The notes under the pieces are model-generated. The model was not told the origin of the DNA, made no database searches, and saw only the letters and a program-made list of their open reading frames with translations. A DNA stretch of 33,172 nucleotides, taken from positions 1-33,172 of the forward strand of contig JAJONN010000036.1 of the NCBI GenBank assembly GCA_021323455.1. Direction: 5' to 3'. A program made the position numbers and the translations under genes. This document shows positions 1-33,172 of the stretch, in pieces (the first letter of the stretch is position 1; each line of letters opens with the position of its first letter). The stretch is from Alphaproteobacteria bacterium. GTDB taxonomy: Bacteria > Pseudomonadota > Alphaproteobacteria > Paracaedibacterales > VGCI01.

Positions 1-1230
1 TTCTCCTTGGGCATTGGCATAAATTTCACCCATCACCCCTTGCAGTTCTGGGAATTCCCCCACCATGGTTGTAACCAGGTCTGCTTTTGCGAATTGGGCC
101 GCGCGCGTGTCAGCCTCGCGAGCGCCTTGAGCGGTCATTAAAATGACCAGGCGCGCACTCTTTTGGTCAAGTGTTCCAAGCTTTTCTTGAAAGACAATGG
201 CGGTTAAGCGGCGAGCGAAATCCGCCAGGGGCGTTTTGACATCTTGCTCATAAAAAAACGCGGCATCGCTCAACCTTGCTCGCAAGACGCGCTCATAGCC
301 GGCAATCATCTTGATACCGCCATCAGCCCCTTTTGTGTTGGTGACAACCCCAAAATAAGGAGCAATCTGACCATCTTGGTTTAACACCGTAAAATATTTT
401 TGATGGACCCGCATGGATGTAGACAACACCGCTGCTGGCAAGCTCATGAATCGGGTTTCAATTTGCCCCAAGAGGGGGACAGGATATTCGACTAACCCTG
501 CCACTTCTTGCAGCAAGCTGGGGTCAGGCTGAAGAACGAAACCCTTTTGATGAGCTAAGGCTTCCAGCGCGTCCCAAATACGTGCCTGACGTTCTTGATG
601 GTCTAACACCACGAAGGCTTTTTCGAGCTTCGCTTGATAGTCTGCGAAAGATGAAACCTGAATAACATCTGGCGCGAGGAAACGGTGGCCTTGCGTCTTG
701 TTGCTGGCGGTAAGTCCCAGGGTTGGTATATCAAAAGACAAAGCCTCTCCCCCAAACACAGCCAGCACAGAGCGCACAGGGCGTACCCAGAACTGGGATT
801 TTTTCTGCGCATTGAGCGCCCAAAACATGGATTTTGGCCAAACCATTTTGGCAAAAATGGTTTGAACGACCTCTGGTAAAATATCGCGTGTTTGGCGAGG
901 TTTTGTTTCAATACGGGCGTAATAGTACCCGTCCCGCTGTTCGCACGCTTCCAGGGTGATTCCGGCTGATTTTAAGAATCCCTGGATAGCGCCTTCTGGC
1001 GCGCCAACTTTAGGGCCGCGGCGCTCTTCAACGGTCCCTATGGTGGCTTCGCTTAAGTTTGGAATAACGGCTACCAATCTCTGGGGCGTAACATACGTGT
1101 CCAGGCTGGACGAGGACAAACCTCGCGCTTGAAGTTCGCTGTCGAGCAACTTTTTTAAACCATCCGCAGCCCAGAGTTGCATACGCGCCGGAATTTCTTC
1201 TGAGAAAATTTCAAGCAAAAATTCAGCCAT
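1..1230 (-). CDS. glyS: Glycyl-tRNA synthetase beta subunit, 5' part (runs off the left edge)
   Basis: Beta chain of the heterotetrameric (alpha2beta2) bacterial glycyl-tRNA synthetase, which charges tRNA-Gly in the cytoplasm. It is absent from the ORF track because no stop codon lies in the window. I read it from the complement of 1228-1230 (ATG) and it stays open for exactly 410 codons to base 1. It opens MAEFLLEIFSEEIPARMQ and contains TPQRL, EERRGPKVGAP and, near the edge, VGEFPELQGVMG, all landmarks of GlyS. The full protein is usually near 690 residues, so the C-terminal tRNA-binding part is missing here. The start codon lies 2 nt after the glyQ stop, which indicates a glyQ-glyS operon with translational coupling. 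No frameshift is visible in the part present. Confidence 0.95.
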   Translation of the reverse strand, partial: MAEFLLEIFSEEIPARMQLWAADGLKKLLDSELQARGLSSSSLDTYVTPQRLVAVIPNLSEATIGTVEERRGPKVGAPEGAIQGFLKSAGITLEACEQRDGYYYARIETKPRQTRDILPEVVQTIFAKMVWPKSMFWALNAQKKSQFWVRPVRSVLAVFGGEALSFDIPTLGLTASNKTQGHRFLAPDVIQVSSFADYQAKLEKAFVVLDHQERQARIWDALEALAHQKGFVLQPDPSLLQEVAGLVEYPVPLLGQIETRFMSLPAAVLSTSMRVHQKYFTVLNQDGQIAPYFGVVTNTKGADGGIKMIAGYERVLRARLSDAAFFYEQDVKTPLADFARRLTAIVFQEKLGTLDQKSARLVILMTAQGAREADTRAAQFAKADLVTTMVGEFPELQGVMGEIYANAQGE

Positions 1231-1232
1231 AG

Positions 1233-2114
1233 TTAGGATCTCTTCTGTGGGTTTAACCATATATCACAGCATCCCTTGGCCAGGGTTCGGACCCGGCCGA
1301 TATAGCTGGCCCGTTCTGTAACACTAATAACACCGCGGGCATCCAGGAGATTGAACAAATGGCTTGCCTTGATACACTGGTCATAAGCCGGCAAAGCCAG
1401 CTTAAGGTTGAGGAGGGTATTGCACTCCTTTTCTGCGTCCTTAAAATGCTGCAAAAGTAGATCTGTGTCGGCATGAATAAAATTATAAGCAGAAAATTCT
1501 TGTTCTCTGCGCTTCGACACATCTTTATAGGTGAGTTTCCGGTCCCCTTCGGCGCCGTTCCAGTCCAGTAAAAAGAGATCATCGACATCTTGGACAGTCA
1601 AGGCGACCCGTTCCAAGCCATAGGTAATTTCGATGGGGGCTATGGCACACTCAATCCCGCCCACCTGCTGGAAATAAGTAAACTGGCTGATTTCCATGCC
1701 ATCACACCACACTTCCCAACCGAGCCCGGCCGCGCCCAGGGTCGGGTTTTCCCAGTCATCTTCTACAAACCGGATATCGTGGTTTTCCATATCAATACCA
1801 AGATGTTTTAAACTATCCAAGTACAGGTATTGGCAATCTGCTGGCCCCGGCTTTAAAATCACCTGAAATTGATAGTAATACTGCACGCGGTTTGGGTTTT
1901 CCCCATATCGCCCATCGGTTGGGCGACGGCAGGGCTGAACATAGGCCGCGTTCCAGATATCAGACCCCAACGCCTTCAGCGTTGTGGCCGGATGCGTCGT
2001 TCCTGCCCCCATTTCCAGGTCATAGGGCTGCAAGATGGCACATCCCCAACTTGCCCAATATTGCTGCAAGTCAAGAATCATTTGTTGAAACGGTTTGGCG
2101 CGCGATACCATCAT
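1233..2114 (-). CDS. glyQ: Glycyl-tRNA synthetase alpha subunit
   Basis: Alpha chain of tetrameric glycyl-tRNA synthetase, the class II catalytic subunit that makes glycyl-adenylate and transfers glycine to tRNA-Gly. The 293 residues match the usual family length. Diagnostic stretches are [34 protein letters not shown] and the long conserved [19 protein letters not shown] block. Two ATG codons stand in tandem at the start (MMVS). Either could be used, and the Shine-Dalgarno sequence is weak (CGGGG). It is the first gene of a glyQ-glyS unit reading leftward, divergent from ccmA. A TATAAT-like hexamer lies upstream, but I see no matching -35 at proper spacing. Confidence 0.96.
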
Positions 2115-2230
2115 AAACCCCGTAAAGTGATCATTATAAATGTAACCTAGTCAAGCTTAGGCAGGGGGTCAAGGGAAATTCAAATGATTATATCTATGGC
2201 ATTTCTCCTTCATCCGGTATAGTCATTTCC

Positions 2231-2809
2231 ATGACAGCGCTTCCTCTTCTTAACGTTTCAGATTTTACCTATGCAAAAAGGGGACATTTTTTATTTGAAA
2301 AGTTGTCTTTCACACTTGGGGCAGGAGAAGGGCTTGTTTTAAAAGGCCCCAACGGGTCGGGCAAGACAACGCTCTTGCGATGCCTGGCAGGTATTCCGGA
2401 TGCTCTTCCGGACATCACCAAAGCTTCGGGTTTGACGCAAAGTTATGTAGGGCATTTAAATGCTTTAAAGGCCGGGTTGACTGTTCAGCAAAATCTCTGC
2501 CATCAAACCGGCGTTACACCCGTGTCTCTGGCAAAAACCCTTGAGGGAAGGGGCCTCTTGCACCTCTTGGACAGGGAAGTACGAACTCTTTCTGCAGGTC
2601 AGCGCCGCCAGGTTGCGCTCCTACGCTTGCCCTTATCAGGGGCAACCCTTTGGTTGGCGGATGAACCCACGGCACATTTGGATGACACGGCGACAACACG
2701 ATTCTGGCAAGAGCTTGATACGCATCTCAAGAAAGGGGGTGCAGCTATCTTGACATCCCATACGCACGTTCCTCTTCCTCACATACAGGTGATGCCCCTT
2801 CATGGTTAG
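2231..2809 (+). CDS. ccmA: Heme exporter ATP-binding protein CcmA
   Basis: ATPase of the CcmAB(CD) complex that supports heme delivery to CcmE during cytochrome c maturation; it acts at the cytoplasmic face of the inner membrane. In its 192 residues I see Walker A GPNGSGKTT (about 39-47), the CcmA-typical VGHLNALKAGLTVQQNL segment, the ABC signature LSAGQRRQ and Walker B LWLADEPTAHLD. The stretch between Walker A and the GHLNALK motif looks shorter than in many CcmA proteins. Its stop overlaps the ccmB start by 8 nt, so the two are translationally coupled. No ccmC or ccmD follows, so the rest of the system must lie elsewhere or be absent. Confidence 0.92.
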   Translation: MTALPLLNVSDFTYAKRGHFLFEKLSFTLGAGEGLVLKGPNGSGKTTLLRCLAGIPDALPDITKASGLTQSYVGHLNALKAGLTVQQNLCHQTGVTPVSLAKTLEGRGLLHLLDREVRTLSAGQRRQVALLRLPLSGATLWLADEPTAHLDDTATTRFWQELDTHLKKGGAAILTSHTHVPLPHIQVMPLHG

Positions 2810-3437
2810 TCTTTCTCATCACATTCGCCAGGAGCTCTCACACGCCCCCCAATCCATGGCGCACGTTTTGCTTGTTTTCTTAAGTCTTATTGTGGCTTTT
2901 GGGGTGCTATCCTCAAACCAACCTACCCTATGGGAAGCTTTTTTACCCACCCTGTTGATGGGGTTGAGTTATGGCATCATGAGCTTGAGCCTTGCCCAGC
3001 TATTTCGGGAAGATTGGGAAGATGGCACATTGGAATGGTGGGTGAGTGAAAAAAAATCCTTGGAAATTTATGTTTTGGTAAAAATTGTAGCTCATTGGCT
3101 TCGTCTGGGCATTCCCTTAACAGGAATTGTTGGGGTGATTTCTGGGTTGACCTCTCTTCCCCTTCTCATCGGTGCTGCGGTGACAACTCTGGCCTTAACG
3201 CTGTTGGGGGCAATTGGCAGCGCCTTATGTTTGAATACAAAGGCGAATGCCTCGATCTTGTTGCCCCTCTTGACCCTGCCCCTCGGCATTCCCATGATGC
3301 TGGTCAGTATGGCAGCCATTACCGATCCAATAGCAAACCTTTCTTCTTATTTAACACTCCAGGGGGGGCTGTTTCTCATGGCCTGTGCACTGTCCTTGAT
3401 TGCTTGTCCATTTGCCTTAAGGTTAGCTTTGCGATAA
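2802..3437 (+). CDS. ccmB: Heme exporter permease CcmB
   Basis: Inner-membrane partner of CcmA in cytochrome c biogenesis. The 211 residues form about six hydrophobic segments (for example around residues 20-36, 44-60, 100-125, 128-150, 155-180 and 190-208), close to the usual length of about 220. The N-terminal pattern of an amphipathic head followed by a first membrane span, and the acidic loop LFREDWEDGTLEWW after the second span, are typical of CcmB. It overlaps the ccmA 3' end in a different frame, so the pair is surely co-transcribed. The identification rests on hydropathy, the DGTLE motif and the gene pair. Confidence 0.9.
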   Translation: MVSLSHHIRQELSHAPQSMAHVLLVFLSLIVAFGVLSSNQPTLWEAFLPTLLMGLSYGIMSLSLAQLFREDWEDGTLEWWVSEKKSLEIYVLVKIVAHWLRLGIPLTGIVGVISGLTSLPLLIGAAVTTLALTLLGAIGSALCLNTKANASILLPLLTLPLGIPMMLVSMAAITDPIANLSSYLTLQGGLFLMACALSLIACPFALRLALR

Positions 3438-3492
3438 AATAGGGAAGGTTCCTGAGACGTTGAAATCGTAGATTATCATTGAGGAGGTTACC

Positions 3493-3810
3493 ATGAGCTG
3501 GAACATACACCCTGGAGAAATTTTATTGGAAGAATTTATGAAGCCATTGGCTTTGAATTCAAATCAACTGGCGCATTTACTTGATGTTCCGGCTCCTCGC
3601 ATTAATGATATCATTTTGCAAAAAAGGGGTATTTCTGCTGATACGGCCTTAAGATTGGCACATTACTTCAGAACAACGGTAAAATTTTGGATGAATTTAC
3701 AAGATTCCTATGAAATTCGGAAAATTAGCAGAGATAAGAGGAAAAGCATTGAAAGCTTGGCTGTTAGCGCTTTTCCATGCGTTGGCAGCGCAACTGTGAC
3801 TGAATGGTGA
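3493..3810 (+). CDS. higA: HigA-family addiction-module antidote (orphan)
   Basis: XRE-type helix-turn-helix protein of the HigA/VapI antidote family. The 105 residues begin with HPGEILLEEFMKPLALNSNQLA, the classic family opening, followed by a recognition-helix region (LLDVPAPRINDIILQKRGIS) and ALRLAHYFRTTVKFWMNLQ. A strong Shine-Dalgarno sequence (GAGGAGG) precedes the ATG. HigA normally sits downstream of, or overlaps, the HigB (RelE-like) toxin. Here the upstream neighbour is ccmB, 55 nt away, and the downstream neighbour is convergent parE, so no toxin is present. The C-terminal tail (SAFPCVGSATVTEW) looks unlike the usual family end. It may act as a solitary repressor or be a remnant. 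Confidence 0.85.
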   Translation: MSWNIHPGEILLEEFMKPLALNSNQLAHLLDVPAPRINDIILQKRGISADTALRLAHYFRTTVKFWMNLQDSYEIRKISRDKRKSIESLAVSAFPCVGSATVTEW

Positions 3811-3832
3811 GGAGATGTTGTTTTCTTCTCAC
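3807..3832. terminator. Hairpin between convergent higA and parE ends
   Basis: GTGAGGAGA (3807-3815) can pair with TCTTCTCAC (3824-3832) over 9 positions with one G-T pair and an 8-nt loop. It covers the stop codons of both convergent genes. There is no clean T-run on either side, so an intrinsic terminator role is only possible. Confidence 0.3.
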
Positions 3833-4806
3833 ACATCCACATCCTGAATATGGGGGGCGTTTTCTTGAATGAAGGTATAGCGGGCTTCCGGATTTTTCCC
3901 CATCAAGCGATCAACAAATTGGGAAATGTCCTCATTATCCTTGATAAACACGCGCAATAACTTGCGTTTGTCCCGATGCATAGTCGTGTCCCGCAGTTGG
4001 GCGGGGAGCATTTCGCCCAATCCTTTAAAGCGCCCAATATCTACATTTTTGGCGCCCTTGAAGTGAACTTTGAGGAGATGGTCTTTTTCCTGATCATCCT
4101 GGGCATACACAGATTTTGACCCTTGTGTGAGACGATAAAGGGGAGGTTGAGCCAGGTAAATATGACCCGCATCAATAAGGCTGCGCATTTCCTGGAAAAA
4201 AAACGTTAATAACAAGGATGCGATATGGGCGCCATCCACGTCCGCATCGGTCATAATAACCACCTTGCCATAGCGAAGCTTAGAGGGGTCGCACAGCTTT
4301 CCCATGCCACATCCGAGCGCAAGACCCAAATCCCGAATTTCCTGGTTGGCATGCAGCTTTTCGATCGTGGCATTGGCAACATTCAAAATCTTGCCTCGCA
4401 ACGGAAGGACGGCTTGTGTGGCGCGGTCCCGGGCTTGCTTGGCAGATCCCCCCGCTGAATCCCCTTCCACGAGGAAGATTTCGCTATTGGCCGCGATATT
4501 TGAGGTGCAATCGGCTAATTTCCCTGGCAAACGAAGCTTCCGAGTTGCGCTCGCTCGGGCCACTTCCTTGGCTTGTCGGCGTTTCAAGCGATCTTCCGCC
4601 CGGCCAATGACATGGTCAAGAAGCTGGGTTGCTGCCTGGGGGTGCGCTCCTAACCAGTGGTCAAAGTGATCCTTCACTGTGTTTTCAACCAAACGGGCGG
4701 CTTCAACACTGACAAGCTTTTCTTTTGTTTGGCCTTGAAATTGCGGCTGATTAATGAAACAGGACAAGATCATACAGGCGCTACCGCTGACGTCTTCACT
4801 GGTCAA
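3829..4806 (-). pseudogene. parE: Topoisomerase IV subunit B, C-terminal fragment (TOPRIM part)
   Basis: This frame carries the TOPRIM half of ParE: LVEGDSAGGSAKQ with the catalytic Glu, MTDADVDGAHI with the metal-binding Asp triplet, RFKGLGEM, and the ParE-type C-terminus ARYTFIQENAPHIQ. The listed ATG at 4806 is internal. The same frame continues upstream without a stop to about 4970 and encodes the transducer-domain block CNTIPTPQGGTHENGFRQAL, so the true fragment is about 364 residues. It lies in a different frame from the N-terminal fragment. If this fragment is translated at all, it would need internal initiation. The ParE assignment over GyrB is based on the ending and on the HPKFPELSALEVI block in the partner fragment. 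Confidence 0.85.
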
Positions 4807-4859
4807 TTGTCCTACCCGACGGTTCCCAATACGGTCCCCATAATCTTTTAAGGCGCGGG

Positions 4860-5702
4860 TTAACGCTTGGCGGAAGCCATTTTCATGGGTGCCGCCTTGG
4901 GGCGTTGGAATGGTGTTACAAAACGAAGAAACCCATCCGGCTTCGTCGCTCCTAGCTGGTCGTTTAAATAGTCAACAAGGCCAGCAGGATAATGAAGGCA
5001 AGCCACAGGGGGCGTTTTATCATTACTTTGGAGCAGGGAGGGGTCACAATGCCAGTTAATTTCGACACCTTTAAAGAGGTAGGCTTTTGCGCGCGCCAAT
5101 TGATAAAGCGTAGCAGGGCGGAAATGAAGGGTATTGCCAAAAATTTCGGGGTCTGGATGGAAGCGGATAGTTGTGCCGCGGCGGCTGGTAGCGCCTTCTT
5201 GCAAAATCAGAGCAGAGGTGGGTTTGCCTCTTGAATAAGTTTGACGCCAGAGATTTCGGGAGCGGGCAACCTCAACTTCCAGAGCGTCAGACAAGGCGTT
5301 CACAACCGAAACGCCAACGCCGTGAAGGCCACCGGCTGTCGCATAAACAGCATTATTGAATTTCCCACCGGAGTGGAGGGTGGTCAAGATAACTTCAAGG
5401 GCGGACAATTCAGGAAATTTGGGGTGCGGGTCTGTTGGAATACCCCGGCCATTGTCTTTAATGCACACAATATCGCCGACTTCCAGGCGCATTTCAATGC
5501 GGCTCGCATGGCCAGAAACGGCTTCATCCATGGCATTGTCCAAGACTTCTGCAACCAGATGATGGAGGGCTTTCTCATCGGTACCCCCTATATACATGCC
5601 AGGACGTTTGCGAACAGGCTCCAACCCTTCCAAGACTTCAATATCCTTGGCTGAGTACTCAACATTGGGGAGAGAGGCGCTTTGACGAAAGAGGTCAGAC
5701 AT
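4860..5702 (-). pseudogene. parE: Topoisomerase IV subunit B, N-terminal fragment (ATPase part)
   Basis: The ATP-binding GHKL half of ParE: KRPGMYIGGTDEKALHHL, DNAMDE with the catalytic Glu, DNGRGIP and GGLHGVGVSVVNALSDA. The protein is correct to about residue 263 (GLVDYLNDQLG), then leaves the family pattern and ends in a frameshifted tail (VTPFQRPKAAPMKMASAKR). The normal continuation, DEAGWVSSFCNTIPT, is present in another frame. About 30-40 residues that usually lie between these points, including a VEWA-type strand of the transducer domain, are absent, so this looks like a deletion and not a single-base slip. There is no Shine-Dalgarno sequence before the ATG; a short repeat cluster abuts it. 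If real, the cell has lost a normal ParE from this locus. An assembly error is the main alternative. Confidence 0.85.
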
Positions 5703-5715
5703 GGGAGGAGCCAGG

Positions 5716-5834
5716 TGTCAGGAGCCAGGGATCAGGAAAACAGCCAGGCGTCCTGAAATAATGAAACTTTCTTTTACCTTGCCGATCATTTCTACTCCTT
5801 AACTGGCTGCTTATCTTGGCTCCTGATTCCTGAG
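5716..5834. repeat. Short CTCCTGA-type repeat cluster between parE and rplT
   Basis: The spacer contains several copies of a degenerate unit. On the minus strand it reads CCCTGGCTCCTGACACCTGG. A 10-bp arm TCAGGAGCCA (5718-5727) is repeated inverted as TGGCTCCTGA (5817-5826), and GCCAGGCGTCCTGA (5743-5756) is a looser copy. It resembles small intergenic repeats of the CTCCTGA type seen in many bacterial genomes. It touches the parE start region and occupies the place where a ribosome binding site would be expected. Confidence 0.5.
5718..5789 (-). CDS. Possible 23-residue ORF ahead of parE
   Basis: A strong ribosome binding site (TTAAGGAGTAGAA) precedes ATG at 5789. The reading frame MIGKVKESFIISGRLAVFLI... 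ends after 23 codons inside the repeat cluster. The good Shine-Dalgarno sequence suggests a genuine translation start, and the abrupt end inside repeat DNA suggests a gene cut short by it. It could also be a leader for parE. I recognise no family. Confidence 0.22.
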   Translation of the reverse strand: MIGKVKESFIISGRLAVFLIPGS

Positions 5835-5844
5835 GGGCAAAGGC

Positions 5845-6207
5845 TCACGCCGCTGCCAATGCTTTTTGGGCTTGATCAACCAGGGATTTAAAAGCATCGG
5901 GCTGGTTAACAGCCAAATCCGCCATAACCTTTCGGTCAATGGTAATCCCTGCTTTCAATAATCCATTGATAAAGCGGGAATAAGGCAAACCGTTTGCACG
6001 GGCGGCTGCATTGATACGCTGGATCCATAAGGCGCGGAAATCACGCTTTTTGTTGCGACGGTCGCGATAGGCATATTGCCAGGACTTTTCCAAGCGTTGG
6101 ATCGCAATACGGAAACACTTACTGGAACGTCCCCGAAATCCCTTGGATAATTTTAAAACTTTCTTGTGACGGGCGTGGGTTGTAACGCCTCTTTTTACGC
6201 GTGCCAT
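5845..6207 (-). CDS. rplT: 50S ribosomal protein L20
   Basis: Large-subunit assembly protein that binds 23S rRNA. The 120 residues match the family length and sequence: [20 protein letters not shown] at the start, [13 protein letters not shown], and [21 protein letters not shown] in the middle. A strong AAGGAGG site precedes the ATG, and the gene follows rpmI by 12 nt. In many bacteria infC precedes rpmI and pheS follows rplT. Here neither is present and the next gene downstream is parE. L20 often represses its own operon by binding leader RNA; I cannot show such a site here. Confidence 0.97.
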
Positions 6208-6219
6208 AGTCGGGCCTCC

Positions 6220-6417
6220 TTACATGTGTAAATAATAGCTGAGAACTTTTTTTGCGTCCGCTTCATGCATGATTGTCATGCCGCGCGCATTCCGCAACAT
6301 TTTATTGCTCCGCTTTCTCATACCATGGCGTTTACCCGCCTGACCCATTTTGACTTTACCGCTGCCAGTAACGCGGAACCGTTTCTTGGCACTGCTTTTT
6401 GTTTTTAACTTGGGCAT
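6220..6417 (-). CDS. rpmI: 50S ribosomal protein L35
   Basis: Small basic large-subunit protein of 65 residues, beginning [21 protein letters not shown] and containing [18 protein letters not shown], both hallmarks of L35. It is the first gene of a two-gene operon with rplT. The upstream region carries a plausible sigma70 promoter and a leader of roughly 90 nt, long enough for ribosomal-protein feedback control. The Shine-Dalgarno sequence is weak (GAGAG). Confidence 0.97.
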
Positions 6418-6510
6418 TTGACTCTCTTTTCAATATGTCTAGTGTTAAATAAGCACCACGACGGGTTAGGCATACCCTTGAGCCATGCCGTCTTTTACAG
6501 GTACCCCCTA

Positions 6511-6540
6511 CTTATAGCCGACTCCTGCATTTAAATTCAA
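6511..6540 (-). promoter_or_regulatory. Candidate sigma70 promoter of rpmI-rplT
   Basis: On the minus strand TTGAAT (complement of 6535-6540) is followed after 18 bp by TATAAG (complement of 6511-6516). It lies about 95 nt upstream of the rpmI start. The assignment is by consensus match only. Confidence 0.45.
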
Positions 6541-6645
6541 GCTTAATCTCCCACTCAAAAAAACCAGCCCTGGAATGAATTTTGTCAATAATTCCTTTAC
6601 GGATTCCAAGGTATGCTTAAGGAGGATTAACAAAGGAGAAAAAAC

Positions 6646-6831
6646 ATGAAAATCATTGTGATATTATGCGCTGCCCTCAGTTTAAGTGGGTGTTGCGGTA
6701 TGTATACAAATTGCTCCCAGCCCTCTAATAATACACCAGGGGCAAACTGTGGGGTCATATATTGTGTTGGGTTATATCCCTTGTTAAAAAATAACCCCTT
6801 GCGGCAATATGAATTATTCATAAAAAATTAA
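6646..6831 (+). CDS. Small putative lipoprotein
   Basis: A 61-residue product with a short signal peptide ending in a lipobox, LSLSGC at about residues 11-16. Lipidation at Cys16 and anchoring in the inner or outer membrane are therefore likely. The mature part is about 45 residues, rich in Cys, Asn and Pro (GCCGMYTNCSQPSNN), with no domain I recognise. The start is well supported by AAAGGAG seven nucleotides before the ATG. It stands alone between rpmI (divergent) and the lytic transglycosylase (same strand, about 60 nt downstream). Confidence 0.65.
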   Translation: MKIIVILCAALSLSGCCGMYTNCSQPSNNTPGANCGVIYCVGLYPLLKNNPLRQYELFIKN

Positions 6832-6891
6832 CCCTTATTACATAATCCTTACCTTATGAGAAATCACTTTGATTTAAGGGAAGGCTATCTT

Positions 6892-7755
6892 TTGGTAAAA
6901 AGTTTAATAGGGGTTTGGATGGTTTTAATTTTGGGAGCAACCCAAGCGCGGGCACAAATAGAAAATATGTGTGAACCTTTGATTCGTCGCTATGAAGCAA
7001 CGCATGGTATTCCTCACAAGTTATTAACAGCCATTTCGTTGGTTGAATATGGGAAACCTTATGTATTTCCAACAAAAAAAGAAGCGATCACCAGGGTTCG
7101 CAAGCTTCAGGAGATGGGCGTCACCAGTATTGATGTTGGGTGCATGCAAGTGAATTTAAAGCAACATCCAAGCGCCTTTCCGACCCTTGAAGCTGCTTTT
7201 GATCCAGCGACGAACATTGCCTATGCAGCAAAGTTCCTAAAAACCAAAAAAATAAGCAAAGGATCTTGGGGAAGCGCTGTTGCTCATTACCACTCGTCAA
7301 CACCCAGGTTTCATATACCTTACACACAGAGAGTTCTCAAAACTTGGTCAAAGGCACAAAATGGCCGGATGATAAATCATGCCTTACTTAAAAGGGAAGG
7401 GTCTGCAGTTGAAATGACATATGCAGAGGTTAAAAAACATGAAGGAGCATTTATTGACAATGTTGCTGCACCAAGTGGCCGCCGTGTCCCTATGATTGTC
7501 CGGTTCGCCCCCTACAAAGGTTTTTGCCGGAAAGGGTTTCACAGGACTATTCCTGGAATATCCCAACCCTTGCGCCAAGCACAAGAAAATAGGGCGGGGG
7601 GACCTCTCATTATCCGCGGCAGGCCGAAAGGTAGCGGCAAGATCATTATGAATACGGTTGGGATGGGGCAAAGACCATTTTTTATCTCTGTTAAAGTGAA
7701 TCAGGTCAACCTGCCTCATCACTCTCAAAATATGGTTATGCCAAAATCGCCCTGA
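6892..7755 (+). CDS. Lytic transglycosylase-like secreted protein with shortened catalytic domain
   Basis: SLT/goose-lysozyme-fold family that cleaves peptidoglycan in the periplasm. The track starts at ATG 6856. I prefer TTG at 6892, because GGGAAGG lies seven nucleotides before it and the product then opens with a clean signal peptide, (M)VKSLIGVWMVLILGATQARA^Q. Family landmarks are KLLTAISLVE (catalytic Glu at about residue 52), FPTKKEAITRVRKLQEMGV, SIDVGCMQVNL, AFDPATNIAYAAKFL and AVAHYHSSTP. The ESGR...PWPWT segment that normally follows the catalytic Glu is missing, a loss of roughly 20 residues in frame. The last 140 residues are basic and unassigned. Activity is doubtful. Confidence 0.8.
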   Translation: MVKSLIGVWMVLILGATQARAQIENMCEPLIRRYEATHGIPHKLLTAISLVEYGKPYVFPTKKEAITRVRKLQEMGVTSIDVGCMQVNLKQHPSAFPTLEAAFDPATNIAYAAKFLKTKKISKGSWGSAVAHYHSSTPRFHIPYTQRVLKTWSKAQNGRMINHALLKREGSAVEMTYAEVKKHEGAFIDNVAAPSGRRVPMIVRFAPYKGFCRKGFHRTIPGISQPLRQAQENRAGGPLIIRGRPKGSGKIIMNTVGMGQRPFFISVKVNQVNLPHHSQNMVMPKSP

Positions 7756-7760
7756 CTTGG

Positions 7761-9455
7761 TCATTTGTTTGTAACTAAAATATTTCCCTGGTTTGTGGCC
7801 AGAGGAACATAATGAAAAGTTGGAGCCCGTTGGGCAAGCGCTTCAATTTCCGTAGCTCTGGCAATGATGAAAAGGCGCTTCGTTCCTCTCCATAATTGTA
7901 AAAACTTTTTTTCATCCATCATCCATTGGGTACAATCTTCGGCCTCGCAGCCAAACTCCAATTCTCCTTTGGCATCGGCTACAGTAATAACTTGGTCTAC
8001 ATAGACAGGGAGGTCTTGATAGTAAGCTTTAAAGCTTCCCACAATATCATCTGGCTTTTTATGAGCCTGGATGATCTGCGCCAGGGGTTTAATAGAGGGG
8101 CGCTGCAATTCAGGCATCAAGCGAATCACCGAGACGACCAGAACCACAGCGGCAAGCGGGATTGTGGCAAGGGCGCTTCTCAAACGGCGCTGGCGTAAAA
8201 AGAGAGCGGCAAGACCGGCGAGAAAGAGGAATATACCTGACAGGACGGTAAAGTCTGCCCAAAGATGGGGCCGGTGGTCGATGAGGTGAGGCATCATCCA
8301 AAGGGTGGTTAGACCTCCCATGCTGAGGATCACTGACATGCCTATGAAAATGAGGAGGCTTTGGCGGGCAGAGGCTGCATACTCAGGCCGATGGATTTTG
8401 ACCCAATAGGCTCCCAGAACTAAGGCTAAAGGAGGGAAACAAGGCAAGATATAGGGAACAAGTTTGGAGTTAGAAACAGAAAAAAATCCGAATGTCCAGC
8501 CCGCCCAAATGAGGAGAAACAATGTAACCCCCCGCTGTTTAGTCGCAAAATCCGATCTCACTCCATTGCGTATTGCGCTCCATAACAAGCTTGTCCAAGG
8601 AAAAAGGCCAAGCAAAAGCACGGGGACAAAAAATAAAAGAGGTTGGGTGCGCATATGAAGGGAGGTTGTATAGCGCAAGACGTGTTCAACAACAAAGTAC
8701 TTATAAGCAAAATCAGGATTCTTAAGGCTGGCAAGGAGATGCCAGGGCGCTGCGATCATAAAGAACAGAAGGGATCCTGATGGAATATAAGCTGGCCACA
8801 AATCTTTCCAGCGACCCGTACCAAAGGCCCAGATCAGGATCACGGGTCCTGAAATGGCCAGCGCCATGAGCCCTTTGGTTAATACGGCTAATGCGGAACA
8901 GCCGTAAAAGGCCCAAGCCCACAGGCGGCGCTGGAACCCTGGCGGGGTGTGAATGGCGACCAGAAAAGAAAACAAACTTAAGCTGACAAGCGTTGCCATC
9001 GGCATATCAAGGATAATTAAGCGGCTTAAGGCATAATAAAGCGGGCTTGCTGCCAGTATCAGGCAGGCGGCCATTCCTGCTGAGTGCCCATAAAATCGGC
9101 GGCCAAACAGGTACGTGCCAAGGCATCCCAGAATGCCAAAAAAAACGCACCACAGCCGCATGGCCCATTCTTGGATGCCAAATACTTTGATGCTCGTTGC
9201 CTGAAGCCAATAAAACAAGGGAGGCTTTTCAAAATATTTAACGCCATTAAGGCGGGGGGTGACATAATCGCCAGAGGCGACCATTTCCCGGGGAATTTCT
9301 ACATATCTCCCCTCATCAGGAGACGCAAAAGGACGGTTGCCTAAAAATAAGCAAAACCAGAGCGCCAATAAAGGAATAATCCATAGCCAGGATGGGGAGA
9401 TGCGGTCAACAGGTTTCATGTGCCATTCATAAGCATACCCTATTTCTGGATGCAA
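7761..9455 (-). CDS. ArnT-like undecaprenyl-phosphate sugar transferase (GT83/GT39-like)
   Basis: Polytopic inner-membrane glycosyltransferase that moves a sugar from a polyprenyl phosphate donor to a periplasmic acceptor; in ArnT this is aminoarabinose to lipid A. The first periplasmic loop holds SPDEGRYVEIPREMVASGDYVTP and KYFEKPPLFYW, which closely follow the ArnT pattern with its catalytic Asp-Glu pair. About a dozen hydrophobic segments span residues 20-430, then a soluble C-terminal domain follows, as in ArnT. The 564 residues fit. An alternative start at Met13 (base 9419, MKPVDRIS) fits ArnT N-termini better; neither start has a clear Shine-Dalgarno sequence. No arn pathway gene is nearby, so the donor sugar is unknown. 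The gene ends 5 bp from the convergent transglycosylase gene. Confidence 0.85.
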   Translation of the reverse strand: MHPEIGYAYEWHMKPVDRISPSWLWIIPLLALWFCLFLGNRPFASPDEGRYVEIPREMVASGDYVTPRLNGVKYFEKPPLFYWLQATSIKVFGIQEWAMRLWCVFFGILGCLGTYLFGRRFYGHSAGMAACLILAASPLYYALSRLIILDMPMATLVSLSLFSFLVAIHTPPGFQRRLWAWAFYGCSALAVLTKGLMALAISGPVILIWAFGTGRWKDLWPAYIPSGSLLFFMIAAPWHLLASLKNPDFAYKYFVVEHVLRYTTSLHMRTQPLLFFVPVLLLGLFPWTSLLWSAIRNGVRSDFATKQRGVTLFLLIWAGWTFGFFSVSNSKLVPYILPCFPPLALVLGAYWVKIHRPEYAASARQSLLIFIGMSVILSMGGLTTLWMMPHLIDHRPHLWADFTVLSGIFLFLAGLAALFLRQRRLRSALATIPLAAVVLVVSVIRLMPELQRPSIKPLAQIIQAHKKPDDIVGSFKAYYQDLPVYVDQVITVADAKGELEFGCEAEDCTQWMMDEKKFLQLWRGTKRLFIIARATEIEALAQRAPTFHYVPLATNQGNILVTNK

Positions 9456-9559
9456 GAAGTTTCAGGTAGGTCAGTAGCCAAGAATAATCCTAATATTGAT
9501 GGTGGCAATATGTTATGGATAGCTAATATCATGGCTAACCCAGAAATAGACATGCGTCA

Positions 9560-10138
9560 ATGGTAGTAAATAAAAATAAACCCTACATTATCTTGATCAC
9601 AGGCGCTTCGGGCAGTGGAAAAACGGCAGCTTTAAAAACTCTTGAGCAAAAGCTTTCCTCTGATTTAGCGTCGATCAATTATTTTGATGATATGGGGATA
9701 CCCAGCGCTGATGAGATGGTTGCAAAGTACGGTTCTGGCGAAAAATGGCAGGAATGGGCAATACACGCTTGGATTGACAAGCTTGTTCAAATAGCAGATA
9801 AAAAGATTGCCATTTTAGAAGGTTCCTTTCACCCCGAATTTGCCATATCTCGCTTGCAAGAGTTGGGCAGAACGAATTATTTACTGATCTGCCTTCATGC
9901 TACCAAAGCCATACGAGAAGAAAGGCTGACTTTATACCGAAAACAACCAGAACTTGCCATACAAGATATGGAAAATTATGCCCAAGTTTTGAAAAAGAAG
10001 ACAGTTGATTTAGGAGGTATGGTCGTTGATTCAACAAATAGAACTATTGGCGAAGTTGAGCAAGAAATATCCAATTTAATTTTTAAATATGATATGGAAT
10101 CTATTCTTATTCATTCAAAAGATGGAAAGACAAGATAA
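9560..10138 (+). CDS. P-loop NTPase / predicted small-molecule kinase
   Basis: A 192-residue soluble protein with an N-terminal Walker A loop, GASGSGKT (about residues 15-22), in the arrangement of nucleoside-kinase-like P-loop proteins. A hydrophobic beta-strand ending in Glu, KKIAILEG, may serve as Walker B. HATKAIREERLTLYRK provides the Arg-rich lid-like helix common in such kinases. The substrate cannot be deduced. There is no clear Shine-Dalgarno sequence before the ATG. It is convergent with the hydrolase gene and has no evident operon partner. Confidence 0.65.
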   Translation: MVVNKNKPYIILITGASGSGKTAALKTLEQKLSSDLASINYFDDMGIPSADEMVAKYGSGEKWQEWAIHAWIDKLVQIADKKIAILEGSFHPEFAISRLQELGRTNYLLICLHATKAIREERLTLYRKQPELAIQDMENYAQVLKKKTVDLGGMVVDSTNRTIGEVEQEISNLIFKYDMESILIHSKDGKTR

Positions 10139-10203
10139 TTCAAATTATGGTTTTACCCCTTTTTTCTCAGGTTCTTTCCGCCTACACAGGGTCAGGTAGT
10201 TTT

Positions 10204-10971
10204 TTATAGATTCAGAAATCTATCGATCATTGCATTGACTTGGCTTGGAACTTCTAATGTAGCCCAAGGCCCTGAGTTGACAACTTTTCCAGTTGTTAAA
10301 TGGGGGCATAGATTTCGCAATGAAGGCTCAGAGCAGAAAGGATGGCTTGATTGAATGTTCAGTATAGGCATAGTGCAGTTCTGTATTTTATCGTGACTTG
10401 CGCCATCCCATTCAAGCAGGTCTCGATAGGTAGAAATAAGAGCTGGCCTTGAGATCATGTCGAAAGCTTTGATCGCCATCAGTTTGTCTTCTTTTGCAGC
10501 CTTAACCATTACAGATTCAACGAGCTGTTGTGAAAAGTTTTTCATGTCAGGGTCTTGCAATTCTTCAATATGGTTCTGTATAAGCTGCTTGACCCAAGAC
10601 TCCATCAATAGAGGAGGATCTATGAGAACGAGTTTAGACACCAGGCCAGGGTTCATATTCGCTAATTCAACGGCAATCACGCCTCCATAATTCAACCCTA
10701 CGACAGTTGCTTCTTTTATTGTAAGCTTTTGGCATAAAGAGAGGAGGTCTTCGGCATAAATCGACGCTGCATAATGCGTCTTCGGCTTGTCGCTCTCACC
10801 ATGTCCCCGTAAATCAACATTAATAACTCTGCCTTTCTGGGAGAGATGATGAAATGGATGTTTCATAAAATGAAGGTTGCCACCAGCATTATGGATAAGG
10901 ATAAATGATTGTTTACCTGTCCCCTTTATAAAATAATTTAAACTGATGCCATTACATAATATTTCTGGCAT
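10204..10971 (-). CDS. Alpha/beta-hydrolase-fold protein lacking the catalytic triad
   Basis: A 255-residue alpha/beta hydrolase fold: an HNAGG oxyanion-hole region (residues 27-31), VDLRGHGESDKP after strand 4, the nucleophile-elbow strand, VLIDPP, and the C-terminal LEVPSQVNAMIDRFL helix. At the elbow the motif is G-L-N-Y-G, so Asn94 stands where Ser, Cys or Asp is required. The acid position reads SSHPF (His210) where Asp is usual, and the base position reads SGPW (Pro235) where GHW is usual. All three triad positions appear replaced while the fold motifs are kept, pointing to a pseudoenzyme or a recently inactivated hydrolase. It is divergent from the GT2 gene. The former substrate is unknown. 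Confidence 0.8.
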   Translation of the reverse strand: MPEILCNGISLNYFIKGTGKQSFILIHNAGGNLHFMKHPFHHLSQKGRVINVDLRGHGESDKPKTHYAASIYAEDLLSLCQKLTIKEATVVGLNYGGVIAVELANMNPGLVSKLVLIDPPLLMESWVKQLIQNHIEELQDPDMKNFSQQLVESVMVKAAKEDKLMAIKAFDMISRPALISTYRDLLEWDGASHDKIQNCTMPILNIQSSHPFCSEPSLRNLCPHLTTGKVVNSGPWATLEVPSQVNAMIDRFLNL

Positions 10972-11141
10972 TTCTTTTTGTTACCTCTCCGCTTTAAGAA
11001 CAAAAGCACCTTCTAGCTTATAAAGTCTATCCTTCTTGAAAAAGCATGCCAACAGGATTTCGTCAATTTTTTCTATTTTTTAAAGAAATTAACGATTTGT
11101 TTCCATTTTTTACCATAAATTAAAAAGTGAAAGGAAAATCC

Positions 11142-13148
11142 ATGGGCTTCAGTATATATGCTCTTTCGGTCGCTGTGTTTGCGTTTTGCCTTTTGTTCCT
11201 GCCTCACTTAAACAGGGACAATCGGTGGACACGCCTGGCTATCATTGGGGTTGTATCTATTTTTTGGGCACGCTACATGGTGTGGCGTTTGTTTGATACG
11301 GTCCTCCCTGTCCCAATGCTGACAGGTCTTGGACTTTGGATCTGGTTCTGTTTCTTCATTGAGCTTCTTGTTTCTGTGGAAAGCCTGATTTTCTATATTA
11401 CCTTGATGCGCCATTCAGACCGCAAAGCCCAGGCGGACAAGTACGAAAAAGCCTTACGTGCCTTGCCGGCGGAAGAGTTGCCGACGATTGATGTCTTTCT
11501 GCCGACCTATAATGAAGGCATAGAAGTCATTGAGCGGTCTATCCTTGGATGTTTGCACTTGGATTGGCCAAGAGACAAATTAAAAGTTTGGGTTTTGGAT
11601 GACGGCAAGCGGGATTGGGTGCAAGATTTTTGTGAAGAAGTTGGCGCTGGTTATATTCGCCGCAAGGAATGGGTTCACGCAAAAGCAGGCAATTTAAACC
11701 ATGCCTTTGAAGTCACTAGTGGTGATTTTATTGCCGTCTTTGATGCGGACTTTGTTCCTTTCCGGAATTTCCTCTACCGTACCGTTGGCTTTTTTATTGA
11801 CCCTAAAGTTGCTATTTTACAAACTCCTCAACATTTCTTTAATAAAGACTATGTTCAGTCTAATTTACATTTACATGACTCAGCTCCAGATGACCAACGC
11901 TTGTTTTTTGACGTCATGATGCCAGCGCGAGATGGATGGGATGCGGCTTTCTGGTGTGGCTCATGTAGCTTGACGCGGCGTGTGGCCATGCGTGAAGCGG
12001 GAGGTGTGCCGACTCGCTCCATCACAGAAGACTTGACAACAACTCTTGCCTTGTTACGCCACGGGTATATTACACGCTATCTTAACGAAAAATTAAGTCA
12101 TGGCCTCGCGCCAGAGTCCTTGCCAAGCTTGCTCACCCAACGCAAGCGGTGGTGCCGGGGGACAATTCAAACCATGTTTATGAAAGACGGTCCTGTAGGA
12201 CCTAATCTCAGATTTATCCACAGGCTCTTATTTTTTCCATGGCACTGGCTAATTAGCCCTTTTACACGTTTGTTCAGCTTTGTTGTCCCCATCGTGTTTT
12301 TGTGGACAGGCTTTCCGGCACTGCTCATTACCCACTATTCAGAGCTGATTTATTATCACTTTCCGGCGTATCTGGCGAACCTGTTTGTAACTCTTTGGTT
12401 GGCGCCACGGCACTATATCCCCTTGCTGAGCAGTTCCGTTGCTTCTTTGGAGGCCGTTCAGGTTATGCCAACAGTCATCAATAGTTTGGTTACGCCTTTC
12501 CGTAAAGAATTTGGCGTCACGCCGAAAGGACACATGGGACGCCCAAGTGGGCAACGCCGTATCCATCAATTCTCTTTTTGGATGAGTTTAACGTTACTTC
12601 TGTTAACCGCTGGGGGAATGCTGATCAATATCATTCCTGAAAATAGCCCGGTTTCTGAAGGTGGGTTTTTTCCAGTTGCTGCTATCTGGGCGACGATGAA
12701 CGTTTTCATGTTGATTGTCATGACGATGATCAGCGTTGAGCATCCACGCCCCCGAACAGATGAGCGTTTCCAGGTGAATGAAGAGGGGAGCCTGATTTTA
12801 AACGGTGAGACAATTTCTGTTCATGTTCATGATATTTCCCTTGGTGGCGCTCGGTTAAGCCTGGATGATTTGAAGCGTCATACTGTATCAGCCCACCAGC
12901 AGGTTACCCTTGAGATTCCCAATCTAGGGCCTGTAGCGTCAGAAGTGGTCCGAACAGATGAAGGTATCATCCATGTGCATTTTAAAGACCTTCAAGGTAA
13001 GTCCCGCCATGCGTTGATCCAGCATCTGTATACGGGTAGATATCACAATGCCAGCGCATTGAAGTACAATAACTTCTTGAAGCAGCTTTTTCACCGCATC
13101 TTTCATGACCATTCCCATCTTTATGTGCCGTCGAAGAAAGCGGAATGA
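11142..13148 (+). CDS. Cellulose-synthase-like processive GT2 with C-terminal PilZ domain
   Basis: BcsA-type inner-membrane glycosyltransferase that polymerises and extrudes a polysaccharide. After three or four N-terminal membrane segments, the GT2 domain shows VFLPTYNEG, DDGKRDW (about 155), the metal-binding DAD (about 200), the catalytic TED (about 294) and QRKRWCRG (about 332), which is the Q-x-x-R-W motif of processive synthases. More membrane spans follow. A PilZ domain has RTDER (about 538) and DISLGG (about 564), the two cyclic-di-GMP contacts. The track starts at GTG 11127. I prefer ATG 11142, because AAGGA sits six nucleotides before it. No bcsB, bcsC or bcsZ is adjacent, so the polymer could be cellulose or another beta-glucan. 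Confidence 0.88.
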   Translation: MGFSIYALSVAVFAFCLLFLPHLNRDNRWTRLAIIGVVSIFWARYMVWRLFDTVLPVPMLTGLGLWIWFCFFIELLVSVESLIFYITLMRHSDRKAQADKYEKALRALPAEELPTIDVFLPTYNEGIEVIERSILGCLHLDWPRDKLKVWVLDDGKRDWVQDFCEEVGAGYIRRKEWVHAKAGNLNHAFEVTSGDFIAVFDADFVPFRNFLYRTVGFFIDPKVAILQTPQHFFNKDYVQSNLHLHDSAPDDQRLFFDVMMPARDGWDAAFWCGSCSLTRRVAMREAGGVPTRSITEDLTTTLALLRHGYITRYLNEKLSHGLAPESLPSLLTQRKRWCRGTIQTMFMKDGPVGPNLRFIHRLLFFPWHWLISPFTRLFSFVVPIVFLWTGFPALLITHYSELIYYHFPAYLANLFVTLWLAPRHYIPLLSSSVASLEAVQVMPTVINSLVTPFRKEFGVTPKGHMGRPSGQRRIHQFSFWMSLTLLLLTAGGMLINIIPENSPVSEGGFFPVAAIWATMNVFMLIVMTMISVEHPRPRTDERFQVNEEGSLILNGETISVHVHDISLGGARLSLDDLKRHTVSAHQQVTLEIPNLGPVASEVVRTDEGIIHVHFKDLQGKSRHALIQHLYTGRYHNASALKYNNFLKQLFHRIFHDHSHLYVPSKKAE

Positions 13149-13232
13149 AGATTCGTCTATCTTCTTGCAAATTTGATGGCGGGGAAGTGCCGCTGGTCTA
13201 TCCTCCAGTTGCAATCTAGCCATCTGTTCAGA

Positions 13233-13252
13233 TTCTCTGTATGATCAGAGAA
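13233..13252. repeat. Perfect inverted repeat ahead of the HIT gene
   Basis: TTCTCTG-TATGAT-CAGAGAA: 7-bp arms and a 6-nt loop, between the GT2 stop and the HIT start. It lacks a T-tract, so it may be an operator or an RNA hairpin and not a terminator. Confidence 0.4.
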
Positions 13253-13268
13253 AATGAGGAGCAGGCCC

Positions 13269-13709
13269 GTGATCCATACCCCTTTTAAAATTGACCCCCA
13301 GCTGGAAAAATCGAGCCTACTGGTTCAAGACCTACCCTTATCCCAACTTCGCCTTAAAAATGACTGCCGATTTCCCTGGGTAGTTTTAATTCCCCGCCGA
13401 CCTCAACTTACCGAAGTGTTTGATCTTGCACTCGAAGACCAGCGCCAGTTATGGTCTGAAATTATCAGTGTAGCACAGCACATGCATGACATTTTCCAAG
13501 CCCATAAGATGAACATTGAAACTTTAGGCAATAAAGTTCGCCAACTCCATATACACATTATTGCCCGTTATGAAAATGATGGCGCTTGGCCAAATTCTGT
13601 CTTAAATCATGGGAAGTCCGAATCCTATCTTCCTGAGGAAGTTACGAAAATTGTCCAAAAAATCTCGTCTTGTGGATCAACCGTTTCAGAAACACGCCCC
13701 TTGGGTTAA
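13269..13709 (+). CDS. HIT-family nucleotide hydrolase/transferase
   Basis: Histidine-triad superfamily protein; such enzymes cleave nucleotide phosphoramidates or dinucleoside polyphosphates. The active-site region reads KVRQLHIHIIAR, containing the family's alternating His pattern (QLHIHII), followed by NDGAWPNSVL, typical of the proteobacterial HIT subgroup. VVLIPRRPQLTEVFDL marks the N-terminal strand. The track begins at ATG 13254, which has no ribosome binding site. GTG 13269 is preceded by GAGGAG at seven nucleotides and gives MIHTPFKIDPQLEK, so I choose it. The length is then 146 residues. It lies about 120 nt after the GT2 gene, and a functional link is not evident. Confidence 0.85.
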   Translation: MIHTPFKIDPQLEKSSLLVQDLPLSQLRLKNDCRFPWVVLIPRRPQLTEVFDLALEDQRQLWSEIISVAQHMHDIFQAHKMNIETLGNKVRQLHIHIIARYENDGAWPNSVLNHGKSESYLPEEVTKIVQKISSCGSTVSETRPLG

Positions 13710-14032
13710 AGCAGCCCAAGTGCTTCTTTGCGCCTAAATTTTTCTCCATGACCCATAGGCTGACCAATTTTAGGTATAACCCGAGTTGTAGATCATTTCC
13801 AAGTCTCTCAAAATGGTATCTTTGGTCATAGAGCGCATCATTATTCTCCTTTAGTTAAAGACGTTACGTTATCATGGGGAGTTTTATGGGATGTTTATAG
13901 ATTTGTCAGATTTCTTGATTGCCCATAACGCGCTAAAACCTCATGAACTTATATACTTAACAAATCCTTAGCAAATTGGTTTGTACAATTTAGGAGGAGC
14001 ATAAAAACCGAGAGAGAGAGGGAAGAGGCACG
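13710..14032. other. Intergenic region before the peptide-export cassette
   Basis: 323 bp without a firm gene. It holds a possible decayed minus-strand small ORF (13706-13841, listed separately) and, near the right end, GGAAGAGG, the ribosome binding site of the adaptor gene. I see no confident promoter. No leader-peptide gene of the NHLP type is visible on either strand. Confidence 0.5.
13770..13841 (-). CDS. Possible short or decayed ORF
   Basis: AAGGAG followed by tandem ATGs opens MMRSMTKDTILRDLEMIYNSGYT and a stop after 23 codons. One nucleotide out of frame the DNA stays open for another 22 or so codons (IPKIGQPMGHGEKFRRKEA...) and ends overlapping the HIT stop codon. A one-base frameshift would join them into a protein of about 45 residues. 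No family is recognised, and chance is possible. Confidence 0.22.
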   Translation of the reverse strand: MMRSMTKDTILRDLEMIYNSGYT

Positions 14033-15302
14033 ATGCTGGATACCCCTAAAGAAGATACCGACCCGAAGCAACAAGCTGAACCCTGTGTCATTTTCCGTGA
14101 TGAAGCGCTTGCCCATATTTCTACGCCAAATGATGTCAATAAAATTATCTCAGTTGTTGGGTCGGGGACATGGATTTTAATCGCCATGTTCGTCGTCATT
14201 GCGGGCATTGCTCTTGGATGGTTATTTTATGGTAGCATCCCGATTACACTTCAAGGACAAGGCATTCTTATCCCAAAAGGAGGAATCTTTAAGACCGTCA
14301 CCTCCCCAGAGGGTTTCAACATCATCGAAGGTTTACCTGTTCAAACAGGGCAAATTGTTGAAAAAGATCAGATTGTTGCTCTTTTAGATAACCCAGAATT
14401 GACAAAAACAATCGCGGTGCGTACGGAATATGTTGCAGACTTAAAAAAGAAGCGTGGGGATCTTGCGACGGATGCTGCTAAAAGTATCAAAGAAAAAACA
14501 GAGCATTATGAAAAACAAAAGAAAATCATTGAAGACAGCCTTAAAACAAAGGTTGACTATCAAAAACATCTTGAAACAAACCTTGAAAAGCAACGCATAC
14601 TCTTGGGAAAAGGTTATGCAAAGCAACAAAACGTCCTGGATATTGAAAGTCAGCTTAACGCTTTAAAAGAAGAAGATTTACGCAGTAAAGAAAAACTTGT
14701 CCAGCTTCAGAAAGACCTGCTGGTTGATCAGGAGAACTGGACGCAGAGGGAACGAGAAATTGTCCTCAAGCTTACGGATGAAGAGCGGGCCCTTGAGGAT
14801 TTAAAAACGCGCCAAGAAACAACAAAAACCATTAAAAGCCCCTTAAGGGGCAAAGTTATTGGCATCCACCATAAAATCAGAGACAGTGTTGCGGCAAACG
14901 AACCTTTGGTTACCTTGAGCCAAGGAGACGAAACTCAGCTTGATGCTTTAATTTACCTGAATCCCCTGGAAGGAAAAGAAGTCAAGGTTGGTATGGTCGT
15001 TTATATGATCCCAACCCATCTTGAGAAAGAGCATGTCGGTTATATCGAGGGAGAAGTCATTGAGGTATCTCCTTATCCAGAAACAGTTCGCAGCCTTATG
15101 TCAACCTTACAAAACGACAAGCCCGCCGATCAGCGCGCGTGTCAGCATCAAAAAGGATCACCAAAAAAACAAAAAATCTCCCATAGATTTTTTAAAGCTT
15201 TCCCCAGGGACATGGGTTTATGGGCGCGTGATTGTAGAGCGTCGATCTCCATTTGCCATCATCATTCCGGCAATCAAAAAAATGCTTGAGGTCATGCCAT
15301 GA
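14033..15302 (+). CDS. HlyD-type membrane-fusion adaptor of an NHLP-like peptide exporter (frameshifted near the C-terminus)
   Basis: Periplasmic adaptor of an ABC export system, resembling the NHLP bacteriocin-system secretion protein family. The N-terminus VIFRDEALAHISTPNDVNKI precedes one membrane span (about 43-63). A lipoyl-like segment (GLPVQTGQIVEKDQIVALL), a long coiled coil (about 130-260) and the second lipoyl half (IKSPLRGKVIGIHHK) follow. The plain ORF ends at 15289 with an atypical tail. The family-like ending (LSPGTWVYGRVIVERRS, then IIIPAIKKML) lies in the +1 frame and stops at 15300-15302, giving an ATGA overlap with the next gene. The frame switch falls near 15105-15130. GGAAGAGG supports the start. 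Confidence 0.82.
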
Positions 15303-17755
15303 TGCAGCGATTTAGAGTTTTCGTGCATTTCTTGGTATGCGCTCTTCTCTTGGCCATTTCTAAAAGGAAGGCGCTCTTATATGATTATTTCTTAAAAGAA
15401 TACCCAACGGATTGGAAGGCCCGCGGGCTGTCACGTGTCGCCAGATGCCTTGCGTACTCATGGTGCCTTGCCGTAGCACAACATGTTAGGCGTTCCGTTA
15501 GGATAAAGGGCATAACAGCTTGGCAATTTCTGTTGATGAAAGGTTATAATTGGTACCGGGCGATAAAAGCCTTTATGAAACTGGATATCAATCGAAAAAA
15601 AATCCACGAAACGCCAACGTTTTTGCAAATGGAAGCAACAGAATGTGGATCCATCTGTTTTTCAATTATTTTGGCTTATTATCGCCATGAATTAACACCT
15701 GAGGAAGCCCGTGCTGCTTGTGGTGTATCAAGGGATGGCAGCAAAGCTAGTCATATCATCCGTGCCGCACGACAATATAATATGTCTGCCAAAGGGTACA
15801 GTGTGCAGGATATCTCTGCTTTAGAGTCATGCCCGTTGCCGGCTATTATTCATTGGAACTTTGACCATTTTGTCGTCCTTGAAGGCCATAGAGGGAAGTA
15901 TTACTACATTAATGATCCGGCAACGGGCCGGCGGCGCGTCGAATTTGAAGAGTTTAACAAGAACTTTACAGGGATCGTGCTGGTTCTCACCCCAAATGAG
16001 GGCTTTATCCAAAAAAAACAGGAAAATGCCTTAGTAAAGTTTTTGTCCTTGTCTCTCCAAAGAGGCGTCAGCGGCATCCTGGCGGCTTTTTTCCTTAGCA
16101 TCTTGCAGGTCCTCCCCAGTCTCATGGTGGCATTTTCCAGCAAGATTTTTATTGATTATATCCTGGTTAAAAGCCTGTCTTATTGGCTTATTCCGTTAAC
16201 GCTCATATTGGCAGGGTTTGTGGTTTTGCAATCCCTTTTGATGTCATTACACCAGCGGCTACTTGTACGCTTAAGCATGCATTTTAAGTTAAGCTTGGAA
16301 AGCTTGATTGTACACAAGCTCTTTCATTTGCCTCTTCGTTTCTTTGACCAACGGTTTAGTGGTGATATTTTATACCGCCTTTCTGCAGCGGAAGATCTTT
16401 CCAATCTTCTGTCGCTTGAGATTATGGGGGCCTTGTCGAATGTTTTTGGGATTGTCATTTTTACGGTTGTTTTAAGCCAACTCTCGTTTCCCATGTTTTT
16501 TATTATGCTGATTTTCATTGGATTGCGTATCCTTGTTTTTTACCTATCCCGCAAAAGAATAGCGGAAACGAATATCCACTATCAGCAGCAATTCGGTAGG
16601 GTGGCTGGTATTGCTATGAATGGACTGGACATGATCGATACACTGAAGGCCAACAACCTGGAACATGTTTTTTTTAAAAACTGGGCGGCTAATCACGATA
16701 CGTTGTTAAACAAGCATCAAGAAGTAGCGCTCGTTGACCAACGGACCAACATCTTGTTGTTGAGCCTTGCGGGCCTTATGACTGTTGCCTTGTTATATCG
16801 TGGTACTTATCTGGTGATGGAGGAGTCAATTACGATTGGTACCTTAATGGCATTTATGGTTCTTGCTAATTACCTGGATGGCCCCTTAATGACCCTCTTG
16901 GGTTTTTCCAGCAAAATAGAAAAAATAAAGGGATCCATTAACCGATTTAACGATATTTTGTGTCACGAAAACCAGGAGCCCGAAGAGATCGGGATAGATG
17001 AAAATAGCCCGAACAGAAAAGAAATACCCCCTTTAACCCAAGAAATTATCTTGAAAGACGTGGGCTTTGGGTATGCCCCTCTTGATCCGCCGATCTTTCA
17101 TAACCTGAATCTAGTTATTCCACAAGGAAAAACAGTTGCCTTTGTTGGGATGAGTGGCTCTGGAAAATCCACCATTTCTAAAATTATCTGTGGCTTGTAC
17201 CCCATTTCATCTGGTGAGATCTTTTGGGATGGCATTCCGGTTCAAGACACCAGTGTGGCACAAAGAAATAAGCGCATTTCTCTTGTTGACCAAGATATTT
17301 ACTTATTTGACGGGACAGTAAGGGATAATTTAACCTCTTGGGAAAAAAATATTAATGATGAAATATTGATGGATGCCTTAAAACAGGTTGGTTTGTATGA
17401 TGAGTTATTACCGAGAGGGCTTTTAAATAGCCGCGTAGGAGAAAATGGTGCCAATTTAAGCGGCGGGCAACGCCAGCGCTTGGAGATAGCACGCGCCGTG
17501 CTTAGGAAAGCAGATGTATTGATTTTGGATGAAGCCACAAGCTCCCTTGATGTGCCGAATGAAACGCACATATTTGATTCCCTGGGCCAACTGGACATAA
17601 CCACAGTCATTATTGCCCATCGGCTCTCAACAATTCAAAAGTCAGACATCATTTATGTCATTAACGATGGAAAAGTTTCCCAATGCGGAAAGCATGCGGA
17701 TCTTGCTCAACAACCGGGCATTTATAAAGACTTGATGGAATTGGAATCAGCATGA
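15299..17755 (+). CDS. C39-peptidase ABC transporter of an NHLP-like export system, with N-terminal extension
   Basis: Bifunctional inner-membrane transporter that cleaves the leader of a peptide substrate and exports it. Residues of about 105-235 form the C39 papain-like peptidase: LQMEATECGSIC (Gln and Cys), DHFVVLEG (His) and YYINDPATG (Asp), so it looks catalytically intact. Six membrane spans follow, then the ATPase: Walker A GMSGSGKST (about 617), LSGGQRQRLEIARA, LILDEATSSLD and IIAHRLSTI. Members normally begin just before the peptidase. Here about 92 extra residues precede it, with one hydrophobic segment and a basic, Trp/Tyr-rich stretch. GAGG before ATG 15299 and the ATGA coupling support the long start; the internal ATG 15575 has no ribosome site. 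Confidence 0.9.
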   Translation: MMQRFRVFVHFLVCALLLAISKRKALLYDYFLKEYPTDWKARGLSRVARCLAYSWCLAVAQHVRRSVRIKGITAWQFLLMKGYNWYRAIKAFMKLDINRKKIHETPTFLQMEATECGSICFSIILAYYRHELTPEEARAACGVSRDGSKASHIIRAARQYNMSAKGYSVQDISALESCPLPAIIHWNFDHFVVLEGHRGKYYYINDPATGRRRVEFEEFNKNFTGIVLVLTPNEGFIQKKQENALVKFLSLSLQRGVSGILAAFFLSILQVLPSLMVAFSSKIFIDYILVKSLSYWLIPLTLILAGFVVLQSLLMSLHQRLLVRLSMHFKLSLESLIVHKLFHLPLRFFDQRFSGDILYRLSAAEDLSNLLSLEIMGALSNVFGIVIFTVVLSQLSFPMFFIMLIFIGLRILVFYLSRKRIAETNIHYQQQFGRVAGIAMNGLDMIDTLKANNLEHVFFKNWAANHDTLLNKHQEVALVDQRTNILLLSLAGLMTVALLYRGTYLVMEESITIGTLMAFMVLANYLDGPLMTLLGFSSKIEKIKGSINRFNDILCHENQEPEEIGIDENSPNRKEIPPLTQEIILKDVGFGYAPLDPPIFHNLNLVIPQGKTVAFVGMSGSGKSTISKIICGLYPISSGEIFWDGIPVQDTSVAQRNKRISLVDQDIYLFDGTVRDNLTSWEKNINDEILMDALKQVGLYDELLPRGLLNSRVGENGANLSGGQRQRLEIARAVLRKADVLILDEATSSLDVPNETHIFDSLGQLDITTVIIAHRLSTIQKSDIIYVINDGKVSQCGKHADLAQQPGIYKDLMELESA

Positions 17756-17794
17756 AAGGGGCCATGTTATGAGCCTTATAAAGAGGTAAGCGTC

Positions 17795-19906
17795 ATGAAA
17801 GAGCAACATAGTTTCCCTTTTGATGATCCGTTGTTTAAAGTGGCGCCTACGCTGAAAAAAGCACTGTTTCCAACCTTAAGCTCTTTTAATCACCAGCAGG
17901 CATTGCAAGCTTGTTTTGAAGCGCTTTCATTTGTGAACAATACGCATAAAAAACCAATTTTAGATCCGCTTGCCAGAACCGTTGAAGAGGTTGTGAGCCG
18001 TATGGCTTCAAGTTGTGACTTAATTGCGAGGGAGATTCATATCCACAATATTAATGTTGCTACTGAAACAAACCCTGCCATTGTTTTTGAGGTCGCAACA
18101 TCCATGCCAGGTTTGATCTATTATAAAGGTGAAACTGCCTACCTTTATGATCCATTAACAGGTACGAATAAAAAGGCTGATGCGTCTCTGCTCAAGAGCT
18201 ACCAAATGATGGGGTTTACCTTATATAAGAAGTGGCCGCAAGACTCAAAAACAATTACTCAAATGGCGAAAATGGCCTACCAAGAAACCCGCAAAGATCT
18301 GAAGCTTTTTATGATCCTTCAAGGTTGTGTTGGGCTATTGATGCTTTTACAACCTTTTCTGACAGGCGTTATTTTTGATGACGTTGTCAAGTTGCGTCAA
18401 TATAATTTGATTGACCAGGTATTCTTAGGGCTTGTGGCAGCAACGGTTGGAGCGATGGTGTTTAAGGTCGTGCAAAACTTTGCGATGATCCGGTTCCAGG
18501 CGAAAAGCAGTGTTTTTTTAGAATCGGCCTTATGGAATCGGTTGCTCTCTTTTCATCTTCGCTTTTTTAAACTGTTTCGGTTAGGGGACCTCCACGACCG
18601 TTTGACAGCTGTTGATCAACTTCAAAAGGAATTGACAACATCATCCATGAATGCCCTTTCCCAAGGGTTTTTCTCAGTCATTATTTTGCTGTTCATTTCA
18701 TGTTACCTGCCCCTCCTGGGTCTCATTATTTTTTTTGTGACCCTTCTGTTTGGCGCGGTGAGCGTTCTTCTCATCCGACGGATGATCCAGTATCACCGTT
18801 CTGTTACACAGACAAATGCACGGCTGGTAAGCTTCCTGTTTGAAGCCATTCGCAGTGTTGTTAAGGTTAAAACATCCAATACCCAAAAGCACATTTTTCA
18901 AAGGTGGCTGAATATGGAATTCAGCAAGATGAGTCCCTTTATTGGTGCCCAATATTTACTTGTTTACTACCATATTATAGAGTTTGTTTTCCCGATTGTT
19001 ATTGTGGCGTCTCTGTATTTTCTGATGGTTGGCAGTAACCCTTTGGGGCCAACAACTCCCGCCTTGTCGATTGGGAAATTTATCAGCGTACAAATGGCGT
19101 TGGGGCAATATTTTGCAGCTCTTATCGGCATGGTTGGGGTTATTGATCGTTTATTGCACCTTATTCCCCATATCGAACGGGTGCAGCCCATTTTGAAAGA
19201 AAGAGCGGAGCAGGATGGGGAGCAAAAAATTCAGACACTCTTTAAAGGAAAAATTACTTTTCAAAATGTGAGCTTTCAGTATAAGTCCACAGGGCCGCTT
19301 GTGCTTGACAATGTTAGCTTTACCATTAATGCTGGAGAATGGGTGGCCATTGTGGGCCCCTCTGGTGCAGGAAAATCCACGCTCATTAAGTTAATTCTAG
19401 GGCTAGAAACCTGTGATAAAGGTACAATCCTGTTAGACGACATCCCGTTACAGCAGCTTGATCTACCAACGGCCCGGCGTCAAATTGCAACCGTACTTCA
19501 GCACACGCACCTGTTGCCAGGTAGTATTTTTGATAACTTGCATGCGTCCAATCCAAATTTAACGGAAGAAGAAATGCTGTCTCTCTTGCGCCTTGTTGCG
19601 ATTCACGATGACATTGTCAACATGCCCATGGGGTTAAATACCGTCATTATGGGGGATGGTCGCACCTTTTCAATGGGACAGCGCCAACGGCTGGTTCTGG
19701 CGCGATGCCTGGCAAAGCCCTTATCTTTTATTCTCCTAGACGAGGCGACAAGCGCTTTGGATAATTTAAGCCAAGAAATTATTTTGAATACAATCAAACA
19801 AATCCCTATAACGCGCGTTACGGTCGCCCACCGTCTCTCAACCATCCGGCGCGCTGACCGCGTGATTGTTATGGAGAAGGGCAGGGTGGTCGAGCAGGGC
19901 GCATAA
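17795..19906 (+). CDS. Second ABC transporter (permease-ATPase) of the NHLP-like export system
   Basis: Partner ABC protein without a peptidase, matching the NHLP export permease/ATPase family. The first 165 or so residues form the family's N-terminal domain, ending in LYDPLTGTNKKADASLL and GFTLYKKWP. Six membrane segments follow (about 165-430). The ATPase has Walker A GPSGAGKST (about 520), a Walker B DEATSALD and TVAHRLSTI. The ABC signature reads FSMGQ where LSGGQ is usual, so one composite ATP site may be weakened, as in asymmetric ABC pairs. The start is supported by GAGGTAA. It lies 39 nt after the C39 gene and is certainly in its operon. Confidence 0.88.
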   Translation: MKEQHSFPFDDPLFKVAPTLKKALFPTLSSFNHQQALQACFEALSFVNNTHKKPILDPLARTVEEVVSRMASSCDLIAREIHIHNINVATETNPAIVFEVATSMPGLIYYKGETAYLYDPLTGTNKKADASLLKSYQMMGFTLYKKWPQDSKTITQMAKMAYQETRKDLKLFMILQGCVGLLMLLQPFLTGVIFDDVVKLRQYNLIDQVFLGLVAATVGAMVFKVVQNFAMIRFQAKSSVFLESALWNRLLSFHLRFFKLFRLGDLHDRLTAVDQLQKELTTSSMNALSQGFFSVIILLFISCYLPLLGLIIFFVTLLFGAVSVLLIRRMIQYHRSVTQTNARLVSFLFEAIRSVVKVKTSNTQKHIFQRWLNMEFSKMSPFIGAQYLLVYYHIIEFVFPIVIVASLYFLMVGSNPLGPTTPALSIGKFISVQMALGQYFAALIGMVGVIDRLLHLIPHIERVQPILKERAEQDGEQKIQTLFKGKITFQNVSFQYKSTGPLVLDNVSFTINAGEWVAIVGPSGAGKSTLIKLILGLETCDKGTILLDDIPLQQLDLPTARRQIATVLQHTHLLPGSIFDNLHASNPNLTEEEMLSLLRLVAIHDDIVNMPMGLNTVIMGDGRTFSMGQRQRLVLARCLAKPLSFILLDEATSALDNLSQEIILNTIKQIPITRVTVAHRLSTIRRADRVIVMEKGRVVEQGA

Positions 19907-20018
19907 AAATCTGTAAAGATGCTTGCCAAGCTCTGTCAACGTGCATACAGTTTCTCACCATCAAAGTGTGGGCGGATGTATCGTCAGATATGATGGTGAT
20001 TGATAAAGGTTCCTTGAT

Positions 20019-20855
20019 ATGCCGAATATTTCTTTCACAAAAGCTGTGGCCCTTGGGAATGATTTTGTCATTTTAGATGGGAGGGATCGTTTTATCTCCT
20101 TGACGACGGACCAGATTCAGATACTGGCCAATCGCCGCCAAGGGGTCGGTTGTGATCAGGTTATTTTGATTCTTCCCCCAACGGACCCGCAAGCGCACAT
20201 TCGACTCAAGTTTTACAACGCAGATGGAAGCGAAGCTGGTGCTTGCGGCAATGGTACCCGGTGCATCGCCCGACTCATTATGGAGCGTGAAGCAATAGAT
20301 AATGTCTGCATCCAAACAGATAGGGCGCTTTGCCAGGCTACATGGGCAGATGGAAGCAGGGGGGAAGATGCAGGCATTTCAGTCACCCTAGGCAAGCCAC
20401 GGTTTGAGTGGGACGACATTCCCCTTGCTCATCCAGAAGCTTTACAAGACATTTCCTATAAGACCACAGCTTCTTTTTGCGTTAATGTGGGCAACCCCCA
20501 CGTTATTTTCTTTGTGAATGATGTGGATGAAATTCCCCTAGCGTATATTGGACCTCAAATTGAAAACCATCGTTCTTTTCCAGAGCGAGTCAATGTGGGA
20601 TTTGCCCAAATTGTTAATGAGGGAATGCTACGATTACGGGTATGGGAGCGGGGGGCGGGCTATACGATGGCGTGTGGTACGGGGGCTTGCGCGGCGGCTG
20701 TGGCTGCTATCCATCAACAGTTCGTACCTTCAGGGCAATCCCCCCTTCGCATTATTCAGGAAGGAGGGGAAGTTCTTGTTGACTGGCGGCAAGGCTATCC
20801 AATTACCATGACTGGCTCTGCCCAGATAAAATTTCAGGGAGAGATCCAGGTATGA
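20019..20855 (+). CDS. dapF: Diaminopimelate epimerase
   Basis: Interconverts LL- and meso-diaminopimelate for lysine and peptidoglycan synthesis in the cytoplasm. Both catalytic cysteines are in place: NADGSEAGACGNGTRC (about residue 75) and MACGTGACAAAVAA (about 218). GNPHVIFFV and ERVNVGFAQI are further family blocks. The 278 residues match the normal length. It follows the export cassette by 112 bp on the same strand, with no obvious promoter between, and is convergent with the lipoprotein gene downstream. Confidence 0.96.
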   Translation: MPNISFTKAVALGNDFVILDGRDRFISLTTDQIQILANRRQGVGCDQVILILPPTDPQAHIRLKFYNADGSEAGACGNGTRCIARLIMEREAIDNVCIQTDRALCQATWADGSRGEDAGISVTLGKPRFEWDDIPLAHPEALQDISYKTTASFCVNVGNPHVIFFVNDVDEIPLAYIGPQIENHRSFPERVNVGFAQIVNEGMLRLRVWERGAGYTMACGTGACAAAVAAIHQQFVPSGQSPLRIIQEGGEVLVDWRQGYPITMTGSAQIKFQGEIQV

Positions 20856-20882
20856 AAGAGGACTTCCGCTTGGAAAGCATCT

Positions 20883-21152
20883 CTATGGCTTGTCTGAGGG
20901 ATGGTAAATTTGGTTTGGCCCATAGGTATGATCATACCGGTGGTCGGTTACGCCAAAGTTATCCCGTTCAAAATTCTTATAATAATCATTGTCATAATAG
21001 GAAGAATCCGGATAAGTCCCATAGTGAGGCGGTTGATATCGTCCTCCATCACAGGCGTTAATATCATATGGATTGGCACATCCCGATAAAAAGAGCAGGG
21101 GGGTTGCTAAAACAACCGGGGCCAAAAGAGATACAATTTTAGAGAACGTCAT
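20883..21152 (-). CDS. Small putative lipoprotein, Tyr/Asp-rich
   Basis: An 89-residue protein with a signal peptide of about 24 residues ending in the lipobox LFLSGC. The mature part is hydrophilic and rich in Tyr, Asp, Asn and Pro (YPDSSYYDNDYYKNFERDN), with no recognised domain. GAGG stands ahead of the ATG. It is convergent with dapF (27 bp apart). The function is unknown. Confidence 0.7.
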   Translation of the reverse strand: MTFSKIVSLLAPVVLATPLLFLSGCANPYDINACDGGRYQPPHYGTYPDSSYYDNDYYKNFERDNFGVTDHRYDHTYGPNQIYHPSDKP

Positions 21153-21239
21153 GGTAACCTCTGTTTCAAAATTAAACTTTCAATTTTATTATAATTCTGA
21201 CGGTTCTTAACAACGGGTTAACAGAAACATATATTTCTT

Positions 21240-21704
21240 CTAAAGTTCCTGAATGGCTTTAAAAACTTCTTGCGCATGGCCGTCAACCTTGACTTTTCGC
21301 CAAATGCGGCGAATGATCCCTTCCTCATCAATGAGAAATGTTGACCGTTCAATTCCAAAATACTTTTTTCCATACATGGATTTTTCAACCCAGGTTTCGT
21401 AAGCAGCGCAAACAGCGCCGTCTTCATCTGACAAAAGAGGAAACGTCAGCCCGTATTTTCCTTTAAATTTATCATGGCTTTTGGGGTTGTCGCGGGAAAT
21501 ACCAAACACAACTGCGTTAAGAATATTAAAATCTCTCAAGCGATCGCGAAAATCACAAGCTTGTGCCGTACACCCGCTTGTATCATCCTTGGGGTAAAAA
21601 TAAAGAACAACCTTTTTGCCATGATAGTCAGATAGTCGATAGAACTGCCCCGCATCGCCAGGCAGCTCAACATTTGGGGCTGTATTTCCAATATCCAGGC
21701 TCAT
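21240..21704 (-). CDS. bcp: Peroxiredoxin Bcp (thioredoxin-dependent peroxidase)
   Basis: Atypical two-cysteine peroxiredoxin that reduces hydrogen and organic peroxides in the cytoplasm. YFYPKDDTSGCTAQACDFRD contains the peroxidatic Cys45 and the resolving Cys50 in the same spacing as Escherichia coli Bcp. VVFGISRD and KYGLTFPLLSDEDG are also typical. The length of 154 is normal. Its ATG immediately follows the stop of the upstream lipoprotein gene with no spacer, so the two are co-transcribed. Thioredoxin reductase, part of its electron supply, is encoded about 5 kb away. Confidence 0.95.
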   Translation of the reverse strand: MSLDIGNTAPNVELPGDAGQFYRLSDYHGKKVVLYFYPKDDTSGCTAQACDFRDRLRDFNILNAVVFGISRDNPKSHDKFKGKYGLTFPLLSDEDGAVCAAYETWVEKSMYGKKYFGIERSTFLIDEEGIIRRIWRKVKVDGHAQEVFKAIQEL

Positions 21705-21923
21705 TTAAGAAGCCTTAGATTCTTCTTTTTTAACCTCTGGCTCTTCTTTTTTAGGCTCTTCTTTGGGAGCATCAGTGGGCGTGGGTGTGGTTACTTTAGG
21801 CTCTTCGGCCTTCATCACTGCGTCTGGTGGCGTAGCCTCACCAGCTTTTTTTTCTTCTTTCTTGCCATCGCAAGCGACTAACGTGAACCCCAAAAGGGCT
21901 ATGGACAAAAATTTCCAGTTCAT
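21705..21923 (-). CDS. Small Lys/Glu/Pro-rich putative lipoprotein
   Basis: 72 residues: a signal peptide with the lipobox TLVAC (Cys19), then a disordered tail dominated by Lys, Glu, Pro and Thr (KEEPKKEEPEVKKEE). Such tails can reach through peptidoglycan, but no function can be assigned. AAAGGAG ten nucleotides upstream supports the start. Its stop codon abuts the bcp start, so it is the first gene of a two-gene operon. Confidence 0.7.
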   Translation of the reverse strand: MNWKFLSIALLGFTLVACDGKKEEKKAGEATPPDAVMKAEEPKVTTPTPTDAPKEEPKKEEPEVKKEESKAS

Positions 21924-22077
21924 TATATTTATCTCCTTTAATCTTAATGTTACTAATACTCTCTAGCTTTAAGAGTCATGACACCAGATCGTATTCTCTA
22001 AAAGGTTAATAGATTATTCGAGAAAAGGACAGGGTTCATCCGTCTCCTGATACAAAATCTTGTCAACTGTGACCAAA

Positions 22078-23250
22078 TTACTTACAATTCCAGACTTCTA
22101 CCTGTTTCTGCCTTGTTATTTTACGGACCAGTAAAGCAAATGCGCCATTACCCATAACATTGGCGCTGGTAAAGATAGGATCTTGGACAATGTAGATCGT
22201 GGTCATGAGGCTGGCCATTTCTGGGGTTAGGCTCAGGTATTTTTGCAAAATCGGTAACATGACGATAATGCCGCCGCCCGGAATGCCTGCTACGGAAAAT
22301 TTAGCCAAACAGAAATAGAGTGTAAAGAGCAAGTAATTCTCAAAAGTGGGCAAGGGCATGCCAGAAAGGCTCAGCACGGCCAAGGCCAGGATTGGGATGG
22401 CTAAAGCATCGCCGATCAAATGGATATTCACTGTGGTGGGAATAACCAGATCGGCAAATTGTTCATCTCCCATATTCTTCTCTGTTGCGGCCACGGTGAC
22501 AGGCATGGTGGCGGCACTCGACATGGTTGAAAATCCTGTGATCCCTGCAGGCAACATATTGCGGACCAGCTCAAAAAAACGGCTGGTCTGGAAACCGCTT
22601 GCCATGAAATATAATAAGGCGAGATACAGGATCACCACAATCCATAAAAGTCCGAAAACATGGCCGGAGCTTTTGACCAAAATGGAAAGTGTTCCTTCAT
22701 ATTCCATTTTTAAAATGAAACCAAAGACATAAAAAGGCAATAAGGGGATGAACGCTTTTTGTAAGAACATCGTCATGTAATGACGCATATTTTGCGCGAG
22801 GGTTGTCACCATAGGTACTTTAATAAAGCTAAAGATAAGACCCACAACGATACCGCACAGCAAAGATTGGTCGGGGGCCAAGATTTCGGGAATAGAGAGT
22901 GTCAACAGGGGCGTCACAGAATCCTTGATTTCAGATAAGCCACCTCCCTCAAAAGTCAGCAAAGGCAACAGATTGACGCCAATCCCATAAGAAATAAGAA
23001 CGGTAAGGGCATTGGATAGAGTGACGAGGGCTAAAATCCCCAAGATCAACAAAGGGGCACGCTGTTCCATTGATAAAATCGCTGCTGTGATGTAACTAAA
23101 AATAACCAGAGGCAATATGCCCATTAATATCTCTTTCAAGCTACAACTGATCGTGAAGAAGAAGCGGATTGTCTCAAGGTTGAACAGAGCGCTTAAGAAA
23201 TAAGCGGCAAGAATGGCAATAATGAGCTGTACAGGTAAACTTTTAAGCAC
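22078..23250 (-). CDS. Dicarboxylate/amino acid:cation symporter (DAACS family)
   Basis: Inner-membrane, cation-coupled carrier for dicarboxylates or acidic amino acids (the GltP/DctA/SstT superfamily). The 390 residues contain about eight hydrophobic segments plus hairpin loops. Family features are STMSSAATMPVTV (serine-rich hairpin), a TVNIHLIGDA segment in the place of the usual NMDG region, and SVAGIPGGGIIVMLPIL (second hairpin). The second motif is close to consensus while the NMDG site is altered, so substrate choice is uncertain. The start is GTG with GAGGA ahead. A good promoter lies about 50 nt upstream. Confidence 0.85.
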   Translation of the reverse strand: MLKSLPVQLIIAILAAYFLSALFNLETIRFFFTISCSLKEILMGILPLVIFSYITAAILSMEQRAPLLILGILALVTLSNALTVLISYGIGVNLLPLLTFEGGGLSEIKDSVTPLLTLSIPEILAPDQSLLCGIVVGLIFSFIKVPMVTTLAQNMRHYMTMFLQKAFIPLLPFYVFGFILKMEYEGTLSILVKSSGHVFGLLWIVVILYLALLYFMASGFQTSRFFELVRNMLPAGITGFSTMSSAATMPVTVAATEKNMGDEQFADLVIPTTVNIHLIGDALAIPILALAVLSLSGMPLPTFENYLLFTLYFCLAKFSVAGIPGGGIIVMLPILQKYLSLTPEMASLMTTIYIVQDPIFTSANVMGNGAFALLVRKITRQKQVEVWNCK

Positions 23251-23297
23251 GGTTTTCCTCGGTAGGATGGTTGTTTTTTTATAAAGTTATCAGGTTT

Positions 23298-23326
23298 TTA
23301 ATAAAGAAAGAAGGTTTCCATCTCAA
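23298..23326 (-). promoter_or_regulatory. Candidate promoter of the symporter gene
   Basis: On the minus strand TTGAGA (complement of 23321-23326) and TATTAA (complement of 23298-23303) are separated by 17 bp, and lie about 50-75 nt before the GTG start. Confidence 0.4.
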
Positions 23327-23529
23327 GCGGATGACAATATGAACGCAGACAGGATTAAACAAGCCAGCATACGAGTAACCTTAAGCTTAAAAATGCCAGG
23401 AAGCAAGGAAATTTGATTTTTAAAAATTTAGGGTAGGAGGGATTTTCCTTCCCTATAACAGAGGGTAGGATATGGTTGAATGTTGAGTATATAGCGCTAT
23501 TACTTTAACTAATGGTATAATTGTGAATT

Positions 23530-23865
23530 CTATTTAAATGATGATTTTGAGGAGCAAGGCTTTAAAGCTTTGTGTTGACCACTGCGGCGGTTGCGGCGCA
23601 AAAAACCGCTTCTAAGAGGGAATGGGGAAGGTAATATTTTAATCTGTCGAAGCGGTTCTGCTATAGGAGTAGGGGTAACAGATAATTTTCTATCTAATTC
23701 ATTCATGAGATGAAGATAATATTCGGCATGTTGATAATAATTCTCAAATAAAGCGCGGTCTCCCTTCGTTCGTGTCTCAAGGGCCAGGGTCATGTATTTT
23801 GTATATAAATCTTGGGCGTTTTTCTTATTGATAGGGCGTCCTGTTTCTTTTTCAGTGGTATGCAT
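23530..23865 (-). CDS. DUF4167-like small protein, copy 2
   Basis: 111 residues. The N-terminal 55 resemble the DUF4167 core of alphaproteobacteria: LYTKYMTLALETRTKGDRALFENYYQHAEYYLHLMNE, an amphipathic two-helix unit. The rest is basic and low in order (SGFLRRNRRSGQHKALK). AAAGGAGGG before ATG 23865 is a strong ribosome site. It is a tandem paralogue of the next gene upstream, 33 bp away, sharing ETG...N-KK, LY-K, E-YYQ-AEYYLH-MNE. The family's function is not established; the Arg-rich tail would suit RNA binding, but that is inference. Confidence 0.65.
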   Translation of the reverse strand: MHTTEKETGRPINKKNAQDLYTKYMTLALETRTKGDRALFENYYQHAEYYLHLMNELDRKLSVTPTPIAEPLRQIKILPSPFPLRSGFLRRNRRSGQHKALKPCSSKSSFK

Positions 23866-23898
23866 GATTCCCTCCTTTGATTTATCCTGACCCTTGCT

Positions 23899-24309
23899 TT
23901 ATTCTGGAACCTCTTGCGTATAGTGAAAATCTTGTTGGTTATGATGCGCTTTAAAAGGGAGTATATTTGTCTGGTAGGTCGGTTTGGACGCTTCTGTAGA
24001 CGTGTTTGGACTTTTAGAAGGAAGCTTTTCATGAGAACCTTTAAGGTTGAAATCTTCAATGACCTTGTTAATAGCGGACACCTTCCTAGCCACCAGCTGA
24101 GGATCAGGGAGAGAGATAGAGGCATGAAGATAATCGCTTGGTTCATTCATAGCATGAAGGTAGTATTCAGCGCGTTGATAATAACTCTCTGCCAAAACGT
24201 GGTCTTCTCTTTTTTTGGCTTCTTTGGCCGACGTTATAGACTTGAGATATAAGCTTTCCAGCTTTTTTCTATTGCCAGAGTGTCCTGTTTCTCCTGGGAT
24301 TGTGCGCAT
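23899..24309 (-). CDS. DUF4167-like small protein, copy 1
   Basis: 136 residues from ATG 24309; the track begins 12 codons earlier at a start with no ribosome site, whereas GGGAGG precedes 24309. The core LYLKSITSAKEAKKREDHVLAESYYQRAEYYLHAMNE is shared with copy 2. After about residue 60 the copies diverge completely: this one is neutral and Ser/Pro/Asn-rich, copy 2 is strongly basic. The pair is likely one operon driven by the promoter at 24455-24483, with a leader of about 140 nt. Confidence 0.65.
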   Translation of the reverse strand: MRTIPGETGHSGNRKKLESLYLKSITSAKEAKKREDHVLAESYYQRAEYYLHAMNEPSDYLHASISLPDPQLVARKVSAINKVIEDFNLKGSHEKLPSKSPNTSTEASKPTYQTNILPFKAHHNQQDFHYTQEVPE

Positions 24310-24644
24310 TATTCCTCCCCTTTTATCTGGTTTGCTTAATAACAATATATTAAACGCTTATTGAGTGTCGATTGCTGTGTAGAGAGTCTAGATTTTTATA
24401 CAGACTATTTTGGATTTTGTAGGCTGCATATACAGACCTGTTCATTAGATGTTACATATAAACACATTTTTTTGTCTTGTCAACACGTTTGCTGCAGAAT
24501 TTGATGCTGAAAAATTTCGCTTTTGTCTGTGAAGAATAACGATGGACTTGAGAGGAAGGAGACCAAAGAGAGGAGGAAATAGGGCAAAGGGAAGGGTGGA
24601 TATCAATTTTATGTTAAGGATGGCAAAGGAATTAACTAAGTTGG
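24310..24644. other. Intergenic region between the DUF4167-like pair and tRNA-Arg
   Basis: 335 bp with no convincing gene. It contains the promoter listed separately and a purine-rich stretch (about 24548-24605, GAGGAAGGAGACC and similar). The 61-residue ORF at 24542-24727 runs through the antisense of the tRNA and is rejected. Confidence 0.5.
24455..24483 (-). promoter_or_regulatory. Strong sigma70-like promoter of the DUF4167-like pair
   Basis: On the minus strand a perfect TTGACA (complement of 24478-24483) and TATATG (complement of 24455-24460) are separated by 17 bp. It reads toward the DUF4167-like genes, leaving a leader of about 140 nt. Confidence 0.55.
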
Positions 24645-24721
24645 TGGCGCACCCGAGAGGATTCGAACCTCTGACCTTTGCCTCCGGAGGGCAACGCTCT
24701 ATCCAGCTGAGCTACGGGTGC
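24645..24721 (-). tRNA. tRNA-Arg (anticodon CCG)
   Basis: On the minus strand GCACCCG...CGGGTGC forms the acceptor stem, with discriminator G and an encoded CCA. The anticodon arm TTGCC-CTCCGGA-GGCAA gives anticodon CCG, and the T-arm contains GGTTCGAATCC. 77 nt with CCA. It decodes CGG. Confidence 0.97.
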
Positions 24722-24851
24722 AATTGAGTTGCTGGATCTTGCAACTTGACTCTTGTTTATATACTGTACTTTTAGGGGCTTGCCAAAGCATTATTTTGCA
24801 TTTTGCGATAGTCATGCGCAAGCTGATTCATGGGTGTTTTTTAGGGTGAAG

Positions 24852-25061
24852 ATGATGGCAAGATCAGCTTCGATAGGCCAAGTGCAAGACATAATCCAGG
24901 TGGCAACCTCTGTTGTCGCCTGTGACGGGCGTAGCCCTGAAGCCCACTTGGAGGACCATTTGGGTCATCCGCTGGTTTATCTGGCCATGGAAGAGGTGGG
25001 GCACGTGATATGTCCTTACTGTAGCCGTTACTTCATGCTCATCGAACAATCCGACTACTAA
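24852..25061 (+). CDS. CHCC zinc-finger protein (zf-CHCC)
   Basis: A 69-residue protein from ATG 24852 (the track starts 33 codons too early; AGGG five nucleotides ahead supports 24852 or the next ATG). The C-terminal half shows VVACDG, LGHPLVYL and VICPYCSRYFML, giving the Cys-His-Cys-Cys metal site of the zf-CHCC family. The mitochondrial relative is a complex I subunit; bacterial function is unclear. It lies 11 nt ahead of mlaE on the same strand, as a likely operon member. A spacer insert (RSPEAHLEDH) is longer than usual between the first Cys and the His. Confidence 0.85.
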   Translation: MMARSASIGQVQDIIQVATSVVACDGRSPEAHLEDHLGHPLVYLAMEEVGHVICPYCSRYFMLIEQSDY

Positions 25062-25072
25062 AGGATAAAAAG

Positions 25073-25849
25073 GTGCTGGGATTTTTAAGGACAATCGGAC
25101 GTGTTGTGATTGCTTTTCTGATGAACGCAGGGCGGTTGGGCATTTTCTTTGTGACAAGCCTGAGCCATGTTGTCCGCCCACCCTTTTACTGGCGTCAATT
25201 GGGCAAACAATTTCTTCATATCGGATATTTTTCCTTACCTGTCGTGGGCTTGACGGCCATCTTTACGGGAATGGTCCTGGCCCTTCAAAGCCACACGAGT
25301 TTTGCACGCTTTAACGCGGAAGGGGCAATAGCTACGGTCGTTGTTCTCTCTGTAACCCGGGAGCTAGGCCCGGTGTTGGCAGGCTTAATGGTGGCAGGGC
25401 GTATTGGGGCGGCCATGGCGGCTGAAATCGGGACTATGCGCGTGACAGAGCAGATTGATGCGCTTACAACGCTTTCAACCAATCCTTTTAAATATCTTGT
25501 CGTCCCCCGCCTGGTCGCGGGCGTCATGATGTTGCCCTTGCTGGTACTAATCGCAGATATTATTGGCGTTTTTGGTGGTTATCTGGTCAGCATCTACAAG
25601 CTTGGTTTCAACCCTGCAAACTACCTGATCCAAACTTCAAAATACCTGGAGTTTGAGGATGTGACCTCCGGCTTGATCAAGGCCGCTGTATTTGGGTTGG
25701 TTATCTCCTTGATGGGTTGTTACCACGGCTATCAATCCGGGCGTGGCGCAGCGGGCGTTGGCGGTGCCACAACCAGGGCAGTTGTGTCCGCCTCGATTCT
25801 GATTTTGTTTATGAACTATGCCTTAACTTCCATTTTATTTTCAAAGTAA
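25073..25849 (+). CDS. mlaE: MlaE-family ABC transporter permease
   Basis: Inner-membrane permease of the Mla phospholipid-transport system that maintains outer-membrane asymmetry. The 258 residues show the MlaE pattern: VGLTAIFTGMVLALQSH, VTRELGPVLAGLMVAGRIGAAMAAEIGTMRVTEQIDAL, and later VFGLVISLMGCYHGYQSG. About five membrane segments are visible. The start is GTG with AAAGGA upstream. It lies 3 bp before mlaF. The mlaD (MCE) partner does not follow here. Confidence 0.94.
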   Translation: MLGFLRTIGRVVIAFLMNAGRLGIFFVTSLSHVVRPPFYWRQLGKQFLHIGYFSLPVVGLTAIFTGMVLALQSHTSFARFNAEGAIATVVVLSVTRELGPVLAGLMVAGRIGAAMAAEIGTMRVTEQIDALTTLSTNPFKYLVVPRLVAGVMMLPLLVLIADIIGVFGGYLVSIYKLGFNPANYLIQTSKYLEFEDVTSGLIKAAVFGLVISLMGCYHGYQSGRGAAGVGGATTRAVVSASILILFMNYALTSILFSK

Positions 25850-25852
25850 ACC

Positions 25853-26617
25853 ATGACGACACCTCTTAAAATTCGCGTTCGGGACCTCAAAAAATCCTTT
25901 GGGGAGAAGGTCGTCCTTGACGGTATCAATCTTGACCTCCCTGCAGGGGAATCTTTTGTTATTATTGGGGGGTCAGGAACCGGAAAGTCTGTCTTGATTA
26001 AATGCTTGTTAGGCCTGGTTAAGCCTGATGCAGGGAGCATTAAAGTTAATGGTCAAGAGATTGTGGGTCTTTCCTACACAGCCCAACAAGAGGCTTTGGA
26101 TAAATTTGGCATGCTGTTCCAGGGAGGGGCCTTGTTTGACAGCATGACGGTTTGGGAAAATGTGGCGTTTGCGCTGACTCAGGGGCATGGTATGTCAGAG
26201 GTGGAAGCCAAAGAAATTGCCATGGAAAAGCTTCGTGCGGTGAATCTCGATGAAAGCACGGCGACAGTCTATCCCGCGGAATTATCAGGGGGGATGCAAA
26301 AGCGCGTTGCGCTCGCCCGGGCAATTGCGTTTAATCCGGAAGTCATCTTCTTTGATGAACCGACCACGGGCCTTGACCCCATTGTGAGCGGTACGATCAA
26401 TCAGTTAATTATTGATAGCGTTCGCCGCATTGGCGCAAGCGCCCTGACTATTACGCACGATATGGCGAGTTTGCGTAAAATTGCGGATCGGGTTGGGTTG
26501 CTTTACCACGGAAAGCTTATGTGGGTGGGAACCGTCCAAGAGATGGACGCCACCGATAACCCTTACGTGGTCCAGTTTATTCAGGGGCTTCCTACAGGGC
26601 CGTTTACGACAGGTTGA
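25853..26617 (+). CDS. mlaF: MlaF-family ABC transporter ATP-binding protein
   Basis: Cytoplasmic ATPase driving MlaE. The 254 residues include Walker A GGSGTGKSV (about 40-48), a Q-loop with MLFQGGALFDSMTVWENVAF (typical of the Mla/Ttg2A group), signature LSGGMQKRVALARA, Walker B VIFFDEPTTGLDP and switch His in TITHDM. It is the last gene of zf-CHCC-mlaE-mlaF. It faces convergent trxB 42 bp away. The MCE subunit expected to complete the transporter must be encoded elsewhere. Confidence 0.94.
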   Translation: MTTPLKIRVRDLKKSFGEKVVLDGINLDLPAGESFVIIGGSGTGKSVLIKCLLGLVKPDAGSIKVNGQEIVGLSYTAQQEALDKFGMLFQGGALFDSMTVWENVAFALTQGHGMSEVEAKEIAMEKLRAVNLDESTATVYPAELSGGMQKRVALARAIAFNPEVIFFDEPTTGLDPIVSGTINQLIIDSVRRIGASALTITHDMASLRKIADRVGLLYHGKLMWVGTVQEMDATDNPYVVQFIQGLPTGPFTTG

Positions 26618-26640
26618 AAAAGTCAATAGCGGCCACCCAT

Positions 26641-26656
26641 CTTAAAGGGCTTTAAG
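26641..26656. terminator. Small hairpin between mlaF and trxB
   Basis: CTTAAA-GGGC-TTTAAG, a perfect 6-bp stem in the 42-bp gap. It lies between convergent genes and is AT-rich without a T-tract, so it is weak evidence for termination. Confidence 0.25.
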
Positions 26657-26659
26657 GTC

Positions 26660-27598
26660 TTAATGGCTTAAAAACCGCTCGGCTTCTATAGCGGCCATGC
26701 ATCCCTGGCCGGCAGCGGTTACGGCTTGACGGAAGACTTTTTCCTGAACATCGCCCGCCGCAAAGATACCGGGGATGTCGGTTGCCGTACTGTTGGGCTT
26801 GACAAGCAAATATCCTTCATCATCCGTGGCAAGTTGATCTTTGAAGACTTCACTCATGGGGGTATGGCCGATAGCGATAAAGAGGCCCTCCGTCAGAATT
26901 TCTGAAAGAGCATGGGTGTTTGTGTCCCGTAAGCGCAAGCCTGTTACGGCGCGAGGAGATTCTACGCCTAAAATTTCTTCAACAGTAGCGTTCCAGATCA
27001 CGGAGATTTTGGGATTACGGAAGAGACGGTCTTGAGCAATTTTTTCCGCTCTTAAAGTATCACGCCGATGGATCAAGGTGACATGTTCCGCATGGTTGGT
27101 TAAGAAAATGGCTTCTTCAACAGCCGTATTGCCCCCACCTACAATGGCAACCCGCTTGTTACGGAAGAAAAATCCGTCGCACGTTGCGCAAGCGGAGACA
27201 CCAAAGCCACGATATTTGTCTTCCGAAGGAATGCCAAGCCATTTTGCTTGGGCCCCGGTTGCAATAATAACGGTTTCTGCCACATAGCGAGTTCCGCTGT
27301 CCCCCCAGCATTGGAAAGGGCGGGCGCTAAAATCAACTTTGGTGATCATATCTCCAACCATTTCTGTACCCACATGCTCGGCTTGGGCGCGCATTTGTTC
27401 CATAAGCCACGGCCCTTGAATGGTTTGAGCGAATCCAGGGTAGTTTTCAACATCCGTGGTAATCATCAGTTGCCCGCCTGGCTGTATGCCCACAGCTTGC
27501 AAGGGTTTCAGGTTTGCCCGTGCCGCGTAGATGGCCGCTGTATATCCTGCAGGTCCTGCGCCGATGATCAAGACTTTTGTTTCCCTTGTCACATTCAT
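26660..27598 (-). CDS. trxB: Thioredoxin reductase
   Basis: FAD/NADPH enzyme that keeps thioredoxin reduced. From ATG 27598 (AAGGA eight nucleotides ahead) the protein has 312 residues, the family norm. The track's start at 27652 adds an 18-residue Lys-rich tail without a ribosome site. Motifs: FAD-binding GAGPAGYTAAIYAARA, redox CATC (about Cys137/Cys140), NADPH-binding VGGGNTAVEEA, and the C-terminal GIFAAGDVQE. It likely serves thioredoxin-dependent enzymes such as Bcp. A palindrome lies about 60-80 nt upstream. Confidence 0.95.
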   Translation of the reverse strand: MNVTRETKVLIIGAGPAGYTAAIYAARANLKPLQAVGIQPGGQLMITTDVENYPGFAQTIQGPWLMEQMRAQAEHVGTEMVGDMITKVDFSARPFQCWGDSGTRYVAETVIIATGAQAKWLGIPSEDKYRGFGVSACATCDGFFFRNKRVAIVGGGNTAVEEAIFLTNHAEHVTLIHRRDTLRAEKIAQDRLFRNPKISVIWNATVEEILGVESPRAVTGLRLRDTNTHALSEILTEGLFIAIGHTPMSEVFKDQLATDDEGYLLVKPNSTATDIPGIFAAGDVQEKVFRQAVTAAGQGCMAAIEAERFLSH

Positions 27599-27647
27599 TG
27601 TCTCTTTCCTTTTGCCGTTTTCTTTTGGGGTTTTTCCCTTTGGTTGT

Positions 27648-27675
27648 TTCAAGGATTATTTCAAGGACCCTTGAA
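27648..27675. promoter_or_regulatory. TTCAAGG repeats and palindrome upstream of trxB
   Basis: TTCAAGG occurs at 27648-27654 and 27660-27666, and the second copy is mirrored as CCTTGAA at 27669-27675 with a 2-bp spacer. This gives one direct and one inverted repeat just upstream of trxB and suggests an operator. The regulator is unknown. Confidence 0.4.
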
Positions 27676-27775
27676 TGATATCCTTCACAATCTCTCACTT
27701 GGGTATATTTTTCAACCAGGAAAGCGAAAAGAAGTAGAAATAAGCGGAGAAACCTGATATTAAATTAAAATTGGC

Positions 27776-27851
27776 GCCGGCTTAGCTCAGCTGGTAGAGC
27801 AACTGATTTGTAATCAGTAGGCCGCGGGTTCGACTCCTGCAGCCGGCACCA
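27776..27851 (+). tRNA. tRNA-Thr (anticodon TGT)
   Basis: The GCCGGCT...AGCCGGC acceptor stem, discriminator A and an encoded CCA are present. The anticodon arm ACTGA-TTTGTAA-TCAGT gives TGT, and the T-arm contains GGTTCGACTCC. 76 nt with CCA. It decodes ACA and, by wobble, probably other Thr codons. Confidence 0.97.
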
Positions 27852-27897
27852 CAGAAACCAAGGAGTGACTATAAGCCAAATTTTTTCGGGTATACTT

Positions 27898-27913
27898 TAG
27901 GGATTTTTCCCTA
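27898..27913 (+). terminator. Possible terminator after tRNA-Thr
   Basis: TAGGGA-TTTT-TCCCTA, a perfect 6-bp stem 46 nt past the tRNA, followed by a pyrimidine-rich stretch (TCTCTCTTCT). Stem stability is modest. Confidence 0.35.
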
Positions 27914-28110
27914 TCTCTCTTCTGCTCAGGCCCGTTTCCTCTTTTCCTCAAAAGACATAAAATTATAATCATAACTCTTAAAAAGAGGCACTTGCAAGGT
28001 TAATTTATCGGTTAATTTCTTGTAACTGTTTTCCTTTTCTTGTGGCTTAATAGAAATGTATTTAAGCGCGAGTAAAGGTCAACAATCTTAACCAATTAAA
28101 GGAGAGAACC

Positions 28111-28377
28111 ATGGCTCAATTAAATTCAAAACTATTACTGGGTTTCTTGATCGGAGGGCTCTGCGTGGCAAAAATTTTGGCAGCACAATCAATAAAAGAA
28201 CAAAATGACAACGCTGCAGCTCCCAACCAATCTGCACAGCCTGTCCAGGACGCTCCAGTTGAGCCTTACGGCTTAGAAGGTGGGAAGTTTGTTGATAAAC
28301 CCGCTGAGGTGGCTGATAAGGTTGGGAAAGAAGTTGAAAAAGGCATTAAAAAGCTTTTCGGAAAAAATGACAAATAA
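28111..28377 (+). CDS. Small secreted protein with basic amphipathic C-terminus
   Basis: 88 residues, start supported by AAAGGAG. An N-terminal hydrophobic segment (LLLGFLIGGLCVAKILAAQ) looks like a Sec signal peptide, with cleavage near AAQ. The middle is Asn/Gln/Ala/Pro-rich. The last 30 residues (VADKVGKEVEKGIKKLFGK) can form a cationic amphipathic helix and are preceded by GLEGG. No family is recognised. It could be a periplasmic or surface-associated peptide. The Gly-Gly ahead of the helix is of interest because a C39 exporter is encoded 10 kb away, but the Sec-like leader argues against that route. Confidence 0.6.
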   Translation: MAQLNSKLLLGFLIGGLCVAKILAAQSIKEQNDNAAAPNQSAQPVQDAPVEPYGLEGGKFVDKPAEVADKVGKEVEKGIKKLFGKNDK

Positions 28378-28465
28378 ATAAACAGCAACATATCCAAGAG
28401 CGGTCCACGAAGGTTAGTGACAGGGGATATGAAGAGGCAGCTCGGTCATCGTAAGTGGTGGTTTC

Positions 28466-28609
28466 ATGTCCACTACGCAAAGGATATTTAAAGAGGTATG
28501 CCTTGTTGGGTATTTAGGAGAAGCGTTGATTGTGTGCCCTCATTGGTGTCCGCTTGTGGTAGATGTGGAAGCCAAACTGTTGGAAGAATTACCCTGCCAC
28601 GAGTCGTAA
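28466..28609 (+). CDS. Possible 47-residue Cys-containing protein
   Basis: This ORF is below the track's size limit. It opens MSTTQRIFKEVCLVGYLGEA and includes LIVCPHWCPL, a C-x3-C arrangement, ending ELPCHES. Composition looks coding-like, but the ribosome binding site is weak (AGTGGTGG) and I recognise no family. It may be a fragment. Confidence 0.28.
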   Translation: MSTTQRIFKEVCLVGYLGEALIVCPHWCPLVVDVEAKLLEELPCHES

Positions 28610-28635
28610 AAATATCTTAATGCCAAAAAGGTAAG

Positions 28636-28654
28636 AAACAGTTAACTGTTTTTT
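28636..28654 (+). terminator. Palindrome AAACAGTTAACTGTTT with T-run
   Basis: A 16-bp perfect palindrome continuing into TTT on the plus strand, after the small ORF. It may also work for the giant gene on the minus strand, whose stop lies 65 nt away. The stem is AT-rich, so it is moderate evidence only. Confidence 0.35.
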
Positions 28655-28718
28655 AGCCTCTTCAATCTTCTCCAAGGTTCTGCTTTGCGTTAGGCGCGTT
28701 TTTTCCGTCCTTCCATAT

Positions 28719-31700
28719 TTAATGATGAGTAATAATAAGGTGGGCGCTGAGGGGGTCATTTATGGTAAAGGCTGTATCATGCAGCGTTAAGGAGCCATAA
28801 GTATTGACCTGGTTGCTCACGGTCGATTCAAACGTTAAGATGGTATTTGTAACCCCGCCCGTGGTGGTGGTTGAAACGGCGATACCGCCTGTTGCTGTTG
28901 CGGCGCTGTTTTGCAATAACTGGAAATTCTGGGCGCTGCTGTTGGAGTCGCTCAATCCCAAGTTTGTAAACAAGTCGCTGCTCATGTGAAGGACGAGGTT
29001 GCCACTCATATCGATGATGGAAGACCCTGAGGCAGATACATGGGCAATGTCAACGTGTTGCGCAAGATCATCAATACTGTCGCCTTGCAGGGTCACGTTA
29101 TAGGTTGGGGTATTGTCGTAAGATTCGATGCGCATCGTCCCGTTCGCCGTTATGGCAAGGTCAGACCCGAACGCTGACAGGGAAGTTGCCTGCACACCCG
29201 TGAGCGTGATGGAACCATAGCTGGCGCCATTCGTGCCGTTAAACCCAATCACCGTGTCAGTGCCGTTAGCGGCGACGCCCACCGTCCCGTTATGGGCTGC
29301 GAGATAAGCATCCACCATGGAAGGTGTAATCGTGGTGGCTCCCCCGTTGGCGTTAGAGATATCGTCATACAAGGCTTTCGACAATTGGAGATTTAAGAGG
29401 TTGGAAGCGCCGGACGCCCCAAAATTGTTGATCACCGTATGGCCTTCACCAACGATGCTGCCATCTGTTGCGGAAAAGAGGTTAATGTTGAATATATTAC
29501 TCCCGCTCGAACTGGCATTCATAACACCATTGCCCAACAGGATCGTATTACCATACACGTTTGCCGCATTCCCCGCTCCTGGCAGATCGGATAGTAGGAC
29601 AAAGCCGTTACCTGTAGAAACATTCACATCATACTTGTCAAAATTCGTATGGGTTAAATCATCGACATCTCCGTAGAAAGCGGTAATGCCGCCTGTAGCA
29701 GTTGACACGCTATTCCTGAATACAATGCTGTTGAACGCTATCGAGCTGGTACCCGGTTGAGAGACGTTGTTTAAGGCTTGCTCATTATTTTCAATAACGA
29801 TTGTTGCAATACCCGTATAAAGGGAGGTGTCCACATTCCCACCCACCAGGGTGTTGGCCCCAAAATTGAAAGTATTGAATTGTATCGCGCTGTTGCCTTC
29901 ATAGACCGAAAGTCCCGGCGTACCGGAGAGGGCTGTAATAAAATCAGAGGATTGGATCAGGTTTCCATTGGAACTGGCGGGGCTATTGATGGTGAGCGAG
30001 AGGGTTTGCGCATTTCCATAAAGGTCAAGGTCCCCAGAACCGCCAGAATTGCCTGTCAAGGTGTTTCCGGCCAAGCTGCGGATGACATCATTATTGGCTA
30101 TAGACACCGTTTGCGTCTTGCCAGAGGTCCCTGATGCATAAAATCCGTCTGTTGCTGTAAGAGATATATGTTGGGCAATGCCAAAGGCGTCCCCGCTGGA
30201 AAAAATGGTGTTCCCCATAGTTCTTACGGTGTTTGCTACAACTCTTTCTATATCGAATATTTCTACACCGAATATCAGTAAGCTGTCACCATAAACATTA
30301 ACGCCCCCCGTCGCATTCAAAGATATATTTTGGGCGTCGCCATACGTAGAAGAGGCAGCGTTTGAAAAAATCCATGTTTCTGAAAAAGTAACATTATTAC
30401 CCGCCACATCTATAAAACCAGCTGCCACAGATGTCGTGCCCTGGGCGCTAAAAGTAAGGTTTTCTATGTCTCCCGTGACCGTTCCTGTTCCCGTTGTTGC
30501 ATTGTTATAAATCACCTTATCACCATAAGAGAAGTTCCCAGTCCCAATGTTGTGGTTATGGGTGGCAACCCGGCTTAAATCCGCTCCCCCTCCTATAATC
30601 TCGTTACCATGGCCAATAAAGATGCCAGCGGCGGTTGATCCTGTTATTGTTCCTGTGGCCTGGTCCGTAATAGGCGCATCCAACGCAATAACATGAATGG
30701 GGGTGGTAAGGTTTGCCGTGGCGGAAGTATAAGGGTCATTGGCGGTTACGGAATTGACCATGGCATCAATAATGCCTGTATTGGTTCCATAGTTTATTGT
30801 TCCTGTAGAATCTTGTGTGATACCCGTTCCATCAAGAGAAAAAGACAGGCTGGTAGGGCCATCATAATTAAAGTATTGGGCAAGCGTGGTGTAGGTGCCT
30901 GCCACGCCGGGAATAATAATGTTGACAGTCGGTTGGAGATTGGTGGCAACAGCCGTTAGGGGGTCAGCAATGCTAACCGTGATACTGGCCTCAAGGGTAT
31001 TTCTCAAGTCCTGGAAATTTGGGTAGGCATCTGTTCCAAACCCCTCAAGGACAATGCTGCCGCCACCAGGAAAGATGAGGACGGCTAAGGAGGGTAGTTG
31101 GGTAATACCCAAGCGGGCCAAGAACCCTGCCGACGTTAAGACGCTGCCCCCTGCTAATTGGTTGTAAAGGGGATAAGCCAGCTTAAAGTTCAGGCGGTCT
31201 GAGGCTTCAAAGTCCTGAATGGTGTCGAATCCTTGCATGACGGCTTGCGGTGTAGAGTCGTTGGTCCCCACAATGGTAAAGTTGTAAGTGTCTGCTCCGC
31301 CACCGCCTTTATACGTATTGTTGCCCCAAGTGATTTGGTTACCATTTGTATCTTGTATCGTGTTGCCAGAAACCGTCACGCCATTATAAAAACCTCCCGA
31401 TCCGTAACTTGTTGGATTGTTACTATTGCCAAACTCCTGAAGGTGGCCGAAGAAGGAATCTGGACCGGTGCCTCCGTAGATGGTCGTATTCCCAAATCTG
31501 AAAATATTACCGCTGGGAGCGGCGGCCCCACCGATTAAGGTCATCTGGAGAGCCTCAAAATTTCCATAAAGATTGCCTGACGCTTCGATAAAGTTGCCAG
31601 CCATGTTGATTATTTCGTTGCTGGTGTTGAGGATGCCATCAAATGTCCCGTCATTAGTCATCATAATTGTCTGGCCGTTGCCATAAACGGTGTCAGGTTG

Positions 31701-33172
31701 TCCACTGCCATCATAGATGAGCTTGGAAGCATAATTAAGCACCCCTACGCCTAGGCTACGGGCGGGATTAGAGGTAGATGTAAAATTGAGTTGTGTAGTG
31801 CCGCCTGTAATGGTGGCGTTGCCGTGGCCAATAAAGACAAAAGACCTAAGCCCATAAATATCGCCGCTAACGCCGGCCCCTTGCTGATCGCCGGGATTGT
31901 CAATGAGAAGCCCGTTGAGACCAAGGATGCGCACCGGGTTTGCAGCGCTGGTGTTGCTGAGGACATTCGTTGTATAGGCGTCACGCGCGATCACGGTATT
32001 AAGGGTGGTATTGATGATCCCGGTGTTGCTTCCGAAAGACACCGTTCCATTCTGGTTTAAGTTAAGATTGCCTATTAGATTCCCACCACTCAATACGGTG
32101 CCCAAAACATGGTTTGTATTGAAGACCGTATTAAAAGTATCCAGGTTGGTGGTATTGCCAAAGACAAGGATAGGAGATACAGGGGAGGTAATCGCTGTAA
32201 TGGGGTCGGCCAGGCTGACCGTAACGCTGTCTCTAAGGGCATTTGTTAAATCCTGTAGCACCGGATAAGCATTTGTGCCCCATCCTTTTAGGATAATGCT
32301 GCCCCCGCCAGGAAAGCCCAGTTCTGCTGTGGTGGCTGTTTGAGTAATGGACAGGCTGGCCAAAAACGCTGCTGGATCCAGGGGGAGGCCCCCTGCCAAT
32401 TGGTTATAGAGTGAGTAAACAAGCTTAAAATTCAGGTGGTCTGATACGCCGAAGTTCTCGATGGCGTCAAAACCTTGCATGGTAGACTTGCCAAACATAT
32501 CTGGCACAATGGTAAAATGATACGTGTTGGCACCGGTTCCTCCGATATAGGTATCATTGCCCCAGGTAATAACATTGTTATTGCCAGACTTAATGGAGAG
32601 TACTGTCTCTTGGGTGGTTGGGCTTGGGCTAGACATTACGGTAACGCCGCTATAAAATCCCATGGTTCCGTAACTTCCAGGAGCATTGCTGTTGCCAAAA
32701 ATGTCGGCGTCGCCATAAAAATCATTTGGTCCGACGCCTCCCATCAGCACGTCACCCCCAAAGGTGAGTATATTGCCCGTAACCTCGTTAACGCCTGCGC
32801 CTGGCCCCGTCCCTGTGCTTGTGCCTGTCATGGTGAGGGTGGCAATGTTGCCGTAAATCGTCCCCGTCGTATTGATAATGTTTTTGGAAAAGGTCAGGGT
32901 TTGGCCAGAAGTTCCGGCACCGCCCAAAGTCCCGTCATTAAAAAAGCTGACGTTCTGTACATCCCCATAAACCGTATGGCTGGCAACGCCGGGGATATAG
33001 CTTGTGTCATGAATGAGGTTGGAACCATAAACCAGGCCCAGGGAAGGCGTGGCTGCAACATAATTAAGATCTGGGGTGCCGCCAATAATTGTATTGCCAG
33101 GGGTATTTGTTGAAAAGGCTTTCGCTTTGCTAACATCCGCTTGGTTGAAACCTCCGATAACAAGGAGGTCGG
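28719..33172 (-). CDS. Giant RTX-like repeat protein, N-terminus beyond the right edge
   Basis: The track starts this ORF at an internal TTG (32927), but the frame has no stop up to the right edge, so at least 1484 residues belong to one protein. It is Gly/Asn/Thr-rich and nearly free of Cys. A motif of the form [hydrophobic]-Y-G-[N/D]-x3-[L/I] recurs at least a dozen times (VYGDVQNV, IYGNIATL, VYGNGQTI, LYGNFEAL). Two modules read GG-x-GA-[N/D]-TY-x-F, then a FD-x-I-x-[N/D]-F...D-x-LNFK block, the usual end of RTX calcium-binding arrays. A repeat of about 415 residues occurs two to three times. It is likely an extracellular or surface protein, and type I secretion is plausible. No export partner adjoins it in the window. 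Confidence 0.8.
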   Translation of the reverse strand, partial: DLLVIGGFNQADVSKAKAFSTNTPGNTIIGGTPDLNYVAATPSLGLVYGSNLIHDTSYIPGVASHTVYGDVQNVSFFNDGTLGGAGTSGQTLTFSKNIINTTGTIYGNIATLTMTGTSTGTGPGAGVNEVTGNILTFGGDVLMGGVGPNDFYGDADIFGNSNAPGSYGTMGFYSGVTVMSSPSPTTQETVLSIKSGNNNVITWGNDTYIGGTGANTYHFTIVPDMFGKSTMQGFDAIENFGVSDHLNFKLVYSLYNQLAGGLPLDPAAFLASLSITQTATTAELGFPGGGSIILKGWGTNAYPVLQDLTNALRDSVTVSLADPITAITSPVSPILVFGNTTNLDTFNTVFNTNHVLGTVLSGGNLIGNLNLNQNGTVSFGSNTGIINTTLNTVIARDAYTTNVLSNTSAANPVRILGLNGLLIDNPGDQQGAGVSGDIYGLRSFVFIGHGNATITGGTTQLNFTSTSNPARSLGVGVLNYASKLIYDGSGQPDTVYGNGQTIMMTNDGTFDGILNTSNEIINMAGNFIEASGNLYGNFEALQMTLIGGAAAPSGNIFRFGNTTIYGGTGPDSFFGHLQEFGNSNNPTSYGSGGFYNGVTVSGNTIQDTNGNQITWGNNTYKGGGGADTYNFTIVGTNDSTPQAVMQGFDTIQDFEASDRLNFKLAYPLYNQLAGGSVLTSAGFLARLGITQLPSLAVLIFPGGGSIVLEGFGTDAYPNFQDLRNTLEASITVSIADPLTAVATNLQPTVNIIIPGVAGTYTTLAQYFNYDGPTSLSFSLDGTGITQDSTGTINYGTNTGIIDAMVNSVTANDPYTSATANLTTPIHVIALDAPITDQATGTITGSTAAGIFIGHGNEIIGGGADLSRVATHNHNIGTGNFSYGDKVIYNNATTGTGTVTGDIENLTFSAQGTTSVAAGFIDVAGNNVTFSETWIFSNAASSTYGDAQNISLNATGGVNVYGDSLLIFGVEIFDIERVVANTVRTMGNTIFSSGDAFGIAQHISLTATDGFYASGTSGKTQTVSIANNDVIRSLAGNTLTGNSGGSGDLDLYGNAQTLSLTINSPASSNGNLIQSSDFITALSGTPGLSVYEGNSAIQFNTFNFGANTLVGGNVDTSLYTGIATIVIENNEQALNNVSQPGTSSIAFNSIVFRNSVSTATGGITAFYGDVDDLTHTNFDKYDVNVSTGNGFVLLSDLPGAGNAANVYGNTILLGNGVMNASSSGSNIFNINLFSATDGSIVGEGHTVINNFGASGASNLLNLQLSKALYDDISNANGGATTITPSMVDAYLAAHNGTVGVAANGTDTVIGFNGTNGASYGSITLTGVQATSLSAFGSDLAITANGTMRIESYDNTPTYNVTLQGDSIDDLAQHVDIAHVSASGSSIIDMSGNLVLHMSSDLFTNLGLSDSNSSAQNFQLLQNSAATATGGIAVSTTTTGGVTNTILTFESTVSNQVNTYGSLTLHDTAFTINDPLSAHLIITHH
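30950..32545 (-). repeat. Two copies of a long internal module in the giant protein
   Basis: Encoded stretches at about 32545-32190 and 31310-30950 are closely similar: GG-x-GA-[N/D]-TYxFTIV, LNFKLxYxLYNQLAGG, FPGGGSI[I/V]L and ADP[I/L]TA[I/V] occur in the same order. They are offset by about 1240 bp, which defines the long repeat. A third, degenerate copy lies near 29440-29170. Confidence 0.7.

Follow-up and report, generated by a model that had tools for sequence, protein, structure and literature searches.

The gene at 10204-10971 on the minus strand of the window (the whole 33,172-nucleotide stretch of DNA analysed here) raises the question of what an alpha/beta-hydrolase-fold protein does once its catalytic residues have been replaced. 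An earlier note, which did not give the strand, had described an alpha/beta hydrolase here with all three catalytic positions substituted, and read it as either a binding pseudoenzyme or a very recent loss of function.

An alpha/beta-hydrolase-fold protein with an asparagine elbow

The assignment to the superfamily was confirmed. The reading frame is intact, encodes 255 aa and begins with an ATG at 10971, 12 nt downstream of a plausible Shine-Dalgarno-like GGAGAGG read directly from the same strand (10984-10990). The Pfam model Abhydrolase_1 matched the protein with 56.4 bits, over its curated cut-off of 25.8, and an AlphaFold model built with eight family sequences reached a pLDDT of 89.7 and a pTM of 0.90. 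The top PDB matches to this model in Foldseek were alpha/beta hydrolases throughout (TM 0.74-0.90). No NCBIfam equivalog came near its cut-off, the best being the 3-oxoadipate enol-lactonase PcaD (77 bits versus 255.85), and Pfam Ndr stayed below its own (19.2 versus 23.3 bits). The window gene and 12 homologues from Holosporales, Rickettsiales and Gammaproteobacteria make up a group that we designated the Asn-elbow family and that is described by no database family at cut-off.

The source genome is a 1.73-Mb draft in 104 contigs, in which the protein gave a single match at E <= 0.001, with no close paralogue. Its nearest named relative is a metagenome-assembled genome (MAG) labelled Candidatus Finniella inopinata (L059, the same contig as G002:C23). 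The genus Candidatus Finniella, of the Candidatus Paracaedibacteraceae, has members that live as symbionts in the cytoplasm of cercozoans and ciliates (PMC11909080).

The three residues named in the earlier note, Asn94 (AAT), His210 (CAT) and Pro235 (CCT), were all found as described. Asn94, at the nucleophile position in the motif G-L-N-Y-G (10690-10692, minus strand), is Asn in all 13 members and in none of 67 other homologues, 62 of which carry Ser. The Ser, Cys or Asp nucleophile that marks the G-x-Nuc-x-G elbow of active superfamily enzymes is therefore absent from the entire family. Pro235, at the base position (10267-10269, minus strand), corresponds to His in 66 of the 67 other homologues; within the family the position is occupied by Pro (2 members), Tyr (3), Cys (7) or, in L106 alone, His.

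Position of the catalytic acid and residue changes around the former active site

Alpha/beta hydrolases fall into two groups by the site of the catalytic acid, which follows strand beta7 in group A and terminates strand beta6 in group B (PMC7034887). The window protein has the group B layout, with an acid at the end of beta6 and none in the beta7 turn, but Asn94 and Pro235 stand in place of the group B catalytic Ser and His. The beta6 acid, Asp118 (GAT, 10618-10620, minus strand), is Asp or Glu in 13/13 members (Glu in L060) and stands 24 residues after the nucleophile position, as in E. coli YbfF and est-OKK. In YbfF the Asp of the Ser-Asp-Ser-His tetrad lies 24 residues after the nucleophile. 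In est-OKK, the tetrad Ser-Asp-Ser-His, with the same spacing, was tested by mutation (PMC6182558). YbfF (PDB 3BF7) aligned over its full length to a profile of the family plus its relatives (E 1e-17). These group B, lipolytic family V-like esterases resemble the window protein in that beta6 ends with the acid and the beta7 turn lacks an Asp, and YbfF also has a Trp after its His, like Trp236 here. In contrast, they retain the catalytic Ser and His where the window family has Asn and Pro, Tyr or Cys. LinB-type haloalkane dehalogenases also place their acid after beta6, with the spacing of Asp118 by LinB numbering. Their catalysis depends on an Asp as nucleophile and a His as base, and the window protein has neither.

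The closest relatives outside the family, L066 from an 8-Mb alphaproteobacterium and L095 from a genome in the order of L062, combine Ser94, Asp118 and His235 without an acid in the beta7 turn. They share with the window protein a similar C-terminal LEV-xQ(V/I)NxMI motif, and differ from it in having an HG oxyanion loop and neither Cys213 nor Trp236. When the search for close relatives of the Ser type was extended to the family to which G098 belongs, it returned G098 alone. Among the 67 other homologues, Asp118 was present in 9/9 sequences without a beta7-turn acid and in 11/58 with one (Fisher P = 4e-6), and no sequence lacked both. Because the nearest Ser-type relatives as well as YbfF and est-OKK carry their acid at the end of beta6, Asp118 is the acid of this lineage and has been kept, while nucleophile and base were replaced and the oxyanion loop was altered from HG to HN. 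The reading of three lost catalytic positions thus stands for nucleophile and base, and the acid has to be taken off that list. The residue regarded as the lost acid, His210 in the beta7 turn (10342-10344, minus strand), belongs to the wrong structural element, as L066 and L095 have Ser and His yet no beta7-turn Asp; it varies within the family and corresponds approximately to the place of the extra Ser in the YbfF tetrad.

The earlier note had also considered the fold and oxyanion-hole motifs well kept. The oxyanion loop, however, has changed: Asn28 (AAT, 10888-10890, minus strand), in a loop H-N-A-G-G that replaces H-G, is found in 13/13 members and 0/67 other homologues, whereas 54 of the 67, including both nearest Ser-type relatives, have Gly28. 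FIL[IL]HNAG was among the patterns used to retrieve the members L059-L065, so the motif there may partly be a selection effect; L098 and L103-L106, which came from whole-profile searches, contain HNAG as well. Cys213 in the beta7 turn (TGC, 10333-10335, minus strand) and Trp236 in the former His loop (TGG, 10264-10266, minus strand) are likewise invariant in the family, and occur in one and three of the 67 other homologues, respectively. The window protein shows every hallmark of the family, namely HNAGG, GLN[YN]G, an acidic residue 118, Cys213, W-x-TLEVP and monophyly with the other members.

Altogether 12 residues, among them Asn28, Asn94, Cys213 and Trp236, are shared by every family member but found in neither Ser-type sister. 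Of these, ten fall in five active-site loops that make up 41 of the 255 residues (P = 2e-7), with the loops (oxyanion loop, elbow, end of beta6, beta7 turn and former His loop) delimited by ourselves and with active-site loops being generally conserved in this fold. This clustering indicates that selection acts on the old site despite the loss of nucleophile and base.

Family history, age and genomic context

A scan of genome contigs with the single window protein as query gave no match, while a two-sequence profile detected homologues in Gammaproteobacteria, among them Francisellaceae and Thiotrichales-labelled genomes, and in a Rickettsiales MAG, with identities of 35-42%; L098 and L103-L106 were added by searching the orders around these first matches. 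The family is rare: the window genome was the only carrier among 399 genomes drawn across the phylum, and the seed genome the only one among 369 genomes in the class of G061. In a maximum-likelihood tree the 13 members formed one clade with a support of 100/99, which was still 97/96 after the key columns had been removed. On this tree position 94 changed once and His235 was lost at least twice, and L106 (from G1064) is an intermediate member in which Asn94 occurs together with His235 and Asp118. The change from Ser to Asn therefore came before the loss of His.

The nearest sequence to the window pair was the gammaproteobacterial L106 rather than the Rickettsiales pair, which itself grouped with gammaproteobacterial sequences. 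This branching suggests transfer of the gene between classes, with one relevant fork at a support of only 85/75. A phage or viral origin was rejected, as two scans of viral contigs gave no relatives; the best matches on plasmids were only general hydrolases below 30% identity, and PADLOC assigned the window protein to no defence system.

An orthologue in G002, of the same genus, is 77% identical, not syntenic, and has the same three residues with the same codons. As this genome is independent, Asn94, His210 and Pro235 are not a product of chance or sequencing error. Between the two genes 53% of synonymous sites have changed (dS 0.93, Nei-Gojobori) and dN/dS is 0.14; four further family pairs gave 0.27, 0.19, 0.08 and 0.13, with dS almost saturated in two of the four. 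The gene contains no stops or frameshifts. These comparisons show that the loss of the nucleophile is old and that the gene has been kept by purifying selection, and two of the checks proposed in the earlier note, for such selection and for orthologues with the same changes, came out positive. No copy was found in two other genomes of the genus (99% and 78% complete).

The gene stands alone in the window, with a P-loop kinase-like gene on one side and a PilZ glycosyltransferase gene on the other. The former (9560-10138, plus strand) encodes a 192-aa P-loop protein (AAA_18) with weak Zeta_toxin and mad8 matches, converges on the hydrolase-like gene, and did not turn up in the syntenic slot in either G001 or G003. 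This slot on the 5' side of the glycosyltransferase (9560-11127 in the window; counterparts L112 and L113) is variable: G003 has a glutamine synthetase and a 339-aa gene between an ArnT-like gene and the glycosyltransferase, and in G001 a glutamine synthetase with other genes precedes the glycosyltransferase. The G002 orthologue lies elsewhere, flanked by a 4HBT thioesterase gene and an unassigned gene of 478 aa; on that contig (G002:C23) a second gene similar to the thioesterase follows about 6 kb on (L031 9748-10134, L032 3809-4255). No conserved operon was recognised, since the distant genomes examined had no common neighbours and an upstream gene group was common only to the closely related L064 and L065. 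As part of our best overall explanation, the gene would probably move singly between bacteria, several of them protist-associated.

Proposed history and function

We consider it probable that the window protein belongs to an ancient, laterally spread pseudoenzyme family in which the old pocket has been retained and remodelled, most likely for ligand binding. The ancestor would have been a hydrolase with a Ser-Asp(beta6)-His triad in the group B arrangement seen in YbfF. A single change of Ser94 to Asn, at the root of the family, would have come together with Cys213, Trp236 and a new form of the oxyanion loop (HNAGG). The catalytic His would have disappeared later, on at least two occasions, with Pro in one case and Tyr or Cys in the other taking its place. 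Selection would since have kept the pocket, with a small molecule or acyl-like ligand bound in the old substrate site. A ligand-binding pocket is the simplest reading of the residue patterns, and hydrolysis would have been given up. Of the two outcomes offered in the earlier note, the binding pseudoenzyme is thus favoured, and the recent loss is rejected by conservation across two classes of Proteobacteria, dN/dS values of 0.08-0.27 and the single origin of Asn94.

That the gene has only just lost its function and is decaying has a probability close to nil. Each change is one base away from a canonical codon, as the earlier note pointed out, yet the same three codons persist in an orthologue at a dS of 0.93, the same Asn is found in all 13 members, and the frame is undisturbed. 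Hardly more credible is an active serine hydrolase whose triad was misread by the alignment. The acid was indeed elsewhere, and Ser208, Ser209 and Ser214 lie near the beta7 turn, but the G-x-N-x-G elbow around Asn94 aligns without gaps and is predicted as strand 88-93, Asn94 and helix 95-106, and the homologue alignment offers no conserved Ser or His in place of nucleophile and base: the invariant His residues, H27 and H57, are both shared with the superfamily at large. We also weighed whether Asn94 might turn itself into an Asp nucleophile by deamidation (cf. dehalogenase D-to-N mutants), but put this idea aside because 12/13 members lack the base and Asn-Tyr is a slow-deamidating pair.

Two further readings accept the lost triad. 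The protein might serve protein-protein interaction, as NDRG or neuroligin do, with the fold as scaffold and the pocket incidental; such a fate is known among alpha/beta hydrolases without a triad (PMC7022630) and would suit a small single domain without conserved neighbours. We regard it as unlikely, because the family-specific invariants are concentrated in active-site loops instead of being scattered. In the NDRG family (human NDRG2/3), too, the catalytic positions are non-reactive and the fold is kept (PMC7022630). In NDRG3, helices block the pocket, whereas here some of the strongest conservation falls on pocket residues; NDRG has a separate origin, the nearest relatives of the window family being Ser-type bacterial hydrolases, and the window family is distinct from it. 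A rebuilt enzyme that uses Asn94, Asp118 and Cys213 (in L106 also His235) for some reaction other than hydrolysis has in its favour the invariant polar residues Asn28, Asn94 and Cys213 and the acidic residue 118 around the old site. It seems improbable, as the base position drifts among Pro, Tyr, Cys and His, so that no general base is required there, and a literature search for an Asn-elbow alpha/beta hydrolase returned nothing relevant and hence no precedent.

Several points count against binding as the preferred function. Invariant Asn94 and Cys213 with an acidic 118 could support unusual chemistry, L106 still combines Asp118 and His235, two members of the ancestral triad, with Asn94, conserved pocket residues can also be structural, and there is no conserved gene neighbour to hint at a function. 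More speculatively, and with rather low probability, the old site may have been rebuilt from Asn28, Asn94, acidic 118, Cys213 and Trp236 into an active or sensing site, shared horizontally among protist-dwelling bacteria, for a non-hydrolase reaction or for sensing host metabolites; any role in the host cell would be of this conjectural kind.

To our knowledge, the triad-less alpha/beta hydrolases known so far are mainly eukaryotic. The Asn-elbow family adds a bacterial case with a readable history, from Ser-type sisters through the His-keeping intermediate L106 to later drift of the base, and so provides a natural series for studying how an enzyme may turn into a binding protein, with L106 as a case for stepwise loss. 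It also represents a laterally moving gene common to bacteria of separate lineages, several of which have intracellular symbionts among their relatives.

Elsewhere in the window, a 1402-aa repetitive Gly/Asn/Thr-rich reading frame (28719-32927, minus strand) without an NCBIfam match is possibly a large secreted repeat protein. An NHLP/NHLM-type bacteriocin export locus occupies 14033-19906 on the plus strand; its HlyD-like secretion protein matched TIGR03794 above cut-off, and its two ABC transporters matched TIGR03796 and TIGR03797 best, both under cut-off. The HlyD reading frame appears frameshifted near the C-terminus, as the C-terminal part seems to go on in a different frame (15021-15302).

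Follow-up and report, generated by a model that had tools for sequence, protein, structure and literature searches.

The window analysed here, 33,172 nucleotides in length, is contig C78 of an alphaproteobacterial assembly that totals 1.73 Mb in 104 contigs and is 84% complete. This genome is labeled G000 below, and its cassette-bearing relatives are labeled G001, G003 and G013. Three adjacent genes on the plus strand of the window, at 14033-15289, 15299-17755 and 17795-19906, encode an HlyD-like adaptor (membrane fusion protein), an ABC transporter with a C39 peptidase domain and an intact triad (ABC1), and a companion permease/ATPase (ABC2), as an earlier sequence-only reading of this DNA had proposed. 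Upstream of the cassette, at 11127-13148 on the plus strand, lies a gene for a PilZ-domain GT2 polysaccharide synthase, which matches PilZ (PF07238) and scores 416 bits with TIGR03030, below the cut-off of 699. Profile matches in the window also agreed with the neighbors named in that reading, a PilZ-regulated synthase and a HIT protein; dapF lies on the right. The region is syntenic in G001, where the order PilZ GT2-HlyD-ABC1-ABC2 is found at 73-76% identity and the synthase is kept as a 76% identical neighbor. Near the contig end, at 28719-32927 on the minus strand, there is a long repetitive protein of 1402 amino acids that had no match in a Pfam search; it was considered as RTX cargo and dropped, as it had neither a Pfam match nor a link to the cassette.

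In Haft et al. 2010 (PMC2887384), where the three-gene system was defined, its cargo is of the NHLP and Nif11 kinds. When the three proteins were run against TIGR03794, TIGR03796 and TIGR03797, each of these models was the best for its gene, and only the adaptor exceeded its cut-off (169 vs 156.2 bits, with the match covering residues 29-364 only). ABC1 scored 723 bits with TIGR03796, vs 332 for the next family, and did not reach the cut-off of 853.3, while ABC2 scored 515 bits with TIGR03797, vs 307 for the next family, and did not reach the cut-off of 709.4. The ABC1 proteins of G001, G003 and G013 score 700-725 bits, also below the TIGR03796 cut-off, and since these relatives score likewise, the low ABC scores characterize the clade. 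The ABC1 proteins of the window, G001, G003 (contig C20) and G013 form one clade on a long branch, with a support of 100/100, in a tree that also includes other NHLM-type ABC1 proteins. The cassette is therefore like NHLM/NHLP cassettes in the unbroken succession of adaptor, C39 ABC and companion ABC genes and in its best-scoring families for all three genes, and unlike them in that ABC1 and ABC2 fall below the cut-offs across the clade. NHLP/NHLM stands as the nearest kind, and the earlier assignment to that type needs qualifying in that both ABC proteins are under the curated cut-offs and the cargo, as described below, is neither NHLP nor Nif11. That an RTX/HlyB-type or colicin V-type exporter has been misnamed as NHLM is hardly credible: ABC1 does resemble HlyB in a general way (315 bits), as it does the peptide cleavage/export family (332 bits), but TIGR01846, TIGR03375 and TIGR01193 give at most 332 bits vs 723 for TIGR03796, both ABC proteins score far higher on the NHLM models than on RTX/HlyB or colicin V models, and the layout of two ABC genes plus an adaptor is that of NHLM.

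ABC1 combines C39 peptidase, permease and ATPase domains (PF03412, PF00664 and PF00005) and has a predicted role in leader cleavage and peptide export. Its closest solved structures are PCAT (PCAT1, 4ry2; E value 1.6e-91) and ComA (8hf4), with which it shares the C39-permease-ATPase architecture. To our knowledge, PCAT1 and ComA act without a companion ABC2 or an HlyD-type adaptor of this kind. The C39 domain, encoded at 15614-16000, has the complete set of catalytic residues (Q110, C116, H190 and D206) by alignment and motif check, in agreement with the intact triad noted previously. It is preceded by an N-terminal extension (15299-15613) that has no family match, with Pfam searched as well, and whose length in alignments differs among the relatives from about 70 to 160 amino acids. 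The hlyD stop and the ABC1 start overlap as ATGA in the window, G001 and G003; the start of ABC1 is therefore placed at 15299, and this start in turn supports the variable extension as real. Two C39-like domains were seen in the 84%-complete genome, that of ABC1 and one on contig C52, and only the former keeps its catalytic residues, which makes ABC1 the only visible candidate processor. The C52 domain, judging by its residues, is without the catalytic cysteine and histidine and may be like that of dock-only exporters. Elsewhere, an NHLM-like ABC1 in genome G054 (contig C26; locus L083, 11060-13342, minus strand) has a serine at the position of the C39 catalytic cysteine (SDSGAACL). The N-terminal region of ABC2 aligns to the second half of a C39 domain, lacks the catalytic residues, and is matched by TIGR03796 from profile position 71, and the ABC2 signature motif is FSMGQ in place of LSGGQ. 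This degenerate C39-like region and the altered signature would suit ABC2 as the helper half of a heterodimer.

No double-glycine-leader ORF was found beside the cassette in the window, and so the absence of a visible cargo gene, which the sequence-only reading had remarked on, holds for the flanks. Precursors with NHLP or Nif11 leaders were likewise not found in the 84%-complete genome at E values of 1 or lower with TIGR03793 or PF07862, and TIGR01847 had no match in G000 at E values up to 10, while two precursors of G003 pass the TIGR01847 cut-off. As a control of the method, a cassette in genome G091 is adjoined by two Nif11-leader precursors that score over the TIGR03798 cut-off. It is very improbable that this is a standard NHLM system and that its precursor, of NHLP or Nif11 type, is encoded in the 16% of the genome that the assembly lacks. 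Incomplete recovery (84%), the Nif11 precursors beside the cassette in G091 and the distant precursors known for NHLM/NHLP systems (PMC2887384) would all permit it, but neither type of leader was found in the part of the genome at hand, and in relatives of the same cassette clade genes with short double-glycine leaders directly adjoin the cassette.

Comparison of the gene neighborhoods in G001, G003 and G013 showed that the cargo adjoins the cassette in all three. In G001, five small tandem genes follow ABC2 (locus L095, G001:C5:121000-140900, about 3400-5400), with leaders such as MLTLNDTMLEEVSGG and cores rich in Asn, Gln and Gly. Three of these five genes are clearly paralogous, and one leader ends in GS, not GG. 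Two genes with short GG leaders precede hlyD in G013. One such gene precedes hlyD in the cassette on contig C27 of G003, two follow ABC2 in the cassette on contig C20, and several more are scattered in that genome. The consensus of the short leader in the clade is MxxLNDxxLxxIxGG. The G003 pair on C20 is paralogous (locus L080, about 5850-6310, minus strand) and has cores of only five residues, GIKGF and GLKGW. Each of these tiny precursors is followed by a similar untranslated stretch and a hairpin-like inverted repeat. Read-through of TGA in the two tiny genes was rejected, as the frames of the similar downstream sequences are not conserved. A class-wide search for tiny precursors gave 0 matches in a sample without a positive genome and hence shows nothing. 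On contig C25 of G003, the leader look-alike VVAGASAVEYGLLASLIV was dropped as cargo, since it is Flp-type prepilin-like by eye; a small ORF of that contig (locus L134, about 10000-10150, minus strand) has a double-glycine-like leader, MVELNEKELDKVVAG, joined to the Flp-pilin-like sequence ASAVEYGLLASLIV.

A leader profile (A1) was built from ten leaders of G001, G003 and G013, with no sequence from G000, and applied to 39 genomes in the order, 35 of which lack the cassette. Because its leaders came from the three other genomes with a cassette, only G000 is an independent test of it. A scan of G000 for small ORFs with such a leader found two. The first, on contig C28, has the leader MNTMTILTDADLEKICGG and a core of 52 residues (E value 9.5e-4), and the second, on contig C67, has the leader MKGMTILDDMVLEQIVGG and a core of 46 residues (E value 0.0033). 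Both are short ORFs that start at the leader behind good ribosome-binding sites (AAGGAGG and GGGAGG), and both sit alone among unrelated genes. None of the 35 cassette-free genomes had a match at E values of 0.01 or lower; the best there (0.027) lay inside a frame of 424 amino acids. A second profile that included the new leaders found no further genes in G000. All-against-all comparison gave no significant similarity between the cores of the two precursors and those of the relatives, and a shared core homology suspected by eye (LNTASG/LDTKTG) was not supported by it. The link between the cassette and the orphan genes in G000 rests on a leader match of 15-18 residues and on co-occurrence, not on adjacency. 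The leader motif is short and the cores are unlike those of the relatives, as would be expected if the two genes were chance look-alikes and the real cargo unseen, but two matches in one genome against none at this threshold in 35 cassette-free genomes, each of them a short ORF that begins at the leader behind a ribosome-binding site, make such a coincidence quite unlikely. Of the two possibilities suggested for the cargo, a distant location and a new class of leader, the first is thus supported, and the leader is not new, as short double-glycine leaders have long been known from Gram-negatives. An ordinary split locus, which the sequence-only reading had set against its own proposal, largely describes what was found, with the difference that the precursors are not standard NHLP or Nif11 ones.

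The adaptor gene contains a frameshift that the sequence-only reading did not notice. Alignment with G001 and G003 shows that the window hlyD lacks 26 nucleotides at about 15117/15118, an out-of-frame deletion, and the frame is lost after about codon 362. The remainder of the adaptor is encoded out of frame at 15021-15302 on the plus strand, with a conserved C-terminus (SPPISARVSIKK...SPGTWVYGRVIVERRSPFAIIIP...) and the TGA stop that overlaps the ABC1 start. This is either recent damage in the strain or wrong assembly. A GyrB/ParE-type gene in the same contig (3829-5702, minus strand) likewise changes frame partway, its N-terminal part lying at 4860-5702 and its C-terminal part running on in another frame, which suggests assembly faults in the contig or real damage; a viable cell would not be expected to have a broken GyrB/ParE without a second copy to stand in for it. 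An assembly fault in hlyD is plausible because of this second broken gene. The adaptor of the G013 cassette (locus L082, contig C208, about 3130-4416, minus strand) has an in-frame TGA stop too. In G001 hlyD is intact. We also considered whether the cassette is decaying, with the cargo gene beside ABC2 lost, hlyD a pseudogene and no export now taking place in this strain. The deletion in hlyD would fit, as would the gap of 112 bp after ABC2, which holds no cargo gene where G001 has its five. Decay is nevertheless possible rather than probable: ABC1 and ABC2 are open with all catalytic motifs kept, intact orphan precursors remain in the genome, the broken gyrB/parE points to faults of assembly, and any damage to hlyD must be recent since the frameshifted part is still well conserved.

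Given the genes and leaders observed and the fact that they occur together, we consider it probable, at roughly three chances in four, that the locus is a type I export cassette of three genes, NHLM-like in kind, and that its cargo is a set of small peptides with a short double-glycine leader whose genes lie apart from it. Orphan genes like those on C28 and C67 would make precursors of 64-70 amino acids, whose leader (MTILxDxxLExIxGG) would be bound by the C39 domain of ABC1 and cut after the GG. The core peptide would then cross the inner membrane through the ABC1 and ABC2 pair, and the HlyD adaptor would bridge to an outer-membrane channel of the TolC kind. The steps of cleavage, pairing and export are predicted here from the families, PCAT1 and ComA being the nearest solved structures. 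The exported products could act as bacteriocins or as signals. The tiny five-residue cores lean towards signals, though only in the relative G003. It is unlikely that the clade as a whole exports very small signal peptides, as an alphaproteobacterial form of peptide signaling through an NHLM-like exporter in which the window's own genome sends two unrelated orphan peptides.

Precursors may be far from the exporter genes in NHLM/NHLP systems, as the candidate precursors are here, and the exporter occurs more widely than its NHLP cargo and could point the way to new families of peptides (PMC2887384). In NHLP or Nif11 leaders the GG comes at around residue 83 or 70 (PMC2887384), whereas the leader of the clade's cargo is neither NHLP nor Nif11 and is short, with 15-18 residues to the GG. 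It resembles instead the short double-glycine peptides (Dirix et al. 2004; TIGR01847) in leader length, hydrophobic spacing, the GG end and a C39 exporter as partner. For Gram-negative bacteria, PMC3140520 quotes from Dirix et al. 2004 the consensus M(R/K)ELX3E(I/L)X2(I/V)XG(G/A); the clade consensus is its own and G000 is without a TIGR01847 match. Also unlike the Gram-negative short double-glycine systems, the exporter here has the two-ABC layout of NHLM. A literature search among open-licence papers found none on the NHLM-like exporter clade of the window. The case joins this clade with cargo that is scattered and short in its leader, a modest variation on an export system already known. 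It provides a worked example of scattered orphan cargo with a different, short leader that is missed when annotating by adjacency, and the leader profile together with the two precursors makes the pairing of exporter and cargo directly testable.
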